64,000 bases of DNA, from the NCBI RefSeq assembly GCF_015999335.1, contig NZ_JAEACP010000016.1, forward strand, positions 1 through 64,000, read 5' to 3'. Of the stretch, positions 1 through 64,000 are shown piece after piece (positions within the stretch are counted from its first letter, which is position 1; every line of letters begins with the position of its first letter). The notes beneath the pieces were generated by a model. It did not search any database. It was not told the origin of the DNA and worked only from the letters and a program-made list of their open reading frames with translations. The translations under genes and the position numbers were made by a program. The stretch comes from Tabrizicola soli (GTDB lineage: Bacteria > Pseudomonadota > Alphaproteobacteria > Rhodobacterales > Rhodobacteraceae).

Positions 1-368
1 GGCTGCAGTTCCTGACCGATGCCCAGATCGGGAAGGTGCTGCACAAGTACCGCAAGAGCCGCTCGACCGAGATCGCCGAGCGGCTGCTGGAGGAGCTGGC
101 CCGGCTGGGCGACCCGGACCAGGACAACATCAGCTTCACCGTCATCAAGGTGAACGACGCCAGCACCCGCCCGAAACAGGACCTCGCCCGCCCCTCCATG
201 GCCGTCGCCCGCCCCAAACGGCTGACAACACTCGCGACGGAACCGATGCTCCTGCCGCTGCAGTTGCATCCCGAAGGGGAAGGGATGCGCGAGGAAATCG
301 CCCCGTTGGGCCAGGAACCGGCGACAGAAGCCCCGGTGACGCCCCGCCGGGTGGCGACGCAGCGATAG
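1..368 (+). CDS. PP2C-type Ser/Thr protein phosphatase, C-terminal part
   Basis: The reading frame is open from base 3 and runs off the left edge, so only the last ~120 residues are visible. The segment GDPDQDNISFTVIKV matches the last strand of PP2C-family phosphatases, where the Asp-Asn pair contributes to metal binding. After it comes a Pro/Arg-rich tail of about 60 residues with no recognisable fold. A GTG at 36 could be called a start but lies inside the domain, so this is the end of a longer gene. The substrate and upstream neighbours are not visible. The family call rests on one motif and is moderately sure. Confidence 0.6.
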   Translation, partial: LQFLTDAQIGKVLHKYRKSRSTEIAERLLEELARLGDPDQDNISFTVIKVNDASTRPKQDLARPSMAVARPKRLTTLATEPMLLPLQLHPEGEGMREEIAPLGQEPATEAPVTPRRVATQR

Positions 369-371
369 GCC

Positions 372-1349
372 TCAGCCGCCTCCGATCAGCACCCCGGCGG
401 CAAAGACCAGCGCCCCGCCGAGGACGACCTGCAGCGCCGCGCGCAGGAAGGGCGTCTCCATGAAGCGGTTCTGGATCCAGGCAATGGCCCAGAGCTCGAT
501 GAAGACGACGATGATGGCGATGGTGGTGGCGGTCCAGAAATCCGGGATCAGATAGGGCAGCGCATGGCCAAGGCCGCCCAGCGCGGTCATCACACCCGAG
601 GCCAGCCCCCGCTTGAACGGCGAGCCGCGGCCGGAGAGCACGCCATCGTCATGCGCCGCCTCCGTAAAACCCATCGAAATCCCCGCGCCGACCGAGGCCG
701 CCGCGCCGACGAGGAAGGTCGTCCAGGTGTCCTGCGTCGCGAAGGCAGTGGCGAAGATCGGCGCCAGGGTCGAGACCGAACCATCCATCAGCCCGGCCAG
801 CCCCGGCTGCACCCAGGTCAGGATGAACTGGCGCCGCGCGCTCTGGTCCTCGGCGCTGCGGGCGTCCTCGGTCAGATGGCGCGCTTCCAGCCCCTCGGCA
901 TGGGCCTCGTGCCCGGCCTCGGCGGCGGCGAGATCGCCCAGGAGCTGGCGCGTGGCCGCATCCTGGGTCCGGGCGGCTGCGCGCAGGTAGAAGTCCTGGG
1001 CCGATTTCTCCATCGCCCGCGCCTCGGCCCGGATCGTGTCCAGGGGCAGCGTCTCGGCCAGCCAGACCGGGCGGCGGGCGTAGAATCCGGCGACATGTTC
1101 GCGCCGGAGGAGCGGGATCACCTCGCCGAAACGGGCGCGGTGCAGCTCGATCAGGCGGCTGCGGTGCTGGTCTTCCTCCTGCGCCATGTCCTCGAACACA
1201 AGGGCCGATGCGGGATAGTCGCCGCGCAGGCGTTCGGCATAGCTGCGGTAGATGCGAGCGTCGTCCTCCTCGGAGGAGATGGCGAGGGCGAGGACTTCCT
1301 GTTCGGAAAGGTCCGAGAAGCGGCGGCGGAAGGTCAGGGCGGAGAGCAC
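372..1349 (-). CDS. mbfA: MbfA-type membrane-bound ferritin / VIT1-like iron exporter
   Basis: The N-terminal ~150 residues form a rubrerythrin/ferritin-like di-iron domain (ISSEEDDARIY, FEDMAQEEDQHR, EAGHEAHAEGLE). The C-terminal half is a VIT1/CCC1-type domain with several membrane segments. In rhizobia this architecture is MbfA, which exports iron and protects against iron and peroxide stress. I chose the GTG at 1349 because AAAGGAA sits 7 nt upstream. An in-frame ATG at 1373 would add eight residues but lies inside a palindrome that looks like an Irr box, so it is less likely. Length from the GTG is 325 residues, normal for the family. Iron-dependent control by Irr is inferred from that box. 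Confidence 0.88.
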   Translation of the reverse strand: MLSALTFRRRFSDLSEQEVLALAISSEEDDARIYRSYAERLRGDYPASALVFEDMAQEEDQHRSRLIELHRARFGEVIPLLRREHVAGFYARRPVWLAETLPLDTIRAEARAMEKSAQDFYLRAAARTQDAATRQLLGDLAAAEAGHEAHAEGLEARHLTEDARSAEDQSARRQFILTWVQPGLAGLMDGSVSTLAPIFATAFATQDTWTTFLVGAAASVGAGISMGFTEAAHDDGVLSGRGSPFKRGLASGVMTALGGLGHALPYLIPDFWTATTIAIIVVFIELWAIAWIQNRFMETPFLRAALQVVLGGALVFAAGVLIGGG

Positions 1350-1362
1350 GGCAGGATTCCTT

Positions 1363-1379
1363 TCTAGAATCATTCTAAT
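1363..1379 (-). promoter_or_regulatory. ICE-type Irr box of mbfA
   Basis: The sequence TCTAGAATCATTCTAAT is a near-perfect palindrome (TAGAA, three bases, TTCTA) and matches the iron-control element bound by Irr in alphaproteobacteria. It lies 14-30 nt upstream of the GTG start of mbfA. Known mbfA genes are repressed by Irr at such sites, so a repressor role is likely. Binding itself is inferred. Confidence 0.65.
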
Positions 1380-1410
1380 CTATCCATCCCCATATCGGGC
1401 GCAATCGCGC

Positions 1411-1434
1411 ATTCTGAACTGTCGAGTTCAGAAT
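1411..1434. promoter_or_regulatory. Operator-like palindrome 1 (TetR region)
   Basis: A perfect 10-bp inverted repeat, ATTCTGAACT and AGTTCAGAAT, separated by gtcg. Its TGAACT/AGTTCA core recurs in two sites immediately downstream, ahead of the small secreted protein and the TetR gene. The layout suggests cooperative or autoregulatory binding by that TetR protein. Confidence 0.5.
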
Positions 1435-1447
1435 GCGCTTGCAAATT

Positions 1448-1463
1448 TGAACCGATCAGTTCA
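1448..1463. promoter_or_regulatory. Operator-like palindrome 2 (TetR region)
   Basis: TGAACCGATCAGTTCA: TGAAC and GTTCA arms around a 6-bp spacer with a central GATC. It is the second of three related sites spaced about 30 bp apart. Confidence 0.5.
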
Positions 1464-1474
1464 GAGACTCGATC

Positions 1475-1490
1475 TGAACCGATGAGTTCA
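1475..1490. promoter_or_regulatory. Operator-like palindrome 3 (TetR region)
   Basis: TGAACCGATGAGTTCA differs from the second site at one base. It ends 15 nt before the start codon at 1506, so a bound repressor would block the ribosome-binding region or the transcription start. Confidence 0.5.
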
Positions 1491-1505
1491 AAATGGAGTC
1501 TTCAA

Positions 1506-1673
1506 ATGCACCGCCTCTTGCTGGCCCTTGCCGTTGCCACGACCTTCTCCGGTCCGGTCGCCGCGCAATCCCTCTCGACCCTGCTGCCGCAGATCAGCTT
1601 TCCCGAGACGATCACCGGCCCGTCCACCAAGGATTGTCCGGCGGAAAGGCAAGGGTGTCAGGTCCAGGAGTGA
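1506..1673 (+). CDS. Small secreted protein of unknown function
   Basis: A 55-residue product. Residues 1-22 form a clear signal peptide ending in PVAAQS. The short mature part contains two cysteines near its end (KDCPAERQGCQ), which could form a disulfide in the periplasm. I chose the ATG at 1506 because GGAG lies 7 nt upstream; an ATG at 1482 lies inside an operator-like palindrome. It precedes the TetR gene by 64 nt and probably shares its promoter. I do not recognise a family, and no transporter or enzyme follows that would hint at its job. Confidence 0.5.
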   Translation: MHRLLLALAVATTFSGPVAAQSLSTLLPQISFPETITGPSTKDCPAERQGCQVQE

Positions 1674-1737
1674 CCCGCAGCGCCGCCCGCTTGCTGTGCC
1701 GGGCCCCGATCATCTATGGTCGGGCCATGGGTGTGCG

Positions 1738-2364
1738 ATGAACGTCATTTCCGATCAGCGGGTCCGGCGCGGCCGTAAGTTCGGCCAGGTGCTGGACGGC
1801 GCACGCAAGGTGTTCATGCGCGACGGGTTCGAGCGGGCGTCGGTCGACGACATCGCCCGCGAGGCGGGGGTGTCGAAGGCGACGATCTACGCCTATTTCC
1901 CCGACAAGCAGCTGCTTTTCCTGGAGGTGGCGCGCGGGGAATGTCTCCGCCAGACCGAGGAAGCCGAGGCCATGGTCACGGCCGAGGTGCCGGTGCGCAC
2001 CGCGCTGACCATCGCGGCCGAGCGGATCGTGGCGTTCCAGCTGTCCGACTTCGGCCAGCGCATGTTCCGTATCGTGGTGGGCGAGGGCGAGCGTTTTCCG
2101 GGTCTCGGCCGCCAGTTCCATGACTTCGGTCCGGGCCTGATCCACGCCCGGCTGGTGCACCACCTGGGATCCTACGTCGCGCAGGGGGCGCTGCGGATCG
2201 ACGATCTCGATCTTGCGGCCGACCAGTTCGCGCAACTGTGCAAGGCGTCGATCCACGAGAAGCTGATCTTCAGCATGACCGAAACGATCACGCCCGAGCT
2301 TGCCCGTCGCAGCGTGCACGGCGCGGTGGACATGTTCCTGGCGCGTTACGGGGTGGGGGGCTGA
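1738..2364 (+). CDS. TetR/AcrR-family transcriptional regulator
   Basis: A 208-residue protein. Residues ~12-60 form the TetR helix-turn-helix (ASVDDIAREAGVSKATIYAYF). The rest is an all-helical ligand-binding and dimerisation domain resembling the AefR-like C-terminal type. The three TGAAC/GTTCA palindromes at 1411-1490 are the obvious binding sites, which suggests it represses itself and the small secreted protein ahead of it. No efflux pump is adjacent, so the inducer cannot be guessed. The gene converges on folC, whose stop codon is 84 bp away. Confidence 0.88.
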   Translation: MNVISDQRVRRGRKFGQVLDGARKVFMRDGFERASVDDIAREAGVSKATIYAYFPDKQLLFLEVARGECLRQTEEAEAMVTAEVPVRTALTIAAERIVAFQLSDFGQRMFRIVVGEGERFPGLGRQFHDFGPGLIHARLVHHLGSYVAQGALRIDDLDLAADQFAQLCKASIHEKLIFSMTETITPELARRSVHGAVDMFLARYGVGG

Positions 2365-2448
2365 CGAGCCCTCCTGGTTCGACTTCGTCTTCTCGTCGGC
2401 CGGTCCTCTGCGAGGAGTGCACGAAGTGCATCGACGAGCGTTTCGCGG

Positions 2449-3726
2449 TCACCCGTTCTCGCGCAGCACGGTGCCGGCCAGATAGAGCGAGCCGCAGATC
2501 AGCACCCGCGCCTCGGGCGCAACCGCTGCGATCCCGGCCAGCGCCTCGGCGACCGAGCCTGCCGTCACCGCCTGCAGCCCCGCCGAACGGGCGGCGTCGC
2601 GGGTTGTTTCGGCGGGCAGGGTGTTCTTCTCGCCCGGGATCGACACGGCGTGCAGGCAGGTGACATGCGGCGCGAGCGGGCGCATGTAGCCGGTCACGTC
2701 CTTGGTGTTCAGCATGCCGCAGATCAGATGCGTCTCGCGCCGGGCCAGCCGGGCCAGCGTCGCCGCCACCGCCTCGCCCCCCGCGGGATTGTGGCCGCCG
2801 TCGAGCCAGAGTTCCACCTGCGGCGCAAGCTCGACCAGCGGGCCGTGGCGCAGGCGCTGCATCCTTGCGGGCCAGACGGCACGGGTCACCGCCGCCTCGC
2901 AGGCGGCCTCGTCGCGGCCAAGCGCGCGCAGGGCGGCGATGGCGGCCCCGGCGTTCTGGATCTGGTGCGGGCCGGGCAGGTTCGGAAGCGGCAGGTCGAG
3001 AAGACCGTTCTCGTCCTGATAGACCAGCCGTCCACGATCCTCGGACACATGCCAGTGTTGCCCGTAGGCCAGCACGGGGGCACGCAGCCGGGCGGCGCGG
3101 GCCTCGATCACCGCCAGCCCCGCCTCGGACTGCGGCCCGACGATCACCGGCGCGCCGCGCTTGATGATCCCGGCCTTTTCCCCGGCGATCTTCTCGATCG
3201 TGTCGCCAAGGAAGGCCTCGTGGTCCAGGCTGATCGGGGTCAGGATCGTCAGCCGGGGCTGGTCCACCACATTCGTCGCGTCCAGCCGCCCGCCAAGGCC
3301 GACTTCCAGCAGCGTCCAGTCGGCCGGGGTCCGGGCGAAGGCCAGGAAGGCGGCGCAGGTGGTGATCTCGAAGAAGGTGATCTCGTCCGGTCCGTTCGCG
3401 GTCACGCATTCGTCCAGCAGCGCGGTCAGCGCGGGTTCCGAGATCAGCTCTCCAGCCAGGCGGATGCGTTCGTGGAAGCGCGCCAGATGCGGCGAGGTAT
3501 AGGCGTGGACGCGGTCGCCCCCGGCCTCGAGCCCCGCGCGGATCATCGCCTGGGTCGAGCCCTTGCCGTTCGTCCCGGCCAGATGGATCACCGGGGGAAT
3601 GCGGCGCTCGGGGTGGCCCAGCACCTCCAGCAGTCGCTCGACGCGCGCCAGGGTCAGGTCGATGACCTTGGGGTGCAGCGTCATCATCCGCTCGAGGATG
3701 ACGTCGGAACCTTGCGTCGCGGTCAT
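2449..3726 (-). CDS. folC: Bifunctional dihydrofolate synthase / folylpolyglutamate synthase
   Basis: This enzyme joins glutamate to dihydropteroate and then extends the tail of reduced folates, using ATP. The Mur-ligase P-loop [11 protein letters not shown] lies near residue 50, and [14 protein letters not shown] and LDGGHNPAG follow in the expected order. Length, 425 residues, is normal. Its ATG overlaps the accD stop codon by 4 nt (ATGA), so the two genes are translationally coupled. An accD-folC pair is common in proteobacteria. Confidence 0.95.
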
Positions 3727-4628
3727 GCTTCGGTTTCGGCCTTGTCGACCGGCGGCGGCAGGTCGCCCCGGATCGCGGGGGGCTGGCCGGTCAGCATGCG
3801 GATCAGCGTGACCAGTTCCTCCTTCATCGCCTTGCGATGCACCACGCGGTCCAGCATCCCGTGGTCCAGCAGGTATTCGGCGCGCTGGAAGCCTTCGGGC
3901 AGTTTCTCGCGGATCGTCTGCTCGATCACGCGCGCCCCGGCAAAGCCGATCTGGGCGTTGGGTTCGGCGATCTGGACGTCGCCCAGCATCGCATAGCTGG
4001 CGGTGACGCCGCCAGTCGTGGGATGGGTCAGGACGACGATATAGGGCAGGCCGGCCTCTTTCAGCATCTGCACCGCGACGGTGGTGCGCGGCATCTGCAT
4101 CAGGGAGAGCATCCCCTCCTGCATCCGCGCGCCGCCCGAGGCCGAGAACAGGACCAGCGGACGCTTCAGCTTCACCGCACGCTCGGCCGCCGCGATGATC
4201 GCGTTGCCGACATACATGCCCATCGACCCGGCCATGAAGCTGAAGTCCTGCGCGGCGGCGACTACGGGCGTGCGGTTCACCTCGCCCTCGGCCACCAGCA
4301 TCGCGTCCTTCTCGCCGCTGGCCTTCTGCGCGGCTTTCACCCGGTCGGGATATTTCTTCTGGTCACGGAAATGCAGCGGATCGGCGACGGGTTCGGGGAC
4401 CTTCACCTCGGTGAAGATGCCGCCGTCGAACAGCGCCTCGAACCGCTCGCGCGGGGTGATCGCCATGTGGTGATCGCAGGTCGAGCAGACGTTCAGGTTC
4501 GCCGAAAGCTCACGGTGGAACAGCATGGTTCCGCATTCGGGGCACTTCGTCCACAGGTTCTCGGGCACCTCGCGGCGGGAAAACAGCGAGTTGATCTTCG
4601 GACGGACGTAGTTGGTGATCCAGTTCAT
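3723..4628 (-). CDS. accD: Acetyl-CoA carboxylase carboxyltransferase subunit beta
   Basis: AccD pairs with AccA to move the carboxyl group from biotin to acetyl-CoA, the first step of fatty-acid synthesis. The N-terminal four-cysteine zinc ribbon (CPECG near residue 29 and CSTCD near 50) and the crotonase-like core are intact ([21 protein letters not shown]). The product has 301 residues, normal for the family. It is followed directly by folC with a 4-nt overlap. The 104-bp gap upstream to recR holds nothing I recognise. Confidence 0.96.
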
Positions 4629-4732
4629 TTGGCGCCTGTTCTGCCCCTTGCGTCAGGTGTTCCAGATATGCCGGCGGGGGAGGAAATGCAATCGGACACG
4701 GGTCTGCTGGCGGTTGCGCCCCCGGTCCCGGC

Positions 4733-5329
4733 CTAAAGCCGCCGCCGCGCCCGGAGTGCCGCACCGATCGTGCCGTCGTCGAGATAGTCCAGCTCGCCCC
4801 CGACCGGCACGCCCTGCGCCAGGGTCGTGATCTGCGCCTGCGTTCCCGCCAGCGCGTCGGCGATGTAATGCGCCGTGGTCTGGCCATCGACGGTGGCGTT
4901 CAGCGCCAGGATCACCTCGCGCGTGCTCTCCTCGGCCACCCGGGAGACGAGGCGGGGGATACCGAGGTCCTCTGGCCCGATCCCGTCCAGCGCCGAGAGC
5001 GTGCCGCCCAGCAGATGATAGCGACCGCGGAACGCCTGCCCGCGCTCCATCGCCCAGAGGTCGGCGACATCCTCGACCACGCAGATCTCGCCGGTGGCGC
5101 GGGCGGGATCGGTGCAGATCGGGCAGAGATCGGTCGTCGAGATATTGCCGCAGACCCGGCAATCCTTGGCGGAAAGCGCCACCTCGGCCAGGGCCTGGGC
5201 CAGGGGCGCCATGAGTTGCGCCCGCTTCTTCAGCATGGCCAGCACCGCCCGGCGGGCCGAGCGGGGGCCGAGGCCCGGCAAGCGCGCCATCAGATCGATC
5301 AGCGTCTCGATGCCGGTGCCGTCGGCCAT
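4733..5329 (-). CDS. recR: Recombination mediator RecR
   Basis: A 198-residue RecR, which works with RecF/RecO to load RecA at gaps. The parts appear in order: helix-hairpin-helix ([14 protein letters not shown]), a C4 zinc motif (CRVCG and CPIC), and a Toprim domain ([16 protein letters not shown]). The start overlaps the ybaB stop by one base (TGATG), matching the conserved dnaX-ybaB-recR cluster. Confidence 0.96.
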
Positions 5330-5682
5330 CAGAACGGCAGCTTCACGCCGGGCGGCACGCCCATCGATTCCGCCAGGCGGGCCATTTCCTCGTCGGTGCG
5401 GGTCTTGGCCTTGGCCTGGGCGTCGTGGATCGCGGCGAGGATCAGGTCCTCGACCACTTCCTTCTCGCTCGCGACCAGGATCGAGGGATCGATGTCCAGC
5501 CCCGTCACCTCGCCCTTGGCGGTGGCGCGCGCCTTGACCAGGCCGGCCCCGGCCTCGCCCATGACCACCGTGCGGGCCAGTTCGGCCTGCAGTTCGGTGA
5601 TCTTCGTCTGCATCTCGGTGGCGGCCTTCATCATCTTGGCCATGTCGCCAAGCCCGCCCAATGCACCCAGACCCTTCAGCAT
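5329..5682 (-). CDS. ybaB: YbaB/EbfC nucleoid-associated protein
   Basis: A small dimeric DNA-binding protein of the nucleoid, 117 residues. It has the family pattern of a Gly/Met-rich N-terminus ([19 protein letters not shown]), a coiled helix, and [14 protein letters not shown] chose the ATG at 5682 because GGAG lies 7-8 nt upstream; an ATG at 5703 would add seven residues without a better site. It sits between the GNAT gene and recR in what looks like one transcription unit. Confidence 0.93.
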
Positions 5683-5736
5683 CTCGTTCTCCGTCCGTTT
5701 CAAGTGAGATACGGGCGCGGAGCGGGCGGCGCAAGG

Positions 5737-6201
5737 TCAGGGCGTGGCGCGGAGGAGCATTCGACGTGGCAAGAAGCCTTCGGAGCGGAAGAAGGCATGG
5801 GCCTCGTGGTTCCCCTCCCAGGTATCCAGCAGGATCTCGTCGACCCGAAGCTCGCGGGCAAGGGCGCGTGCGGCCGCCAGCAGCGCCTTGCCATGGCCCT
5901 GCCGCCGGGCCTCGGGGGCGACGGCGATGTGGTCGATCATCAGGCGGCGGATCGTGGGCGAGAAGATCGACGCCTCACGCTCTTGCAGGCTGCAGAGGGC
6001 ATAGCCGACCGCAGGGTCGCCGGCCAGGAAGGCGGTGACGGCGGGGTCGGCCAGGCGCGCGGCGAAATGGGCGGTCAGTGCCTTGGGGTCGGGATGGGGG
6101 TGGAAGGTGTCGGGGTAATGTTCCGCGTGCCAACCCTGCAGGTGGGCGTTCAGCCAGGCGAGGGTCGCCGCGTCCTTGGGTTCGGCGCGGCGGGGGATCA
6201 T
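5737..6201 (-). CDS. GNAT-family N-acetyltransferase
   Basis: A 154-residue acetyltransferase. The acetyl-CoA loop follows the GNAT pattern ([17 protein letters not shown], about residues 92-108), with [18 protein letters not shown] as the final motif. Its start overlaps the dnaX stop by 4 nt, so it is coupled to dnaX and inserted into the dnaX-ybaB-recR cluster. The substrate is unknown; RimI-like protein acetylation and small-molecule acetylation are both possible. Confidence 0.85.
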
Positions 6202-7943
6202 TCCTCGAACGGGTCCCAGTCGTCGCCGACCTCGGGTTCCGCCAGCGGCAGCGCGGCCTCGGCGGCCTGGGCTGCGATGGCCTCGGGGGCGCGGACTTCC
6301 GTGATCTCCGCGCCGGGGAAGGCGGTCAGGATCGCCTGCACCAGCGGGTTTTCCGCCGCCTCGGCCTTCACCTGCGCCAGTTCGCTGTCGCGCGCCTCGG
6401 CAATGGTGGGCGCGCCGCCGGAGGCCACGACCGAGACGCCCCAGCGCGCGCCGGTCCAGCCTTGCAGGCGCTGGCCGAGGCGGGCGGCAAGGTCGGGCTT
6501 CGCGCCGGGTGCGGGCTCGAACTCGATCCGGCCGGGGGCGTAGCGGGCGAGGCGGAGGCCGGTTTCCACTTCGTTCAGCAGCAGCATGTCGCGCTTGGAA
6601 CGGATCAGCTCGATCAGCTGGTCGAAGGTGGCGTAGACCTGAAGCTGGCTTTCGGCCAGGACCGGAGCGGCGGCGGTCATGGTCGGACCGCGAGTCGGTG
6701 CAGCGTGGACCGGAGCCAGCCGTGGCGCGTGGACGGTCCCGCCGCCTGCTGGGGCGCCGCCCGGCATCCCGGCGGGACGCGGGCTGTCGGCAAGCTTCTT
6801 CACCAGAGTCTCGGGGTCGGGCAGGTCGGCGACATGGGTCAGGCGGATCACCGCCATCTCGGCCGCCATCATCGCGTTCGGCGCCAGGGAGACCTCCTCG
6901 ATGGCCTTCAGCAGCATCTGCCACATCCGCGTCAGCGCCCGCATCGGCAGGCGGGAGGCCATATCCTGCCCGCGCGTCTGCTCATCGGGCGGGGTCGTCG
7001 GATCCTCGGCCGCCGAGGGGTTGATCTTGATGACGGAAATCCAGTGCGTGATCTCGGCCAGGTCGCGCAGCACGGCCATCGGGTCGGCCCCGTCGGCATA
7101 TTGGGCGCTGAGTTCGGCCAGGGCGGTCGCGGCGTCGCCCTTCATGATCAGATCGAAAAGGTCCAGCGTGCGGCCCCGGTCGGCGAGGCCCAGCATGGCG
7201 CGGACCTGGTCGCCCGTCGTCTCCCCTGCCCCATGCGCAATCGCCTGGTCCATCAGGCTCATCGCGTCGCGGACCGAGCCTTCGGCGGCGCGCGTGATCA
7301 GCGCCAACGCGTCGGGGGCGAGCTTCGCGCCCTCGAGCTCGGCCACCTTGGCGAGGTGGGCCATCATCACCTCGGGCTCGATCCGCTTCAGGTCGAAGCG
7401 CTGGCAGCGCGACAGGACCGTGACGGGGACCTTGCGGATTTCGGTGGTGGCGAAGATGAATTTGACGTGGGCGGGGGGCTCCTCCAGCGTCTTCAACAGC
7501 GCGTTGAAGGCGGCGGTCGACAGCATGTGCACTTCGTCGATGATGTAGACCTTGAAGCGCGCGGAAGCGGCCCGGTAGTGGACCGAGTCGATGATCTCGC
7601 GGATGTCGCCGACCCCGGTGCGGCTGGCGGCGTCCATCTCCATCACGTCCACATGCCGCCCCTCGGCGATGGCGCGGCAGGGTTCGCAGACCCCGCAGGG
7701 CTCGGTCGTGGGCCCGCCGGTGCCGTCCGGGCCGACGCAGTTCAGTCCCTTGGCGATGATCCGCGCCGTGGTGGTCTTGCCGACCCCGCGCACCCCGGTC
7801 ATCACGAAGGCATGGGCGATGCGGTCGGCCGCGAAGGCGTTCTTCAGGGTGCGGACCATCGCCTCTTGCCCGATGAGGTCGGCAAAGGTCTGGGGGCGGT
7901 ACTTGCGGGCAAGGACTTGGTAGGCGGGAGTCGCGTCAGTCAT
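6198..7943 (-). CDS. dnaX: DNA polymerase III subunit gamma/tau
   Basis: The clamp-loader ATPase, 581 residues. It contains Walker A (TGVRGVGKTTTAR, ~49-61), a zinc-binding cysteine set (CGVCEPC), Walker B (DEVHMLS) and the LLKTLEEPP sensor region. The C-terminal third is less conserved and corresponds to the tau-specific part that contacts the polymerase and helicase. It starts a leftward unit with GNAT, ybaB and recR. The ~100 bp to the divergent GST gene must contain both promoters. Confidence 0.95.
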   Translation of the reverse strand: MTDATPAYQVLARKYRPQTFADLIGQEAMVRTLKNAFAADRIAHAFVMTGVRGVGKTTTARIIAKGLNCVGPDGTGGPTTEPCGVCEPCRAIAEGRHVDVMEMDAASRTGVGDIREIIDSVHYRAASARFKVYIIDEVHMLSTAAFNALLKTLEEPPAHVKFIFATTEIRKVPVTVLSRCQRFDLKRIEPEVMMAHLAKVAELEGAKLAPDALALITRAAEGSVRDAMSLMDQAIAHGAGETTGDQVRAMLGLADRGRTLDLFDLIMKGDAATALAELSAQYADGADPMAVLRDLAEITHWISVIKINPSAAEDPTTPPDEQTRGQDMASRLPMRALTRMWQMLLKAIEEVSLAPNAMMAAEMAVIRLTHVADLPDPETLVKKLADSPRPAGMPGGAPAGGGTVHAPRLAPVHAAPTRGPTMTAAAPVLAESQLQVYATFDQLIELIRSKRDMLLLNEVETGLRLARYAPGRIEFEPAPGAKPDLAARLGQRLQGWTGARWGVSVVASGGAPTIAEARDSELAQVKAEAAENPLVQAILTAFPGAEITEVRAPEAIAAQAAEAALPLAEPEVGDDWDPFEE

Positions 7944-8045
7944 GCCGCCACCTTAGCCGGGGCCGGGCGGCAGGGGCAAGCAGGGGAGGTGACTTTGCCC
8001 CACGCCTGTGCTTGCATCGCGCGACCTTGCCGCCGGACCCTTTCA

Positions 8046-8846
8046 ATGAACGCAAGACATATCGTCCATCACATCCCCGTCTGCCCTTTTTCGCAGCGGC
8101 TGGAGATCCTGCTGGCCCTGCGCGGGCAACGGGATGCCGTGGAATTCCGGGTGGTCGACATCACCAGGCCGCGCGCGCCCGAACTGCTTGCGAAGACGCG
8201 CGGGACGACCGCGCTTCCGGTGCTGGAGACGCCGGACGGCAGGATCCTGAAGGAAAGCCTGGTGATCCTGCGCTATCTGGACGAGACGCTGCCCGGCCCG
8301 ATGCTGCGCCGCCATGATCCTGCCGAACATGCGGTGGAATCCATGCTGATCGGCCGGGAAGGCCCGTTCACCACGGCCGGCTACCTGTTCGTGATGAACC
8401 AGGACCGCGCCCGCCGCGACGAGCATGAGGCGAAGCTTCTGGCGATCTACCGCGATCTGAACGCCTTCCTGCTGGAGCACAACCCGGCCGGCACTTTCCT
8501 GTACGACAGTTTCGGCCTGGCCGAGGCGGTGTTCACGCCGATGTTCATGCGTTTCTGGTTCCTGGACTATTACGAGGGGTTCCAGCTGCCCGATACCTCC
8601 GACTACCACCGCGTCCGCGCCTGGGTGCAGGCCTGCCTTGCGCATCCCGCCGCCGGGCAGGTAACGCGCGAGAAGATCGTCAAGCTGTACTACGACTATG
8701 CCCTTGGGGCCGGCAACGGCGCGCTGGTCAAGGGGCGGAGCGTGTCGAGCTTCGCCTTCACCCCGCACTGGAAGGACCGCCCCTGGCCACCCCGTGGGAA
8801 ATACGACGGCTCGGCAAGCGACCGGGAGTTGGGGCTTCTCGGCTGA
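8046..8846 (+). CDS. Glutathione S-transferase family protein
   Basis: A 266-residue protein. Its N-terminal thioredoxin-like domain carries CPFSQRLEILLAL, with the catalytic Cys-Pro at residues 12-13, and the glutathione-binding TALPVLETPDGRILKES. An all-helical C-terminal domain follows. A Cys at the active site resembles omega/beta-class enzymes that act as thiol transferases or dehalogenases. It diverges from dnaX and has no evident partner. The physiological substrate is not predictable. Confidence 0.85.
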   Translation: MNARHIVHHIPVCPFSQRLEILLALRGQRDAVEFRVVDITRPRAPELLAKTRGTTALPVLETPDGRILKESLVILRYLDETLPGPMLRRHDPAEHAVESMLIGREGPFTTAGYLFVMNQDRARRDEHEAKLLAIYRDLNAFLLEHNPAGTFLYDSFGLAEAVFTPMFMRFWFLDYYEGFQLPDTSDYHRVRAWVQACLAHPAAGQVTREKIVKLYYDYALGAGNGALVKGRSVSSFAFTPHWKDRPWPPRGKYDGSASDRELGLLG

Positions 8847-8978
8847 GCAGAGGCGTGAAGTCGTGGTCACCGCTTCGATGTGATAGGGTTGCCGAACCTT
8901 CCGGCAGCCCGCAACGGGATGATGGTGCAGGCGTTATAGCCAGAGGCAAGTCTGCAGAAAGCAAGAAAGGACGCGCTG

Positions 8979-9365
8979 ATGACATATACGATCAATCGAG
9001 TGATTTCGGGCCAGGACATCGACAGCGTCGATGCGCGGGCGCGCAAGGCCCTGGCGGACAACGGTTTCGGCGTGCTGACCGAGATCGACGTCAAGGCGAC
9101 GTTGAAGAAGAAGCTTGATGTCGAGATGCCCGCATATCGCATCCTGGGGGCCTGCAATCCCGGAATGGCGCATCAGGCCATCGGGATCGAGCCCAGGGTG
9201 GGCGCGATGCTGCCGTGCAACGTCATCCTGCGCGAGACCGAAGGCGGAGTGGAAGTCAGCGCGATCGACCCGGTCGCCTCGATGCAGGCGATCGAGAATG
9301 CAGAACTGAAACGCGTCGCGGGCGAGGTGCGCGACCTGCTGGCAAAGGCCGTGGCCGCGATCTGA
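8979..9365 (+). CDS. DUF302 domain protein
   Basis: A 128-residue cytoplasmic protein that is almost entirely a DUF302 domain (DIDSVDARARKALADNGF near the N-terminus; CNPGMAHQAIGIEPRVG in the middle). AAAGGA precedes the ATG by about 9 nt. DUF302 proteins are small alpha/beta folds of unknown function, often next to stress or sulfur genes. Here UspA lies immediately downstream in the opposite direction, which fits a stress setting but does not prove one. Confidence 0.85.
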   Translation: MTYTINRVISGQDIDSVDARARKALADNGFGVLTEIDVKATLKKKLDVEMPAYRILGACNPGMAHQAIGIEPRVGAMLPCNVILRETEGGVEVSAIDPVASMQAIENAELKRVAGEVRDLLAKAVAAI

Positions 9366-9419
9366 GGGCGCAGCCACGACTCTTGCGCGCGGTCGGACGA
9401 TATGGCCCGAGCCGCGCGC

Positions 9420-9887
9420 TCAGCCCGGAGCGGCCTCTCCGAACAGGACCTCGTCCGGGATATCGAGCCGGGCAACCATGAGGCTGCAGGAAAGCGTGTC
9501 GACCAGCGTCGCGGTGACCGACCCCAGCAGCCAGCGCGCCAGGGAGCCCTGCTTGTGGTGCCCGACAACGACCAGATCCGCGCCGGTCTCTTTGGCGATG
9601 GCCGTGATCCGCTCGGCCGGCTGGCCGCGCTCCAGCCTCGCCTCGGGGACAAGACCCATGCGCTTCAGACGCGCAACGCCCTCATCCAGGATCTTCTGGA
9701 TCTCGCCGGCCTTGTCGCTGGACAGATAGACCGGGCTGAGATCGCCGACGAAAAGCTCGGGCACCGGCTCGACGACGGCGACCAGGACGACACGGGCCTT
9801 GCACAGCTGGGCCAGCCGGGCCCCTTCGCGAAGGGCGAGCCGGCCCTCGAGAGACCCGTCATAGGCCAGAACGATCGTGCCATACAT
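9420..9887 (-). CDS. Universal stress protein UspA family
   Basis: A 155-residue single-domain Usp. It starts with IVLAYDGSLEGRLAL and has the nucleotide-binding signature (VVVGHHKQGSLARWLLGSVT), so it is of the ATP-binding type. It is convergent with the DUF302 gene, 54 bp away, and has its own promoter region. Confidence 0.9.
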   Translation of the reverse strand: MYGTIVLAYDGSLEGRLALREGARLAQLCKARVVLVAVVEPVPELFVGDLSPVYLSSDKAGEIQKILDEGVARLKRMGLVPEARLERGQPAERITAIAKETGADLVVVGHHKQGSLARWLLGSVTATLVDTLSCSLMVARLDIPDEVLFGEAAPG

Positions 9888-9982
9888 GACTATCTCCGTC
9901 CGTTGCCGATGATGGGAACATCATACTCCCCGGATGGCCTTGGAACAATCGCCCATGTTCCGAACCCGTTACGGACCGGGGT

Positions 9983-10834
9983 TCAGATGTTGGTCTGGTC
10001 CGGCGGCACGCCCTGCGGCAGGGGGGCAGCGCCCCCGGCCTCCTCGCAGGTCACACCCTCCATGCCGACGCCATAGCAGGTCATCGACAGCGACCCGAGC
10101 GCATAGCCGCGCAAGAGGGTCTTCGCGTCCGCCTTTTCCGCCGCCAGCCCGGCGGTATAGAGCAGCGGGATGAAATGGTCGGGCGTGGGCACGGCCATGT
10201 CATAGTCGGGATGTTCCAGCGATTTCAGGATATCGGCCGGGGCTTCGGTCATCTGGCGGGCGATCATGTCGTCGAACCGCTGCGCCCAGGCGGCGCCGGC
10301 ATCGGGCTTGTTCCATTCGATCCGGCGCAGGTTGTGCACCACATTGCCGCTGGAGACGATCATCACGCCCTGGCTGCGCAGCTTGTTCAGCTTGGCGGCC
10401 AGGTCAAGGTGGTAGTCCATCGGCTTCAGCGCGTTGATCGACAGCTGCACCACCGGAACATCGGCCCTGGGGAAGAGATGGGCCAGGACGCTCCAGGTGC
10501 CATGGTCCAGGCCCCACTGGTCATGGTCGGCCCCCACCCAATGCGGCTTGACCACCTCGGCGATCTCGCCGGCCAGCTCCGGCAGGCCCGGCGCCGGATA
10601 GTCGAACTCGAACAACTCTTGCGGGAAGCCGTAGAAGTCATGGATCGTGCGCGGCCGCGCCATGGCGGTGACGGCGGTCGCGCCGATGAACCAGTGCGCC
10701 GAGACGACAAGGATGGCGCGTGGTCGTGGCAGCGCCTCCCCCAGCCGGCGCCAGGCCTGGGTATAGCCGTTCTCCTCCAGCGTGTTCATCGGGCTGCCAT
10801 GGCCCAGAAACAGCGCCGGCATCACCTGGTTCAT
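9983..10834 (-). CDS. ygiD: YgiD-type extradiol aromatic ring-opening dioxygenase
   Basis: A 283-residue LigB-superfamily protein. FLGHGSPMN carries the first metal-binding His, and VVSAHWF and GNVVHNLR supply others. In E. coli YgiD this scaffold opens DOPA-type catechols using a metal ion. It starts 4 nt inside the end of the HdeD gene (ATGA), so the two are co-translated. The in vivo substrate is unproven; no other catechol gene is nearby. Confidence 0.85.
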   Translation of the reverse strand: MNQVMPALFLGHGSPMNTLEENGYTQAWRRLGEALPRPRAILVVSAHWFIGATAVTAMARPRTIHDFYGFPQELFEFDYPAPGLPELAGEIAEVVKPHWVGADHDQWGLDHGTWSVLAHLFPRADVPVVQLSINALKPMDYHLDLAAKLNKLRSQGVMIVSSGNVVHNLRRIEWNKPDAGAAWAQRFDDMIARQMTEAPADILKSLEHPDYDMAVPTPDHFIPLLYTAGLAAEKADAKTLLRGYALGSLSMTCYGVGMEGVTCEEAGGAAPLPQGVPPDQTNI

Positions 10835-11439
10835 CGCCCAGCCCCCGTGAGTTGCTTCAGTTTCAGGCCCAGCAGGATCATCAGGATGCCGAACAGGACC
10901 GCGTAAAGCCCCAGCATCCAGCCCAGCGCCAGGATGCCGCCCTCGGGTGCGGTGAGCATGAACCACAGCACGGCCGCCCCCAGGAGGACCGAGATGAGCC
11001 CGCTCAGACCAAGCACCCATTCCCCCTCGATCTCCTTGCGCAGCCGGATCGCGGCGGCGATCTGCGCGGCCCCGGTGACGACCGCCCAGAAGGAAACCAT
11101 CGACCACAGGAACACCGCCATGACCAGGGTCGCGACCAGGGGCGACAGCACCACCACCACGCCGGTCGCGATCCCGAGAAGGCCGCTGGCGATCAGCCAC
11201 CCCCAACGCTCGCCCGCACGCAGGTTGGTGACCCCGGCCCAGAGCGCGAAGATCCCGTCGACGAAGGAGAAGGCGCCGAAGACCAGCGTCAGCGCCATGA
11301 CCGCTTCACCGGGCAGGAGCCAGGCAAGCACGCCGATCCCCAGCGCGATGACCCCGCGCAGGACGAACATCTTCCAGTTGGGCGCAAGCGAACAGAACGG
11401 CGAGCGGCTGTCGACATTGTTCGGGAATCCGTCTGACAT
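10831..11439 (-). CDS. HdeD-family membrane protein
   Basis: A 202-residue inner-membrane protein with six predicted helices in the paired arrangement of the HdeD/DUF308 family (LRGVIALGIGVLAWLLPGEA is the first). E. coli HdeD contributes to acid resistance at high cell density. Here it is co-translated with a YgiD-type dioxygenase. The function in this organism is not established. Confidence 0.85.
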   Translation of the reverse strand: MSDGFPNNVDSRSPFCSLAPNWKMFVLRGVIALGIGVLAWLLPGEAVMALTLVFGAFSFVDGIFALWAGVTNLRAGERWGWLIASGLLGIATGVVVVLSPLVATLVMAVFLWSMVSFWAVVTGAAQIAAAIRLRKEIEGEWVLGLSGLISVLLGAAVLWFMLTAPEGGILALGWMLGLYAVLFGILMILLGLKLKQLTGAGR

Positions 11440-11589
11440 GGATAACCTCGTATCCTTGTTGTGCCCCCTGCAGGATCGGGCCTGTCCGTGATGTTAAGCC
11501 ACAAGGTGAAAATCTCAACGACACAAGGTCGCGCGCGGACCACTTTGCCGCGACGCAGTCGGCGACCGGCATCTACGCGTCGAGCACAT

Positions 11590-11760
11590 GGCTGGGGTAA
11601 TGGAAAGAAGCCGGGCCCGCGCCGCGGCCCCCACGCCCCGGAAGCGGGCCGGACCGAAGGTGCTCTCGTCGATCTCGACCTGGCTGTGGAAGGGACAGCC
11701 CGCCTGGGCCAGCTCGGCCATCCCCTGCCGCGCATCCGGCTCCGCGCCGGCGATCTGCCC
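11590..11760 (-). pseudogene. Possible IS1595-type transposase remnant
   Basis: The gap 11440-11831 has no intact gene. On the minus strand one frame encodes CPFHSQVEIDESTFGPARFR, which resembles the segment around the first catalytic Asp of IS1595-family transposases (VEIDESYFG...). Neither the rest of the transposase nor terminal repeats are recognisable. It would be a short, decayed piece beside the methyltransferase gene. The match is brief and could be chance. Confidence 0.28.
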
Positions 11761-11831
11761 GCGCCAGGCAGGGCCGCCAGGTCGAGCCAGGTACCGGCAC
11801 CGCGGCAGGCAAGCGGGGGGCGATCCCGTGC

Positions 11832-12611
11832 TTATCCTGCCTTGGTTGCGCTGATCGCGTAGCGGTGTTCGCTGCGGCGAAGGAGTGATTTGGCCAGACC
11901 AAGGTCCCGCGCCTGTGCACGGTGGATGGCAGCCAGCCGCATGTCGATGCGGATCTCCCGAAACCCGGCCTCCTGCAATAGCGCGGCAACAGTGTCGGCC
12001 CGCGCCCCGCGCGAGAAGTGCACCTGAGACAATATCGAGGCATGGCGCAGAGCCAGCTCGGCACCGCATCGCGAATGTGAAGGGCCGGCCAGGCGGGCCA
12101 GCAGACGGCCGAGGAAGCTGCGCGTCACGAAATCCCCGTCCACCACCAGCAGCCTGCCGCCGGGGGCCAGCACCCGGAACCACTCTGCGAAGGCGGCCTG
12201 CGGATCGACCAGCGTCCAGACCAGGTGGCGGGTTACGATGACGTCCTGCGATGCCGCGGGCAGCATGGTGCGCTCGGCATCCGCCTGCAGGAACGCGACC
12301 GGCACCCCGGCCGCCGCGGCCTTGGCGCGGGCGCGGGCGAGCATCGGCTCGGCCCAGTCCAGTCCGGTCACGCGGTAGCCCAGGTCGTGGCAGAGAAGCG
12401 CGATCTCTCCGGTCCCCGAGGCAAGGTCCAGCAGTCGCCGCCCCTCGGCCGCGCCCAGATGGCGACGGAACAGCCCCATCCAGGCCGCCCGCTCGGCCCC
12501 TACGGCGATCTTGTGGCCGGGGTCCTGATCGAAGGTCGCCGCCCGGTCGGACCAGTAGTCGCGGATCTCGTCCCGCAGGTCGCGATTCGTCAGGGAAGTG
12601 GGAATGTTCAT
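11832..12611 (-). CDS. Class I SAM-dependent methyltransferase
   Basis: A 259-residue methyltransferase with the SAM-binding motif LDLASGTGEIALL (about 61-73), followed by VTGLDWAEPML and the post-motif WFRVLAPGGRLLVVDG, typical of UbiE-like small-molecule methylases. It diverges from the FecCD-type ABC importer and shares its control region, including a perfect palindrome at 12663. A role in modifying a metallophore or the imported metal complex is an inference from context; the substrate is unknown. Confidence 0.85.
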   Translation of the reverse strand: MNIPTSLTNRDLRDEIRDYWSDRAATFDQDPGHKIAVGAERAAWMGLFRRHLGAAEGRRLLDLASGTGEIALLCHDLGYRVTGLDWAEPMLARARAKAAAAGVPVAFLQADAERTMLPAASQDVIVTRHLVWTLVDPQAAFAEWFRVLAPGGRLLVVDGDFVTRSFLGRLLARLAGPSHSRCGAELALRHASILSQVHFSRGARADTVAALLQEAGFREIRIDMRLAAIHRAQARDLGLAKSLLRRSEHRYAISATKAG

Positions 12612-12662
12612 TGCGATCAGCTCGTTACCAGCCGGTGGTTCTTGCGGTGGTTAGCCGATCAT

Positions 12663-12683
12663 TTCCGACTAAACAAGTCGGAA
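12663..12683. promoter_or_regulatory. Palindromic operator between methyltransferase and metal importer
   Basis: A perfect 8-bp inverted repeat TTCCGACT / AGTCGGAA with a 5-bp spacer, followed 7 bp later by a good -35 element TTGACA at 12691. It lies in the 133-bp divergent region and so could control both directions. It is not a clear Fur, RirA or Irr consensus; the regulator is unknown. Confidence 0.5.
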
Positions 12684-12744
12684 TATATTGTTGACAAACA
12701 AACTAAGGAAATCTAGCTCCTCCTACGACAACCAAGGAGCCACG

Positions 12745-13869
12745 ATGACCCGTCTTCCCACCCTGCTCGGCGCGACTGCGCTGAGCCTGTTCGCAGCCAG
12801 CCTCGCGCAAGCCGACACAGTCACCCTCACCGATATTGCCGGACGGCAGGTGCAGGTCGAGACTCCCGTCCAGCGCGTGATCCTGGGCGAGGGGCGGCAG
12901 GCGTTCTTCACCGCCGTCCTGGAAACCGAGGACCCCTTCGCCCGCGTCGTGGGCTGGCGCGACGACCTGAGGGAGGCCGATCCGGACAGCTATGCCGCCT
13001 ATCTGGAGCAATTCCCCGAGATCGGCGCGATCCCGACCTTCGGCGGTTTCAAGGAAGGCACCTTCGACATCGAGCAGGCGGTGTCGCTGGATCCCGACGT
13101 GATGATCCTGAACCTCGAGGCGAAGGCCGCGACCGACGAGGCCGGGTATGAGGAAAAGCTCGCCGCGGTGGGCATCCCGATCGTCTACGTCGACTTCCGC
13201 GAAAAGCCCTTCGAGAACACCATGAAGTCGATGGAACTGATCGGCCAGCTCTATGGCAGGGAAGACCGCGCGGCCGAGTTCAACGCCTTCTTCACCGCCG
13301 AGATGGACAAGGTCCGCTCGGTCATCGCCGCGCAGACCGGGCTGGCCCGGCCGCTGGTCTTCGTCGAACGCGCCGGGGGCTATTCCGAGGATTGCTGCAT
13401 GTCCTTCGGGTCGGATAACTTCGGCCGCATGGTCGAGGAAGCGGGCGGCACCAACATGGCCGCGCCCTTCATTCCCGGGACCTTCGGCACGGTGAACGCC
13501 GAGCAGATCGTCGCCTCGGACCCCGAGGTCGTGGTGGTGACCGGCGGCAACTGGCAAGCCTATGTCCCCGGAGGCGCCTGGGTCGGTGTCGCGCCCGGCG
13601 CCGACCTGGCGGTGGCGAAGGACAAGCTTGCCGGGCTGATGCAGCGCCCTGCCTTTGCCGGGACGCGGGCGGTGGAATCCGGTCGGGTCCACGCCATCTG
13701 GCATCAGTTCTACAACAACCCCTACAGCTTCGTCGCCGTCCAGCAACTGGCCAAATGGCTGCATCCCGAGCTCTTTGCCGACCTCGACCCCGAGGCCACG
13801 CTGAAGGAACTGCACAGCCGCTTTCTGCCCGTGGACTATCGGCCCGGCTACTGGGTCTCGCTGAACTGA
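12745..13869 (+). CDS. Metallophore/iron ABC transporter, periplasmic binding protein
   Basis: A 374-residue protein with a signal peptide (cleavage after SLAQA) and the helical-backbone Peripla_BP_2 fold used for siderophores, heme and cobalamin (VTLTDIAGRQVQVETPVQRVI at the mature N-terminus). The ATG at 12745 has AAGGAG 5 nt upstream. The pair CC in YSEDCCMSFG is unusual. It is the first gene of a three-gene importer with FecCD permease and ATPase. The exact ligand cannot be told from sequence. Confidence 0.88.
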   Translation: MTRLPTLLGATALSLFAASLAQADTVTLTDIAGRQVQVETPVQRVILGEGRQAFFTAVLETEDPFARVVGWRDDLREADPDSYAAYLEQFPEIGAIPTFGGFKEGTFDIEQAVSLDPDVMILNLEAKAATDEAGYEEKLAAVGIPIVYVDFREKPFENTMKSMELIGQLYGREDRAAEFNAFFTAEMDKVRSVIAAQTGLARPLVFVERAGGYSEDCCMSFGSDNFGRMVEEAGGTNMAAPFIPGTFGTVNAEQIVASDPEVVVVTGGNWQAYVPGGAWVGVAPGADLAVAKDKLAGLMQRPAFAGTRAVESGRVHAIWHQFYNNPYSFVAVQQLAKWLHPELFADLDPEATLKELHSRFLPVDYRPGYWVSLN

Positions 13870-13920
13870 TCGCATCCGGGCGGCGCATCCCGTGCCGCCC
13901 CTCCCGTTCGGGGACCTTCC

Positions 13921-14991
13921 ATGACCAGCCTCGCCGATCTCCAGGTGCCCGCAGAGACAGGGCACCACCCCTACCGCCGGCTTGTCCTGCGGCGCATCCT
14001 GATCCTTGCCGGGCTGTCCCTGCTTCTGGCGCTGTCGGTAGCCGTCGATGTCTCGCTCGGTCCTGCCCGTTATGCGTTGGGCGAGGTGGTCGCCACCCTT
14101 CTGCAACCGGCGCAGGCCGAGGCGCAGATGCGCATGGTGGTCTGGGAGATCCGGATGCCGATGGCGCTGATGGCGGTGACGGTCGGGGCCTGCCTCTCGC
14201 TCGCCGGGGCGCAGATGCAAACCATCCTGGCGAACCCGCTGGCCAGCCCCTTCACGCTGGGAATCTCGGCCGCCGCCAGCTTCGGCGCGGCGCTGGCGAT
14301 GGTCCTGGGCGTGGCGCTGGTGCCGACCGCGCTGGCGCTGATGGTGCCGATCAACGCCTTCGCGATGGCGATGGTCGCCGCGCTGCTGATCTTCGCACTC
14401 TCCACCATGCGGGGCGTGACGGTCGAGACCATCGTGCTTCTGGGCATCGCGCTGGTCTTCACCTTCAACGCCCTTCTGGCGCTGCTGCAGTATTTCGCCT
14501 CGGAACAGGCGCTGGCCGCCGTGGTGTTCTGGACCATGGGCAGCCTGACCAAGGCCACCTGGACCAAGGTCGCCGTGACGGCGCTGATCCTGGTGATCGT
14601 GACACCGCTTTTTGCCCGCCGCGCCTGGGCACTGACCGCGATCCGGCTGGGCGAGACCCGCGCCGCCGCGATGGGGGTGCCCGTGCGCCGGTTGCGGCTG
14701 GAGACGCTGGTCCTTGTCTCGGCGCTGGCGGCGGTGCCGGTGTCCTTCGTCGGCACCATCGGCTTCATCGGCATCGTCGGTCCGCATATCGCGCGGCTTC
14801 TCCTGGGCGAGGACCAGCGCTTCTTCCTGCCGGGCTCGATCCTGGCCGGGGCGCTGATCCTGTCGGCCACCTCGGTCCTGTCCAAGGCGATCCTGCCCGG
14901 CGCGGTCCTGCCGATCGGGATCATCACCGCGCTGGTCGGCGTGCCCTTCTTCGCCACCCTGATCTTCACCCACGGACGTCGCCAATGGTAA
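13921..14991 (+). CDS. FecCD-family ABC transporter permease
   Basis: A 356-residue integral membrane protein with about nine to ten helices and the FecCD signatures ANPLASPFTLGISAAASFGA (early) and GFIGIVGPHIARLLLG (late). It would form a homodimeric channel for the metal complex brought by the preceding binding protein. Its last codons overlap the start of the ATPase gene by 7 nt. Confidence 0.93.
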   Translation: MTSLADLQVPAETGHHPYRRLVLRRILILAGLSLLLALSVAVDVSLGPARYALGEVVATLLQPAQAEAQMRMVVWEIRMPMALMAVTVGACLSLAGAQMQTILANPLASPFTLGISAAASFGAALAMVLGVALVPTALALMVPINAFAMAMVAALLIFALSTMRGVTVETIVLLGIALVFTFNALLALLQYFASEQALAAVVFWTMGSLTKATWTKVAVTALILVIVTPLFARRAWALTAIRLGETRAAAMGVPVRRLRLETLVLVSALAAVPVSFVGTIGFIGIVGPHIARLLLGEDQRFFLPGSILAGALILSATSVLSKAILPGAVLPIGIITALVGVPFFATLIFTHGRRQW

Positions 14992-15743
14992 GCCTGCAAC
15001 TGAACGCGGTCGAGGCGCGCTATGGCCGCAAGGTCGTCTATGCCGAGGCTTCGACACCCGAGATCGCCGGGGGCCGCCTGACCGCGCTGGTCGGGGCCAA
15101 CGCGGCCGGCAAGTCCACGCTCTTCCGCCGGATCGCCGGGCAACTGGCCGGCAAGGGAGAAGTCAGGTTCGTCGGTGCCGGGCTGCACGACTTGCGCTAC
15201 ATGCCGCAGGACACCGGCATGACCGCAGCCCTCAGCGTCTATGAATCGGTGATCCTTGCGCTGAAACAAGGCCGGGGCGGCTGGCGGATGGGGGCGGGCG
15301 AACTGGCCGCCGTGGACGAGATCCTTGCCGGCCTGAAGATCACGGCCCTCTCCGGCCGGCCCCTGTCCGAGCTGTCCGGCGGCCAGCGCCAGCTGGTGTC
15401 CATCGCCCAGACGCTGGTGAGCCGACCCCGCATCGTCCTGATGGACGAACCGACCTCCGCGCTCGACCTCTACCGGCAATACGAGGTGCTGGAATACCTG
15501 CGCCTCTACGCCGCCGACACCGGCTCGGTGACGATCCTCGCGCTCCATGACCTGAACCAGGTCATGCGCGCCTGCACCATGACCATCGCGGTGGCGGAAG
15601 GCCGCATCGTTGCCGCCGGCCCGACGCTGGAAACATTACGGCCAGAGCTGATCCGCCAACTCTACGGCATCGAAGCCAGGGTGGAAACCTGCTCGCGGGG
15701 CTGCCCGATGATGATCGTGGACCGGGCGGTTCGGGAGGGGTAG
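14985..15743 (+). CDS. FepC-type ABC transporter ATP-binding protein
   Basis: A 252-residue ATPase with Walker A (GANAAGKST), signature LSGGQRQ, Walker B (IVLMDEPTSALD) and the switch histidine (ALHDLNQ). It powers the FecCD-type importer. The C-terminal tail carries two extra cysteines (ETCSRGCPM), which are not part of the ATPase fold and may reflect redox or metal sensing. The unit seems to end here; a GC-rich hairpin follows at 15790. Confidence 0.92.
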   Translation: MVSLQLNAVEARYGRKVVYAEASTPEIAGGRLTALVGANAAGKSTLFRRIAGQLAGKGEVRFVGAGLHDLRYMPQDTGMTAALSVYESVILALKQGRGGWRMGAGELAAVDEILAGLKITALSGRPLSELSGGQRQLVSIAQTLVSRPRIVLMDEPTSALDLYRQYEVLEYLRLYAADTGSVTILALHDLNQVMRACTMTIAVAEGRIVAAGPTLETLRPELIRQLYGIEARVETCSRGCPMMIVDRAVREG

Positions 15744-15789
15744 CCAGGATCGTCAGCCACGGGTCGGCCTTATCAAGGTGCAGGCGTGA

Positions 15790-15806
15790 ATCCCCAGGTT
15801 GGGGAT
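15790..15806. promoter_or_regulatory. Perfect inverted repeat ahead of the XRE gene
   Basis: ATCCCCA-ggt-TGGGGAT: a 7-bp perfect stem with a 3-base loop, 47 bp after the importer operon and about 35 bp upstream of the XRE promoter. There is no T-run after it, so it is more likely an operator than a rho-independent terminator. Confidence 0.4.
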
Positions 15807-15837
15807 ATTACCAAAATGGAGGACAATCTTCCCTTGC

Positions 15838-15846
15838 TGCTATAAT
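15838..15846 (+). promoter_or_regulatory. Extended -10 promoter of the XRE gene
   Basis: TGCTATAAT matches an extended -10 element (TGnTATAAT) exactly, inside an AT-rich stretch that stands out from its surroundings. The start codon is at 15885. No good -35 is seen, as is usual for extended -10 promoters. Confidence 0.5.
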
Positions 15847-15884
15847 TTTAGATTCAAATATATCCGAAGCCTAGAAGGGCAGGA

Positions 15885-16715
15885 ATGAATCTGAACTTCC
15901 AGAAGAACCTCCGTCTTCTCGTGTCCTACTCTGGATCGGTTTCGCAGATCTGCCGGCGGCTGGAGGTGAATCGGCAGCAGTTTCATCGCTATCTCTCCGG
16001 CGCTGCCCGACCGACCGCCCGCCGGATGCAGTTGATCTGCGACTTCTTCGGGGTCGAGGAAGCCGAGATCCTGATGGATCACGCGCAGTTCCGCGAGATC
16101 ATCGCCATCCGCCGCCGCAGCACCACGCCCCTGGACCCGCTTGGCACCTTTGTCGCGGGCCTCCACCGGATCAACCCGCGCTCCTCGCGGCAGCTGGAAC
16201 CGTATCTCGGATTCTACTACAGCTATTTCCGCCCCGTCGAATTTCCGGACATGATCCTGCGCTCGCTGGTCAGCGTGTTCAGCCGTGGCGGCTTTGTCTA
16301 TTGCAAGACGATCGAGAATTATGCCGCGATCAAGCGGCGGTCGCGGCGCATCCTGAAATATACCGGAATCCTCTATCACACCGGCGAACGCATCCTGGTG
16401 CACGAGCGCGAGGCCCATGTCGGCCAGATGATGTGGACCACCGTCCTTCTGCCCTCGCGGATGGATCAATCCTCGCTCATGTCGGGGCTGACGCTGGGGA
16501 TCAGCTCGGGGATTGCGCGGGATGTGGCCTGTTACCGGGTGATCTGGGAATCGCTTGGCCCCCAGATCGACCTTCGCGCCGCGCTGGCGGGGACCGGGCT
16601 TTACGATCTCGCCAGCCCGGTCATCCCGCAGGATATCCGCGTGGCGGTAACGAACGACCTTGCCCCCGGCGAGGACGCCTTTGTCGCCCGCCCCTGGGTC
16701 AACGCGCCGGCCTGA
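15885..16715 (+). CDS. XRE-family helix-turn-helix regulator with large C-terminal domain
   Basis: A 276-residue protein. Residues ~5-65 form a Cro/CI-type helix-turn-helix (SVSQICRRLEVNRQQFHRYL). The remaining ~200 residues are unfamiliar, moderately hydrophobic and rich in Arg; I cannot assign a ligand. It has its own AT-rich extended -10 promoter. Its 3' end overlaps the 3' end of the convergent amidase gene by 17 bp. It may control the importer upstream or the ABC/amidase unit downstream; nothing in the sequence decides between these. Confidence 0.75.
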   Translation: MNLNFQKNLRLLVSYSGSVSQICRRLEVNRQQFHRYLSGAARPTARRMQLICDFFGVEEAEILMDHAQFREIIAIRRRSTTPLDPLGTFVAGLHRINPRSSRQLEPYLGFYYSYFRPVEFPDMILRSLVSVFSRGGFVYCKTIENYAAIKRRSRRILKYTGILYHTGERILVHEREAHVGQMMWTTVLLPSRMDQSSLMSGLTLGISSGIARDVACYRVIWESLGPQIDLRAALAGTGLYDLASPVIPQDIRVAVTNDLAPGEDAFVARPWVNAPA

Positions 16716-18123
16716 AGGCCGAGAGCGGCCCGCGTAGCATCTCGAGCTCCGCCATCAGCGACAGGAGCGTCCTTTCCTGCCCCGCATTGGCAAAGAGCAG
16801 CACCCCGACCGGCAGGCCCGCATCGGTCAGGCCCAGGGGCAGCGTCCCCACCGGCAGGCCCGTGAGATTGGCCAGCATGTTGAAAGGCGCATAGCTGGGC
16901 CAATCCGGCAGCACGTCGCGCCCGGCGATCCGGTGGGGCGGCTGGCGCAATGGGAAGGCCGGCCAGGCAGTTGCGGGCAGAAGGAAGATATCCCGCCCGG
17001 CCATGAAGGCCCGGAACCCTGCGGCAAGATGCGCGGCGTCAGCCCTTGCCCGGGCGAGGACTTGCGGCGAAACCCTCCGTCCAGCCTCCAGAATGGCGCG
17101 GGTTTCGGGAACCAGCGCATCGGGATGGCTGCGCAGGAGATCGCCCCTTATCCGGTATTCCTCGACCGCGCCCAGCAGGTCGTGCAACGGGCCGGGATCC
17201 TGAATATCGGGGGTCTCGTGCCGGATGCCGTGCCGCGTCCCGGCCAGAAGCCGGACGGCAAGGTCCACCGCCCCGGCGCAGTCCCCGGCTACCGGAAGAC
17301 CGGCGAGGCTGTTCCCCCAGCTGATCCGCAGGGTGTCGGGGCGGCGCAGGGCGGGGACCGGCAGCATCGACTGCGGATCGCGCGGGTCGCGCCCGACGGC
17401 GGCCTCGAACATCATGGCCAGCCCCGCGACCGTGCGCGCCATCGGCCCGACATCGGAATAGGGCTCCCAGTCCTCCGGGCCCGGCCATAGGGGGATCCGC
17501 CGATGGCCGGGTTTCAACCCTACCACGCCACAGAAGGCCGCCGGAACCGTGATCGAGCCCGCAGTGTCCGAGCCGGTCGCCAGCGGCACCATCCCCGCCG
17601 CCAGCGCCGCAGCCGAGCCCCCGGACGAGCCGCCCGGCGTCAGCATCGGGTTCCAGGGATTGCGGCTGTCCGGTCCAAGCCGGTTGCGGGTCTCGCCCAG
17701 AAGGGTGAACTCGGGCGTGTTGGTCTTGCCGACGACGATCGCCCCAGCGGCGCGCAGGCGGGCGACATGCAGCGAGTCCTCGATGGCAACTCGGCTGCGA
17801 TGGATCAGCGAACCGCAGGTGAAGCGCAGCCCGGCGACGGGTTCGGCATCCTTCACCGCCAGGGGCAGGCCGGTCAGCGGCGCCGGCGCGCCCCCGGCAT
17901 CCAGCCGCGCCTGCGCCGCCCGCGCCTCGGCCATGGCGCGCTCGGGACAGGTGGAGAGGAACGCGTGCAGCCCGCCGTCCAGCCGCGCGATCGCGGCCAG
18001 CGCATCCGCCACCAGTTCGGGCACCGAGATCCGGCGCGACAGGATCATCCCGCGCAGCACATCGGCGGCAAGACCGGCAGGGCCGGAATGGCCGACGGCG
18101 ACCTGCTCGGCAACCGCCCGCAT
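16699..18123 (-). CDS. Amidase (amidase-signature family)
   Basis: A ~474-residue amidase with the Ser-cisSer-Lys triad: Lys in LAVKDAEP (~residue 91), the cis-Ser in PGGSSGGSAAA (~167) and the nucleophile in ATGSDTAGSI (~190). Such enzymes hydrolyse small amides. It is the last gene of a leftward ABC operon; its start overlaps the permease stop (a GTG at 18126 or an ATG at 18123, I prefer the ATG). This suggests the transporter imports an amide, such as a betaine amide or carnitinamide, that is cleaved inside. The substrate is an inference. Confidence 0.88.
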   Translation of the reverse strand: MRAVAEQVAVGHSGPAGLAADVLRGMILSRRISVPELVADALAAIARLDGGLHAFLSTCPERAMAEARAAQARLDAGGAPAPLTGLPLAVKDAEPVAGLRFTCGSLIHRSRVAIEDSLHVARLRAAGAIVVGKTNTPEFTLLGETRNRLGPDSRNPWNPMLTPGGSSGGSAAALAAGMVPLATGSDTAGSITVPAAFCGVVGLKPGHRRIPLWPGPEDWEPYSDVGPMARTVAGLAMMFEAAVGRDPRDPQSMLPVPALRRPDTLRISWGNSLAGLPVAGDCAGAVDLAVRLLAGTRHGIRHETPDIQDPGPLHDLLGAVEEYRIRGDLLRSHPDALVPETRAILEAGRRVSPQVLARARADAAHLAAGFRAFMAGRDIFLLPATAWPAFPLRQPPHRIAGRDVLPDWPSYAPFNMLANLTGLPVGTLPLGLTDAGLPVGVLLFANAGQERTLLSLMAELEMLRGPLSAFRPAR

Positions 18124-20093
18124 CACCCCTGCCCCAGCCTTTGCCGCAGGCGCTGGCTGGCGGCGGTGATCAGCCGGTCGGCCAGGATCGACAGCACCGA
18201 GATGCCGAGCCCCGCGATCAGCCCCTCGCCAACCTTCGCCTTGCTGACGGCAACCAGCGCCTCCTGCTCCAGCCCGCGGGTGCCGACCAGGGCGGTGATC
18301 ACCAGCATTCCGAAGGCCATCAGCAGGGTCTGGTTCAGCCCCAGCATCAGCTCCGGCAGCGCCTGCGGCACCTGCACCAGCCAGAGCCTTTGCCGGGGCG
18401 TGCAGCCGGCCATGTCGGCCGCCTCGATCAGCTTTGGCGGCACCCGGGCGACGCCATCCTTGGCATAGCGGATCGCCGGCGGCAGGGCATAAAGCACGAT
18501 GGCCATCATCGCCGGAAAGTCGCCCAGCCCGAACAGCATCACCACCGGGATGAGATAGACGAAGGTCGGCAGGGTTTGCAGCGTGTCGATCACCGCCGTC
18601 ACCACCCGGTCAAGCCGCGGCCGCTGCCCGGCCAGCAGGCCGACGGGAAGCCCCAGCACCATCGCGATCAGGGTCGAGACCAGCGCAAGGTAAAGCGAGA
18701 TCATCGCCTGGTCCCAGTAGCCGGTCAGCGCCGGAAGGCTCAGCAGGGCTGCGCAGACGAGGGCGAGCCTCGGCCCCTGAAGCGCGGCGGCCAGCAGGGC
18801 CGCGCCCGCCGTCACGCCAAGCCAGGGCAGGGCAAGAAGTAGCTCCTTCAGGGGACGCAGCAGGTAGCGGACGGTGCCGTCGCTCAGCGCCGCGATGGGG
18901 CCCTGCCAGGCCAGGTTGATCCAGGCCACCGCATCGTCCAGCATCTTCCCGGTCGAGACCGTCAGCGCCGGGGGAAAGTCGCGCAAGACCGGCAGGAATT
19001 GCCCCGCAAGAAGGGCGAGGAGCAGAAAGCCGAAAGTGCCGAGGAGAAGCCGCGCCGGTCTGCCGGGCCTGCCGTGCCGGGGGCGGTGCAGCGCATAGGC
19101 GCGGGACATCCGGTCCAGCACGATGGCCAGAAGCGTGATGCCCAGCCCGGCCTCGAAGGCGCGGCCGAGGCGCATCGACTTCAGCCCCTGCAGCACGTCG
19201 TTGCCCAGACCGCCCGCCCCGATGATCGAGGCGATGATCACCGCGGACAGCGAAAGCATGATGACCTGGTTCAGCCCGGTGAGCAGCCCCTGCCGCGCGG
19301 CGGGCAGCAGGACCAGCCATTGCCGCTGCCGGGGCGTGCAGCCGGTCATCGTGGCCAGATCCTCCACCGATTGCGGCAGTCGGCGCAGCGCCAGCGTCGT
19401 GTTGCGGGCCATCGGCGGCATGGCATAGATCACGGTCGCGATCAGCGCCGCCACCGGGCCGAAGCCGAAGAACAACAGGATCGGCACCAGATAGGAGAAG
19501 ACCGGCAGCGTCTGCATGATGTCGTAAAGCACCGTCAGCACCGCATCGAGCCGCGGCCAGCGCCAGGCCCAGGCGCCCAGGAGCAGCCCCAGCCCGGCCC
19601 CGACCAGCACCGAAAGCGCCACCGAGGCCAGGGTGAACATCGCCGGTTCCCACAGGCCGAACAGCAGGAAATAGAGGCAGCTTCCCAGCACCAGGGCGGC
19701 CCCGCCCCGCCCGCTGATCCGATGCGCAGCCAGCGTCCAGACGGCGGTCAGCGCCCACCAGGGCAGCGGGGCCATCTCCAGCCGCATCCCGCCGAGGCGC
19801 AGCCGGAACCCCCCGGCCAGCAGGCCACGGACCAGATCCAGCGGCAGTTCCACTGCTGTGCCAAGCGCACGGGTGATATCCTTGACCGCCAGCGGCCCGA
19901 CATGGGCCTTCCGGCTCAACCAGCTGAAGAAGCTGTTCAATGTCCCCGCCGCATCCACCTGCCAGTCGGCCGGAAGCCTGCGCGCCCAGTCGGGCAGACC
20001 GGCCGCCAGCGCCAGCCCCGCCAGCAAAAGGGCGATGCCGGCCAGCAGGGGCCAGACCGCGCGCCCGGAACCTGTTGCGGCCACCCGCATCAT
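18123..20093 (-). CDS. Fused double permease of a betaine/proline-type ABC importer
   Basis: A 656-residue membrane protein consisting of two ProW-like permeases joined head to tail. Each half has the EAA loop and the same cytoplasmic motif (GCTPRQRQWLV in the first, GCTPRQRLWLV in the second), followed by similar helices (SAVIIASIIGAGGLG; GMLVITALVGTRGLE). A single ProW is about 350 residues and works as a dimer; here the dimer is encoded as one chain. It lies between the ATPase (4-nt overlap) and the amidase. Confidence 0.9.
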   Translation of the reverse strand: MMRVAATGSGRAVWPLLAGIALLLAGLALAAGLPDWARRLPADWQVDAAGTLNSFFSWLSRKAHVGPLAVKDITRALGTAVELPLDLVRGLLAGGFRLRLGGMRLEMAPLPWWALTAVWTLAAHRISGRGGAALVLGSCLYFLLFGLWEPAMFTLASVALSVLVGAGLGLLLGAWAWRWPRLDAVLTVLYDIMQTLPVFSYLVPILLFFGFGPVAALIATVIYAMPPMARNTTLALRRLPQSVEDLATMTGCTPRQRQWLVLLPAARQGLLTGLNQVIMLSLSAVIIASIIGAGGLGNDVLQGLKSMRLGRAFEAGLGITLLAIVLDRMSRAYALHRPRHGRPGRPARLLLGTFGFLLLALLAGQFLPVLRDFPPALTVSTGKMLDDAVAWINLAWQGPIAALSDGTVRYLLRPLKELLLALPWLGVTAGAALLAAALQGPRLALVCAALLSLPALTGYWDQAMISLYLALVSTLIAMVLGLPVGLLAGQRPRLDRVVTAVIDTLQTLPTFVYLIPVVMLFGLGDFPAMMAIVLYALPPAIRYAKDGVARVPPKLIEAADMAGCTPRQRLWLVQVPQALPELMLGLNQTLLMAFGMLVITALVGTRGLEQEALVAVSKAKVGEGLIAGLGISVLSILADRLITAASQRLRQRLGQG

Positions 20094-21115
20094 GCCGACG
20101 CTCCGGAAAAGACGGTCTCGATCACGGTCCTGCGGTCAAGCGAGCCAACGATCCGCCCGGCGCCATCCGCAACCGGGATCGGCGTCTCCGAGGCCAGAAC
20201 CCGCGCCGCCACATCGCCGACCAGCGCCGCCGCACTCACCGGGGCGCCCGCGGCCCGTTCGCTCGCCGGTGCCTGCACCGAGGCCACGCGCAGTACGCGG
20301 GCGCGGGGGATCTTGCGGGTGAAGGCGGCGACGTAGTCGTCCGCCGGCGCCAGAACCAGCCGCTCTGGCGTGTCGATCTGGACCACGCGGCCGTTGTGCA
20401 TGATCGCGATGCGGTCGGCGATCCGGATCGCCTCGTCGAAATCATGGGTGATGAACACGATCGTCTTCTGCAGGCTGGCCTGAAGGCGCAACAGCTCACC
20501 CTGCATCTCGTCGCGGATCAGCGGGTCGAGGGCCGAGAACGGCTCGTCCAGGAACCAGATCTCGGGTTCGGTGATCAGGCTGCGGGCGATGCCGACGCGC
20601 TGCTGCTGGCCGCCCGAAAGTTCCTTGGGGAAGTGGGTCGCCCGCCCGCCCAAGCCTACGGTCTGGATCAGCCTGTCGGCAAGCTCCTCACGGCGCGCGC
20701 GCGGAATGCCCTGCACACGCAGCGGAAAGGCGATGTTGTCGCGGACGTTCAGGTGCGGCAGCAGGGCGAAATCCTGAAACACCATGCTGATCTTGTGCCG
20801 CCGCATCTCGATCAGTAGCGCGGGATCGATGCCGCGCAGGTTCACCCCGTCGATCATCAGGTCGCCCAGCGTCGGAGCGGCCAGGCCCGTCATGCAGCGC
20901 ACCAGCGTCGACTTGCCCGACCCCGACAGCCCCATGATGACAAAGACCTCGCCGCGGGCGACCTCCAGCGTCACGTCCCCGAGCGCGGTCAGCCAGCCCT
21001 CGCTGGCGGCGATCCGGGCCCGCGCCGCATCGGGCGTCAGGCCGCGCAGGGCACCCACATCGGCCCCGTAGACCTTCCACAGGTTCTGGCAGCGGATAAG
21101 GCCGTTCTCGGTCAT
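20090..21115 (-). CDS. ProV-type ABC transporter ATP-binding protein with CBS domain
   Basis: A 341-residue ATPase. It begins with the ProV-type RCQNLWKVYG and has Walker A (MGLSGSGKST), signature LSGGQQQRVGIAR and Walker B (IWFLDEPFSALDP). The C-terminus carries a CBS-like segment (TPIPVADGAGRIVGSL) that in OpuA senses ionic strength. I chose the ATG at 21115 because homologues begin at this point; an ATG at 21142 would add nine residues. Neither has a clear Shine-Dalgarno site. Confidence 0.9.
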   Translation of the reverse strand: MTENGLIRCQNLWKVYGADVGALRGLTPDAARARIAASEGWLTALGDVTLEVARGEVFVIMGLSGSGKSTLVRCMTGLAAPTLGDLMIDGVNLRGIDPALLIEMRRHKISMVFQDFALLPHLNVRDNIAFPLRVQGIPRARREELADRLIQTVGLGGRATHFPKELSGGQQQRVGIARSLITEPEIWFLDEPFSALDPLIRDEMQGELLRLQASLQKTIVFITHDFDEAIRIADRIAIMHNGRVVQIDTPERLVLAPADDYVAAFTRKIPRARVLRVASVQAPASERAAGAPVSAAALVGDVAARVLASETPIPVADGAGRIVGSLDRRTVIETVFSGASA

Positions 21116-21189
21116 GGGAGGGGTCTTTCGGTCAGGAGGCATCGGCCCGCCGCGTTCGGGCGGACCGGAAGGGCACGGCGAGAGGGCGG

Positions 21190-22143
21190 TCAGCGCAGCC
21201 AGCCGCGCCAGACGGATTCGTTGGCGTTCACCCAGTCCTCGGCCATCTGATCATAGGATTGCCCGTCCACGTCGATCTTCTCCATCCCGTCCGCAACGGT
21301 CCGGGCATCCAGCGCGAACAGGTAGAGGATCCGCGCCGCGCCCGGCGCTTCAAGCGCGATGTCGCGGTTCATCAGCTTCCACAGGAAGCCCGATGGCGTG
21401 GCGCAGTCATGCGTCTTGTCGGGGATCGGACCCCAGGCCGGGTCGGTGAAACAGGCCGGCTCATAGGCGGGGAAGGCGACGTAATTGCCCTCGGCCTTGT
21501 CGAAGAACCAATGCGGGCTGTAGCCCCAGCCCATGACCGGCTCTTTCCGGTCATAGGCCCCCTTCACCGTCGCGATCAGCGCCCCGGAACTGCCCGAGGT
21601 GATCGGCTGGACCGGCAGGCCGAAGGCGTCGATGGTCTCGTCGACATAGGTGATCCAGTCTGCCGGGGCCGCCACGAACTGCGCCTCGGGCTCGGTCTCG
21701 GCGGTGGACAGCGCCTTGACGCAGCCTTCCTGCAGAAGGGCCCCATAGTCCGGCAGACCGGGGCAGGAGACCTCGAGATAGGCCGGATACCACCAGCCCT
21801 CGCGGACGCCGATGCCGCTGGAGCCGGCGTTGATCACGTCGCCCGTGGCAACCGCCTCCTGGCAGGCGTCCCAGGTCGTGTCCCAGCACAGGAAGGTATG
21901 CAGGTCGCCCTGCTGCAACCCGGTCAGCCCGGCCGTGTAGTCCGCCGAGACATATTCCACCTCATGCCCCGCGCGGGCCAGCACATGGCCGAGGATATAG
22001 GTCGGCACGTCGGTTTCCGAGGAGTTGATGACCGTCAGCTTGATGACGGGTGCGTCTTGTGCCTGGGCGAGTTGCGGCGCGATCGAAAGCGCCGTGTTCA
22101 GTATCACTGCGCTCAGCTTCAGGTTCCTGCTGGATGCGGTCAT
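21190..22143 (-). CDS. OpuAC/ProX-type ABC transporter substrate-binding protein
   Basis: A 317-residue periplasmic protein. A signal peptide ends near AQAQDAP, and the type II binding fold for quaternary amines follows (VINSSETDVPTYILGHVLA; WWYPAYLEV, whose Trp residues could cage a quaternary ammonium group). GGAGGAG lies 9 nt upstream of the ATG. First gene of the operon with ATPase, fused permease and amidase. A betaine- or carnitine-like ligand is likely but not proven. Confidence 0.88.
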   Translation of the reverse strand: MTASSRNLKLSAVILNTALSIAPQLAQAQDAPVIKLTVINSSETDVPTYILGHVLARAGHEVEYVSADYTAGLTGLQQGDLHTFLCWDTTWDACQEAVATGDVINAGSSGIGVREGWWYPAYLEVSCPGLPDYGALLQEGCVKALSTAETEPEAQFVAAPADWITYVDETIDAFGLPVQPITSGSSGALIATVKGAYDRKEPVMGWGYSPHWFFDKAEGNYVAFPAYEPACFTDPAWGPIPDKTHDCATPSGFLWKLMNRDIALEAPGAARILYLFALDARTVADGMEKIDVDGQSYDQMAEDWVNANESVWRGWLR

Positions 22144-22575
22144 TTCGAAGTCTCCTCCCCTGATTGCCCAAGTCCGGACTGCGCCGGGTTTCAGGGCGGT
22201 CGGGCATCAGTCTACCAGACCGGGTCGATCTGACGAGATGCCTGACTGTCGCTTTCTGTCGCTCATCAAGCGACCAAAAGTGACAGAATCTTCGAGGGAT
22301 ATCGCGTTTCCGGTTGCCCGAACTTTGCAACCACACCGGCCGGGGCTGGCATTGGTCAGGTCGGCCCCTGCGTCGACCAGGCGGGATCTGTCTCGATGTG
22401 ATACGGGAGCAGGGGGACCCGTCCAGCGTGAACCCGATCCGCCCATCACCCTGCAGGCCATCGCGCGCCCGGAAGGTCCCGCGGCCGGGCGACGCCCGGC
22501 GCACAAATCCACCCTGATCAGTCCCAGCGGCCAGCTCCGGGGTTGCACCGGCCGGAAACGGCCGGTGCGTTCCGG
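22144..22575. other. Intergenic region upstream of the betaine-type ABC operon
   Basis: 432 bp without a gene I can support. It must hold the promoter of the leftward ABC operon and the 3' end of the low-complexity protein unit is not here, since that gene also reads leftward and ends at 22576. Short open frames on both strands have no recognisable features. Confidence 0.4.
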
Positions 22576-23295
22576 TCAGGTCTTCTTGCCCGAAGGGCCG
22601 ACGCCGCTTTCGCTTCCCGTGCTGCCGCCCATGCTCGAGCCGCTGGAGCCCGCCCCACGGTTCTTGCGCCAGTCCTCGAATTCGGTATCGAATTTCTTCT
22701 GGCGCTCTTCGTTGAAGGCCCGGTAATCCTCGTCATGGGCCTGCATCTGCCGTTCGCGCCAGTTCTGGTAGTGCTGGTCATGGCCCATGCGGCCATGCTG
22801 TCCCTGCTCTTGTCCGGACTGACCGTAGCCACCCTGGCCGTAGCCCGACTGGTACCCGCGCTGACCCATGCCCTCACCATAGCCGGACTGACCGCGGCCG
22901 CCTTGTCCATAGCCCGAATGATAGTCCTCGTACCCGCCTTGCCCATATCTGGATCGGCCCGGGCCCTGCTGGTCGCCAGAATAGCCTTGGCCCTGGTACA
23001 TCCCGCCCCCGGATTCGCCATAACCCCGGCCTTGTCCGTATCCGGACTGCCCGCGCGAGCCATAGCCGCCGGGACGGCCGTCTTCCGACCAGTCGCCACG
23101 GGACGAGCCGTAATCGTCCTCGTCATCCCGACGCGAGAATCCGGAAGCGCCGCGCCGTAGATCGCGCTCATCCTCCGGATAGCCGCGCCCGAACGATCCG
23201 CCCCGACCCCGAGAGCTGCCCCGCATGGAACGCTCGTCGCTTCGCCCGCGATACGAGCCCATGCGCTGGTCGTCGTCGTCATATCGTTGTGCCAT
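22576..23295 (-). CDS. Low-complexity Gly/Tyr/Gln/Arg-rich protein
   Basis: A 239-residue protein. The first ~60 residues are Arg/Asp-rich. The middle (~70-165) is a disordered tract of GYGQ-type repeats (SGYGQGRGYGESGGG, SGYGQGGYGQSGQ), much like the prion-like domains of eukaryotic FUS-type proteins. The C-terminal part (~170-215) has a conserved-looking helical module, YQNWRERQMQAHDEDYRAF, which I have seen in proteobacterial stress-related proteins of unknown function. There is no signal peptide or enzyme motif. A strong GGAGAGA site precedes the ATG. A probable EcfG promoter 70-95 bp upstream suggests general-stress control. Confidence 0.75.
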   Translation of the reverse strand: MAQRYDDDDQRMGSYRGRSDERSMRGSSRGRGGSFGRGYPEDERDLRRGASGFSRRDDEDDYGSSRGDWSEDGRPGGYGSRGQSGYGQGRGYGESGGGMYQGQGYSGDQQGPGRSRYGQGGYEDYHSGYGQGGRGQSGYGEGMGQRGYQSGYGQGGYGQSGQEQGQHGRMGHDQHYQNWRERQMQAHDEDYRAFNEERQKKFDTEFEDWRKNRGAGSSGSSMGGSTGSESGVGPSGKKT

Positions 23296-23362
23296 GTCTC
23301 TCTCCAGTTTCCTGCCCGCGCCATGCCGGAACCTTCCGGCGTCATCCGCTGCGGCTTCTGGT

Positions 23363-23389
23363 CAACCGGGACGGTCGGCGGGATGTTCC
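23363..23389 (-). promoter_or_regulatory. Probable EcfG (general stress sigma factor) promoter
   Basis: On the minus strand GGAAC (23389-23385) is followed after 17 bp by GGTTG (23367-23363). This fits the alphaproteobacterial EcfG consensus of GGAAC, 16-17 bp, and CGTT, with one mismatch. It would place the transcription start about 60 nt ahead of the ATG of the low-complexity protein gene. Confidence 0.45.
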
Positions 23390-23577
23390 TGTCGTTGAGA
23401 ACCATGCCGGGTTCCGTTGCGGCAGGAATAGGCCGACGCTTGTCGCGCAGCCACCGGCTGGAGAGGGAACAGTCATCCGTTCCCGATTGCAGGCGGGCAT
23501 CGAGGGTTGTTCATCGGGGCCGCCGATGCGGTTTGGCGGTTACCGCTTGACCGCGTTGCGGGTGAGCGACCCCCGCA

Positions 23578-24201
23578 CTAGATCAGCCCCACCCCCTGCG
23601 CGATGGTCACGGCATGGGCCCGGTTGCGGGCCTGCAGCTTCGCGAAGATCGTGCGCAGATGCATCTTCACCGCCATCTCGGTGCTTTCCAGCGCCCGGGC
23701 GATTTCCTTGTTGGTGCGGCCCTCCTGCACCAGCTTCATGATCTGCGCCTGAAGCGCGTTCAGCACCGGCCGCGCCTCGGCACCCTGCCCCTGCGGCGGG
23801 CCCTCGGCACTCCCGGCGGGCAGGAAGACCTCTCCCGAACACACCAGCCGCAGCGCCGCCGGCAGGGACCGCAACGGCATGGTCTTGGGAATGTAGCCCG
23901 CGGCCCCGGCGTTGACGGACTTGAGCGCAAACTCGGTCGAGACATTTCCCGAGAACAGCACCACCTTCGCGCCATTCGCCGCAGCGATGACCTGTGCGAT
24001 GCTGGGCAAACCGTCCATTCCCGGCATCATGAGGTCCAGCAGGACGAGGCTGAAGCTCTGCTCCCCAAGGGCCGCAAGAACTTCGTCGAGGCAGCGTGTG
24101 GTGCGCGCGACGAAATCACCCTCGCGCAGCAGGATGTGGGCCACCGCCTCGGCCACAAGGATATGATCGTCGGCAATAAGGACGTCGATGAATTCGGACA
24201 T
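23578..24201 (-). CDS. NarL/LuxR-family response regulator (fibre locus, distal)
   Basis: A 207-residue two-component regulator. The receiver domain has the acidic pocket (ADDH), the phospho-acceptor Asp in LVLLDLMMPGMDG (~57) and the conserved Lys in GYIPKTMPL. A LuxR-type helix-turn-helix occupies ~140-200 (GRTNKEIARALESTEMAVKMHL). No histidine kinase is adjacent, so it is an orphan here. It lies just beyond the terminator of the fibre operon. The motif CTGACCGAACGATC in its promoter region recurs in the fibre operon promoter, which points to shared or cross regulation. Confidence 0.9.
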   Translation of the reverse strand: MSEFIDVLIADDHILVAEAVAHILLREGDFVARTTRCLDEVLAALGEQSFSLVLLDLMMPGMDGLPSIAQVIAAANGAKVVLFSGNVSTEFALKSVNAGAAGYIPKTMPLRSLPAALRLVCSGEVFLPAGSAEGPPQGQGAEARPVLNALQAQIMKLVQEGRTNKEIARALESTEMAVKMHLRTIFAKLQARNRAHAVTIAQGVGLI

Positions 24202-24265
24202 GAAGGAGATGACTCTCTACTGTGCATCCGGCGTTGCGTCCCGGCTTTCGGTTGGCGACGTTTAT

Positions 24266-24279
24266 CTGACCGAACGATC
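24266..24279. promoter_or_regulatory. Shared 14-bp operator motif, copy A
   Basis: CTGACCGAACGATC, 65 bp upstream of the response-regulator start. It differs by one base from CTGACCGAACGGTC at 29685 in the fibre operon promoter. The latter contains the perfect 5-2-5 palindrome GACCG-AA-CGGTC, a layout typical of NarL-family sites. Confidence 0.45.
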
Positions 24280-24370
24280 AAATCAATCGAGACTGACGAA
24301 AGACAGGTCCGCGCTCCATTCGGAAATGGATGGCCGGAGGAACCCGGACGGGCCTGTTCCGCTGGAGCAA

Positions 24371-24401
24371 AGGAAAAAGGGCGCCCGGAGATCCGGGCGC
24401 C
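24371..24401 (-). terminator. Rho-independent terminator of the fibre operon
   Basis: A GC-rich 10-bp stem (GGCGCCCGGA / TCCGGGCGCC, 24380-24401), read leftward, is followed by CTTTTTCCTTT on the minus strand. It lies 130 bp after the stop codon of the last fibre-like gene and upstream of the distal response regulator, separating the two units. Confidence 0.75.
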
Positions 24402-24532
24402 AAGGTACAGGCTTTCGCCCGACGGACATCTCGGCCGAAAGGGCAGTCGGTTAGGGCCAAGTGCAAATACTAGAGTATCGGCCCGCGCCTGAAACGGGTG
24501 AGGGCATAGGTTTGCCATGGGCTCTCTTTCGG

Positions 24533-25423
24533 TCACGGCGCGACCGCGACGATGAGCCCGTCGTTCACGGCCCCGAGGACCGTGGGGGTAATGGCGCCGA
24601 CCCGCACCGCGACCCGTTCCACCTGCAGCCGCACCGCACCAGTGACGTCCTGCGCGTTGCTGCCCAGGTTCAGCGCGACCAGCGAGGGGCCGTCTCCGCC
24701 CGAGATAAGGCGGCTCGACTGCGCCAGCGCCTCGACCCCGCCGGCCGCGATCGCCTGGTCGATGCGTCCCGTCGCCCCCATGGTCACCGAGGAAAGGTCG
24801 GGCACCAGCGCCTCGGATGTCAGCCCGCTCAGCACCGTGCCTGCGTTCGACACGCCCAGCACGGTCGAGGCAAAGACCCGCCCGGTGGCTGCGGTAACGG
24901 CCCGGTCGGTGACGGCGGTCGCGCCCAACTGCGCGAACTGCAGGTCGTCGGCCAGGGCGGCAATGCCGATGCGTCCGTCGACCCGTCCCGCGATCAGGCC
25001 GCGCGCCTCGCGCAGCGCGCTGCCCTGCGCATCCTGTTGCCAAAGCGACAGCTGCCCGGCCGGCGGCAGCGAATAAAGCGCGCTGCCCACCGGATAAAGT
25101 CCCCGCGCCAGCCCCGAGACAATGCCGCCCGCCGCCGCGTCGTCGACCACAAGACCCGTCGCCCCCGCCGTGGCGGTGACGGGATTGCCGAGGGCATCGA
25201 AGCCCACAACCACCTCCTGCCCCGGCTGAAGCGTGAGCGCGGCGTCGTGCAGCCCCTCCATCGCGATGGCCGAGTTGATGAACACGCCCGCGAAATCCTG
25301 CGCCTCGATCAACCGGAGCACGCGCTCCAGGATCGAGCCGCTGGCCCGGGCCGGGGGCGCGCTGGCCACCAACGCGGCAACGACCAGAAGATGGCAGGAC
25401 AAAACCGAAGCGGTTCGCAGCAT
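24533..25423 (-). CDS. Secreted fibre-like repeat protein, third paralogue (HfaD-like candidate)
   Basis: A 296-residue secreted protein with a signal peptide (to about PPARAS). The mature start GSILERVLRLIE is shared with the two paralogues upstream. It is the most divergent of the three, but keeps two copies of the TVLG motif (STVLGVSNAGTVL near 190 and PTVLGAVNDGLI at the C-terminus), rich in Val, Gly, Ala, Asn and Thr and free of cysteine. The composition suggests beta-strand stacking. It is the last gene of the CsgG-linked operon. The role as a fibre or anchor subunit is inferred from context. Confidence 0.7.
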   Translation of the reverse strand: MLRTASVLSCHLLVVAALVASAPPARASGSILERVLRLIEAQDFAGVFINSAIAMEGLHDAALTLQPGQEVVVGFDALGNPVTATAGATGLVVDDAAAGGIVSGLARGLYPVGSALYSLPPAGQLSLWQQDAQGSALREARGLIAGRVDGRIGIAALADDLQFAQLGATAVTDRAVTAATGRVFASTVLGVSNAGTVLSGLTSEALVPDLSSVTMGATGRIDQAIAAGGVEALAQSSRLISGGDGPSLVALNLGSNAQDVTGAVRLQVERVAVRVGAITPTVLGAVNDGLIVAVAP

Positions 25424-25444
25424 GTCGGACCTCCCTGCCTTGGG

Positions 25445-25469
25445 GCCCCCGGCCTTGCGGGCCGGGGGC
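25445..25469. promoter_or_regulatory. Strong intercistronic hairpin between fibre genes 2 and 3
   Basis: A perfect 10-bp stem GCCCCCGGCC / GGCCGGGGGC with a 5-base loop, in the 55-bp gap between two fibre-like genes. No T-run follows. Such hairpins often protect or attenuate mRNA to set subunit ratios. Confidence 0.6.
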
Positions 25470-25478
25470 GGTTGGGTC

Positions 25479-26390
25479 TCAGTTCGTGCCGACGATGCCC
25501 GACTGGATACCGTTCACGGCCGCGTTCACACCCGAGGTGATGGTGCCGGTGTTGACCGCGCCGAGGACAGTGGTCGCCACGTCGCCCATGCTGCCGTTCA
25601 GGCCGGTCATGGTGGTGTTGACCGAGCCGATGATGTCGGTGGCGTTCGACGCCACGTTCAGCACCAGCGCGGCCGAGTCGACGGAGCCGCCCAGTTGCTC
25701 GATCGCGGCCGAGACGGCCGAGGACGAACCGGCGATCGCTTCGCTCACGTCCTGGTTCACGCCCAGGGTGATCTCGCCGGTGTTGACCGCGCCGAGGACG
25801 GTGGTGGCCATGTCGCCCAGGTCGACCGTGACCTGATCCAGCGCGATGACCGTGCCGCCCACGTCGGCGGTGGCGGTGGTCACCCCCGTCAGCGTGTTGG
25901 TGATCGAGCCGTCGATCGCCGTCATCATGGTCAGCGGCTCGACGAAGCTGCTGGTATAGCCGGCAGTGGTCGCCCAGTCACCGAAGTCGGCGAAGTCTGC
26001 GGTGGCATCGGCCGCAGCCGCTGCGTCCGCTAGGGCCTCGGTGTCGTAGTTGACGCCGTCGTAGACCCACTTGTCGCCGCCAACATCGGCGCCGTTCGTG
26101 TCGGTGTAGGTGACGTTACCCTGTGCGGTGGTGACCGCTGTGGCCAGCGCAGCGTCATAGGCGGCTTCCATCTCGGCAACGGTCACCACGGCGTCGTCGG
26201 CATCGGTCCAGACCGTGCCACCGGCGGTGGTGCCGATGTTCTCGGCGATGTTGGCGAAGACGCCGTTCACCTTCTCCATGTTGGTGTTGCCGTCGATCGT
26301 GCTCAGGACGCGCTCCAGGACGGATTGCGCCTGCGCGCCGCCGGCGCTCAGGGCCAGGCCAAGGGCCGTGGTCAGAAGCAGTTTGTTCAT
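25479..26390 (-). CDS. Secreted fibre-like repeat protein, second paralogue (HfaD-like candidate)
   Basis: A 303-residue secreted protein. A signal peptide (residues 1-21, ending GGAQA) leads to QSVLERVLSTIDGNTNMEK. Two repeats, ATTVLGAVNTGEITLGVN (~194) and ATTVLGAVNTGTITSGVN (~271), flank a Val/Asn-rich segment. It is nearly identical to the first paralogue apart from an extra acidic, Ala/Asp/Thr/Tyr-rich block of about 95 residues (~55-150). There are no cysteines. Stacked beta-strands forming a surface fibre are likely. It is co-oriented with a CsgG-family pore gene, as with curli and holdfast-anchor proteins. Confidence 0.75.
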   Translation of the reverse strand: MNKLLLTTALGLALSAGGAQAQSVLERVLSTIDGNTNMEKVNGVFANIAENIGTTAGGTVWTDADDAVVTVAEMEAAYDAALATAVTTAQGNVTYTDTNGADVGGDKWVYDGVNYDTEALADAAAAADATADFADFGDWATTAGYTSSFVEPLTMMTAIDGSITNTLTGVTTATADVGGTVIALDQVTVDLGDMATTVLGAVNTGEITLGVNQDVSEAIAGSSSAVSAAIEQLGGSVDSAALVLNVASNATDIIGSVNTTMTGLNGSMGDVATTVLGAVNTGTITSGVNAAVNGIQSGIVGTN

Positions 26391-26412
26391 CTCGAACCTC
26401 TTGTGTTGGGGG

Positions 26413-26439
26413 ACCCCCGCGACCCTGCGCCGCGGGGGT
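26413..26439. promoter_or_regulatory. Strong intercistronic hairpin between fibre genes 1 and 2
   Basis: A perfect 9-bp stem ACCCCCGCG / CGCGGGGGT with a 9-base loop in the 60-bp gap. It is unrelated in sequence to the hairpin at 25445 but identical in placement. Confidence 0.6.
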
Positions 26440-26450
26440 GGGGTTCATGC

Positions 26451-26810
26451 TCAGTTCGTGCCGACGATGCCCGACTGGATGCCTTCCACCGCCGAGTTCA
26501 CGCCCGAGGTGATGGTGCCGGTGTTGACCGCGCCAAGGACCGTGGTCGCCACGTTGCCGAGCGAGCCGTTCAGCCCGTCGAAGGTGGTGTTGACCGAGCC
26601 GATGATGTCGGTCGCGTTCGACGCCACGTTCAGCACGATCGCCGAGGTGTCGGCCGAGCCGCCCAGCTGGTCGATGGCGTTCGAGACGGCCGAGGAGGTG
26701 CCGGCGATCGCTTCGCTCACGTCCTGGTTCACGCCCAGGGTGATGTCGCCGGTGTTGACCGCGCCCAGAACCGTGGTGGCCATGTCGCCCAGGTCGACCG
26801 TGACCTGCTC
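26451..26810 (-). repeat. Duplicated coding segment shared by fibre genes 1 and 2
   Basis: About 360 bp at the 3' end of the first fibre gene closely match 25479-25840 in the second, including silent positions, for example GTTCGTGCCGACGATGCCCG at both gene ends. This indicates a recent tandem duplication or ongoing gene conversion. Confidence 0.75.
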
Positions 26811-27080
26811 GACGGCCGTGACGGCGTTGTTCACATCGGCGGTCGGACCATCGAAGCCGCTCAGCAGGTTGGTGATCGAGCCGTCGATGGCCGTCAGCAT
26901 CTCGCCGGTTTCACCCACGGTGCCGATGTTCTCGGCGATGTTGGCGAAGACGCCGTTCACCGTTTCCATGTTGGACGAGCCGTCGATCTGATCGAGTACC
27001 CGCTCGAGAACCGACTGGGCGGAAGCCGCGCCCGACAGGGCGACAAGGGCCAGAGCGGTAGTTGCAAGGAGTTTCTTCAT
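26451..27080 (-). CDS. Secreted fibre-like repeat protein, first paralogue (HfaD-like candidate)
   Basis: A 209-residue secreted protein. A signal peptide ends at SGAASA, and the mature part begins QSVLERVLDQIDGSSNMET. Two ATTVLGAVNTG repeats (~100 and ~177) occur with DIIGSVNTTFDGL between them, and the C-terminus is GIQSGIVGTN as in the second paralogue. I chose the ATG at 27080 because AGGAAAC lies 7-8 nt upstream and a signal peptide follows at once. It is the first fibre-like gene after the CsgG-type pore. The family is unnamed to my knowledge; comparison with HfaD is by position and style, not by proven homology. Confidence 0.75.
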   Translation of the reverse strand: MKKLLATTALALVALSGAASAQSVLERVLDQIDGSSNMETVNGVFANIAENIGTVGETGEMLTAIDGSITNLLSGFDGPTADVNNAVTAVEQVTVDLGDMATTVLGAVNTGDITLGVNQDVSEAIAGTSSAVSNAIDQLGGSADTSAIVLNVASNATDIIGSVNTTFDGLNGSLGNVATTVLGAVNTGTITSGVNSAVEGIQSGIVGTN

Positions 27081-27105
27081 CTGAAGTTTCCTGTCCTGAT
27101 TGACC

Positions 27106-27127
27106 GTTTCCCACCCCCATGGGAAAC
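27106..27127. promoter_or_regulatory. Hairpin in the leader of the first fibre gene
   Basis: A perfect 8-bp stem GTTTCCCA / TGGGAAAC with a 6-base loop, ending about 26 nt before the start codon at 27080, so it could affect ribosome access or mRNA decay. Confidence 0.45.
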
Positions 27128-27163
27128 AGCGATTGCACCCGGCGCGAGGAGGGGCCGGTCTTG

Positions 27164-27190
27164 CCGTTCGGGTGTGGGGCACCCGAACGG
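27164..27190. promoter_or_regulatory. Hairpin between the CsgG-like gene and first fibre gene
   Basis: A perfect 11-bp stem CCGTTCGGGTG / CACCCGAACGG with a 5-base loop, 28 bp after the stop codon of the CsgG-like gene. Without a T-run it is more likely an attenuator or mRNA-stability element than a terminator. Confidence 0.55.
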
Positions 27191-27217
27191 ATGGTCGATG
27201 AAGCGGCCCGGCCGCCT

Positions 27218-28549
27218 TCAGGGTGTCGGCATGCCGGTCCCTCCAAGCTTCTTGTCATCCGGTCCCGGCGCGCCGGGCGACTCGGGTGTCGGGGCGGCGG
27301 CGGCCTTGGCCTTGGCCAGGCGGCGGGCCTCCTGCGCGACGGCGATGGCCTGTTCCACCAGCGTGGCGGCGGCGTCGCCCTCGGGGCCGGTCAATCCGGC
27401 GGCCGCAGCCTCTTTCAGCGTCTTGACCGCCATGGCCATGTTCATTTCCGCTTCCCTCGCCGCCTTGTCGGCCTCCTCGGCGGTCTTGGAGCGGGCGGCG
27501 CGGTCGGCGGCGGCAATCGCCCTTGCGGCATAAGCCGTGGCGTTGCCCGCCAGCTGGCGGGCCTCGGGTGGGCTGGCCGCAGCGGATTTCTGCGGGGCCG
27601 GTTGCGGGGCGGGGGCCGCGCTGGCCGGGGCGGGCCCTCCCCCGCCCGCCCCGGTCGGGGCCGCACCCGCTGCCGCAGGTGGCCCCTTGCGCGCCGCCGC
27701 CGCCTCGTCCGCCGCGGCGGTGATCTCGCGAAGTGTGCTGCCATCCCCAGACGACAGCATCCCGCTTGGCGCGGCGTCGATGGACCTGATCTCGGCCCGG
27801 CAGGCGGCCGCGGCATCCGCGTCCAGCGTCTGCGCCAGAAGCTCGAACACGGCATAGCTCATCATCTGGCGCAGCGTCAGTTGCAGCGCCTCGCGCTCCA
27901 TCCCGCCGATATCGGCCTCGACCAGGGTTTCACCGAGGTAGCGGCTGGTCTCGAAGCCGATTTCCTTCTCGTAAAGCTGCTTCTGCAGCGGGACATTGGC
28001 GACGACGCGGCCCGTGTTCGCATCGGTCAGCGCCAGATCGAGTCCGATCAGGACGCGGTTCTGCCTGTAGCGCGGGCCGACGCCGGCCACGCTCAGCTCG
28101 GCCCCGCCGCCGGGGATGAAATCCAGGCTGTTGATCGAGCCCGAGATGAACAGGTCGGCCGGAATCTGGGTGCGGATGTTGCGGATGCCCCAGTTGTTCT
28201 CGGCCAGGGGAATGTTGGGGTCGCGGCGGTTCACCACCGTCAGCCCGGCCCGGAACAGCGCCGACTGCACCATGTCGCCCGCACCCTGCGACACCAGCTT
28301 GCCGGTGCCGCTGTCCGCATATTGTTCCTTGCCGGTGGTGTCGGCGATCGTCCCGACCCCGAAGGACAGGCGCTCGGGGAACTTTCCCTTCATGCAGATC
28401 AGCGCCCGGTCGAAGTCGGTCACGATGTCCTGCATCGGCGGGCCCTTCACGATCTCGGCGTTCTTTCCTTTGGGCGTGACTGCGCCCGGTGTCGGCACCG
28501 CACAGGCCGCAAGGGCCAGCAGAAGGTACAGGGCCAGGGTCGGGCGCAT
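27218..28549 (-). CDS. CsgG/HfaB-family outer-membrane secretion lipoprotein
   Basis: A 443-residue lipoprotein. The lipobox is LLALAAC (Cys near 16). Residues ~40-260 form a CsgG domain (ERLSFGVGTIADTTGKEQYAD; GAGDMVQSALFRAGLTVVNR; RVVANVPLQKQLYEKEIG). CsgG makes a nonameric pore that exports curli subunits, and HfaB is the holdfast-anchor version. Here the chain continues for another ~180 residues that are Ala/Pro/Gly-rich and then helical (AARAIAAADRAARSKTAEEA), which curli CsgG lacks. It lies between an HfaA-like gene and three secreted repeat proteins, the order of hfaA-hfaB-hfaD in Caulobacter. Confidence 0.85.
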   Translation of the reverse strand: MRPTLALYLLLALAACAVPTPGAVTPKGKNAEIVKGPPMQDIVTDFDRALICMKGKFPERLSFGVGTIADTTGKEQYADSGTGKLVSQGAGDMVQSALFRAGLTVVNRRDPNIPLAENNWGIRNIRTQIPADLFISGSINSLDFIPGGGAELSVAGVGPRYRQNRVLIGLDLALTDANTGRVVANVPLQKQLYEKEIGFETSRYLGETLVEADIGGMEREALQLTLRQMMSYAVFELLAQTLDADAAAACRAEIRSIDAAPSGMLSSGDGSTLREITAAADEAAAARKGPPAAAGAAPTGAGGGGPAPASAAPAPQPAPQKSAAASPPEARQLAGNATAYAARAIAAADRAARSKTAEEADKAAREAEMNMAMAVKTLKEAAAAGLTGPEGDAAATLVEQAIAVAQEARRLAKAKAAAAPTPESPGAPGPDDKKLGGTGMPTP

Positions 28550-28551
28550 GG

Positions 28552-29124
28552 TCAGGGGATCGCGCAGGCCGAATTCACCTGACCGCTGTCCGTCACGGTG
28601 ACATAGGGCAGCGTATAGCTGCTCCCCAACCCGCCATAGGCATTGGCATCGGCCGCACCCGGCGAGGTGGTGGTCGCGCTGTGCACGATCGAGCCGTCCA
28701 CGCAGCCCGAAGATTCGGCGGTGTTGTTGGCCACCAGGCTGTTGTTGTCCCCCTCGACCGTGATCGTGGTCGAGCCGGTGTTCAGCGCGCCCACCGAATA
28801 GGTCTGTTCGCCGATGGCATCGCCGATCTGGGACGAGCCGCTGATCGTGCCGCCGCCCGAATCCATCTCGATGTAGTTCGAGCGGTTGTCGTTGTAGTTG
28901 TTCGTATTGTAGACGACCTGCGGGTCGCCCTCCTCGGCGTTGCGGATCGCCTCGGCCCGCTGCAGGGCCACGCTGCGGTCACTGGCGGTGTTGAAGCCGA
29001 AGACGCCGGCCCAGCTTTGCCCGGCGCTGGAATAGTTCTGCGCCGCAGCGGGGGCGGAGACCGCAAGGATCAGCGAGGCCGCAAGTCGCAGCGACCGCAG
29101 GGGGAGATGGCGCGCGCGGGTCAT
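28552..29124 (-). CDS. HfaA-like secreted curlin-related protein
   Basis: A 190-residue secreted protein with a signal peptide to about APAAAQ. The mature part is Ser/Asn/Gly/Thr-rich and has a curlin-like strand pattern (TTITVEGDNNSLVANNTAES). Two cysteines (SSGCVDG and NSACAIP) may form one disulfide. Its place directly ahead of the CsgG/HfaB gene, 2 nt away, and its overall plan match the Caulobacter holdfast-anchor protein HfaA. Its ATG overlaps the stop of the upstream lipoprotein gene by 4 nt. Homology is suggested, not proven. Confidence 0.6.
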   Translation of the reverse strand: MTRARHLPLRSLRLAASLILAVSAPAAAQNYSSAGQSWAGVFGFNTASDRSVALQRAEAIRNAEEGDPQVVYNTNNYNDNRSNYIEMDSGGGTISGSSQIGDAIGEQTYSVGALNTGSTTITVEGDNNSLVANNTAESSGCVDGSIVHSATTTSPGAADANAYGGLGSSYTLPYVTVTDSGQVNSACAIP

Positions 29125-29528
29125 TTGCCGAACTTGTCGAACGAGATATCGCCGGTTTCCCGATCGATATGGACACCAGTCTTGTCCGTGCCGGCGACGA
29201 CCTCACGGTCGTTGATCCCCGCATAGGTCTCCTTGGTGTTGGCGGTCACCACGCCGGGCGGCCTGCGCGGCGTCGGATTCGGATTCGGTGTCGGCGTCGG
29301 ACCCGGCTGCGGGTCGGGCAGATCCGGCGAAACGGGCGGGACGGCTGGAACCACGACCGGGCAGGGAACCAGATAGGGATCCCACTTGTCCTGTGAAAGC
29401 ACGTAACCCGCCGGCGGCGCCTGTACGCAATAGACCACCTGCTCGGAGGTCAGCGGCCGCTGCGGCGCGCAGCCCATGAGTGCAATGCCGGTTATGGTCA
29501 GCAAGACGATCTGATATTTCGGCATCAT
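29121..29528 (-). CDS. Small Pro-rich lipoprotein heading the fibre operon
   Basis: A 135-residue protein with a lipoprotein signal (GIALMGC, lipidated Cys near 20). It has two further cysteines (VVYCVQ and LVPCPV), then a Pro/Thr/Asn-rich linker of about 35 residues (PTPTPNPNPTPRRPPG) and a C-terminal segment ending DISFDKFGK. The linker suggests a tether across the periplasm or at the outer membrane. Its end is fused by a 4-nt overlap to the HfaA-like gene, so it is probably a structural or chaperone part of the same apparatus. I do not recognise a family; it might stand in for CsgE/CsgF-type factors. Confidence 0.65.
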   Translation of the reverse strand: MMPKYQIVLLTITGIALMGCAPQRPLTSEQVVYCVQAPPAGYVLSQDKWDPYLVPCPVVVPAVPPVSPDLPDPQPGPTPTPNPNPTPRRPPGVVTANTKETYAGINDREVVAGTDKTGVHIDRETGDISFDKFGK

Positions 29529-29879
29529 GGCCCCTATGACGACGGCCCGGCCGTGGCCAAGCGCAGGAAATCTCGTGGAATTTTCTGTTTCGCCCGTGGC
29601 CTGTCGGCAATCCAGTGCGCAAAAGGATTCTGCACTGTCCGAATGGATGCCGTCATGGCGATAGTTGCTCCGTAAGCGTCTGGCCTGACCGAACGGTCGC
29701 GGGACGAGGGTGTCGGATAGCGTCCGCCATCGATAGTGGACACTATGGTGCCTGGGCGGCGCGTCGGTTTGGACGGATGAGAAGAAGCAGCCGATCCGGT
29801 GGCTGCGCGATGTCTGTTATGCGTCCGCCCGGCGGCGGTTCCGTCCCGTGGACCGCCCCGGCCGGTAGTCCGGCCCGGC
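29529..29879. promoter_or_regulatory. Promoter region of the fibre operon with two operator motifs
   Basis: 351 bp without a gene, between the proximal response regulator and the first operon gene. Two palindromes stand out: CTGACCGAACGGTC at 29685-29698, holding a 5-2-5 repeat GACCG-AA-CGGTC and shared with 24266, and ATAGTG-GA-CACTAT at 29733-29746, a perfect 6-2-6 repeat. Two-base spacers are typical for NarL-family regulators such as the two flanking this locus. Confidence 0.5.
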
Positions 29880-30524
29880 TCAGACCAGGCCCAGATCACG
29901 CGCCAGCACGACAGCATGCGTCCGGTTGTGCGCGCCCAACTTGCGACAGATCGCGGTGACGTGCATCTTCACCGTCGGCTCGGCCAATTGCATCTCGACG
30001 GCAATGGCCTTGTTCGTCTGCCCCTCGACGAGATACTCTAGCACCTTGTTTTCCCTTTCGCTCAGCTCGCTCTTGCGTGCTTCGCGCAGCTGCTCGGAAC
30101 TGCGGCGCATCAGTTCCATCGGCAAGTAACGCTCGCCCGCGTGCATGAAGCGGATCGCATTTGCCAGACTGCGGAACGGTGTCGTCTTCAGCACGATTCC
30201 CGCAGCAGCCGAGTTCAGAATCTCGTCCGTCATTCGCGCAGTAGGGCTGCTGGTGATGATACCGACCGGATTACCATGGTTCAGCCTCACCATCCGGCGC
30301 AGGCCTTGGACACCGTTCATTCCGGGCATGTTGAGATCGAGCAGCACGACGTCATAGGGCCCGCTCTGCTGGACCTGAAGCACTGCATCGTCCAGGTCGT
30401 TCGCCACGGCCACCTGTAATCCCGCAGATGTGGAAAGGAATAGCGCGAGCATATCCAGAATCATCCGATGGTCATCGGCAATCAGAACGCGCAGTTTCCT
30501 CGTGGGCAGATCGGATTCGGTCAT
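29880..30524 (-). CDS. NarL/LuxR-family response regulator (fibre locus, proximal)
   Basis: A ~214-residue orphan response regulator. The receiver has ADDH, the phospho-acceptor in VVLLDLNMPGMNG (~55) and a Lys in GIVLKTTPF. The LuxR-type DNA-binding domain is at ~150-205 (LVEGQTNKAIAVEMQLAEPTVKMHV). I prefer the ATG at 30524 because the receiver fold begins right after it; one at 30563 would add 13 residues. It resembles the distal regulator at 23578 in layout, so the two bracket the fibre operon. It reads in the same direction as the operon but is separated by 351 bp. Confidence 0.9.
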   Translation of the reverse strand: MTESDLPTRKLRVLIADDHRMILDMLALFLSTSAGLQVAVANDLDDAVLQVQQSGPYDVVLLDLNMPGMNGVQGLRRMVRLNHGNPVGIITSSPTARMTDEILNSAAAGIVLKTTPFRSLANAIRFMHAGERYLPMELMRRSSEQLREARKSELSERENKVLEYLVEGQTNKAIAVEMQLAEPTVKMHVTAICRKLGAHNRTHAVVLARDLGLV

Positions 30525-31226
30525 CGGATTTTCTCGCTGTGCAAGTAGTTTGTAGGACTGCATCTAATTTGAAGCGGGGCACATATTTGACGCTGGGGAG
30601 TCCTATTGGTCATTGCCGGATCATTCCGGGACTGGCGGTCGGCCAATAGTTGGTCCTTGGCATAACTTTCGTGATGCCATGCGATGCCGCCGGGTGGACT
30701 CCACTCCATCGGTAACGCTGCCAAAACCTTCGCCACCAGCAACCGTATCCGTCAGGGCGCTGGAGCCACCCGTTTCTGACGGTTCTTGCATGGGGTCTTC
30801 GTAAGGATGACGCGCTTTCCGGCGACAGCCGTGACCTTCTGCGGTTTTCCGGCGTTGCGGAGGATCTCAAGCCTGGATTCCGATAGCGGGCCGCCGCCGC
30901 CTACTTCGGATCAAAACACGAAGAGGCGGGCGCTGGCGCGGCGCATTGGATGTCATCCTGCGCCGGATGTGGGTCGAGGGCAGCGATTTCCGTGCCAATG
31001 GCCCGGCGCCGAATGCGATCCGGGGAAAGAGGTCGCCACCTGCCGCCCCAATTGCATACCATAAGAGATATTGGCCATCGCGGGCACGCCGATCGAGCAC
31101 CATGGATAGGATGAACACCACCGGATATCCACATCCCCCCTTTTGAAACGTTGCGGGACTTCGTGCGGATCGGATTTCTATGGCGGGCTGCGTTGGGCAG
31201 CCAACCAGAGGAACCCGTAGAGATTC
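30525..31226. other. Intergenic region, no supported gene
   Basis: About 700 bp with divergent promoters for the response regulator and the outer-membrane protein. One inverted repeat, CCGTCAG at 30749 and CTGACGG at 30776, could form a hairpin with a 20-base loop. The short open frames here have no recognisable sequence. A small RNA cannot be excluded. Confidence 0.4.
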
Positions 31227-31988
31227 ATGACTGCCGTCATTTCCAGTTTTGCGCTGCTTGCCGCGGCGGCGATTGCCCTTGCCACACCCGCCCTGGCCGG
31301 AGGCCCTGCGCCCGCATCTGTTGAACCCGAACCCGCAGCAGCGGCCCCCGCCAAGGCCGATACCTGGACCGGCCCTTGGGTCGGCTTGTCGCTTGGCAGC
31401 GGCTTCGCAAACTATGATTTCGGGACCCGTATAAGCAATCCGTCGGATCCCGGCGAATTCGTCAGCCTGAACCTGCCGGACTACGGAGGAGATGGCGCTT
31501 TCGCTGCGATCGAACTGGGCTATGGTCGCCGCTTCGCCGACAATATGGTCTGGGGGGTGCAGTTCGATCATGCCGTGAGCGGGATCGATACCGGCTCCGA
31601 ATTTGCGACATCCGTGCCGTTCGCGATCGAGACCCACTTCAAACCGGCCACCTTGACGACGCTGGGCGCGCGGTTCGGCTATCTGGTCAATGACAGAACG
31701 TTGATCTTCGGCATGGGTGGCGCAACCCGTGCCGAATTCGAAGGCTCGGCCTCGATCAGCGGAGCGGCAACGTCCGAAAACGACTTCTCCATCGAAACCT
31801 GGGGCGTTACGCTCGGCGTGGGGGCTGAAACCCAGATCGCGAAGGATCTCTCGCTCAAGTTCGATTACCGGATTACCGACTTCGGCGACTACAGCATCTA
31901 CGACGAATCGATCGACGCCGCGAATTTCGACGGTTGGCTGGCGACCAAGGTCCAGACCTTCCGCGTGACGCTGGCCCGGAAGTTCTAA
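31227..31988 (+). CDS. Outer-membrane beta-barrel protein (Omp25/opacity type)
   Basis: A 253-residue protein with a signal peptide (ending ALAGG), a short Ala/Pro linker, then alternating strands starting TWTGPWVGLSLGSGFANYDF and ending in the C-terminal aromatic residue of FRVTLARKF, needed for barrel assembly. This matches the small eight-stranded barrels of rhizobia and brucellae. It stands alone beside the fibre locus. A structural role in the outer membrane is likely; specific ligands are unknown. Confidence 0.85.
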   Translation: MTAVISSFALLAAAAIALATPALAGGPAPASVEPEPAAAAPAKADTWTGPWVGLSLGSGFANYDFGTRISNPSDPGEFVSLNLPDYGGDGAFAAIELGYGRRFADNMVWGVQFDHAVSGIDTGSEFATSVPFAIETHFKPATLTTLGARFGYLVNDRTLIFGMGGATRAEFEGSASISGAATSENDFSIETWGVTLGVGAETQIAKDLSLKFDYRITDFGDYSIYDESIDAANFDGWLATKVQTFRVTLARKF

Positions 31989-32830
31989 GGCAGACGCAAT
32001 GGGCGCGTGGCTGGTATGTCCGATGCCACGCGCCGACTGGAGGCAAACACCCCGACGCCTCTCGGCCCCAGATCCCACCAGATGCCATGAACAGCGCCCG
32101 TGGACGCGATACCGTCACGAGGCGCCTCCCAGACTTGGCGGGCGTGGTCATCTGTGCAACGTAAGCGTTCACGATCCGCAGCGCCCGCTTCTCGCGTTCC
32201 TTCGCGTTGTCGGCAGGCCGATGTGACAGAGCTTGTTCCCTCCGATAAGCTGTCAGATCTCCGGGAACGACGACCTTCCGCACGTATTCCATCCCGCCCC
32301 GAGCGCCGTCTTGTAGCAGCGCAGGAAGCTTGACCCCTTGTCTGCAAGGAGTTTCTGCAAATTCAACGATGTGAAGAGGGAAAGGTGAGAGGCTGGACAA
32401 CTCACGCATTCCAATGACTTCAATGAGTTAGGTGGAGCCCTGGCACCGGAAATCGCCCATATTCTGGCACCGAAATTTCGGGGCCTTCGAACAGTGTCGG
32501 GCACCAGGCGGTAGATCGCAAGGCACCAAGAGTTCTCTACACGCAGCGGCTCGCCCGGGAACCGGCGCACCCTCCGCTCGCCGACGCCTCATCCCGTGTC
32601 CAGGAGCCGTCGCGGCACTCGGCCACGGTCGGGCGTGGGCTTCGGTCTCGCACGACTCAGGTCAGCTTGGTTCTGCCAAAACCGTAGACAGATGGAATGG
32701 ATATCGCGGCGCAGATGTTTTCGGTTTCTTCGCCACTTCGGCAACGACGACGGTCGACCTGCGCAAACTGGCTACTTCCAGCAGACCCGCAAGGCACTGC
32801 ACGATTCCGAGCGATAACCGTGGCTCGGCT
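31989..32830. other. Gene-free junction region holding the left island boundary
   Basis: About 840 bp between the outer-membrane protein gene and the helicase fusion. I see no intact gene. The 18-bp copy of the ffs 3' end lies at 32384. The several short open frames (for example 31873-32409 minus, 32432-32926 plus) have no family motifs. A decayed integrase or transposase would fit here, but I cannot recognise one. Confidence 0.4.
32384..32401. repeat. Left 18-bp direct repeat (candidate att site)
   Basis: GGTGAGAGGCTGGACAAC, identical and in the same orientation as 43517-43534, where it is the 3' end of ffs. The flanks differ on both sides. Confidence 0.7.
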
Positions 32831-35800
32831 TCACCTTCCCCCGCGCCTCCGAAACACCAGTTCCGGCAGGACGGTCTCCCATTCGTCGCGCTTGAGGTAG
32901 CTCTGGTAGCTCTCTTCGTTGTCTGATCTGCGCCAGCGCACTATCGCGCCGATCTTTCCGCTCACGAGATCAGTTCCTTCGGGTGGCGCCCAGTTCCCGG
33001 ACATTCGGCCCAGCACCTGGCGCCTGGCGTCCAGGATCATCCACTTGCCGTCGCGCCAGTCCAGAGTGACCCGCTCATCCACGTTCGCCGCAGAAATGGC
33101 GGCAAGGGTTGGGCTGGTCTCGGGCAGCCGACCTGCGTAGGAAAGGTCCACCGACGTCAGGTCGGGCACCTGATACTGATCGGGGTCCGGAAGGTCCTGC
33201 CGGGGCGGCGTCTCGACCTTGCGCAGCACTTCGCTGTCGCTGTCTGCCCGCACGAAGGCGTGCGCTCCGCTTGTCACGACGGCCAGACTGCGGCGCGCGC
33301 GCGTCATGGCCACGTAGAACAACCGACGTGGCGCTTCGCCGTCTTCGCCGTGCGAAAGTGCCTTCCAACCGCCGTTCAGGATTACCACATGGTCGAACTC
33401 CAGGCCTTTTGACCGGTGCGCGGTCAACAGCAGCAGCCCCCTCTGCGCGCTGCGGATGTCGCGCGACCATTCCGCCAACCAGTCGATCGCATCGGGGACC
33501 GGAATGGTCTTCCTGCCAAGTTCTCGCGCAAGTCCGGCGACGCCTTCGGCGATCAAATCGACCCAGCGGTTTTCGGGCTGCCGGTTCAGCACATCCAGAA
33601 TGTTCTGGATGGTCAGCATCGTCGTCAATCGGGTCCGCAGGGCTGCGACGAGGCGCTGCATCTCGCGCAGGCGCCAGACGCTCGGCAGCTTCTCGTTGGC
33701 CATCTCCACTGGCAGCCCAAGCCTTTCGGCATAGGCGCGGACCGGGCCAAGCCTTCTCCAGTCGCGGGAGATGATCGCGGTGCGCGTCCAGCTGAAGTCG
33801 GGATCGAGCCGCGACAGGCGCACCAGCTCGTCCACCGCCGCCACGGCCTGAGCCGCGTCGTCGCCCGCCACGTCCAGGAATTGCACCCGCCCTTGGCCGA
33901 CCGGGTCAAGCCGCGCCATCGCCCCGCCGCCCGGTTCCAGGTTGCGCAGCTTGTCCACGGTGATCGGATGTCCGGCCTTCATCCGGTCGCGGGCGGGTTC
34001 GATCACCTGGTTCGCGGCGTCGATGATATAGCGTGTCGAGCGGTAGTTCTCGGTCAGAAACTTCGGCTTGGCGCGGTAGTCCTCCTCGAACCGGCGGATG
34101 AACGAGACCGAGGCGCCGGTGAACGCGTAGATGTTCTGGTCGTCATCACCTACGGCAAAGAGGCTGAGCCGCTGGTCGGGATCGTCCAGCGACCTGCCAG
34201 CCACGGCGGCGACAAGGGCATATTCCTCGGGGCCGATGTCCTGGTATTCGTCGACGAGGATCCAGCGGTAGCCCTGGATCAGCGCCTCGCGCTGCGCCTC
34301 CGCCTCGGACCGGCTGAGACCGTCGCCATTGATTAGTCTTACAGCCTCGCGCAGAATGGCGTCGAAGTCCTTCGGCTCGGTCCCTTTGCTGGCAAAGCTT
34401 GCGCCCACCAGCCGCATGGCAAGCGCGTGGCAGGTCGAGACGGTCACCCGCGCTGCATCGTTCCCGACAAGGTGGCGCAGGCGCGCGCGGATTTCCCCTG
34501 CGGCGTGGCGGTTGTAGGTCAGGACAAGGATGCCTGTCGGATCCTCGCGCCTGACCCGCAGAAGGTAGGCGATACGGTGGGCCAGGACCCGTGTCTTGCC
34601 CGAACCGGGCCCCGCCAGGACCAGCACGTTGGTCTCTTCCCGGTCGTCGGCCACGATGTCCTGCTGGGCCGGGTTCCCCAGGTCCTCGACGATTTGCTTC
34701 CAGGCGCGCCCCGTGGTCTGGCGACGGATCTCGACGTTGCGGCCCGGCATCCAGCGCCGAAGGAAAGTGTCCTGGTCGAGTGCGAAATAGTCCTCGGCAA
34801 GCTGCATCGCCTTGCCGATGTCCTGCATCCCGGTTTCGGCATAGGCGGCCATGACATGGGTCTGGACCGTCTGTTCGCGATAATGCTCTTCGAGCGGCAG
34901 GAAGTCCTTCCGGGTGAAGCCCGCACGGCTGGGCTTCAGGTGGATCGTCATCGCCGACCGAAACACAGTCAGGCCCTTGCCAAGGGTCATCACCTGCTGT
35001 TCGTGCAGCCAGAGCAGCGCGCGCTCCATCAGCTTGGTCATGTCCTTGACGCCCGCCGCCTTGATCAGGGCGTCGCCGGTCAGAGCCGAAAGCAGGTCGC
35101 CGATGGTCGTCTCGACCTGGATGTCCTTTCCTTTTGTCCCCGAAGGCACCTTGGCGATCAGGAAGTCCAGAAGCTTCTCTGCTGCCATCCAGCGCAGCTC
35201 GGCGGTTTGCGCCACCACCCGCCAGGGCCGCTCTAACGCCACCTCGACCGCCTTGCCGGACAGCTTCCGCAGCCGGATGTTGCCTTTTCCGCCGTCGCGG
35301 TCGCGCCCGTCTCGGGCAATGCTGCGCAAGAGGCGCTCCAGGATGTGGGGGCTCGGATTGTCGAGGCCATCGGTCCGAAGAACATGGGCCGCCACCGTTA
35401 GGTCAAGGGCCGCGCCGTGCTCTGCCTCCGCCTGGGGTGCCAGCTCGCGCATCCGGGCGATCAGCGCATTTTCCAGCCGCATCGCTGTCGCCATGCGCTG
35501 CCGCGACTGGTTCTCGACGCCGACATGGACCGCGACGGTCACGGCGATATCGTTGCGCGCGATACCCTGCGCTTCAAGGTCGGCCATCGCCTTGGCAAGC
35601 TCGCGGTGCGACAGCCCGCTTACCCCCGTCAGCTCGTCGGTGGTGATACCCTGATCCGGGGGCGCGTTCATCACATGACGCACTATGGTCAGAAGCTTTT
35701 GCCGATGCGCCCCGGTGATCTGAGTGCCAGCGAGACGCGCCTCTGCTTCGGCCAGGGTTCGGACCAGCAGCGATGAGGGGAAGACCTGCACGCGGTTCTC

Positions 35801-37981
35801 CTCGCGCGAGACGAGTGTGGACTCTTCCAGCCAGGACAGGGCGGTCTTGACGCGCGTGTCGTCGGTCGCGTCGTCGCGGATGAATTCGCGGTCCTTCTCC
35901 TCGCGCACGATCTCGCCCGTGGTTGCCACCACGATCCCGCTGTTGCGGCTGTGCTCATCGATCCGGCGCAGCGCCTTCAGGATCGCGCCGATCTCGTGCC
36001 GTTCCAGGCGCGAGCGGGCGGTCAGCGAGAACTGCCGTTCTACATCGTCCGGGTGGTAGAGGAGCACGCAGTGGGCAGGAGCCCGGTCGCGCCCGGCGCG
36101 TCCGGCCTCTTGCAGGTAATTCTCCAATGATCCCGGGATGTCGGCATGGACGACCAGCCGGATGTCCGGCTTGTCGATCCCCATGCCGAACGCGTTGGTG
36201 GCGGCGATCACGCGCAGCTCGCCCACCCGGAAGGCTTCCTGGACCTGGTGCTTGTCATCGGCCGTGAGCCCCGCGTGGAAGTGAGCCGCGGCGAAGCCCT
36301 GGACCTTCAGATGTGACGCGACCCGCTCGGTTTCCTTCCGCGTCGCACAGTAGACCACCGCGCCGGATTTCCCATCGGCAGGAAGATGGTCCCGGAGTGC
36401 CGTCAGGATGTCGTCCGGCTTGCTTTCCCGCCCTGTCTCGCGCACCGAGAAGCTCAGGTTCGTCCGTGTCGCGCCACCGTCGAAGAGACCGAGGTCGATT
36501 CCGAGCCGTTCACGGAAATGCGCCGTGATGTCCTGCACAACCTCGGGCTTGGCAGTGGCCGTCAGGCACAGCACTGGCGCTGGCGGCGCATCGCCCGAGA
36601 ACTCGCGGATGAAGCGGCCGATGTAGCGGTAGTCTGGCCGGAAATCGTGCCCCCATTTCGAGACGCAATGCGCCTCGTCCAGCACCCAGAGCCCGACTTC
36701 GCGCTGTTTCAGCACGGAACGCACGGACACGCTGCGCAGCTGCTCGGGCGAGATCAGCAGGATCGCCGCCTGGCCCAACCGCACGCGGTCCAGCGCGTCC
36801 TGCCGCTCGGGCATCGAGAGCATGCCGTTGATCGTCACCGCCGAGGAGATCCCGGCCCGCTCCATCCCCTGCACCTGGTCGGCCATGAGCGCCACGAGGG
36901 GCGAGATCGCCACCGTCAGCGCGCCGGTCTTGTCATAAAGGCTCAGCGCAGGGACCTGGTAGCAGACCGACTTGCCCGTCCCGGTCGGAAGGATGCCGAG
37001 GACATTCGCATGGGCCATCGTCTTGGCCACGATGACCTCTTGCAGCGGCCGGCCTGCGCTGTCGGTCGGCTGGGGCCGGAAGCCGTCGAAGCCGAACCAC
37101 CTCTTCAGCGCCCCAACAGGGTTGTTCATCGTGGCGCACCAGGTGCAGGTCGGATTTCCGCAGTTGGTATCCCGCAGGTCCCGGGCAAGCAGGGCGGCCT
37201 CGGGGAAGGCGGCGCGGACCCAGGGCGGCATCACGGATTCTCCGCCGGAAACAGAAATCCAGGCCAGGGCATAAGCCATCGGCCAACCCATCTGCGGATC
37301 GGAAAGCTCATCCAGTGCCGGCCCGATCCGTGCGCCGCAGGCCTTTCCTGTGAGAAGTGTCCTGATGGCCAAGAGCGCAGAGGCGCGGTCCGGTGCCGCT
37401 GCCTTGCGAATGTCGCGGAAGACCGAGTCGAACCCCTCGGAGCGGTCGCGGCGCGTGGCGAGATAGTGATAGGCCAACACGATCTCGGGGGATTGCGACG
37501 CAAGTTCGGTCAGTGCCCGGATCTGGTTCCTGAGCACCTCGAACACCAGCCGCGCATCCTGCTCGGGGTCGTTCACGTGTCCCGCCTGAAGCCGACCATC
37601 GTGATAGTGCTTGACCAGGTGGTGATAGGGGTTGCGCGGAAAGGCCAGCGGATTGAGCCAGAGCGTGTCGATCGGCGCAGCCAGCTTCGCAGCAAGCCGT
37701 GGCCGCGCGGCGAGCAGGTGCTCGATGTCGTGGCGCAGGATGTTGTGGCCGATAACGTGTGCCACCTTTCCCAGCGCTTTTTCAAGCTGGTCCAGCCGCT
37801 GTTCGGTCCTGCCTTTCGGCGCGAGGATGGCAGATTCACCGTCGAGCCGGACCGCAGCGATGTCGAAGATCCTGATGGTCTTCGGGTCTACTTCCAGGTC
37901 GACCGACAGGCATTTCTCCAGCAGAGGCCTTCGGTCCTCAGTCTTGAAGCGTATGAGGTTGAGAAGAGCCATCAAGTCCAA
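32831..37981 (-). CDS. Exonuclease-RecQ-UvrD triple-domain DNA helicase
   Basis: A 1716-residue protein made of three nucleic-acid modules. Residues ~25-150 resemble a DEDD 3'-5' exonuclease (SVDLEVD, Asp28/Glu30; GHNILRHDIEHL, Asp85; NDPEQDARLV, Asp142). A CGNPTCTWC cysteine cluster lies at ~274-282. Residues ~315-700 are a RecQ helicase (GILPTGTGKSVCYQ; DEAHCVSKWGHDFRPDY at 435; QEAGRAGRD). The segment ~1105-1640 is a UvrD/PcrA-type superfamily-1 helicase (LVLAGPGSGKTRVLAH; VDEYQDIGPEEY; GDDDQNIYAFTGAS; VAMTRARR). All catalytic motifs look intact. It lies in a candidate island beside remnants of defence-type genes, so an anti-phage or DNA-processing role is a fair guess but unproven. Confidence 0.85.
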   Translation of the reverse strand: MDLMALLNLIRFKTEDRRPLLEKCLSVDLEVDPKTIRIFDIAAVRLDGESAILAPKGRTEQRLDQLEKALGKVAHVIGHNILRHDIEHLLAARPRLAAKLAAPIDTLWLNPLAFPRNPYHHLVKHYHDGRLQAGHVNDPEQDARLVFEVLRNQIRALTELASQSPEIVLAYHYLATRRDRSEGFDSVFRDIRKAAAPDRASALLAIRTLLTGKACGARIGPALDELSDPQMGWPMAYALAWISVSGGESVMPPWVRAAFPEAALLARDLRDTNCGNPTCTWCATMNNPVGALKRWFGFDGFRPQPTDSAGRPLQEVIVAKTMAHANVLGILPTGTGKSVCYQVPALSLYDKTGALTVAISPLVALMADQVQGMERAGISSAVTINGMLSMPERQDALDRVRLGQAAILLISPEQLRSVSVRSVLKQREVGLWVLDEAHCVSKWGHDFRPDYRYIGRFIREFSGDAPPAPVLCLTATAKPEVVQDITAHFRERLGIDLGLFDGGATRTNLSFSVRETGRESKPDDILTALRDHLPADGKSGAVVYCATRKETERVASHLKVQGFAAAHFHAGLTADDKHQVQEAFRVGELRVIAATNAFGMGIDKPDIRLVVHADIPGSLENYLQEAGRAGRDRAPAHCVLLYHPDDVERQFSLTARSRLERHEIGAILKALRRIDEHSRNSGIVVATTGEIVREEKDREFIRDDATDDTRVKTALSWLEESTLVSREENRVQVFPSSLLVRTLAEAEARLAGTQITGAHRQKLLTIVRHVMNAPPDQGITTDELTGVSGLSHRELAKAMADLEAQGIARNDIAVTVAVHVGVENQSRQRMATAMRLENALIARMRELAPQAEAEHGAALDLTVAAHVLRTDGLDNPSPHILERLLRSIARDGRDRDGGKGNIRLRKLSGKAVEVALERPWRVVAQTAELRWMAAEKLLDFLIAKVPSGTKGKDIQVETTIGDLLSALTGDALIKAAGVKDMTKLMERALLWLHEQQVMTLGKGLTVFRSAMTIHLKPSRAGFTRKDFLPLEEHYREQTVQTHVMAAYAETGMQDIGKAMQLAEDYFALDQDTFLRRWMPGRNVEIRRQTTGRAWKQIVEDLGNPAQQDIVADDREETNVLVLAGPGSGKTRVLAHRIAYLLRVRREDPTGILVLTYNRHAAGEIRARLRHLVGNDAARVTVSTCHALAMRLVGASFASKGTEPKDFDAILREAVRLINGDGLSRSEAEAQREALIQGYRWILVDEYQDIGPEEYALVAAVAGRSLDDPDQRLSLFAVGDDDQNIYAFTGASVSFIRRFEEDYRAKPKFLTENYRSTRYIIDAANQVIEPARDRMKAGHPITVDKLRNLEPGGGAMARLDPVGQGRVQFLDVAGDDAAQAVAAVDELVRLSRLDPDFSWTRTAIISRDWRRLGPVRAYAERLGLPVEMANEKLPSVWRLREMQRLVAALRTRLTTMLTIQNILDVLNRQPENRWVDLIAEGVAGLARELGRKTIPVPDAIDWLAEWSRDIRSAQRGLLLLTAHRSKGLEFDHVVILNGGWKALSHGEDGEAPRRLFYVAMTRARRSLAVVTSGAHAFVRADSDSEVLRKVETPPRQDLPDPDQYQVPDLTSVDLSYAGRLPETSPTLAAISAANVDERVTLDWRDGKWMILDARRQVLGRMSGNWAPPEGTDLVSGKIGAIVRWRRSDNEESYQSYLKRDEWETVLPELVFRRRGGR

Positions 37982-38380
37982 GAAAACAATGATCTGGCGG
38001 CAAGCTTAGAAGTCTCAGCCAGGCGCGGCAACATGGCAAGTCGCCACCGGCGCCTGGAATCAGCTGGCGCGTTGGGGGCGGCGAAGACCCCTGGTTTCCG
38101 GGGAACGGCTGACAATCGGCCGGCTCCAGCTTCATGAGGAGTCAAGCAGCTGTCGCAGCGCCCGGACGCGGTCGGGCGTGATCCTCGGGTCGCGCCCGCC
38201 TGAGATGGGGATGCATCCAGCCGGTCGGGGATGCCCGAACCTGCCACTCCCTGACCGACCTGCAAGCGGCCCACAGCGGCCATTCACTCCTTCCGCTGCA
38301 ACCGGATGACTCTGACCAGAGATGCTTGCATCGCATGTCGACAGACATCGCCTTCTCAAGCCCGGAGAGGACTTACGGCA
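37982..38380. other. Upstream region of the helicase fusion
   Basis: About 400 bp without an intact gene. It must hold the promoter of the helicase fusion. On the minus strand it also contains a short piece that resembles the end of a serine recombinase, listed separately. Confidence 0.4.
38132..38221 (-). pseudogene. Possible serine-recombinase C-terminal remnant
   Basis: One frame reads GGRDPRITPDRVRALRQLL, resembling the linker and first helix of the resolvase/invertase DNA-binding domain (G-R-P-x-x-L-T-P-E-...-A-x-x-L-L), then stops. No catalytic domain is present. If real, it is a trace of a recombinase lost from the island. The match is short. Confidence 0.25.
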
Positions 38381-39352
38381 TCAAGAAAAGCGGGCGTGCT
38401 GCCGTCGGTTTGGTGGCTCGACAACCACGGACCGCAGGGTGCCCCCGCCGAAATGGGCGTCGAGGTTGTCCAGAACGATCTGTGCCATGGCCGAGCGAGT
38501 TTCGACCGTGGCGCTTCCCATATGAGGCAGCAGCGTGACGTTCGGCAGGCTGGTCAGGGCAGGATCGGGATGCGGTTCGTTCCGGAAGACGTCCAGTGCG
38601 GCCGCGCCAAGGCCGCCGTCCCGGAGGGCGGCAATCAGGGCCGGTTCATCGACGACCGAGCCGCGGCTGACATTGACCAGCGTTCCCGTGGGGCCAAGGG
38701 CGCGGATCACGCGTTCGTCGATCATGCCGCGGGTTCCCTCTCCGCCTGCGACGATCACGAGCAGGATGTCCGCCCAGGCCGCGAGGTCCGTCAGGTCCGG
38801 CTGGAAGGGGACGCCGACCTCCGGTCGTTCGGTGCGGTTGAAATAGGCGGGTTCCAGACCGAAGGCGCGGGCCCGTCCGATGAGATGCTGACCGATCCGT
38901 CCCATCCCGACGATGCCAAGTCGCTTGCCGCGCAGCGACCGCTGGAGCGGAAACTCCCCCAGACGGCCCCAATCCCCGCTTTCGACATGGCGATGCGCCG
39001 CGACCAGGCTGCGCCAGCTGGCAAGCAACAGCAGCATGGCCGTATCCGCCACATCGTCCAGCAGCGCTTCGGAGGCGTTGGTCATCGCAATGCCGCGTTT
39101 GCTTAGCGCGTCCACATCGACGCTTTCATAGCCCGCGCTGGAGCAGGTGACGATCTCAAGCGCGGGCAGACGGGCGAGCAAGTCGCGCGACAATCCGGCA
39201 CCGCTGTCCGTCACGACCGCGCGGATCCGGTAAAGGCCCTCTTCCGCCGCCGGACCCGCGATATCGTCCCGCCCCAGCACGGTGAAGCATTGGGCGAGGC
39301 TTTCTCTGTGGGGCGCGGAGAAGTCGTTGAGGATGAGGATGGTCGGCTTCAT
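38381..39352 (-). CDS. D-isomer-specific 2-hydroxyacid dehydrogenase
   Basis: A 323-residue NAD(P)-dependent oxidoreductase. The Rossmann motif is LGIVGMGRIGQHL (~150). The catalytic Arg is in NVSRGSVVDE and the His in LLPHMGSATVE. It probably reduces glyoxylate, hydroxypyruvate or a related 2-keto acid. I chose the ATG at 39352 because the fold begins there; the longer frame to 39388 has no support. It diverges from the GntR regulator and the lyase/oxidase pair, so it probably belongs to the same catabolic module. Confidence 0.88.
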   Translation of the reverse strand: MKPTILILNDFSAPHRESLAQCFTVLGRDDIAGPAAEEGLYRIRAVVTDSGAGLSRDLLARLPALEIVTCSSAGYESVDVDALSKRGIAMTNASEALLDDVADTAMLLLLASWRSLVAAHRHVESGDWGRLGEFPLQRSLRGKRLGIVGMGRIGQHLIGRARAFGLEPAYFNRTERPEVGVPFQPDLTDLAAWADILLVIVAGGEGTRGMIDERVIRALGPTGTLVNVSRGSVVDEPALIAALRDGGLGAAALDVFRNEPHPDPALTSLPNVTLLPHMGSATVETRSAMAQIVLDNLDAHFGGGTLRSVVVEPPNRRQHARFS

Positions 39353-39414
39353 GGTCGTGACGTTTCCAGAAAGGCGCGTGCAGGGCAAGGCGGGTGGGGT
39401 CGGAGATTTGTGGC

Positions 39415-39450
39415 TTGACGGACTACCAGCTGTCTACAATAGATAGGACA
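39415..39450 (+). promoter_or_regulatory. Promoter and operator region of the GntR cassette
   Basis: TTGACG (39415-39420) resembles a -35 element. TGTCTACAATAGATAGGACA (39431-39450) contains TCTA-caa-TAGA within outer TGTC/GACA arms, a GntR/FadR-style palindrome overlapping the expected -10 region. It is consistent with autoregulation of the gene at 39469 and control of the divergent dehydrogenase. Confidence 0.45.
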
Positions 39451-39468
39451 AAGAAAGCGAGGCCTTTA

Positions 39469-40191
39469 ATGCCCTCTACGAACCCCTCCGACCCGCATGC
39501 TTCGCCGGATCGCAAGGCCAGCCTCGGCGGTGCCCTGCGCCGACGCATTCTCACCATGCACCTCGCGCCTGGCGCTGTGATCGACGAGACGGAACTGGCC
39601 GAGGAGTTCGGCCTGTCCCGCCCTCCGGTGCGAGAGGCAATGCGGCAGTTGGCTGGCGAGGGGTATATCGAGCTGGAGCCGAACCGCCCCGCGCGGGTCA
39701 CGCCTCTCGGCTATCGGTCGCTGCGGGACTTCTTCCTGTTTGCCCCGGTCGTCTATGTCGCCTCGACCCGGCTGGCGGCGGAACGGCGCACGGATGCCGA
39801 GGTGGCTGAACTGAAGGAGATCCAGCACCGCTTCCGCGCCGCGATCCGCGACGGTGATGTGGATGGCCGCGTGTTCGAGAACGACCGCTTCCATCTGAAG
39901 ATCGGCGAGATGGCGCATAACGCCTATGTCCTGCCCAGCCTGCGGCGCTGCCTGATCGATCATGCCCGCATCGCCAAGGTCTTCTACGAGGACCAGCTTG
40001 CCGCCCGTCATCCCAAAATGGCCGAGGAGCGGGACGAGGCCGCCGCCCAGCATGACGAGATCATCGCCGCGATCGAAGCCCGCGATCCCGACCGTGCCGA
40101 GGCGCTGGTGCGCGCCCATCTCGACCTCTCGCGCCGCAACATGGCGATGTATGCCGCGCCCGAGGGCATGGCGATCCGCTTCGACAATTGA
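39469..40191 (+). CDS. GntR/FadR-family transcriptional regulator
   Basis: A 240-residue regulator. The winged helix-turn-helix is at ~20-85 (DETELAEEFGLSRPPVREAMRQL), followed by an FCD ligand-binding domain with metal-ligand-type residues (ENDRFHLKIGEMAHN; HDEIIAAIEARDPDRAEALVRAH). I chose the ATG at 39469 over an upstream in-frame codon at 39394 because the latter would read through the promoter. It precedes the DapA-family and FAD enzymes by 18 bp and probably controls them, with an organic acid or amino-acid derivative as inducer. Confidence 0.9.
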   Translation: MPSTNPSDPHASPDRKASLGGALRRRILTMHLAPGAVIDETELAEEFGLSRPPVREAMRQLAGEGYIELEPNRPARVTPLGYRSLRDFFLFAPVVYVASTRLAAERRTDAEVAELKEIQHRFRAAIRDGDVDGRVFENDRFHLKIGEMAHNAYVLPSLRRCLIDHARIAKVFYEDQLAARHPKMAEERDEAAAQHDEIIAAIEARDPDRAEALVRAHLDLSRRNMAMYAAPEGMAIRFDN

Positions 40192-40209
40192 TCCCCGAAA
40201 GGACCCCCG

Positions 40210-41097
40210 ATGACCGCCTTTGCCTTTTCCGGCCTGAACCTCGCGCTGGCCACGCCCTTCGACGACGCGGGCCGCGTGGATTTCGCGCGGCTGGAGGCGA
40301 ATATCGAACGCTACCTCGGGGCGGGGATCACGGGCTTCGTGCTGTCCTCGGGAACGGGGATGCATGTCTACCTCTCGCCCGACGAGGCGCAGCAGGTGAT
40401 CGAACGTGGGGCAAAGGTCATCAATGGCCGGGCGCGGATCATCGCGCAGACCTCGGCCCTGATGGCCGAGGATGTGGTGATGCGGACCAAGCGGGCGCAG
40501 GATGCGGGGGCGGAGGGGGTGATGGTCCTGCCGCCCTTCTTCGAGGGGCCGACCGATGACGAGGGCGTCGTCGCCTTCTACGCCGAGGTGGCCTCGGCGG
40601 GCCTTCCGGTGATCGGCTACAACGTGCCCCATGCGGTGGGGGTGGAGATCACGCCCGACCTGTTCCGCAAGCTTGCCGCGATCCCGGGCTTTGCCTCGGT
40701 CAAGGATTCGAGCGGTGATCTGGCCGCGCAGGCGTCGCTGATGCGGACGGGGCTGCCGGTGATGAACGGAGCGGATACGCTGGTGCCCTATGCCCTGCTG
40801 GCGGGGGCCTCGGGGCTGATCTGGGGCGGGGCGAACATCGCGCCCAAGACCTGCCTTGCCGTCGTGAAGGCCGCGCAGGAGGGTCGCTGGGCCGAAGCGC
40901 GGGCGCTCTGGCGCAAGCTGGAGCCGATCATGTCGCTGATCTGGGCCGGCGACTATGTGCAGTCCGTCTATGCCGCAGCCGCCATGACCGGCCACGGCGC
41001 AGGCAACCCGCGCAAGCCGCTGCGCGCACTTCCCGCCGATCGTCTGCCCGCGATCCGCGAGGCTTTGGGCGATCTGATCGACGCAGAGAAACCCTGA
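40210..41097 (+). CDS. DapA-family (dihydrodipicolinate synthase-like) lyase
   Basis: A 295-residue TIM barrel of the class I aldolase type. The Schiff-base Lys is in FASVKDSSGDL (~160) and the Tyr in VIGYNVPHAVG (~137). The usual GTTGE substrate loop is replaced by SSGTGMHVYLSPDE, so lysine synthesis is unlikely and a catabolic aldolase or deaminase is more plausible (N-acetylneuraminate, 4-hydroxy-proline intermediate or keto-sugar acid type). It overlaps the next gene (TGATG) and follows the GntR regulator. Confidence 0.85.
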   Translation: MTAFAFSGLNLALATPFDDAGRVDFARLEANIERYLGAGITGFVLSSGTGMHVYLSPDEAQQVIERGAKVINGRARIIAQTSALMAEDVVMRTKRAQDAGAEGVMVLPPFFEGPTDDEGVVAFYAEVASAGLPVIGYNVPHAVGVEITPDLFRKLAAIPGFASVKDSSGDLAAQASLMRTGLPVMNGADTLVPYALLAGASGLIWGGANIAPKTCLAVVKAAQEGRWAEARALWRKLEPIMSLIWAGDYVQSVYAAAAMTGHGAGNPRKPLRALPADRLPAIREALGDLIDAEKP

Positions 41098-42428
41098 TGA
41101 CTCGCTACACCGCCAAGGCCCTGCCGCGACAGCCGGGCGTTTCCGGCTGGGTCGCCATGCTGCCGGACCGCCGCCCGCGCCCCGCCTTGCTGGGGGCGGT
41201 GACGGCCGACGTCGCCATCATCGGCGCAGGCTTCGCGGGGCTGGCAGCCGCTCGCCGCCTGTCGCAGCTCGATCCGACCCTGCAGGTGGCCGTGCTGGAG
41301 GCGGGCATCGTGGGCGGGGGACCTGCGGGGCGCAATTCGGGCTTCATCATCGACCTTCCGCATGAGGTGTCCGCCGAAAGCCTCGGCAGCGACTCTGCCA
41401 CCCATGCGCGGCGTGACATCTTCAAGAACCGGACAGCCATCGCGCTGGCTCAAGGAATGGCCGAGGAACACGGCTGGGGGCCGGAGGTGTTTTCCCTGTC
41501 GGGCCGCTATTCCATCGCGCGCGGTGCGGCGGGGGATCATCATCTTGCGGATTACGCAAAGCAGTTGGAGGGGCTGGGCGAGGCGCACCGTCTGCTGGAC
41601 GCCGAGGAAACGGCGCGGCTCACCGGGACGCGGTCCTTCTCCTCGGCCCTGTTCACGCCGGGAACGGCGATGATCCAGCCTGCCGACTTCGTGCGGCGCT
41701 TCGCTGACGCGCTGCGCGATCCCGTCACGGTCTTCGAGCAATCGCCCGTCCTGTCCATCGAGAGACAGGGCAGCGGCTGGCAAGTGACAACCAAGGCCGG
41801 AACGGTTGCGGCGGGGAGGGTCGTCCTTGCCGTCAACGGCCACGCGCGAAGCTTCGGGCTGCTGCCGCGCAAGCTGATGCATGTCTTCACCTATGCCTCG
41901 CTGACGAAACCTTTCGACCCGGCCTTGCTGGGGGGCGAACGCAACTGGGCCGCCACGCCCGCCCTGCCGATGGGCACGACGATCCGCCGCCTCTCGGGCC
42001 CCGAGGGCGACCGCATCCTCGTAAGGTCGCGATACACCTACAACCCGTCCATCACGGTCAGCGACGCGGCCCTCGCCAGCGCGGGGCGGGTGCATGACCG
42101 AAAGCTCGCTTCCCGCTTTCCGGACCTTGCGGGACTGCCGATGCAATACCGATGGGCCGGCGCGATGGCGCTGACATGGAACAGCGTGCCCGTGGTGGAT
42201 GAGGTGGATCAGGGCCTCTGGCTTGCCGCCGGATGCAACGGGGTCGGCGCGACCAACGCCACCGCGAACGGCATCGTGGCGGCAGAGCGCGCCTTGGGGC
42301 ACCTGTCGCAACTGGGGCAGCACTACGCCGAGGCCGCGCCGGCCAGGGCGATCCCGCCGGAACCTGTCGCCACGATCGGCGGCAAGGCGGCGCTGCGGTG
42401 GAAGGAATGGCGGGCGGGGGACGAGTAA
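41097..42428 (+). CDS. FAD-dependent amine/amino-acid oxidoreductase (DAO family)
   Basis: A 443-residue flavoenzyme. The FAD motif is ADVAIIGAGFAGLAAARRLS (~39-58), followed by EAGIVGGGPAGRNSGF and the late MQYRWAGAMALTWNSVPVVD. The plan resembles PuuB-type gamma-glutamylputrescine oxidases and related DAO enzymes. It is co-translated with the DapA-family lyase. A route in which an amine or D-amino acid is oxidised and the product cleaved is likely; the substrate is not known. Confidence 0.85.
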   Translation: MTRYTAKALPRQPGVSGWVAMLPDRRPRPALLGAVTADVAIIGAGFAGLAAARRLSQLDPTLQVAVLEAGIVGGGPAGRNSGFIIDLPHEVSAESLGSDSATHARRDIFKNRTAIALAQGMAEEHGWGPEVFSLSGRYSIARGAAGDHHLADYAKQLEGLGEAHRLLDAEETARLTGTRSFSSALFTPGTAMIQPADFVRRFADALRDPVTVFEQSPVLSIERQGSGWQVTTKAGTVAAGRVVLAVNGHARSFGLLPRKLMHVFTYASLTKPFDPALLGGERNWAATPALPMGTTIRRLSGPEGDRILVRSRYTYNPSITVSDAALASAGRVHDRKLASRFPDLAGLPMQYRWAGAMALTWNSVPVVDEVDQGLWLAAGCNGVGATNATANGIVAAERALGHLSQLGQHYAEAAPARAIPPEPVATIGGKAALRWKEWRAGDE

Positions 42429-42451
42429 CGGCTCTGCTTGAAGTCTGAGCC

Positions 42452-43023
42452 TCACCATCCGCTTTCCGCCCTTGGCTTCGACCACGACCACTGCGTCCCG
42501 ATCGGCCCAGTGCGGCTTCGGCCCGATTGACTCAGATGTCCGATCTCCTCGGCCCAGGCAACGTGCACATCGCGCAGGCAGGTGTAGATGACCTCGCCGA
42601 CCTGCCGGCCACGGGGTGTCAGGTGCACCAGACGTCGGTCACTGCCCTCGGGCGCACGGCGTTCCAGCCGAGGGTCTCGACCTGGGCGATCAGGTAATTC
42701 GTTGCCTGCGGGGTCATTTCCATCCGCCGGGCGAGGTCCGAGGGCCGCACGCCATCAGGCAGGGGGTAAGTGAAGACGGCCAGATGCGCCTCCTGCAAGT
42801 CATCGAACCCAGCCGCTCGGACCGCTTCGGCAATCTGGAGTTGAAGTTCCTGATCGACGAGTCCCACGGCGCGGGCGACCTCGTGATGTTCGAGTTCACC
42901 GTTCCACCCCGGGCCCGTGTGCCCGCCCGCATTTCCACCGTGATGTGGACGAGGTGGTCTACGGGCTCGGCGGCACGCTGACCACGACTCTGGTTCCGCG
43001 ATCTCATCGAGCGGGGCGGACAA
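42452..43023 (-). pseudogene. Frameshifted MarR-family regulator
   Basis: On the minus strand one frame encodes a MarR helix-turn-helix (DGVRPSDLARRMEMTPQATN), ending in VETLGW. The wing continues in another frame as ERRAPEGSDRRLVHLTPRGR, followed by EVIYTCLRDVHVAWAEEIGHL. The two join at about 42660 if one base is restored, so the gene is broken. It starts near 43023 and stops at 42452. Confidence 0.7.
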
Positions 43024-43268
43024 CTGCGCATAGTGGTCGGTGACTACATGGATGCAGTGGCAGAGCCAGACGCAGACGCGCCGGGATGGTCAGATCGGCC
43101 GGATGATCGCCGGAACTGCACCAGGCGCACGTCCATCTCTTCGTGCGCAACGGCAAGCTCCGCAACGGCAACGGCGCACCCTTCCTCTACTGCGGTTGGC
43201 CTGTGTTCGAGAGCTGGACGGGCGAAAGGCCGATCACCGTGACCTGGCGACTGCAGGAGCCAGTCCCC
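42995..43268 (+). pseudogene. Remnant resembling a PLD/DUF3427-type helicase
   Basis: Two coding pieces in different frames. FRDLIERGGQLRIVVGDYMD (from 42995) looks like the N-terminal phospholipase-D-like part, and AHVHLFVRNGKLRNGNGAPF with WTGERPITVTWRL (43113-43268) looks like the C-terminal DUF3427 domain of restriction-type DEAD helicases. Nearly all of the middle is gone. It lies at the right end of the candidate island. Confidence 0.5.
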
Positions 43269-43275
43269 GCTCAAG

Positions 43276-43415
43276 CGCGCAGAATACGATCTGGATGGTC
43301 TCCTCCACTTCATCGATCTCGGCGACATCGCGCTGCCAGACATCCAGCGTCCGTTCGTCTGGACGAACGCCAAGGTGCGCGACCTGTTCGACTCGATGTA
43401 TCGCGGGTTCCCAGC
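43276..43415 (+). pseudogene. Remnant of a DUF262 (GmrSD-type) protein
   Basis: An uninterrupted piece of ~46 codons reads AEYDLDGLLHFIDLGDIALP and DIQRPFVWTNAKVRDLFDSM, the start of a DUF262 domain including the IxLPxxQRxFVW signature. It has no start codon and is cut off before the rest of the domain, 100 bp from the ffs repeat. DUF262 proteins include modified-DNA nucleases such as GmrSD. Confidence 0.65.
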
Positions 43416-43516
43416 CATCTCCAACCCCATTCTGGCGCCTGCTCTGGCACCAGAAACGGCACCAAGTCCTTGAGTGCAAGGGCATTATTCCGCATCAAAG
43501 GCTTGGGAGGTGATTG

Positions 43517-43534
43517 GGTGAGAGGCTGGACAAC
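43517..43534. repeat. Right 18-bp direct repeat (candidate att site, 3' end of ffs)
   Basis: GGTGAGAGGCTGGACAAC, the complement of the last 18 nt of the SRP RNA, matching 32384-32401 exactly. Confidence 0.7.
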
Positions 43535-43614
43535 GACCCAAGCGGGGCTCGTTACGGCTGCTTCCTTCCGGACCTGACCGGGTTGGCGAGGCGCCTGCCC
43601 GCGCCAACCTCTCG
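43517..43614 (-). ncRNA. ffs: Signal recognition particle RNA (4.5S type)
   Basis: On the minus strand the universally conserved SRP RNA domain IV core GTCAGGTCCGGAAGGAAGCA is present. The 5' end GAGAGGTTGG pairs with CCAGCCTCTC at the 3' end to close the helix, giving about 98 nt, normal for alphaproteobacteria. It binds Ffh to target membrane proteins. Its 3' end is the candidate integration site of the neighbouring island. The HAD gene at 43674 reads toward it. Confidence 0.92.
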
Positions 43615-43673
43615 AGCGCGGATATAAGTGAAAGGCGGATGCGGTGCAAGGTGGCGTGCGACCGCACGCCCCC

Positions 43674-44300
43674 TTAAAGCAGCCCCGCCATCCGCGCCCC
43701 GGCCAGAAGGTCGGGGGCCAGGTGATGCGCCCAGCGGCCTTGGCTTGGGACCACGTCGGGGACCTGCACCACCACGCAGCCGGCGCGGTGGGCGGCCTCG
43801 GCCCCGGTCTCGCTGTCCTCGAACACCAGGCAGCGGGCGGGATCCAGGCCGAACAGCCCCGCCGCAAGGAGATAGGGGTCCGGCGCAGGCTTCGGCGCAC
43901 GCACATCGTCCAGGGTCACGACATGGGCGAAGCTCCGGGCGATCCCGGCAATGGCCAGCTTGCGATGTGCGCCCGCCCGGCTGGTGGAGGTCACGATCGC
44001 CATGGGCCGCGCCGTCCGGGCCAGAAGCTCCTCCGCCCCCGCCTTCAGTGACAGCCCCGCATCCACCCCGGCGGCAAAGCCCTCGCGCCAGTGGCGGTTG
44101 ACGGCATCCAGGTCGGCCAAGGGCAGCGCGGCGCGGATGATCCGGGCGGCCGTCGGTTCATCCTTGCCGACGAGGGCGTGCATGAAGGCCTCGTCAACCG
44201 CATGGCCATGCGCGGCAAAGGCCGCCAGCCCGGTGGCCAGCGCGATGCTTTCGGTGTCGATCAGCGTGCCGTCGAGATCGAAGAATACGGCGTCATACAT
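43674..44300 (-). CDS. HAD-family hydrolase (phosphatase/phosphomutase type)
   Basis: A 208-residue HAD protein with motif I FFDLDGTLIDTESIA (nucleophile Asp8), motif II AIVTSTSRAG, motif III Lys and motif IV CLVFEDSETG. The cap is a small helical insert (type C1) as in beta-phosphoglucomutases and GPH-like phosphatases. It reads leftward toward ffs and is preceded by the CpdB-like gene. The substrate is unknown. Confidence 0.9.
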   Translation of the reverse strand: MYDAVFFDLDGTLIDTESIALATGLAAFAAHGHAVDEAFMHALVGKDEPTAARIIRAALPLADLDAVNRHWREGFAAGVDAGLSLKAGAEELLARTARPMAIVTSTSRAGAHRKLAIAGIARSFAHVVTLDDVRAPKPAPDPYLLAAGLFGLDPARCLVFEDSETGAEAAHRAGCVVVQVPDVVPSQGRWAHHLAPDLLAGARMAGLL

Positions 44301-44336
44301 CCCCGCCTCCGGATTGGGCGCGGGCGGTATAACCGA

Positions 44337-46268
44337 TCAGAGGTGCAGCCGATAGTGGGAGAAGCCCTCGCTGTCCGTGCCAAGGGCCTGGGGCCGATAG
44401 TGGGCGATGTCCGCAAGATGCCGCGCCGAACCCTCGCCAGCCGCGATGACGACCGAGGTGCCGGGCATCGGCAGGAAGCGCCAGTTCCGGACCGGGGCAG
44501 CGCCGACCTCGCCCCGGCTGCGCAGATGGTCGGCAAGCACCGACTGCACCCGCCGTCCCTGCGGCAGGACCGGCACCTGCGCGGCACCCTCGACCCGGGT
44601 CCGGTTCGCACGGTGGCTGTTGGTGACCAGGATGAAGCGGTCATCCTTTGCCACCGTGCGGCCCGCGTGGCAAAGGCCGACGATCCGCCGCACCGCGGGA
44701 TCGGCCAGCCGACCCTGGGCGTCAAAGCGCGCAGGCTTGCTCAGGTCGATCGCATAGGAGAGCGCCGGGATCGCGTCGAAGAAGAAGGCCGGGCGGTGGG
44801 GGTCCAGCAGGGGCGCATCGACCGAACCCGCGGGCACTAGGCGGAAGATCGAGGCCGAGACCTCCAGCCAGTCGGCGACCTCGGCGCCGGAAAGCTCGAG
44901 GGCGGCCAGGGTGTTGGGGTAGAGGTAAAGCTCGGACAGGTTGCGCATCCGGAAGGGGCCGGGCGCAATGTCGGTGAAATTCCCCGGGCCGGCCCGCCCG
45001 CCCGAGCGGTATGGCGTGGCCGAGGCCAGCACCGGAAGCCCGTCCCAGGCCGTACCGGCAAGCGCGGCCCGGACATGGGCGGCCTTTGCCTCGGCCATCA
45101 GCTCCAGCGCGGCGCTGGGGGCGACCGTGGCGAAATGCGTGTGCAGCGGCACCCTTGTCCGGCCCAGCACCTGCCGCGACCAGGCCAGCGCGGCGCGGTG
45201 ATCCGGCCCGATCGCCCGAAGAAGATGCTTCGGCGCATCCCGCCCGGCGTCCACCACATCCAGCCGCGCCGAGGCACCCTGCACCAGCCAGCGCCGCCCG
45301 CCGGTGAGAGACCTGGACAGCACGAGGTCGATCACCCCCAGGTGACTGCCGGAATGGCCCGGCATAACCGCGGGCTTGCCCGCCAGCAGCCCGCGCTCGG
45401 GGTCCACACCCGGCCCCGCCGGGACCGCCGCGCCGGGAAAAGCCAGGTGACAATGGCCGGCGATCACCGCGTCGATCTCGGGCAGGGAGGCAAGCGCGGT
45501 GGCCGCGTTCTCCATCCCGTCCAGGGGCTCGACCGGGCCGATGCCGGTATGGGCCAGCGCCACGATCACGTCGGCGCCGGCGGCCCGCAGCCGCGGCAGC
45601 CAGGCCCTTGCCGCGGCCAGGATGTCGCGCATCCGTATCCGTCCGGCCAGATGGTCGCGGTCCCAGACCTCGATCTGCGGCGGAGCGAAGCCGATCACCC
45701 CGATCCGAAGCCGATGCGGCCGTCCCTCGCGGTCCCTGACCACCCGCTTCAGCACGACATAGGGCGGAACGAAGGTGCGGTCCCGCTGCGGGCTTCGCCC
45801 CAGCCGGGTCGCGATATTGGCCGAGACGACCGGAAAGCGCGCCTGTGCCAGAGAGGCGGAAAGGAACGGCAAGCCGTAATTGAATTCGTGATTGCCCAGC
45901 GTCACCGCATCATAGCCCAGCGTGTTGAACGCCGTGATCACCGGATGCGCCCTGCGGCGTCGCGTGCTCCCCGCGACGTAATCGGCCAGGGAATTGCCCT
46001 GCAGGAAATCGCCGTTGTCGAACAGGAGCGAATTTGCCGCGCCCGCCCGCCGGGCCGCGATCTGCCGGGCGATCTCGCTTAGCCCCCGGCCGCGGATCGG
46101 GCGGTTGGTGCAGTAATCATAGGGTAGAAGCGTCGCGTGCAGGTCGCTTGTGGCGATCAGGCGCAGATCGACCCTTGCGCCGGCTTGCCGGTCTTGGGTC
46201 GCGGCGGACGGAAGCAGGTCGGCAGGGGATCGTTGCGGATCACTCGTCAAAGCGGACGCATTAAGCAC
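44337..46268 (-). CDS. 2',3'-cyclic-nucleotide 2'-phosphodiesterase / 5'-nucleotidase family protein
   Basis: A 643-residue metallophosphoesterase of the CpdB type. Metal motifs appear in order: ATSDLHATLLPYDY, FDNGDFLQGN, LGNHEFNYG, VIVALAHTGIG and IDAVIAGHCHLAF. The C-terminal 5'-nucleotidase domain is at ~400-560 (PNTLAALELSGAEVADWL). CpdB is normally periplasmic, but no clear signal peptide is seen here; the start may be further downstream or export may differ. It would recover phosphate and nucleosides. It is followed leftward by the HAD phosphatase. Confidence 0.88.
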   Translation of the reverse strand: MLNASALTSDPQRSPADLLPSAATQDRQAGARVDLRLIATSDLHATLLPYDYCTNRPIRGRGLSEIARQIAARRAGAANSLLFDNGDFLQGNSLADYVAGSTRRRRAHPVITAFNTLGYDAVTLGNHEFNYGLPFLSASLAQARFPVVSANIATRLGRSPQRDRTFVPPYVVLKRVVRDREGRPHRLRIGVIGFAPPQIEVWDRDHLAGRIRMRDILAAARAWLPRLRAAGADVIVALAHTGIGPVEPLDGMENAATALASLPEIDAVIAGHCHLAFPGAAVPAGPGVDPERGLLAGKPAVMPGHSGSHLGVIDLVLSRSLTGGRRWLVQGASARLDVVDAGRDAPKHLLRAIGPDHRAALAWSRQVLGRTRVPLHTHFATVAPSAALELMAEAKAAHVRAALAGTAWDGLPVLASATPYRSGGRAGPGNFTDIAPGPFRMRNLSELYLYPNTLAALELSGAEVADWLEVSASIFRLVPAGSVDAPLLDPHRPAFFFDAIPALSYAIDLSKPARFDAQGRLADPAVRRIVGLCHAGRTVAKDDRFILVTNSHRANRTRVEGAAQVPVLPQGRRVQSVLADHLRSRGEVGAAPVRNWRFLPMPGTSVVIAAGEGSARHLADIAHYRPQALGTDSEGFSHYRLHL

Positions 46269-46497
46269 TGGTTAACGACCCTTCCGGGAAACGGGGCTGC
46301 AACACCCGGCAGCACTGGTGAACAACACGCGCCATCGCACTTCACAATCTTGACGGGTCTGAAGTGGCGCGGAAGTTGTGACAAGGTTAAGGCAAATTGA
46401 AGAAATTCACGGCATGGTTGCTTTCGGGATGCAGATTCTGCCATCACAGCACGGCACCACGCCCCTTGAGGCGACAATCCGGGAGAAGGGCCAAATC

Positions 46498-47448
46498 ATG
46501 CGGATTGCCGAAACGGTAACTTTCGGCGGCTCTGCGCTGGATCGCGCCGCCCAGCTCCGCCGCGACCCGCAGGCACTGGTCACGGCGCTGGAGCGGGGCC
46601 GCATCCTGCCGCTCTGGCGCGGCAAGCCGCTGATGCGGGGCGACCAGCCGGGCTGGCTTCCGCCCGGCCACCCGGCCCTGGCGCCGGCCGCGCCGCCGGT
46701 CTTCCTAGGGCTGGACGACGGGATCCCGCGCTTTGCCGCCGAGCTTTCGGCATGGACGCCCGCCGCCGACCAGGACAGCGTGCCGCCAGCCTTCTTCGAT
46801 CCCTCCGTCCAGCATCACCCCGACCTGCCGCCGGACTGGGGCTTTGCGGAACTGCGCGGCGTGATGACGCTGCTGTCGCCCCGCGCGGCCGAACTGGTGG
46901 CCACGGCCAAGGCGCTTCTGCAATGGCACGCGAGCCACCGCTTCTGCGCCGCCTGCGGTGCGGCCTCGGATCTGGCGATGGGCGGCTGGCAGCGCACCTG
47001 CCCGGCTTGCGGCGCGCATCATTTCCCGCGCACCGATCCGGTGGTGATCATGCTGGTCACGCGCGGCAACTCGGTCCTTCTGGGCCGCGATGCCGGCTGG
47101 CCGGACGGGATGTTCTCGCTGCTGGCCGGTTTCGTCGAACCCGGCGAGACCATCGAGGCCGCCGTCCGCCGCGAGGTGCAGGAGGAGACCGGGATCCTGT
47201 GCGGGCCGGTCGGCTATCTGGCCAGCCAGCCCTGGCCCTTCCCCGCCTCGCTGATGATCGGCGCCCGCACCGAGGCGCTGAGCGAGGCCATCACCATCGA
47301 CCCCGAGGAACTGGAACAGGCCTGCTGGGTCAGCCGGGAAGAGCTGGTCACCGCCCTTGCCGGGCTGAACCCGCAGATCAAACCGGCGCGGAAAGGGTCG
47401 ATCGCGCATTTCATCCTGCAGAACTGGCTTGCCGACCGGCTGGATTGA
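46498..47448 (+). CDS. nudC: NAD(+) diphosphatase NudC
   Basis: A 316-residue Nudix enzyme that cleaves NADH/NAD and can remove NAD caps from RNA. It has the four-cysteine zinc motif (FCAACGAASD and CPACG), the Nudix box (GFVEPGETIEAAVRREVQEE) and the NudC-specific SQPWPFPASLM. GGGAGAAGGG precedes the ATG at 46498; an earlier in-frame codon at 46378 lacks such a site. Confidence 0.95.
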   Translation: MRIAETVTFGGSALDRAAQLRRDPQALVTALERGRILPLWRGKPLMRGDQPGWLPPGHPALAPAAPPVFLGLDDGIPRFAAELSAWTPAADQDSVPPAFFDPSVQHHPDLPPDWGFAELRGVMTLLSPRAAELVATAKALLQWHASHRFCAACGAASDLAMGGWQRTCPACGAHHFPRTDPVVIMLVTRGNSVLLGRDAGWPDGMFSLLAGFVEPGETIEAAVRREVQEETGILCGPVGYLASQPWPFPASLMIGARTEALSEAITIDPEELEQACWVSREELVTALAGLNPQIKPARKGSIAHFILQNWLADRLD

Positions 47449-47484
47449 CCCGATCCTGCCCCCGTCCCCGATGAAGGAACCGAG

Positions 47485-47970
47485 ATGAAACTGACCTCGA
47501 AGAGCGACCTCGAAGCGCCGCTCTCCTTTGTCTTTGCCACGCTTGCCGACCACGCGGCCTGGGAGCGCATGGCGATCCGTCAGGGTGTCCAGGTAGAGCG
47601 CCCCGCCGATGCCCCGCACAGCGGAATCGGCTCGGCCTGGCGGATTCGCGGCAGGGTCAGGGGCAAGGTGCGCCAGATGCTCCTGCGCCTGACCGAGACC
47701 GCGCCGGACAAGGCGATGGGCTACAGCCTGGACAGTCCTTCGGTCGAAGGCACGGCGCGGTTCGAGGTCCTGGCCCTCTCGCCGCGCCGCACCCGGCTGC
47801 GGGTGGTGCTCGAGGTCCGGCCCAAGACCCTGGCCGCGCGACTGTTCCTGAACACCCTGCGCCTGACCCGCCGCCGGGTCGAGGCGAAGTTCGACGCCCG
47901 CACCGCCCAGCTGGCCCAGCGCATCGCGGCAGGCTACCAGGACGGCCGCTCCCGGGCCGGGCGAATGTGA
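47485..47970 (+). CDS. SRPBCC-family protein
   Basis: A 161-residue protein with the START/polyketide-cyclase-like fold (SDLEAPLSFVFATLADHAAW at the start, RVVLEVRPKTLAARLF near the end). Such proteins hold hydrophobic ligands. GAAGGAACCGAG lies upstream of the ATG, 36 bp after nudC, so it is probably co-transcribed with it. It abuts the convergent pheA stop codon. Function unknown. Confidence 0.75.
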   Translation: MKLTSKSDLEAPLSFVFATLADHAAWERMAIRQGVQVERPADAPHSGIGSAWRIRGRVRGKVRQMLLRLTETAPDKAMGYSLDSPSVEGTARFEVLALSPRRTRLRVVLEVRPKTLAARLFLNTLRLTRRRVEAKFDARTAQLAQRIAAGYQDGRSRAGRM

Positions 47971-48804
47971 TCAGCCCCGCTCGCGATCGGCCGGATAGAC
48001 GCCCAGGATCTTCACTTCCGAGGTGAAATAGCGCAGTTCCTCCAGCGCCAGGGCGACGTTGGGGTCGTCCGGGTGGCCCTCGATGTCGGCGTAGAACTCG
48101 GTCGCGGTGAAGGTGCCGCCGACCATGTAGCTTTCCAGCTTGGTCATGTTTACCCCGTTGGTCGCGAAACCGCCCATCGCCTTGTAAAGCGCGGCCGGAA
48201 TGTTGCGGACCCGGAAGACGAAGGTGGTGATCATCTTGCCGGTCCCGCGCCGGGTGAAATCGGGTTCGCGCGACATGACCAGGAAACGGGTGGTGTTGTT
48301 GGCATGGTCCTCGATATGGCGGGCCAGCACCTCCAGCCCGTAGATCGAGGCCGCAAGCTCGCTGGCCAGCGCGGCGCGGCTGCGGTCCCCGGCCTCGGCC
48401 ACCTCGCGCGCCGCGCGGGCATTGTCGCTGCTGACCTTGCCGCGGATGCCATGCGCCTTCAGGAAACCCGCGCATTGCGGCAGGATCACCACATGGCCAT
48501 GCGCCTCCTTCACATCCTCAAGCTTCGCGCCGGGGACGCCCAGAAGGTTCACATGCACGCGGACGAAGGCCTCGTCCACGATGTGCAGGCCAGAGCGCGG
48601 CAACAGGGAATGAACGTCCGCCACCCGGCCATAGGTCGAATTCTCGACCGCGAGCATGCCCAGGTCGACCTCGCCCCGCGCGACCTTGTCCACCACTTCC
48701 TCGAAGGTCGTGCTGGGGACCGGCTCGAAATCCGGGCGGGACTGCTGGCAGGCCTGGTGCGAATAGGCACCGAGTTCGCCCTGGAATGCGATGCGTCCGG
48801 CCAT
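47971..48804 (-). CDS. pheA: Prephenate dehydratase
   Basis: A 277-residue enzyme that makes phenylpyruvate from prephenate. The N-terminal catalytic domain starts AFQGELGAYSHQA and contains the Thr-Arg-Phe triad (NNTTRFLVM, ~175). The C-terminal ACT domain carries the GALYKAL/ESRP-type phenylalanine sites in altered form (IPAALYKAMGGFA; TKLESYMVGG). I chose the ATG at 48804, which has GGAAAG upstream; a longer frame to 48852 has no support. Monofunctional, without a chorismate mutase domain. Confidence 0.93.
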   Translation of the reverse strand: MAGRIAFQGELGAYSHQACQQSRPDFEPVPSTTFEEVVDKVARGEVDLGMLAVENSTYGRVADVHSLLPRSGLHIVDEAFVRVHVNLLGVPGAKLEDVKEAHGHVVILPQCAGFLKAHGIRGKVSSDNARAAREVAEAGDRSRAALASELAASIYGLEVLARHIEDHANNTTRFLVMSREPDFTRRGTGKMITTFVFRVRNIPAALYKAMGGFATNGVNMTKLESYMVGGTFTATEFYADIEGHPDDPNVALALEELRYFTSEVKILGVYPADRERG

Positions 48805-48929
48805 CGGCTTTCCTCTCCCTGCGCAAGAAATCCGCCCGTTTGGGCGCATCATGGCGCGTCTACACCTTGAAACCTGCGGGTGGAAGCGGATAGATACCGC
48901 GCGGAACGAAGACCCCGGATAGGTGAACC

Positions 48930-49466
48930 ATGTTCGACACGATGACGATGACCAAGGCGGTGGGCGCGGTTTGCGGCTCGCTCCTTGTCCTCATGCTGGC
49001 GGGCTGGGCCGCCGACGGGCTTTACACGGTGGGCAGCACCGGCCATGGCGCCGAGGGTGAGCTGACCCAGGCCTACACGATCGACACCGGCGCCGGGGAA
49101 GCCCCGGCCGAGGGCGATGGGGCGGCGGCGGAAACCGTGGACGTGGCGGCGCTGATGGCCTCGGCCGATGCCGCGGCGGGCGAGAAGGTGTTCAAGAAGT
49201 GCGGCTCCTGCCACAAGATGGACGGCAGCAACGCCGTCGGTCCGCACCTGAACGGCGTCGTCGGGCGCAACCACGCCTCGGTGGAAGGCTTCGCCTATTC
49301 CGACGCGATGGCCGCCCATTCGTCCGAGCCCTGGACGCCCGAAGCCCTGTTCGCTTTCCTCGAGAACCCGAAGAGCGCGATGCCGGGCACCAAGATGTCC
49401 TTCGCCGGCCTGCCGAAGCCCGAGGATCGCGCCAACGTCATCGCCTATCTGGCCGCCAATCCCTGA
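48930..49466 (+). CDS. cycM: Membrane-anchored cytochrome c552
   Basis: A 178-residue class I cytochrome c held by an uncleaved N-terminal helix ([19 protein letters not shown]). A flexible acidic linker (~40-75) precedes the heme site CGSCH, and the Met ligand is in KSAMPGTKM. Size and plan match CycM of Paracoccus denitrificans, which carries electrons from the bc1 complex to the aa3 oxidase. It diverges from pheA. Confidence 0.9.
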
Positions 49467-49518
49467 TCGGCCAAGATCCTTCTGTCAGCGGGGGCCCGTC
49501 GCGGCCCCCGTCTGCATT

Positions 49519-49692
49519 TCAGAAGTCGACCGCAAGGCCCTTCTTCTCCCAATCGCCGTAACGCACCGGCTCGGGCCCGTCGCGACCGCCGAGTTCGGGC
49601 GGCAGCGGGGCCTTGGCTTCGGCTGCCTTGCGGCGGGCCTCGGCCTCGGCAAGCGCGCGTTGCGCAGCGGGGGGCAGGTCGTCTTTGTCCAT
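49519..49692 (-). CDS. Succinate dehydrogenase assembly factor 4 (DUF1674)
   Basis: A 57-residue protein, too small to stand out from length alone. Its C-terminal half PPELGGRDGPEPVRYGDWEK matches the conserved DUF1674/SdhAF4 core ending in the WE(K)KG(L)xxDF tail. SdhAF4 helps assemble the flavoprotein of succinate dehydrogenase. It diverges from rsmB; no sdh genes are in the window. Confidence 0.88.
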   Translation of the reverse strand: MDKDDLPPAAQRALAEAEARRKAAEAKAPLPPELGGRDGPEPVRYGDWEKKGLAVDF

Positions 49693-49774
49693 GGCGGTTT
49701 CCTTGCGCCGCTTCCTTGTGCGGCGGTCCTTTGCTGATATACGCGCCGGGAAGGCGACAACAAGGGGTGGGCCG

Positions 49775-51010
49775 ATGGCCGAAGGCGTCGCGGCACGCGC
49801 CGCAGCAGCAGAGATCCTGGGCGGCATCCTCGGCGAGGGCCGGATGCTGGAGGATGTCTCGGCCCCCGACCTTTCCCCGGCCGACCGCGCCCGGGCGCTG
49901 CGCCTGGCCGCCACCGTCCTGCGGCATCTGGAGCCCGCCGACCGCGTGCTGGACCGGCATCTGCGCAAGGCCCCGCCGCTTGCCGTGCGCAATGTCCTGC
50001 GGCTGGCGGTGGTGGAGCGGGCCCTGGGCGCACCCGCGCATGGCGTGGTGAATGCCGCCGTCGAGATCATGCGCCAGCGCAAGCGCACCGCCCATTTCGC
50101 CGGGCTGGTGAACGCGGTCCTGCGCGCCCTGCCCGAGGGCGACCCGTTCCAGGGCCAGCTGCCGCAGCGCCTGCCGCGCTGGCTGCGCCAGCCGCTGGTC
50201 CATGCCCATGGCCGCGAGGTGGTGACCGCGATCGAGGCGGTGCAGGCGCAGGAGCCGCCGCTGGACCTGACCCTGCGCCCCGGCTTCCCCGCCCCCGAGG
50301 GCGAGGTCCTGCCCACCGGCAGCCTGCGCCTGCGCGGGCCGGCCCAGGTCTCGGCCCTGCCGGGCTATCAGGCGGGCGGCTGGTGGGTGCAGGACGCCGC
50401 CGCCGCCCTGCCCGCGCGGCTGCTGGCGCCGCAGGCCGGAGAGCATGTGCTGGACCTCTGCGCCGCGCCAGGGGGCAAGACGCTGCAACTCGCCGCGGCA
50501 GGGGCGGAGGTGACGGCGCTGGACATCTCGGCCCCGCGCATGGCCCGGGTCGAGGCGAACCTGAGGCGTACCGGGCTGACCGCGCGGACGATCACCGCCG
50601 ACGCGCTGCACTGGCAGCCCGAGGGCGCCTTCGACGCAATCCTGCTGGATGCGCCCTGCTCGGCCAGCGGCACGATCCGGCGGCACCCGGACCTGCCCTT
50701 CGTCAAGGACGGCAGCGACCTGCCCGCGCTGGTCGCACTGCAGGCGAGGCTTCTGGATCGCGCGCTTGGCTGGCTGAGGCCGGGCGGCCGGCTGGTGTTT
50801 TCCACCTGCTCTCTCCTGCCCGAAGAGGGCGAGGACCAGATCGCCGCCGCGCTGGCGCGCAATCCCGGCCTGACGGTGGAGCGGGCCGACCTGCCCGGCG
50901 TTCCCGCCGACTGGTGGACCCCGGCCGGGGGCCTGCGCCTGCGGCCGGACTACTGGGCCGAGCGCGGCGGGATGGACGGGTTCTATCTGGCGCGGCTGCG
51001 GCTTCCGTAA
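49775..51010 (+). CDS. rsmB: RsmB/NOP-family rRNA cytosine-C5 methyltransferase
   Basis: A 411-residue protein that would methylate 16S rRNA C967. An N-terminal NusB-like domain (~1-130) precedes the SAM-binding domain (LDLCAAPGGKTLQLAAAG, ~230). The two catalytic cysteines are in LLDAPCSASGTIRRHPD and FSTCSLLPEEGEDQ. I chose the ATG at 49775 because AAGGGG lies 8-9 nt upstream. Convergent with ubiV, 23 bp apart. Confidence 0.9.
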   Translation: MAEGVAARAAAAEILGGILGEGRMLEDVSAPDLSPADRARALRLAATVLRHLEPADRVLDRHLRKAPPLAVRNVLRLAVVERALGAPAHGVVNAAVEIMRQRKRTAHFAGLVNAVLRALPEGDPFQGQLPQRLPRWLRQPLVHAHGREVVTAIEAVQAQEPPLDLTLRPGFPAPEGEVLPTGSLRLRGPAQVSALPGYQAGGWWVQDAAAALPARLLAPQAGEHVLDLCAAPGGKTLQLAAAGAEVTALDISAPRMARVEANLRRTGLTARTITADALHWQPEGAFDAILLDAPCSASGTIRRHPDLPFVKDGSDLPALVALQARLLDRALGWLRPGGRLVFSTCSLLPEEGEDQIAAALARNPGLTVERADLPGVPADWWTPAGGLRLRPDYWAERGGMDGFYLARLRLP

Positions 51011-51033
51011 GGAAGGTGGGCGAATCGCCCACC

Positions 51034-51939
51034 CTACGCGGGTTCCGTCGCTGCCGACCAATGCGCGCCGGAGGGGCCGGCGAGAAAGCCGTCGGACAAC
51101 CGGCCACCCGGCACCATCGGGCGCAGCATCGCCTCCAGCCCGGCGCCGTCGATCCGGCCCGCCAGCCTGTCGGCATAGCCCGCGCAGATCGCCCGGAAAC
51201 CCTGCGACTGCGGCGAGAGGCGCAGCGCGGCGACCCCGGCCTCCTCCAGCGCCGCGACCTGATGCGCCATGCTGGCCGTCGACTGGCTGAGCGTCTGCAC
51301 CCCGTTCACCGCAAGGAAGGACTGGCCGTCCAGCGTTTCCACGTCGCGGCCGTCCGGGTCCTGATCGCAGACGAACTGGCAGCTGTCCTTGGCGCGGTCA
51401 TGCAGCCGCGCATGGTAGCAGCGGCCCGAGATCGCGAGCGGCAGGCGGCCATGGCCCCAGACCTCGACCGGCACCCCTTCCTCGCGCCCCAGCCGCGCCA
51501 GCACGGCGATGGAGGCCAGGGTCAACTCTGGCGGCAGGCAGACCCGCCGCGCGCCGCGCCGGATCAGCCAGCGCAGCGTGCCTTCGTTGTAGATGTTGAC
51601 CAGCGGGCCGACCCAGAACGGCTGGCCCTCGGGGACATGCGCCAGCGCGGTCAGGTCATTGACCTCGACCGGCAGGCCCAGGTCCTGCAACTCGGCCGTA
51701 AGCTTCCGCTCGCGCTTCAGGGTGATCAGCGCGAGCGAGGTGATCGCGACCTCTTTCCCCGCCTCGACCAGCGCCTCGATCGCGCCGGGGATCTCGCCCT
51801 GCCAGAACGGCAGGCGTTTCGAGCATACCAGTTCGCCCAGCACGACGCGCGACACCGGCGCGTCCGAAAGCTCGCGGTAGAAGCCGCGCACGGTCTCGGC
51901 GGGCCAGAAGAAGAAGTTCGGGCCGACGGTGAGTTCCAT
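51034..51939 (-). CDS. ubiV: O2-independent ubiquinone hydroxylase subunit UbiV (U32 family)
   Basis: A 301-residue U32-peptidase-family protein. With UbiU it forms a complex that hydroxylates ubiquinone precursors without oxygen. The Fe-S cysteines of the family are in the expected order (LVCSKRLPFW early; GRCYHARLHDRAKDSCQFVC late). I chose the ATG at 51939 because GGAG lies 6 nt upstream, just before the UbiU stop codon; an ATG at 51945 would leave no spacing. Last gene of the ubiT-ubiU-ubiV unit. Confidence 0.93.
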   Translation of the reverse strand: MELTVGPNFFFWPAETVRGFYRELSDAPVSRVVLGELVCSKRLPFWQGEIPGAIEALVEAGKEVAITSLALITLKRERKLTAELQDLGLPVEVNDLTALAHVPEGQPFWVGPLVNIYNEGTLRWLIRRGARRVCLPPELTLASIAVLARLGREEGVPVEVWGHGRLPLAISGRCYHARLHDRAKDSCQFVCDQDPDGRDVETLDGQSFLAVNGVQTLSQSTASMAHQVAALEEAGVAALRLSPQSQGFRAICAGYADRLAGRIDGAGLEAMLRPMVPGGRLSDGFLAGPSGAHWSAATEPA

Positions 51940-51941
51940 GG

Positions 51942-52922
51942 TCATCTCCAGGTCTTGGCATAGGCGCCGGCGGTGGCGGCTTGGCCCTCGGTCAGGCGGG
52001 CGAGCACGCTTTCCGGCAGGGGCAGGCCCGCCGCCTGCGCCTCGACCGCGGCGCGGAAGGCGCGGACGACCTGCGCGACATAGGCGCGGCTGCGCTGTCG
52101 CCCCTCGATCTTCAGGGCCGAGACGCCCGCCTTCGCCAGCTTCGGGATCAGGTGCGTCGCATCCAGCGAGACCGGGTCCTCGAAGATATGCCCGGTCTGC
52201 TCGCCCGAGGTGAAGCAGCCCTTGCACAAGGTCGGATAGGGGGCGGGGGCGGATTTCGGCGTGCGATGGATGGTGAACCCCCCCAGCCGCGCGGCAAGAT
52301 CGCTGCCCTCCTCGGCATAGACGACGTGGCTCGCAGGAGAGCACACACCGTTCATGTTCGGCGACTGGCCGGTGGCGTAGGACGAGAGGGAACAGCGCCC
52401 CTCGGCCATGACGCAGAGGCCGCCGAAGACGAAGACTTCGGTCTCGACGTCGATCTCGCGATTGATCGCGGCGATTTCGTCGACGGTCAGCACGCGCGGC
52501 AGGACGACGCGCCTGACGCCGAAGGCGCTCGCATAAAGATTGATCGCATCCGGATTCGCCGCCGCCGCCTGCACCGAGAGATGCCGGCGCAAGCCCGGAT
52601 GACGGTCGGCGGCATGGGCGAGAAGGCCGATGTCGGCCAGGATCACCGCATCCGCCCCCGCCGCCTCGGCATTGGCCAGGGCGCGGTGCCACAGGGGTTC
52701 TGCCCCGGCGCGGGGAAAGGTGTTGATCGCGACCAGCACCTTGGCGCCCCGCGCATGGGCAAAGGCGACCGCCTCGGCCAGCTCCTCGGGCGAGAAGTTC
52801 AGGCCGGGGAAGTTGCGGGCGTTGGTCTCGTCGGCAAAGCCGCAATAGACCGCATGGGCCCCGGTCTCGACCGCGGCGCGCAGCGCGGCCGGAGTGCCGG
52901 CGGGGCAGACGAGTTCCATCAT
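51942..52922 (-). CDS. ubiU: O2-independent ubiquinone hydroxylase subunit UbiU (U32 family)
   Basis: A 326-residue U32 protein that starts ELVCPAGTPAALRAAV. It has the four Fe-S cysteines of UbiU (GLCVMAEGRCSLSSY, NGVCSPASH and LCKGCF). It binds a 4Fe-4S cluster and pairs with UbiV. Its start overlaps the ubiT stop by 4 nt and its stop lies 2 nt before the ubiV start, so the three are translated together. Confidence 0.94.
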   Translation of the reverse strand: MMELVCPAGTPAALRAAVETGAHAVYCGFADETNARNFPGLNFSPEELAEAVAFAHARGAKVLVAINTFPRAGAEPLWHRALANAEAAGADAVILADIGLLAHAADRHPGLRRHLSVQAAAANPDAINLYASAFGVRRVVLPRVLTVDEIAAINREIDVETEVFVFGGLCVMAEGRCSLSSYATGQSPNMNGVCSPASHVVYAEEGSDLAARLGGFTIHRTPKSAPAPYPTLCKGCFTSGEQTGHIFEDPVSLDATHLIPKLAKAGVSALKIEGRQRSRAYVAQVVRAFRAAVEAQAAGLPLPESVLARLTEGQAATAGAYAKTWR

Positions 52923-53446
52923 GGCAAGCCTCCGATTCGGTGCAGGTGCAGTCCCGTGGCGCGCTCGGCCCCGGCAAGGACCCGGCGCAGCGGCCGGGCA
53001 AAGGGACCGGACAGCGCGGCAAGCTCCTCGGTCAGGTCCAGTTCGGCATCGTCCATCGCATTGCGCAGCGCAAGGACGGCGGCCGTATCGCCCTCGACCG
53101 TCAGATCGCGCGAGAAGAACAGGGCATCGCCATCCTCGGCCCCGTGCATCATCGCGAGGAAGGCCGAGAGCGTCCCGGCGATCCGCGCGTCATGCGCGGG
53201 CGGGCGCGCGCGCGGATGCGCGGTCATGGCCGCGTCCTGCGGCTGCAGGAGCAGCACCCAAGGCAGGTCCAGCGGGTCGATCAGGAAGCGGCGGGCGGCA
53301 TGGTCGCCCAACCGGCGCAGCATCGCGGGATGGGCGTCCGAGAGGCGGCGGGTCAGGCGGCCCAGCAGCAGGTTCAGCGGCGGCAGCGGCAGGGGCCGGG
53401 CGGCAAGGCCGAGGGCACGCGGCAGGCGCGGCAGGGTGGGGGGCAT
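52919..53446 (-). CDS. ubiT: UbiT-type SCP2 sterol-binding domain protein
   Basis: A 175-residue lipid-carrier-like protein of the SCP2 fold (ALFFSRDLTVEGDTAAVLAL). In E. coli UbiT binds ubiquinone precursors for the anaerobic pathway. I chose the ATG at 53446 because AAGGA lies 7 nt upstream; an in-frame ATG at 53476 has no such site. First gene of the ubiTUV unit. An FNR-type box lies 53 bp upstream. Confidence 0.85.
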   Translation of the reverse strand: MPPTLPRLPRALGLAARPLPLPPLNLLLGRLTRRLSDAHPAMLRRLGDHAARRFLIDPLDLPWVLLLQPQDAAMTAHPRARPPAHDARIAGTLSAFLAMMHGAEDGDALFFSRDLTVEGDTAAVLALRNAMDDAELDLTEELAALSGPFARPLRRVLAGAERATGLHLHRIGGLP

Positions 53447-53499
53447 CGGGCGATCCTTGGTCGGTTGCCCTGTCATAGGCGAAGGAAGCCGCGCGGTGA

Positions 53500-53513
53500 T
53501 TGATCTTAGTCAA
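53500..53513. promoter_or_regulatory. FNR/NnrR-type box between ubiT and ubiD
   Basis: TTGATCTTAGTCAA matches the FNR-family consensus TTGAT-N4-ATCAA except for one base. It lies exactly 53 bp from the start codon on either side (53446 and 53567), so a single bound dimer could activate both divergent operons under low oxygen or nitric oxide. Confidence 0.65.
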
Positions 53514-53566
53514 GTCGCCGCGTCGCGCTTCGCGGTATCCGCATCGGCCAAAGGACCCATCCCGCC

Positions 53567-55051
53567 ATGCGCAGCCTGCCCGTCTTTTCCGATCTTCGCG
53601 CCTTCCTCGCCCATGCCGAGGCAGCCGGCGATCTGGCGCGCCTGTCGGCCCCGGTGGATCTGCGGCACGAGATGACCGCCGTCCAGCTTGCCGCCCTGCG
53701 CAAGGGCGGGCCGATCCTGCGCTTCGACGCCGCGACAAGCGAAGGCAAGCGCGCGGCGATGCCGGTCGTCGCCAACCTCTTCGGCACGCCCGCCCGGGTG
53801 GCGGCAGGCCTTGGCCTGCAGCTCGACGAGGTTCCCGCCTTCGGCGATTTCCTTGCCGCCCTGCGCAGCCCGGCCCCGGTGGAAGGCATGCGCGACGCCC
53901 TGTCGCGCTGGCCCGTCCTGCGGGCCGCGCTGCAGGGGCGCCCGAAACTCCTGCGCCATGCGGTGGCGCAAGAGCAGTCTGCACCATTGGATCTGTCCCT
54001 GGTCCCGGTGCAGACTCCCTGGCCCGGGGATGCCGGGCCACTCGTCACCTGGCCTGTCGTCGTGACCCGCCCACATGGGTCCGAGGCAGGCCAGGTGGCA
54101 CGCTACAACCTGGGCGTCTACCGGGCGCAGGTGATCGGCCCCGACCGCCTGATCCTGCGCTGGCTCGCCCATCGCGGCGGTGCGGCGCATCACCGCAGCT
54201 GGCTCCGCGCGGGTGAGCCGATGCCCGTCGCCATCGCGCTGGGGGCCGATCCGGCGACGCTGCTGTCGGCCGCCCTGCCCCTGCCCGAGACCGTCTCCGA
54301 GATGGCCTTCTCCGGTGTGTTGCGCGGCGCGCGGGCCGAGATCGTGGCCGCAAAAACCGTCCCGCTCCTCGTCCCCGCCAATGCCGAGATCATCCTGGAG
54401 GGGTGGGTCCACCCCGATGAGACCGCGCCCGAGGGCCCGTTCGGCGACCACACCGGCTATTACAACTCGGTCGAACCCTTCCCGGTGATGCGCCTCTCCG
54501 CCATCACCCACCGCCGCGATCCCTTGTATCTCACCACCGTTACCGGCCGGCCGCCCGATGAACCCTCGGTCATCGGCGAGGTCTTCAACACCCTCGCCCT
54601 GCCGGTGATCCGCGCCCAGATCCCCGAGGTCACTGACCTCTGGCTCCCCCCCGCCGCCTGTTCCTACCGCATGGCGGTGATCCAGATCGACAAGCGCTAT
54701 CCCGGCCAGGCGCGGCGGGTGATGCTGGCGCTCTGGGGGATGCTGGCGCAGTTCAGCTATACCAAGACCATCGTCGTCGTGGACCGCGACATCGACCCGC
54801 GCAACTGGGACGACATCGCCTGGGCCATGGCCACGCGGATGGACCCGGCGCGCGACGTGATGGTGCTGGACGGCACGCCGATGGACTATCTCGACTTCGC
54901 CTCCCCGCGCGAGGGGCTGGCCGGCAAGCTCGGGATCGACGCCACCACCAAGATCGGGGCCGAGACGACGCGGGAGTGGGGGCGCGTCATGGCCCTGGAC
55001 CCCGCGCATGAGGCACGCGCGACCGAGCTTCTGCGCGGGGTCATCCGATGA
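53567..55051 (+). CDS. ubiD: UbiD-family prenylated-FMN decarboxylase
   Basis: A 494-residue UbiD enzyme that would decarboxylate the 4-hydroxybenzoate-derived intermediate of ubiquinone synthesis. Family features include RYNLGVYRAQVI (~175), the Glu in ETVSEMAFSGVLRG, DETAPEGPFGDHTGYYN (~290-306) and VVVDRDIDPRNWDD. It is followed by its cofactor maker ubiX with a 4-nt overlap. Its location in an anaerobic cluster suggests it serves the oxygen-free pathway; another UbiD substrate is possible. Confidence 0.9.
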   Translation: MRSLPVFSDLRAFLAHAEAAGDLARLSAPVDLRHEMTAVQLAALRKGGPILRFDAATSEGKRAAMPVVANLFGTPARVAAGLGLQLDEVPAFGDFLAALRSPAPVEGMRDALSRWPVLRAALQGRPKLLRHAVAQEQSAPLDLSLVPVQTPWPGDAGPLVTWPVVVTRPHGSEAGQVARYNLGVYRAQVIGPDRLILRWLAHRGGAAHHRSWLRAGEPMPVAIALGADPATLLSAALPLPETVSEMAFSGVLRGARAEIVAAKTVPLLVPANAEIILEGWVHPDETAPEGPFGDHTGYYNSVEPFPVMRLSAITHRRDPLYLTTVTGRPPDEPSVIGEVFNTLALPVIRAQIPEVTDLWLPPAACSYRMAVIQIDKRYPGQARRVMLALWGMLAQFSYTKTIVVVDRDIDPRNWDDIAWAMATRMDPARDVMVLDGTPMDYLDFASPREGLAGKLGIDATTKIGAETTREWGRVMALDPAHEARATELLRGVIR

Positions 55052-55629
55052 CGGCCCGCGTCGTCCTTGGCGTCTCGGGTGCCTCGGGCGCGGCGCTGGC
55101 GCTGGACTGCGCGCGGGTCTTGCGCGCGGCAGGCGCGGCGGTGGAGCTGGTGCTCTCCGCCATGGCCGAACGCACGCTGGCGCTGGAGATCGGTCCCGGC
55201 GCGCGGGATGAACTGGTAAGCCTCGCCGAACGCCTGCACCCGGTGATCGACCTTGGCGCGGCCATCGCCTCCGGCTCGTTCCCGGTCCACGGCATGATCG
55301 TCGCCCCCTGCTCGATGCGCAGCTTGGCCGGCATCGCCAATGGGCTGGACGATAACCTCCTGACCCGCGCCGCCTCGGTCCAGCTCAAGGAACGCCGCCC
55401 GCTGGTCCTCCTTGCGCGCGAGGCCCCGCTGACGCTCGCGCATCTGCGCAACATGACCGCCGTGACCGAGATGGGGGCCGTGGTGATGCCCCCGGTCCCG
55501 GCCTTCTACCTGCGGCCCGAGACGACGGCCCAGATCACCGCCCAGGTCGCCGCACGGGCGGTCGACCTCCTGCGCATCGCAACCCCCCAGGCGCGCGCCT
55601 GGAACCCGGACGAAGGACAACAACCATGA
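55048..55629 (+). CDS. ubiX: Flavin prenyltransferase UbiX
   Basis: A 193-residue enzyme that makes prenylated FMN for UbiD. It has the Rossmann-like start VLGVSGASGAALALD, the phosphate-binding APCSMRSLAGIANGL and the ending TEMGAVVMPPVPAFY. It overlaps ubiD and ric by 4 nt at either end, so the three are co-translated. Confidence 0.95.
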   Translation: MTARVVLGVSGASGAALALDCARVLRAAGAAVELVLSAMAERTLALEIGPGARDELVSLAERLHPVIDLGAAIASGSFPVHGMIVAPCSMRSLAGIANGLDDNLLTRAASVQLKERRPLVLLAREAPLTLAHLRNMTAVTEMGAVVMPPVPAFYLRPETTAQITAQVAARAVDLLRIATPQARAWNPDEGQQP

Positions 55630-56288
55630 CCGAACTCTCTCCCTCTGCCATCGTCGGCGACATCGCCGGAACCCTGCCCGGCGCCGCCGAGGTCTTCCGC
55701 CGCAACGGCATCAGCTTCTGCTGCGGCGGCACGCTGTCGCTGTCCGAGGCGGCGGCGAAGCAGGGCCTCGCCGTGGATGCCGTGCTGGACGAACTGCGCG
55801 CGCTGGCGGCCGGCGCAGGCCGCGACGCCCCGTCCGAGACCCTGCCGCTGATCGACCACATCCTCGCCCGCTACCACGAAACCCACCGGACCGAGATGGA
55901 CTGGCTGATCCCGCTGGCGCAGAAGGTGGAAACCGTCCACGGCGACCATGACGAAGCCCCCCTCGGCCTGACCCAGGCGCTGATCGACCTGCAGGACGAG
56001 CTGGAAAGCCATATGGCAAAGGAAGAGCAGGTCCTGTTCCCGATGATGCGGCAGGGCGGGCATCCGATGATCGTCCACCCGATCGGCGCGATGCGGCACG
56101 AGCATGACCATGCCGCCGAGCTGCTGGCCCGGGTCGAGCATGTGACCAACGGACTGAACCTGCCCGAGGGGGCCTGCCGCTCCTGGACCGCGCTTTATAC
56201 CGGGCTGGCCAAGTTTTCCGAGGATCTGGTGACGCATATGCACCTGGAAAACACCGTCCTCTTCCCGCGCTTCGAGGCTGCTGCCTGA
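55626..56288 (+). CDS. ric: Iron-sulfur cluster repair di-iron protein (RIC/ScdA/YtfE)
   Basis: A 220-residue protein that repairs Fe-S clusters damaged by nitric oxide. The N-terminal ScdA-type segment carries the double cysteine in NGISFCCGGTLSL (~31-34). The hemerythrin-like domain has the di-iron ligands (HETHRTEMDWL, HMAKEEQVLFP, MRHEHDHAAELL, HMHLENTVLFPRF). It connects ubiX to nnrS in the same unit, fitting a nitric-oxide stress module. Confidence 0.93.
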   Translation: MTELSPSAIVGDIAGTLPGAAEVFRRNGISFCCGGTLSLSEAAAKQGLAVDAVLDELRALAAGAGRDAPSETLPLIDHILARYHETHRTEMDWLIPLAQKVETVHGDHDEAPLGLTQALIDLQDELESHMAKEEQVLFPMMRQGGHPMIVHPIGAMRHEHDHAAELLARVEHVTNGLNLPEGACRSWTALYTGLAKFSEDLVTHMHLENTVLFPRFEAAA

Positions 56289-56290
56289 CG

Positions 56291-57421
56291 GTGGCCGGGC
56301 TCTGGCGCGCGCCGCACCTGCCGCTGTTCCTGCTGGCGGCGGTCTGGGCGGCGCTGGTGCCGCTGGTCTGGCTTTCGCCCTGGGCCTGCGATCCCCTGGC
56401 CTGGCACCGGCAAGAGCTGGTGCTGGGCTTCGCGGGCGCGGCGATGGGGGGCTATCTCCTCTCGGCTCTGCCGCACTGGCTGAAACAGGCGGGCGGAGCG
56501 GGCAGCGTTTCCCCCCGCGCCACGGTGTTTCTGGTGCTGGCATGGCTTGCCGGACGGCTGGCGGGCGGGGCCTGCCTGCCGGACGGGCTGGCGCTGGCCG
56601 GGCAGGCGCTTTACCCCGTCGGCCTGGCGCTTTGCCTCGCGGTTCCGGTGGGTCGCACGGGGGCATGGTCCCGCTTGCCGATCGCGCTGGCCCCGCTCGG
56701 CCTCCTTCTCGTCGCCTTCCGCCTGCGGCTTGACGGCGACGGGCTGACCGCCGTCCTCGTCATGGCCCTTCTCGTCGCGCTGGTCGGGGGGCGGATCGTA
56801 CCGGCCTTCCTCGCCGCCCGCGCCGGGTCCCGCGCCTCGCGCCCGCCGCTGCCGCGCGGGGGGCGGCTGGCGGATCTGGTCACGGCCCTCGCGCTGGCGC
56901 TGCACCTTGGCGGCGCGCCCGAGGTCTGGACCGGCGTCACCCTCCTGACGGCCGCGCCGGCCCAGGCCCTGCGGATGCTGCGCTGGCCCCTGGCCCCGGC
57001 CCTGCGCCCCCGGCAGGGCGACCTCCTCCTCCTGCTGGCGGCCTGGCTCTGGCTGCCGCTGGGCCTCGCCCTGGTCGGCGCGGCGCTTGCCGGCCTCTCG
57101 CCCCTGCCCGTCCCCGCCGCCCTGCACGCCCTGACGATGGGGCTGATGGGCGGCATGATCCTTGCGGTCATGGCCCGATCCTGGATGATCCGCGCGCCGG
57201 GACGGCTGCAGGTCGGGCGGGTCACGGCGGCGGCTTTCCTTCTGGTGCAGCTTGCCGCCGCCCTTCGGCTTGCCCTGGCTGATCCCCTGCTCCCGCTGCT
57301 GGCCTGGAGCGCGGGCTGGGCCCTCGCCATCCTGGAGAGCGCCCGCGCCATCCGCCGCCCGGTGCCGCATCCGGTGCTCAGCGCGCGGCGCAGCCTTACG
57401 GGCACGGCCCCGCCTTCCTGA
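56291..57421 (+). CDS. nnrS: NnrS family membrane protein
   Basis: A 376-residue integral membrane protein with about ten to twelve helices and a GTG start two bases after ric. NnrS-family features include the helix with PHWLKQAGG and TMGLMGGMILAVMARSW. NnrS binds heme and copper and relieves nitric-oxide stress in other denitrifiers. Last gene of the ubiD-ubiX-ric-nnrS run. Confidence 0.88.
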   Translation: MAGLWRAPHLPLFLLAAVWAALVPLVWLSPWACDPLAWHRQELVLGFAGAAMGGYLLSALPHWLKQAGGAGSVSPRATVFLVLAWLAGRLAGGACLPDGLALAGQALYPVGLALCLAVPVGRTGAWSRLPIALAPLGLLLVAFRLRLDGDGLTAVLVMALLVALVGGRIVPAFLAARAGSRASRPPLPRGGRLADLVTALALALHLGGAPEVWTGVTLLTAAPAQALRMLRWPLAPALRPRQGDLLLLLAAWLWLPLGLALVGAALAGLSPLPVPAALHALTMGLMGGMILAVMARSWMIRAPGRLQVGRVTAAAFLLVQLAAALRLALADPLLPLLAWSAGWALAILESARAIRRPVPHPVLSARRSLTGTAPPS

Positions 57422-57507
57422 TCCCCCGCGACAGCAAAGCGGCTTTCGCTGCGGCGCCAGATGGTCCAAAGAGGCGATCAGGGAATTCCGGTAATGGGCG
57501 GCTGCTG

Positions 57508-58209
57508 ATGAAATCCGAACACATTGCCCTCGCGCGGCGGTCGCTGCTTCTGGCGGCGGCTCCGGAATCCGTGGCCAGGGCCGTGCTGGAAACCGCCCGC
57601 TTGCGGAACTTCGCGCGGGGCGAGACCATCTTCCTGCAGGGCGAGCGGGCCAGCGCGATCTATATCGTCGCGGACGGCTGGGTGAAGCTCTACCGGATCG
57701 CGCCCTCGGGGGCCGAGGCAGTGGTGGGGGTCTTCACCAAGGGCGCGAGCTTCGGCGAGGCGGTGGCCTTCCGGCACGACACCTACCCGGTCGCGGCCGA
57801 GGCGGTGACCGACACCAGCCTGATCCGGATCGAGGCCGACGCATTCCTGCGCCAGATCCGCGAGAATCCCGAGGTGGCGATCTCGATCCTGTCGGCAACC
57901 TATGCCCACCTGCACAACCTCGTGGCCCAGGTCGAGGCCCTGAAGGCGCAGACCGGGGCGCAGCGGGTGGCGGAATTCCTGCTGGAGCTGGCCCCCTGCG
58001 CGGAAGGGGCCTGCGAGGTGACGCTGCCCTATGACAAGGTCCTGATCGCGGGCCGCCTGGGAATGAAGCCGGAGAGCCTGAGCCGGGCCTTCGCGCGACT
58101 GAAGGAACAGGGGGTGACGATCCGGCAGAACCTGGCCTCGATCGAGGATGTGGCGGCGCTGCGGGACTATGTCGAGGAAGACCCGGCGCGGGCCTGGTCG
58201 AAGGGTTGA
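57508..58209 (+). CDS. Crp/Fnr-family regulator (NnrR/Dnr type)
   Basis: A 233-residue regulator. The cyclic-nucleotide-like sensing fold is at ~25-135 (GETIFLQGERASAIYIVADG), followed by a winged helix-turn-helix whose recognition helix reads GMKPESLSRAFARL. The E..SR pattern matches FNR-type TTGAT sites. There are no N-terminal cysteines for an Fe-S cluster, so oxygen sensing as in FNR is unlikely and heme-based NO sensing as in Dnr/NnrR is more plausible. Between nnrS and nor, it probably acts on the boxes at 53500 and 63816. Confidence 0.88.
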   Translation: MKSEHIALARRSLLLAAAPESVARAVLETARLRNFARGETIFLQGERASAIYIVADGWVKLYRIAPSGAEAVVGVFTKGASFGEAVAFRHDTYPVAAEAVTDTSLIRIEADAFLRQIRENPEVAISILSATYAHLHNLVAQVEALKAQTGAQRVAEFLLELAPCAEGACEVTLPYDKVLIAGRLGMKPESLSRAFARLKEQGVTIRQNLASIEDVAALRDYVEEDPARAWSKG

Positions 58210-58220
58210 GGGTGGAGGGC

Positions 58221-58236
58221 TGTCCACGCGTGGACA
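58221..58236. promoter_or_regulatory. Perfect 16-bp palindrome between regulator and norF
   Basis: TGTCCACGCGTGGACA is a gapless perfect palindrome in the 87-bp convergent gap between the Crp/Fnr gene and norF. No T-run is next to it, so it is not a clear terminator. It may be a protein-binding site or an mRNA end structure. Confidence 0.4.
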
Positions 58237-58296
58237 ATCTGGCGCGTCCCGCCTTTTCAATGGGTTATGCGCGGGCATTTACCGGGCGTTAACACC

Positions 58297-58542
58297 TCAG
58301 GCCGCAAGCGCGAGCCCGGCGAAGGTCAGCATCAGGAACGCGAGGCCGAGGTCGAAGCCGCGCAGCCAGGCGGGTGCGACGGCAAGGCCGAGATAGTCGC
58401 GCAGGATCACATGCGCCTTCAGTCCCGCAAGCAGCAACACCGGCAGCACCAGCGCCGCGCCGCCAAGACCCGAGGCCGCGAAGGCGGTGGAGGCGGCGGA
58501 GAGGACGATGAGCAGCGCCCAGGCTTTGGTCACGCGGCTCAT
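58297..58542 (-). CDS. norF: NorF-type small membrane protein (cytochrome c oxidase subunit IV-like)
   Basis: An 81-residue protein with three hydrophobic segments (WALLIVLSAASTAFA; LPVLLLAGLKAHVILRDYLG; LGLAFLMLTFAGLALA), like oxidase subunit IV. In Paracoccus NorF is the last nor gene and is needed for full NO reductase activity. Its start overlaps the norE stop by 4 nt. Confidence 0.85.
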   Translation of the reverse strand: MSRVTKAWALLIVLSAASTAFAASGLGGAALVLPVLLLAGLKAHVILRDYLGLAVAPAWLRGFDLGLAFLMLTFAGLALAA

Positions 58543-59153
58543 AGCAGGTAGACCACGGGAAAGAGAAGGACCCAGACCAGGTCCACCATGTGCCAGAAGG
58601 CCGCCCCGGTCTCGACCGCCTTCGGGGTGCCAAGCCAGCCCACGACGGCCAGAAGCACCATCCCCGCCAGCACATGCGCGGCGTGGAATCCGGTCAAGAG
58701 GAAGCTGAAGGTGTAGAAGGCGTGGGTCTCGGTACCGATCCCCTGCGCGAAGAGGTCGGCATATTCGCTGCCCTTCAGGACCAGGAACACCGCGCCAAGG
58801 AGGATCGCCGGGACCAGCAGCAGGCGCAGGCGGCGGGTCTGCCCGGCCTCGGCCGCGCGGGTCGCGAGGGCGGCCAGCCAGCCGGAGGTCACGAGGACGA
58901 TGGTGTTGGCGGCCGCGCCGGTACGGTGCAGATGGGCCTGCGCCTCGGCAAAGCCCTGCGGATCGGTCAGGCGGACCGAGAGGAAGGCCAGGAGGCCGGC
59001 GCCGAAGACGGCGATCTCGGAGAGAATCAGCACCCACATCAGAAGCTCGCCGGGGAGCTGGCCGGGCGGGTGCTCGTCGTGCGACTTCGTCTCCTCCTCG
59101 CGGGTGGGGACGGTCTGCGACGAGGCAGGAAGTGACCGAGGAGCGTCGCTCAT
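58539..59153 (-). CDS. norE: NorE, cytochrome c oxidase subunit III-like protein
   Basis: A 204-residue protein with five membrane helices and subunit III features (LMWVLILSEIAVFG; FYTFSFLLTGFHAAHVLAG; FWHMVDLVWVLLFPVVYLL). It has a soluble N-terminal tail of about 35 residues. NorE is required for normal NO reductase activity in Paracoccus. Start and stop both overlap neighbours (norD, norF) by 4 nt. Confidence 0.92.
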   Translation of the reverse strand: MSDAPRSLPASSQTVPTREEETKSHDEHPPGQLPGELLMWVLILSEIAVFGAGLLAFLSVRLTDPQGFAEAQAHLHRTGAAANTIVLVTSGWLAALATRAAEAGQTRRLRLLLVPAILLGAVFLVLKGSEYADLFAQGIGTETHAFYTFSFLLTGFHAAHVLAGMVLLAVVGWLGTPKAVETGAAFWHMVDLVWVLLFPVVYLL

Positions 59154-61072
59154 CCGGTCACCAACTGCCGGTAGATCTGCGGCAGCGCCTGGGTCAGTTT
59201 CTCGGGATGCGGGATCAGGGCGAAGGCCCCCTGCCCGAAGAGACGCGGGAACCACGACTTGCCGTCGCGGTCCACGGTGATCCCGAAGACGGCGTGACCG
59301 GCGCGGCGGGCCTCCTGGACGGCCATGCGGCTGTCCTCGATGCCATGGCGGCCTTCGTAATGGTCAAGGTCGTTGGGCTTGCCGTCGGTGATGACCAGCA
59401 GGAGCCGCCGCTTGCGCGATTCCCTGGTCAGAAGCGCGGAGGTATGCCGGATCGCGGCGCCAAGGCGGGTGTAATGGCCCGGCTTCAGCGCGGCGATGCG
59501 GCTTTCGACCGCCTCGGCCATCGGTTCGGCGAAGCCCTTCACCTCTTGCACGAAGACTCGGTTGCGCTTCAGCGAGGAGAAGGCGTGGATCGCGAAACTG
59601 TCGCCGCAGGCGTGAAGGCCCCAGGACAGGGCGGCCAGCGCCTCGCGCTCGATGTCGATCACGCTGCGCCCGTCGTGACCATGGCCGGGGATCGCACTTT
59701 CGGTCGAGCGCGAGACGTCGAGCAGGATCGAGACCGCGAGGTCGCGGCGTTCGGGGCGGGTCTGGCGCCAGATCCGGTCGGTGCTTTCCCCGGTCGAGAG
59801 CAGGTCGACGCGGGCGCGGACCGCGCGTTCGGTGTCCAGCACATCGCCGTCCGGGTGGCCGGGAGTCGAGACGAGGCTGGGGCGCAGGGCCTCGAACTGG
59901 CGGCGGACGGCGCGGATGCGGGCGGCGGCGCGGGGATCGGCGCGGAAGGCGGGCACCGTCTCGCTGGCCTCGGCGCGGGAATGCAGGACGCAGGCGTGGC
60001 TGGCCAGGTAACCGTTCGTGCGCACGTCCCATTCGGGATAGGTGAAGCGGCCGGAAATCTGTTCGCGGTCCACATCCTCGGGCGCGAGGTCGAGATGGAG
60101 TTTCAGCCGCGTGGCCGGGGCCTTGGAGACCTGGGCGAGGCCGATCTCGTCCTGATCGTCGGCGGCCTTCCGGGCGGTATCCTCGTCGTCATCCTCCACC
60201 CGGCGGTTGAGGTTGAGGAACTCGGTCATCGACAGGATCGCCTCGAACTTGTGCAGGATGAAGCTGTCGTTGCGGTCGGCCTGGTCGGCCTTGCGGCGGC
60301 GGGCCTTGCGGGCGGTCTTTTCCTCGGCCACCTCTTCGGGTGAGCCTTCGGTCTGGCGGTTCTCGACCGCGGTGGCCTCGGAGCGCGACAGGGTGCGCAA
60401 GTCGGGCCAGAGCGTCACCGGGCGGAAGGAGCGATAGCCGCGCGGGGCCTTCGCGGGCAGCGGCAGCAGGTCGATGGTCTCGCCCAGGGCGGCGCGGACC
60501 CGGGCCTCGACCGCGGCCTCGACCGGGGGAAGCGGCGCGGTGCGGCGGAAGAGGAGCGTCGCCGCGCAGAGGTCGGCGTGCAGCCTGGCAAAACCGGGCG
60601 CGAGGCGCAGGGCTTCGGCGGTCATCGCCTTCGCCGTTTCGATCGCGGCGAGGTCGGCCTGCAGCGGGTCGGAGATCGCGGCCGGGGTCTGGTCCTTCAG
60701 CGCCACGGCGGCGGCGGCGAGCCAGAGGTAGAGCGCGGCATTGGCCTCGGGCGCGGGGAAGGCGGCGAGCGATTCGGGCAGGCGCAGGGTGGCGCCGTCG
60801 AAGCTGGCGCGGGGTGCGGTCTCGGCCCAGGTGCCGAGGCGGCGCAGGAAGGAGAGCCGGTGGTGCGAGGTTTCCTCGGCCACCGGCTTGATTTCCACGG
60901 CGGCGTCGCCGCCAAGGCCGTGGAACAGGACTGCCAACCGTCCGCCTACCTGTGAGAGCAGGACACGGGCTCCATCGTGGACGGGATCAGCGTCCAGACG
61001 GCTGGCAAAGGCGTGCCACAGTTTCCCGACGGATTCCTCGGGTTCCCATGGCTCGAAGTCGATCCGTGACAT
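59150..61072 (-). CDS. norD: NorD, VWA-domain NO reductase activation protein
   Basis: A 640-residue cytoplasmic protein. The C-terminal von Willebrand A domain has the MIDAS motif LLDVSRSTES (~443) and later VITDGKPND. The middle contains a charged, disordered stretch (DQADRN; RVEDDDEDTARK). NorD works with the AAA protein NorQ to insert metal or mature NorCB. I chose the ATG at 61072 with GAGG 6 nt upstream; a GTG at 61084 is an alternative. Confidence 0.94.
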   Translation of the reverse strand: MSRIDFEPWEPEESVGKLWHAFASRLDADPVHDGARVLLSQVGGRLAVLFHGLGGDAAVEIKPVAEETSHHRLSFLRRLGTWAETAPRASFDGATLRLPESLAAFPAPEANAALYLWLAAAAVALKDQTPAAISDPLQADLAAIETAKAMTAEALRLAPGFARLHADLCAATLLFRRTAPLPPVEAAVEARVRAALGETIDLLPLPAKAPRGYRSFRPVTLWPDLRTLSRSEATAVENRQTEGSPEEVAEEKTARKARRRKADQADRNDSFILHKFEAILSMTEFLNLNRRVEDDDEDTARKAADDQDEIGLAQVSKAPATRLKLHLDLAPEDVDREQISGRFTYPEWDVRTNGYLASHACVLHSRAEASETVPAFRADPRAAARIRAVRRQFEALRPSLVSTPGHPDGDVLDTERAVRARVDLLSTGESTDRIWRQTRPERRDLAVSILLDVSRSTESAIPGHGHDGRSVIDIEREALAALSWGLHACGDSFAIHAFSSLKRNRVFVQEVKGFAEPMAEAVESRIAALKPGHYTRLGAAIRHTSALLTRESRKRRLLLVITDGKPNDLDHYEGRHGIEDSRMAVQEARRAGHAVFGITVDRDGKSWFPRLFGQGAFALIPHPEKLTQALPQIYRQLVTG

Positions 61073-61080
61073 TGCCGGCC

Positions 61081-61887
61081 TCACCCGAAAACGGCGGTCA
61101 CGAGATCGCGGAGCCCGGCCTTCACATCCGGGTCGTCGGTCAGGGGTTCGATCATCGCGGCGCGGATGGCGCGCTCGATGGGCATGCCCCCGGCGATGAG
61201 CTGGGCGGTATAGACGACGAGGCGGGTGGAGACGCCTTCCTCGAGATCCTGGCCCTTCATCGCGCGCAGCTTGCCCGCAAGGCGCACCAGCGGGGCGACG
61301 CGATCCTCGGCCAGGCCGGATTCGCGGGCGACGACGGGGATTTCGTGTTCCGGCTTGGGGAAGGTGAATTCCAGCGACACGAAGCGCTGCCGGGTGGAGG
61401 GCTTCAGGGTCTTGAGGATGTTCTGGTAGCCGGGGTTGTAGGAGGCGACCAGGAGGAAGTCTGGATGGGCCTCGAGTTCCTCTCCGGTGCGGTCGATCGG
61501 CAGGATGCGGCGGTCGTCGGTGAGGGGGTGCAGGACGACGGTGACGTCCTTGCGGGCCTCGACCACCTCGTCGAGATAGCAGATCGCGCCTTCGCGGACG
61601 GCGCGGGTCAGGGGGCCGTCGGCCCAGGAGGTCTCGCCGCCTTTCAGGAGCCAGCGGCCGATCAGGTCGGCGGCGCTGAGGTCGTCATGGCAGGCGACGG
61701 TATAGAGCGGGCGGCCCAGTTTCGCCGCCATATGGGCGACGAACCGGGTCTTGCCGCAGCCGGTCGGGCCTTTCAGCAGGACCGGCAGCTTGCGCGCGGC
61801 GGCGGCCTGGAAGACTTGGACCTCATCCCCTTGCGGGAGGTAGAAGGGGGCGTTTGCCGCCCCCATCAGGGTTCCGTCCATGGTCAT
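61081..61887 (-). CDS. norQ: NorQ, MoxR-type AAA+ ATPase
   Basis: A 268-residue ATPase with Walker A (LLKGPTGCGKTRF, ~36-48), Walker B (ICYLDEVVEARKD) and the sensor SYNPGYQNI. It activates NO reductase together with NorD. The start overlaps the norB stop by one base (TAATG). Confidence 0.95.
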   Translation of the reverse strand: MTMDGTLMGAANAPFYLPQGDEVQVFQAAAARKLPVLLKGPTGCGKTRFVAHMAAKLGRPLYTVACHDDLSAADLIGRWLLKGGETSWADGPLTRAVREGAICYLDEVVEARKDVTVVLHPLTDDRRILPIDRTGEELEAHPDFLLVASYNPGYQNILKTLKPSTRQRFVSLEFTFPKPEHEIPVVARESGLAEDRVAPLVRLAGKLRAMKGQDLEEGVSTRLVVYTAQLIAGGMPIERAIRAAMIEPLTDDPDVKAGLRDLVTAVFG

Positions 61888-63284
61888 TACTCCGCAGCCA
61901 CATGGTCGGGGTCATGCTCGAGACGACCGCTTTCCAGCGGGCCGGGCGTCACCACCTCGCGCCGCGGGAAGGCGACGGAGTAGATGAACAGCAGCGCGCC
62001 CAGGACCACGGCGACACCCGAGCCGAAGCGCATGGCGTAGAAGATCCAGAGCTGGTCCTGCACGTCCATGAAGTACTCGCCGTTGACGCGCTGGAGGTGC
62101 GTCTGCACCGTGCCGGCGAAGGTCAGCGTGAAGGTCATGAACACCACGCCACCGGACATCAGCCAGAACGAGGCCATGTTCAGCACCTGGTTATAGGGGT
62201 CACGCCCCCGCAGGTGCGGCATCGCATAGGTGATGATCGCAAGGTTGAGGCAGACATAGGCGCCGTAGAAGGCCAGGTGGCCGTGGGCGGCGGTGATCTG
62301 CGTGCCGTGGGTGTAGTAGTTCACCCCGTGCAGCGTGTGCAGGAAGCCCCAGACGCCGGCGCCGAAGAAGGCGAGCGTCGCGCAGCCGAGCGACCACAGC
62401 AGGGCAGCCTTGTTCGGGTGGTCGCGGCGGCCTTTCCAGACCATGACGAAGGCGAAGCTCATCATCGTGAAGAAGGGCACGACCTCGAAGCTGGAGAAGA
62501 TCGAGCCGATCCACTGCCAGTAGCCCGGCGTACCGATCCAGAAGTAGTGGTGCCCCGTCCCCAGGATCCCCGAGAACAGCGCCAGGGCGGCGATGACGTA
62601 GAGCCATTTCTCGACGACCTCGCGGTCGACGCCCGTCAGCTTGAGCATCAGGAAGGCGAGGATCGAGGCCATCACCAGTTCCCAGGTGCCTTCGACCCAG
62701 AGGTGGACGACATACCACCAGTACATCTTGTCGAGCGCCAGGTTGCCGGGGTTGTAGAAGGCGAACAGGAACAGCAGCGCCAGCGCCCAGAGGCCCAGGA
62801 GCAGGATGTTGGTGATCGCGGTCTTCTTCCCGGCCAGCACCGTCATGGTGATGTTGTAAAGGAAGATCAGCGCGGCGACGACGATGCCCACCTTCACCCA
62901 GCGCGGCTGTTCGAGGAACTCGCGCCCCTCGTTGCCCATGAGCCAGCTGCCGTCGAACAGGTTGAAAAGATAGGTCACCACGACCCCGGCGGTGCCGAGG
63001 ACAAAGATCGCCAATTGCAGCCAGGCCAGCGTCGGCGAATGGATCTCGCGCTCCGATTCCTCGGGCACGAGATAGTAGGCCGCCCCGAAGAAGCCGAGCA
63101 GCAGCCAGACCACCAGGCTGTTGGTGTGCAGCATCCGCCCGATGTTGAAGGGCAGGATGTCCGAGAGGAAGTTCGGGCTGACATAGGTCCAGCCCAGGAT
63201 CAGGCCCATGGAGACCTGCACGGCGAAGAGCGCCAGCGCGACAGCGAAGTAGCCGAGCGCGATTTTCTGCGTCTGGTATTTCAT
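61887..63284 (-). CDS. norB: Nitric oxide reductase subunit B
   Basis: The catalytic subunit, 465 residues and twelve helices, which reduces two NO to N2O. Heme ligand His residues are present (GRMLHTNSLVVW; GTGHHYFWIG; GTQITAAHGHLAFYGAY). The acidic residues that replace the oxidase copper ligands are seen (WVEGTWELV). It follows norC by 11 bp. Confidence 0.97.
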   Translation of the reverse strand: MKYQTQKIALGYFAVALALFAVQVSMGLILGWTYVSPNFLSDILPFNIGRMLHTNSLVVWLLLGFFGAAYYLVPEESEREIHSPTLAWLQLAIFVLGTAGVVVTYLFNLFDGSWLMGNEGREFLEQPRWVKVGIVVAALIFLYNITMTVLAGKKTAITNILLLGLWALALLFLFAFYNPGNLALDKMYWWYVVHLWVEGTWELVMASILAFLMLKLTGVDREVVEKWLYVIAALALFSGILGTGHHYFWIGTPGYWQWIGSIFSSFEVVPFFTMMSFAFVMVWKGRRDHPNKAALLWSLGCATLAFFGAGVWGFLHTLHGVNYYTHGTQITAAHGHLAFYGAYVCLNLAIITYAMPHLRGRDPYNQVLNMASFWLMSGGVVFMTFTLTFAGTVQTHLQRVNGEYFMDVQDQLWIFYAMRFGSGVAVVLGALLFIYSVAFPRREVVTPGPLESGRLEHDPDHVAAE

Positions 63285-63295
63285 GATTTCACTCC

Positions 63296-63751
63296 TCAGC
63301 CCGCGTCATTCGGGGGCCAGTCCTGCGCCCGGATCGTGTTGGTCCAGAGCAGGAAGTCGGCGAGGTTCTGGTATTCGGCGTCGGTCAGGCCGAAGTTCGG
63401 CATCTGACGGCGACCCTCGATCCCCGAGGGCATGGCGTCCATCCAGGTCTTCAGCGCCTCGAAGGCGCCCTGGTGGTCGCCGGGCGCGACGCCCCAGCGG
63501 GTCATCACGTTGGCCAGTTCGGGCGCGTAGTAGGCGCCTTCGCCAAGGATCGTGTGGCAGTTCACGCAGGAATGCTTTTCCCACAGGTGTTTGCCGGCCA
63601 CGACACTTTCGGTCAGCGTGGCTTTGTCGGTCGAGGTGGTGGTGATGTAGTAATGTGAATGGACCGTGAGGCCCACGAAGATCAGGATGAAGAACAGGGA
63701 ACCGCCGTAGAAGATGTTGCGGGCCATGCTCTTGGTCATGACTTCGCGCAT
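63296..63751 (-). CDS. norC: Nitric oxide reductase subunit C
   Basis: A 151-residue membrane-anchored cytochrome c with one N-terminal helix (FYGGSLFFILIFVGLTVH) and the heme motif CVNCH (~60). It delivers electrons to NorB. I chose the ATG at 63751, which has GGAAGGA 7-8 nt upstream; a longer frame to 63799 has no such site. First gene of norCBQDEF. Confidence 0.96.
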   Translation of the reverse strand: MREVMTKSMARNIFYGGSLFFILIFVGLTVHSHYYITTTSTDKATLTESVVAGKHLWEKHSCVNCHTILGEGAYYAPELANVMTRWGVAPGDHQGAFEALKTWMDAMPSGIEGRRQMPNFGLTDAEYQNLADFLLWTNTIRAQDWPPNDAG

Positions 63752-63815
63752 GGCGGAATCCTTCCCGAGAAGCTTACAGGTAACGTGTGTGTGAGACATT
63801 GGTTAAGCAGCAGCC

Positions 63816-63829
63816 TTGACCGAAGTCAA
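63816..63829. promoter_or_regulatory. NnrR/FNR-type box of norC
   Basis: TTGACCGAAGTCAA, a perfect palindrome of the FNR/NnrR class, centred about 71 bp upstream of the norC start. That leaves room for a transcription start at the usual -41.5 spacing and a leader of about 30 nt. Confidence 0.8.
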
Positions 63830-63870
63830 CCAGCGGGTGCGACATTCAGGCCGGTGAAGTCTTTGTCGCA

Positions 63871-63902
63871 CCGAGTAAAACCGGCGCACGACGGGCGCCG
63901 GT
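63871..63902 (-). terminator. Rho-independent terminator upstream of norC
   Basis: Read leftward, the stem ACCGGCGC / GCGCCGGT with a 7-base loop is followed by TTTTACTC. It ends the transcript of the gene that stops at 63913 and insulates norC. Confidence 0.65.
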
Positions 63903-63912
63903 CAAAGAGTTG

Positions 63913-64000
63913 TCAGGCCAGCGCCTCAAGCCGTGCGCCGGGGAACCAGCCCAGCGCCGCGACGATCTGCGGGCTGTCCATCAGGCAGAAGGCGGTGGAA
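63913..64000 (-). CDS. C-terminal end of an unidentified protein
   Basis: The minus-strand frame is open from the right edge to a TGA at 63913, encoding about 28 residues ending QIVAALGWFPGARLEALA. A rho-independent terminator follows at once, which supports a real gene end. In related bacteria nor is often next to other nitrogen-oxide genes, but this fragment is too short to name. Confidence 0.5.
   Translation of the reverse strand, partial: STAFCLMDSPQIVAALGWFPGARLEALA

Follow-up and report, generated by a model that had tools for sequence, protein, structure and literature searches.

The choice of cargo by CsgG-type pores is known mainly from curli, and the question raised by six genes between positions 24533 and 29528 of the window (the whole 64,000-nucleotide stretch of Tabrizicola soli DNA that was analysed) is which kind of CsgG-linked system they form. 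The six open reading frames (ORFs) were all found on the minus strand, running from 29528 to 24533 in the order lipoprotein, HfaA-like protein, CsgG/HfaB-family lipoprotein and then the three secreted beta-repeat paralogues (SUB1, SUB2 and SUB3), which bears out the one-direction operon of a preliminary description. A codon-usage gene caller kept all six genes and gave SUB3 a later start. The operon ends at a terminator and has one NarL/FixJ-type regulator on each side:

29880..30563, minus strand: RR2, NarL/FixJ-type response regulator upstream of the operon (PF00072 and PF00196)
29121..29528, minus strand: lipoprotein, first gene of the operon (135 aa)
28552..29124, minus strand: HfaA-like secreted protein (190 aa; label weakly supported, see below)
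27218..28549, minus strand: CsgG/HfaB-family lipoprotein, presumed outer-membrane pore (443 aa; PF03783)
27311..27565, minus strand: tail domain of the pore, about 85 residues, Ala-rich (residues 329-413), delimited by conservation
26451..27080, minus strand: SUB1, subunit 1 (209 aa; signal peptide read by eye, then the QSVLERVL helix and a beta-repeat domain)
26994..27014, minus strand: SVLERVL heptad opening mature SUB1, a proposed export address (heptad pattern; helix in the model)
25479..26390, minus strand: SUB2, subunit 2 (303 aa; SUB1-like with an insert of about 100 residues)
24533..25423, minus strand: SUB3, subunit 3, divergent paralogue with a GSILERVL start (296 aa; jackhmmer match)
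24380..24401, minus strand: intrinsic terminator (9-pair stem, then CTTTTT)
23578..24201, minus strand: RR1, NarL/FixJ-type response regulator downstream of the operon (PF00072 and PF00196)

The terminator, earlier called clear, does have its stem and CTTTTT at 24401-24380, but terminator-like sites as a class occur in the region no more often than in shuffled sequence (4 found, against a mean of 4.6).

The pore, the HfaA-like protein and at least one subunit stand together in all 14 loci of one pore clade, the window included; because they recur together in other genomes, the gene set is no chance grouping. Clade A comprises 10 loci, each with at least one subunit and nine with at least two, the exception being L040 with one; L037 was counted with two, the second truncated by the contig end. 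The four clade-B loci carry one divergent subunit each, homologous to those of clade A (hhalign score 64.7, shuffle maximum 17.2). Carriers of the operon include Gemmobacter lanyuensis and G. lutimaris. A match in G379 (E 2.5e-22), fragmentary at a contig end, was not used. A search of a plasmid collection returned no copies of a SUB-type subunit; the pore matched nine records, with a close match in Pacificitalea manganoxidans plasmid pDY25-D (identity 48.9%, covering 52% of the query), which its length and coordinates show to be the clade-B locus L043. Among the titles and abstract openings covered by a literature search, no paper was recognisable as describing this operon.

The subunits are true paralogues, as had been proposed: a jackhmmer profile seeded with SUB1 finds SUB2 at 4.4e-76 and SUB3 at 2.1e-35. 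All three have the S-[VI]-LERVL start attributed to them; of the TVLGAVNTG repeats, TVLGAVNT occurs twice in SUB1 and SUB2, whereas SUB3 has TVLGAVND and TVLGVSNA instead. None of the subunits matches Pfam over the cut-off. The insert of SUB2 is homologous to that of the second subunit of L036 (51% identity over 81 columns, E 2e-26), and the nearest relatives of SUB3 come last in the subunit arrays of L012, L013, L014, L036 and L045. The subunit alignment (A1) holds 28 of 32 rows, leaving out L046, L047:12353, L036:11453 and L037:14866. The heptad S-x-L-x-x-x-L is present in 29 of the 31 subunits with a readable start, one row cut by a contig end being left out; the two misses are L036_11393 (GDALARVL) and L047_10399, whose SLLGSIL lies outside the stretch scanned. 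Judged by sequence, the heptad is a feature common to otherwise divergent subunits.

The pore protein carries a CsgG domain (PF03783, cut-off 20.8 bits, score 45.9 bits, E 5.5e-12) and, by eye, a LAAC lipobox. The extra Ala/Pro/helical tail noted on it earlier is present C-terminal to the CsgG domain, at a length of 193 residues instead of about 180, and has no match in Pfam. Within this tail lies a domain of about 85 residues that 10 of 10 clade-A pores, the subunits of which begin with S-x-L-x-x-x-L, have in common and that none of 31 other tails contains (41 of 44 tails were searched, three shorter than 20 residues being left out). The tail, which according to the preliminary description might replace CsgE/CsgF, does hold a conserved, lineage-specific domain. 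Coupled divergence of tail and heptad was considered separately and rejected: the partial r of 0.46, reached by 105 of 5000 permutations, rests on one branch, and it is -0.11 without the L039/L047 branch.

The repeat domains of the subunits are also related within genomes. In a protein tree of 30 of the 32 subunit rows, they pair by genome in the five genomes with two tandem SUB1/SUB2-type genes (support 80/90 for the window, 96/94 for L036, 96/96 for L014, 95/77 for L013 and 95/73 for L012); the two such genes of G012, which lie on different contigs, are unresolved in the tree. Approximately unbiased (AU) tests, with groups named after the protein tree had been seen, reject pairing by position (p 0.004 and 0.001, and p 0.007 for L012/L013). 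Support for the window pair in the DNA tree is only 75/84, and dS between SUB1 of the window and the second subunit of L036 is 0.30, close to the 0.28 within the window. On these trees, the SUB1/SUB2 repeat domains look homogenised within genomes, and their likeness may come from gene conversion or from repeated duplication.

In 14 of 14 clade loci, the window included, the gene immediately before that of the pore encodes a homologue of the HfaA-like protein (alignment A2, 14 of 15 rows, L091 left out). The protein of the window has the motifs W..xFGF...DRSxxLxxA and VGALNTG. Its profile scores 43.6 (shuffle maximum 15.2) against a mixed set of HfaA-like proteins from other HfaB-type loci (L084, L085, L093, L050, L091 and L089), and 17.3 (shuffle maximum 14.7) against HfaA from loci whose pore passes the HfaB cut-off. 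The HfaA model NF037934 (cut-off 50 bits) gives no match to it at E up to 1; the same model finds three HfaA at 76-90 bits in loci whose pore passes the HfaB cut-off. The label HfaA-like for 28552..29124 is weakly supported. A structure model of this protein was too poor for use (pLDDT 43.2). The motif G-[AS]-[VLM]-N-T-G is common to the HfaA-like protein and the subunits; the two profiles score 27.9 against each other (shuffle maximum 17.7, with 0 of 100 shuffles reaching the score), at a probability by hhalign's own estimate of only 17%.

The first gene encodes a lipoprotein with, by eye, an MGC lipobox, followed by a conserved YC..APxGYVxSQDKWDP stretch and a low-complexity tail. It has no match in Pfam; its profile matches proteins at the same place in L036, L013, L047 and L012, and upstream ORFs with a lipobox, again by eye, are present in L037, L038, L040, L042, L043 and L044. 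Both flanking regulators carry the domains of the NarL/FixJ type (PF00072 and PF00196: 75.3 and 72.4 bits for RR2, both over the cut-off; 70.5 and 46.1 bits for RR1), and by their position they probably control expression of the operon. In L036 (8e-57) and L038 (4e-40), the gene directly 3' of the subunit array is a homologue of RR1. Six of 14 loci, the window included, have a NarL-type regulator no more than 9 kb from the pore gene, several contigs ending nearby.

The operon is best read as a variant of CsgG-type fibre secretion, a distant relative of the curli and holdfast-anchor systems: in the wide sense of such secretion, a CsgG-family lipoprotein is linked to beta-repeat cargo with signal peptides (by eye). 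It is moderately likely that the genes form a system of the CsgG/HfaB (type VIII-like) kind dedicated to export and assembly, with the three beta-repeat subunits as the material of a surface fibre or adhesive coat, and the product is probably a sticky protein fibre at the surface. All cargo, to judge from the signal peptides, would cross the inner membrane by Sec, and the CsgG-family lipoprotein, given its domain homology, would form the outer-membrane pore. The subunits would be recognised via their short, conserved mature N-terminal helix, S-V-L-E-R-V-L, which, more speculatively, might dock on the conserved tail domain that the pore would extend into the periplasm. Nucleation and anchoring at the surface would fall to the HfaA-like protein and the lipoprotein, while the subunits may stack via the repeated strand-turn-strand motif G-A-V-N-T-G that they share with the HfaA-like protein. 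A bolder version, which we put forward tentatively and think rather doubtful, is a third class of CsgG-dependent fibre next to curli and holdfast anchors, in which a periplasmic adaptor domain of the pore itself reads the S-V-L-E-R-V-L helix of several different subunits, and gene conversion keeps their stacking domains similar enough to co-polymerise.

The preliminary description had suggested a holdfast-anchor or functional-amyloid system with a tripled third component; taken as HfaABD, it would be a true holdfast anchor (HfaA-HfaB-HfaD) tying a polar polysaccharide holdfast to the cell. The resemblance to Caulobacter HfaA-HfaB-HfaD (PMC6707917) extends to the A-B-third gene order (by position only), a CsgG-family pore, an HfaA-like secreted protein and beta-repeat cargo. 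In the pore tree, the window pore falls in a group of 30 rows (support 100/99) together with pores passing the HfaB cut-off, away from curli-type CsgG rows, and the weak profile match between the HfaA-like protein and the HfaA set points the same way. Unlike the anchor, however, the window system misses all the curated cut-offs (the pore, homologous to HfaB, scores 78.2 bits against NF037935, below its cut-off of 300), its pore belongs to a clade separate from the pores passing that cut-off and from CsgF-bearing curli-type loci, and clade A has the tail domain of its own and mostly several subunits. Nor are the subunits detectable relatives of HfaD: the HfaD model NF037936 (cut-off 100 bits) matches none of them and nothing in the whole genome, and their profile scores 13.5 against an HfaD-type set, a shuffled background reached by 2 of 100 shuffles, in a comparison limited by the set itself (L076, L077, L080, L082 and L048), of which only L076, a G485 protein, passes the HfaD cut-off, the other four giving 48.9 and 51.4 bits, 17.9 and no score. 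HfaD identity of the subunits is not supported. The model is able to reach this bacterial family, since it does score the L048 protein (1e-13, below the cut-off), which lies beside an HfaB-like gene in another of the family's genomes. Read by eye, the ORFs from 20.1 to 38.0 kb show no evident polysaccharide-synthesis genes. The holdfast anchor is thus an improbable reading; of the CsgG-linked system described earlier, the CsgG/HfaB-family operon with three paralogous beta-repeat proteins stands, and the HfaABD identity is not supported.

An account that we likewise consider unlikely is that the CsgG-family pore exports the subunits as separate, non-polymerising surface adhesins or coat proteins that form no fibre. 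The subunits do differ in length and insert, and in L012 and L013 (both Gemmobacter) they are followed 3' by a large RTX-repeat protein, which fits a surface role. The AlphaFold2 model of SUB1, of middling confidence (mean pLDDT 61.6, pTM 0.43), speaks for the main, fibre-or-coat reading in that nothing but strands follows an N-terminal helix (residues 4-14), both TTVLGAVNTG copies being predicted as strand, short break, strand; it has no clear fibre or solenoid match. A Foldseek search of the PDB gave one match, FapC, that is not meaningful (E 5.6, probability 0.00), and VIA-align gave none with Z of at least 2. Relatives of SUB1 with solved structures, sought by sequence, were at chance level (E 0.12 and 0.28) and were discarded. 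Against separate adhesins, the motif shared by the HfaA-like protein and the subunits and the within-genome similarity of the repeats suggest mutual binding.

Much less probable still, the CsgG-domain protein could be no pore but a scaffold lipoprotein in the periplasm, with the beta-repeat proteins as components of the envelope. PMC3521004 places CsgG in a wider family with non-curli members, and the pore tail of L084, an OmpA domain, shows that such proteins may act at peptidoglycan; the profile of the window's pore clade nevertheless matches solved CsgG (1.3e-7) over positions 48-220 of 238. A divergent curli system is scarcely credible despite the CsgG domain, the beta-rich cargo with signal peptides and the nearby LuxR-type regulators, reminiscent of csgD, given that the genome has no match to CsgE, CsgF (both as first described) or the curlin repeat (PF07012, which matches E. 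coli) and that L051, L052, L053 and L055, the loci bearing CsgF, have CsgG rows in a separate, long-branched group. CsgF (PF10614) is found in 4 of 4 curli-type relatives searched and in 0 of 12 carriers, G000 included. The absence of CsgE (PF10627) is non-discriminating here, because none of 16 genomes, the four curli-type relatives among them, has a match, and only the E. coli control does.

The operon can be compared with other CsgG-linked loci. Those of other Alphaproteobacteria (L084-L091 and L093) likewise have an HfaB-like pore beside HfaA-like proteins, and differ in their cargo (AIGN-type repeats in L086-L090) and tails. Within the bacterial family itself, at least two types of CsgG-linked system occur, that of the window and the CsgF-bearing curli-type loci, and the operon adds a candidate family of fibre proteins outside the Pfam models at their cut-offs. 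Because the helix is common to unlike subunits and the tail domain is limited, among the tails searched, to their pores (10 of 10), the heptad and the pore tail domain make a candidate address-and-reader pair in environmental bacteria.

The six-gene, CsgG-linked operon of the preliminary description was confirmed, with its open reading frames (ORFs) as placed. All of its genes lie on the minus strand, in the order lipoprotein, HfaA-like protein, CsgG-family lipoprotein (the pore) and subunits 1–3 (SUB1–SUB3), followed by the terminator. Calculated from coordinates, the gaps between the first three genes are −4 and 2 bases, and the later ones, from the pore gene to SUB1 onward, are 137, 60 and 55 bases. 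The operon is flanked on both sides by a NarL/FixJ response regulator. The host is a draft genome of 4.68 Mb in 57 contigs, and the nearest named relatives of the subunit gene are in Gemmobacter lanyuensis and G. lutimaris. The operon, its pore gene and two other ORFs of the window are:

24533-29528, minus strand: the six-gene operon
27218-28549, minus strand: the pore gene
22576-23295, minus strand: 239-aa ORF of low complexity, rich in Gly, Tyr and Gln, next to the response regulator that lies downstream of the operon
32831-37981, minus strand: 1716-aa ORF resembling, by eye on its translation, an exonuclease-RecQ-UvrD helicase fusion

The operon is patchily distributed, since the pore was matched in 20 of 394 family genomes (E up to 0.001) and 3 of 32 genus genomes, one of them weakly (1.4e-11). 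Ten of those 20, including the window's genome, matched the pore domain with E below 1e-70. The family label, Rhodobacteraceae, follows the title of one record (locus L014); three named genomes are Paracoccaceae at NCBI. One genome (G012) gave no pore match; it has subunit genes on contigs, one of which breaks off within a subunit gene. A plasmid carries a clade B relative (see below) in one case. Pore matches were also found on five Vibrio alginolyticus plasmid records, and the one examined (L103, 4821-7150) has a CsgG/HfaB-family gene, two small genes and an Hpt-domain gene near parA/parB.

CsgG is a member of a wider family, and csgE is absent from Alphaproteobacteria, according to PMC3521004; the functions of Caulobacter HfaA, HfaB and HfaD are taken from PMC6707917. 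In a tree of 44 CsgG domains, the window is one of 14 rows of its bacterial family that form a clade (support 97/92), separate from a nine-row group (95/88) formed by the nine pores over the HfaB cut-off; the rows of CsgF-bearing loci also fall outside it. The tree program warned of long branches meeting near the base of this clade. Within it, clade A comprises 10 rows with S-x-L-x-x-x-L subunits (weak support, 91/57), and clade B comprises four rows with one divergent subunit apiece (99/95). Elsewhere, one genome (L090, G051:C1) has five HfaB-like genes, three of them within 19 kb, each of these followed by an AIGN-repeat protein of its own.

A Pfam search of the 193-residue tail after the CsgG domain gave no match. 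A profile built from the window's tail matched every clade A tail (10 of 10, E 2e-35 to 2e-25); the 31 other tails searched gave no match. This distribution can reflect a single gain because clade A may be one lineage. From its Ala-rich sequence, our guess is that the tail may be helical. The C-terminus of CsgG is on the periplasmic side. Two other loci encode HfaB-like pores with OmpA-like tails (L084, 5777-7045, Pfam, 71.1 bits; L093, 6165-7409, minus strand, read from sequence), and such a protein may grip peptidoglycan. Because the L084 tail is an OmpA domain, this likeness suggests that the tails of such pores would sit in the periplasm.

The S-x-L-x-x-x-L heptad directly follows the presumed signal peptide in 29 of the 31 subunits with a readable start. 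CsgE and the N-terminus of CsgA have a role in curli export. Mature SUB1, modelled with AlphaFold2 from 28 sequences (pLDDT 61.6, pTM 0.43), has a helix at residues 4-14 and thereafter strands only, and structural comparison of the model returned no usable match; the model agrees with a beta-repeat fold without proving a solenoid. The subunits of clade A share homology with those of clade B (hhalign 64.7, shuffle maximum 17.2). The profiles of the HfaA-like protein and the subunits have in common 39 columns spanning G-[AS]-[VLM]-N-T-G (27.9, shuffle maximum 17.7, 0/100 shuffles; hhalign's own probability is 17%).

The HfaA-like protein matched a mixed HfaA-like set from other HfaB-type loci through an N-terminal W-x-F stretch (43.6, shuffle maximum 15.2), and weakly an HfaA set from loci with pores over the HfaB cut-off (L077, L078, L079, L080 and L082; 17.3, shuffle maximum 14.7). 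Assignment of the operon to the holdfast-anchor family, one of two readings proposed earlier, was not upheld: the HfaA-like protein gave no match to the HfaA model, and the subunits scored 13.5 against an HfaD-type set (one of its five proteins over the HfaD cut-off), a value reached by 2 of 100 shuffles. In that set, L048 10123-11214, from the same bacterial family and beside an HfaB-like gene, scores 51.4 bits (1e-13) with the HfaD model, under its cut-off of 100. Head lipoprotein-like ORFs have Gly/Ala/Ser-rich, silk-like tails in L040 (L040_2640), L037, L038, L043 and L044; the window's has a Pro/Asn-rich stretch instead.

The window and L036 carry homologous inserts of ~100 residues in subunit 2 (E 2e-26), which suggests that this subunit is old. 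In five genomes with two tandem SUB1/SUB2-type genes, the C-terminal repeat domains group genome by genome, and trees constrained to unite the second or the first subunits of the window and L036 were rejected (p 0.004 and 0.001, respectively). The groups tested had been chosen in view of the protein tree, the window pair has 75/84 support in the DNA tree, and dS between window SUB1 and L036 subunit 2 (0.30) is near that within the window (0.28). This pattern of grouping would fit concerted evolution of the SUB1/SUB2 repeat domains; repeated duplication with insert loss would fit too.

At 6 of the 14 loci (window, L012, L036, L038, L047 and L043), a NarL-type regulator is encoded no more than 9 kb from the pore gene, several contigs ending nearby. 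The L036 neighborhood also holds a hybrid histidine kinase and a protein with a molybdopterin-binding oxidoreductase domain; for the Pacificitalea plasmid, the annotation lists a response regulator, a molybdopterin-dependent oxidoreductase and an ATP-binding protein. In both Gemmobacter loci, the subunit genes are immediately followed by one for a large RTX-repeat protein (L012, 10311-14897, 28 matched stretches; L013, 10631-14917, 26); none was found among the ORFs at this place in the window.

The reading with the best support is that this operon functions in the manner of a CsgG/HfaB export system. The domain in the pore's tail, the heptad common to the subunits and the motif that they share with the HfaA-like protein make this idea testable.
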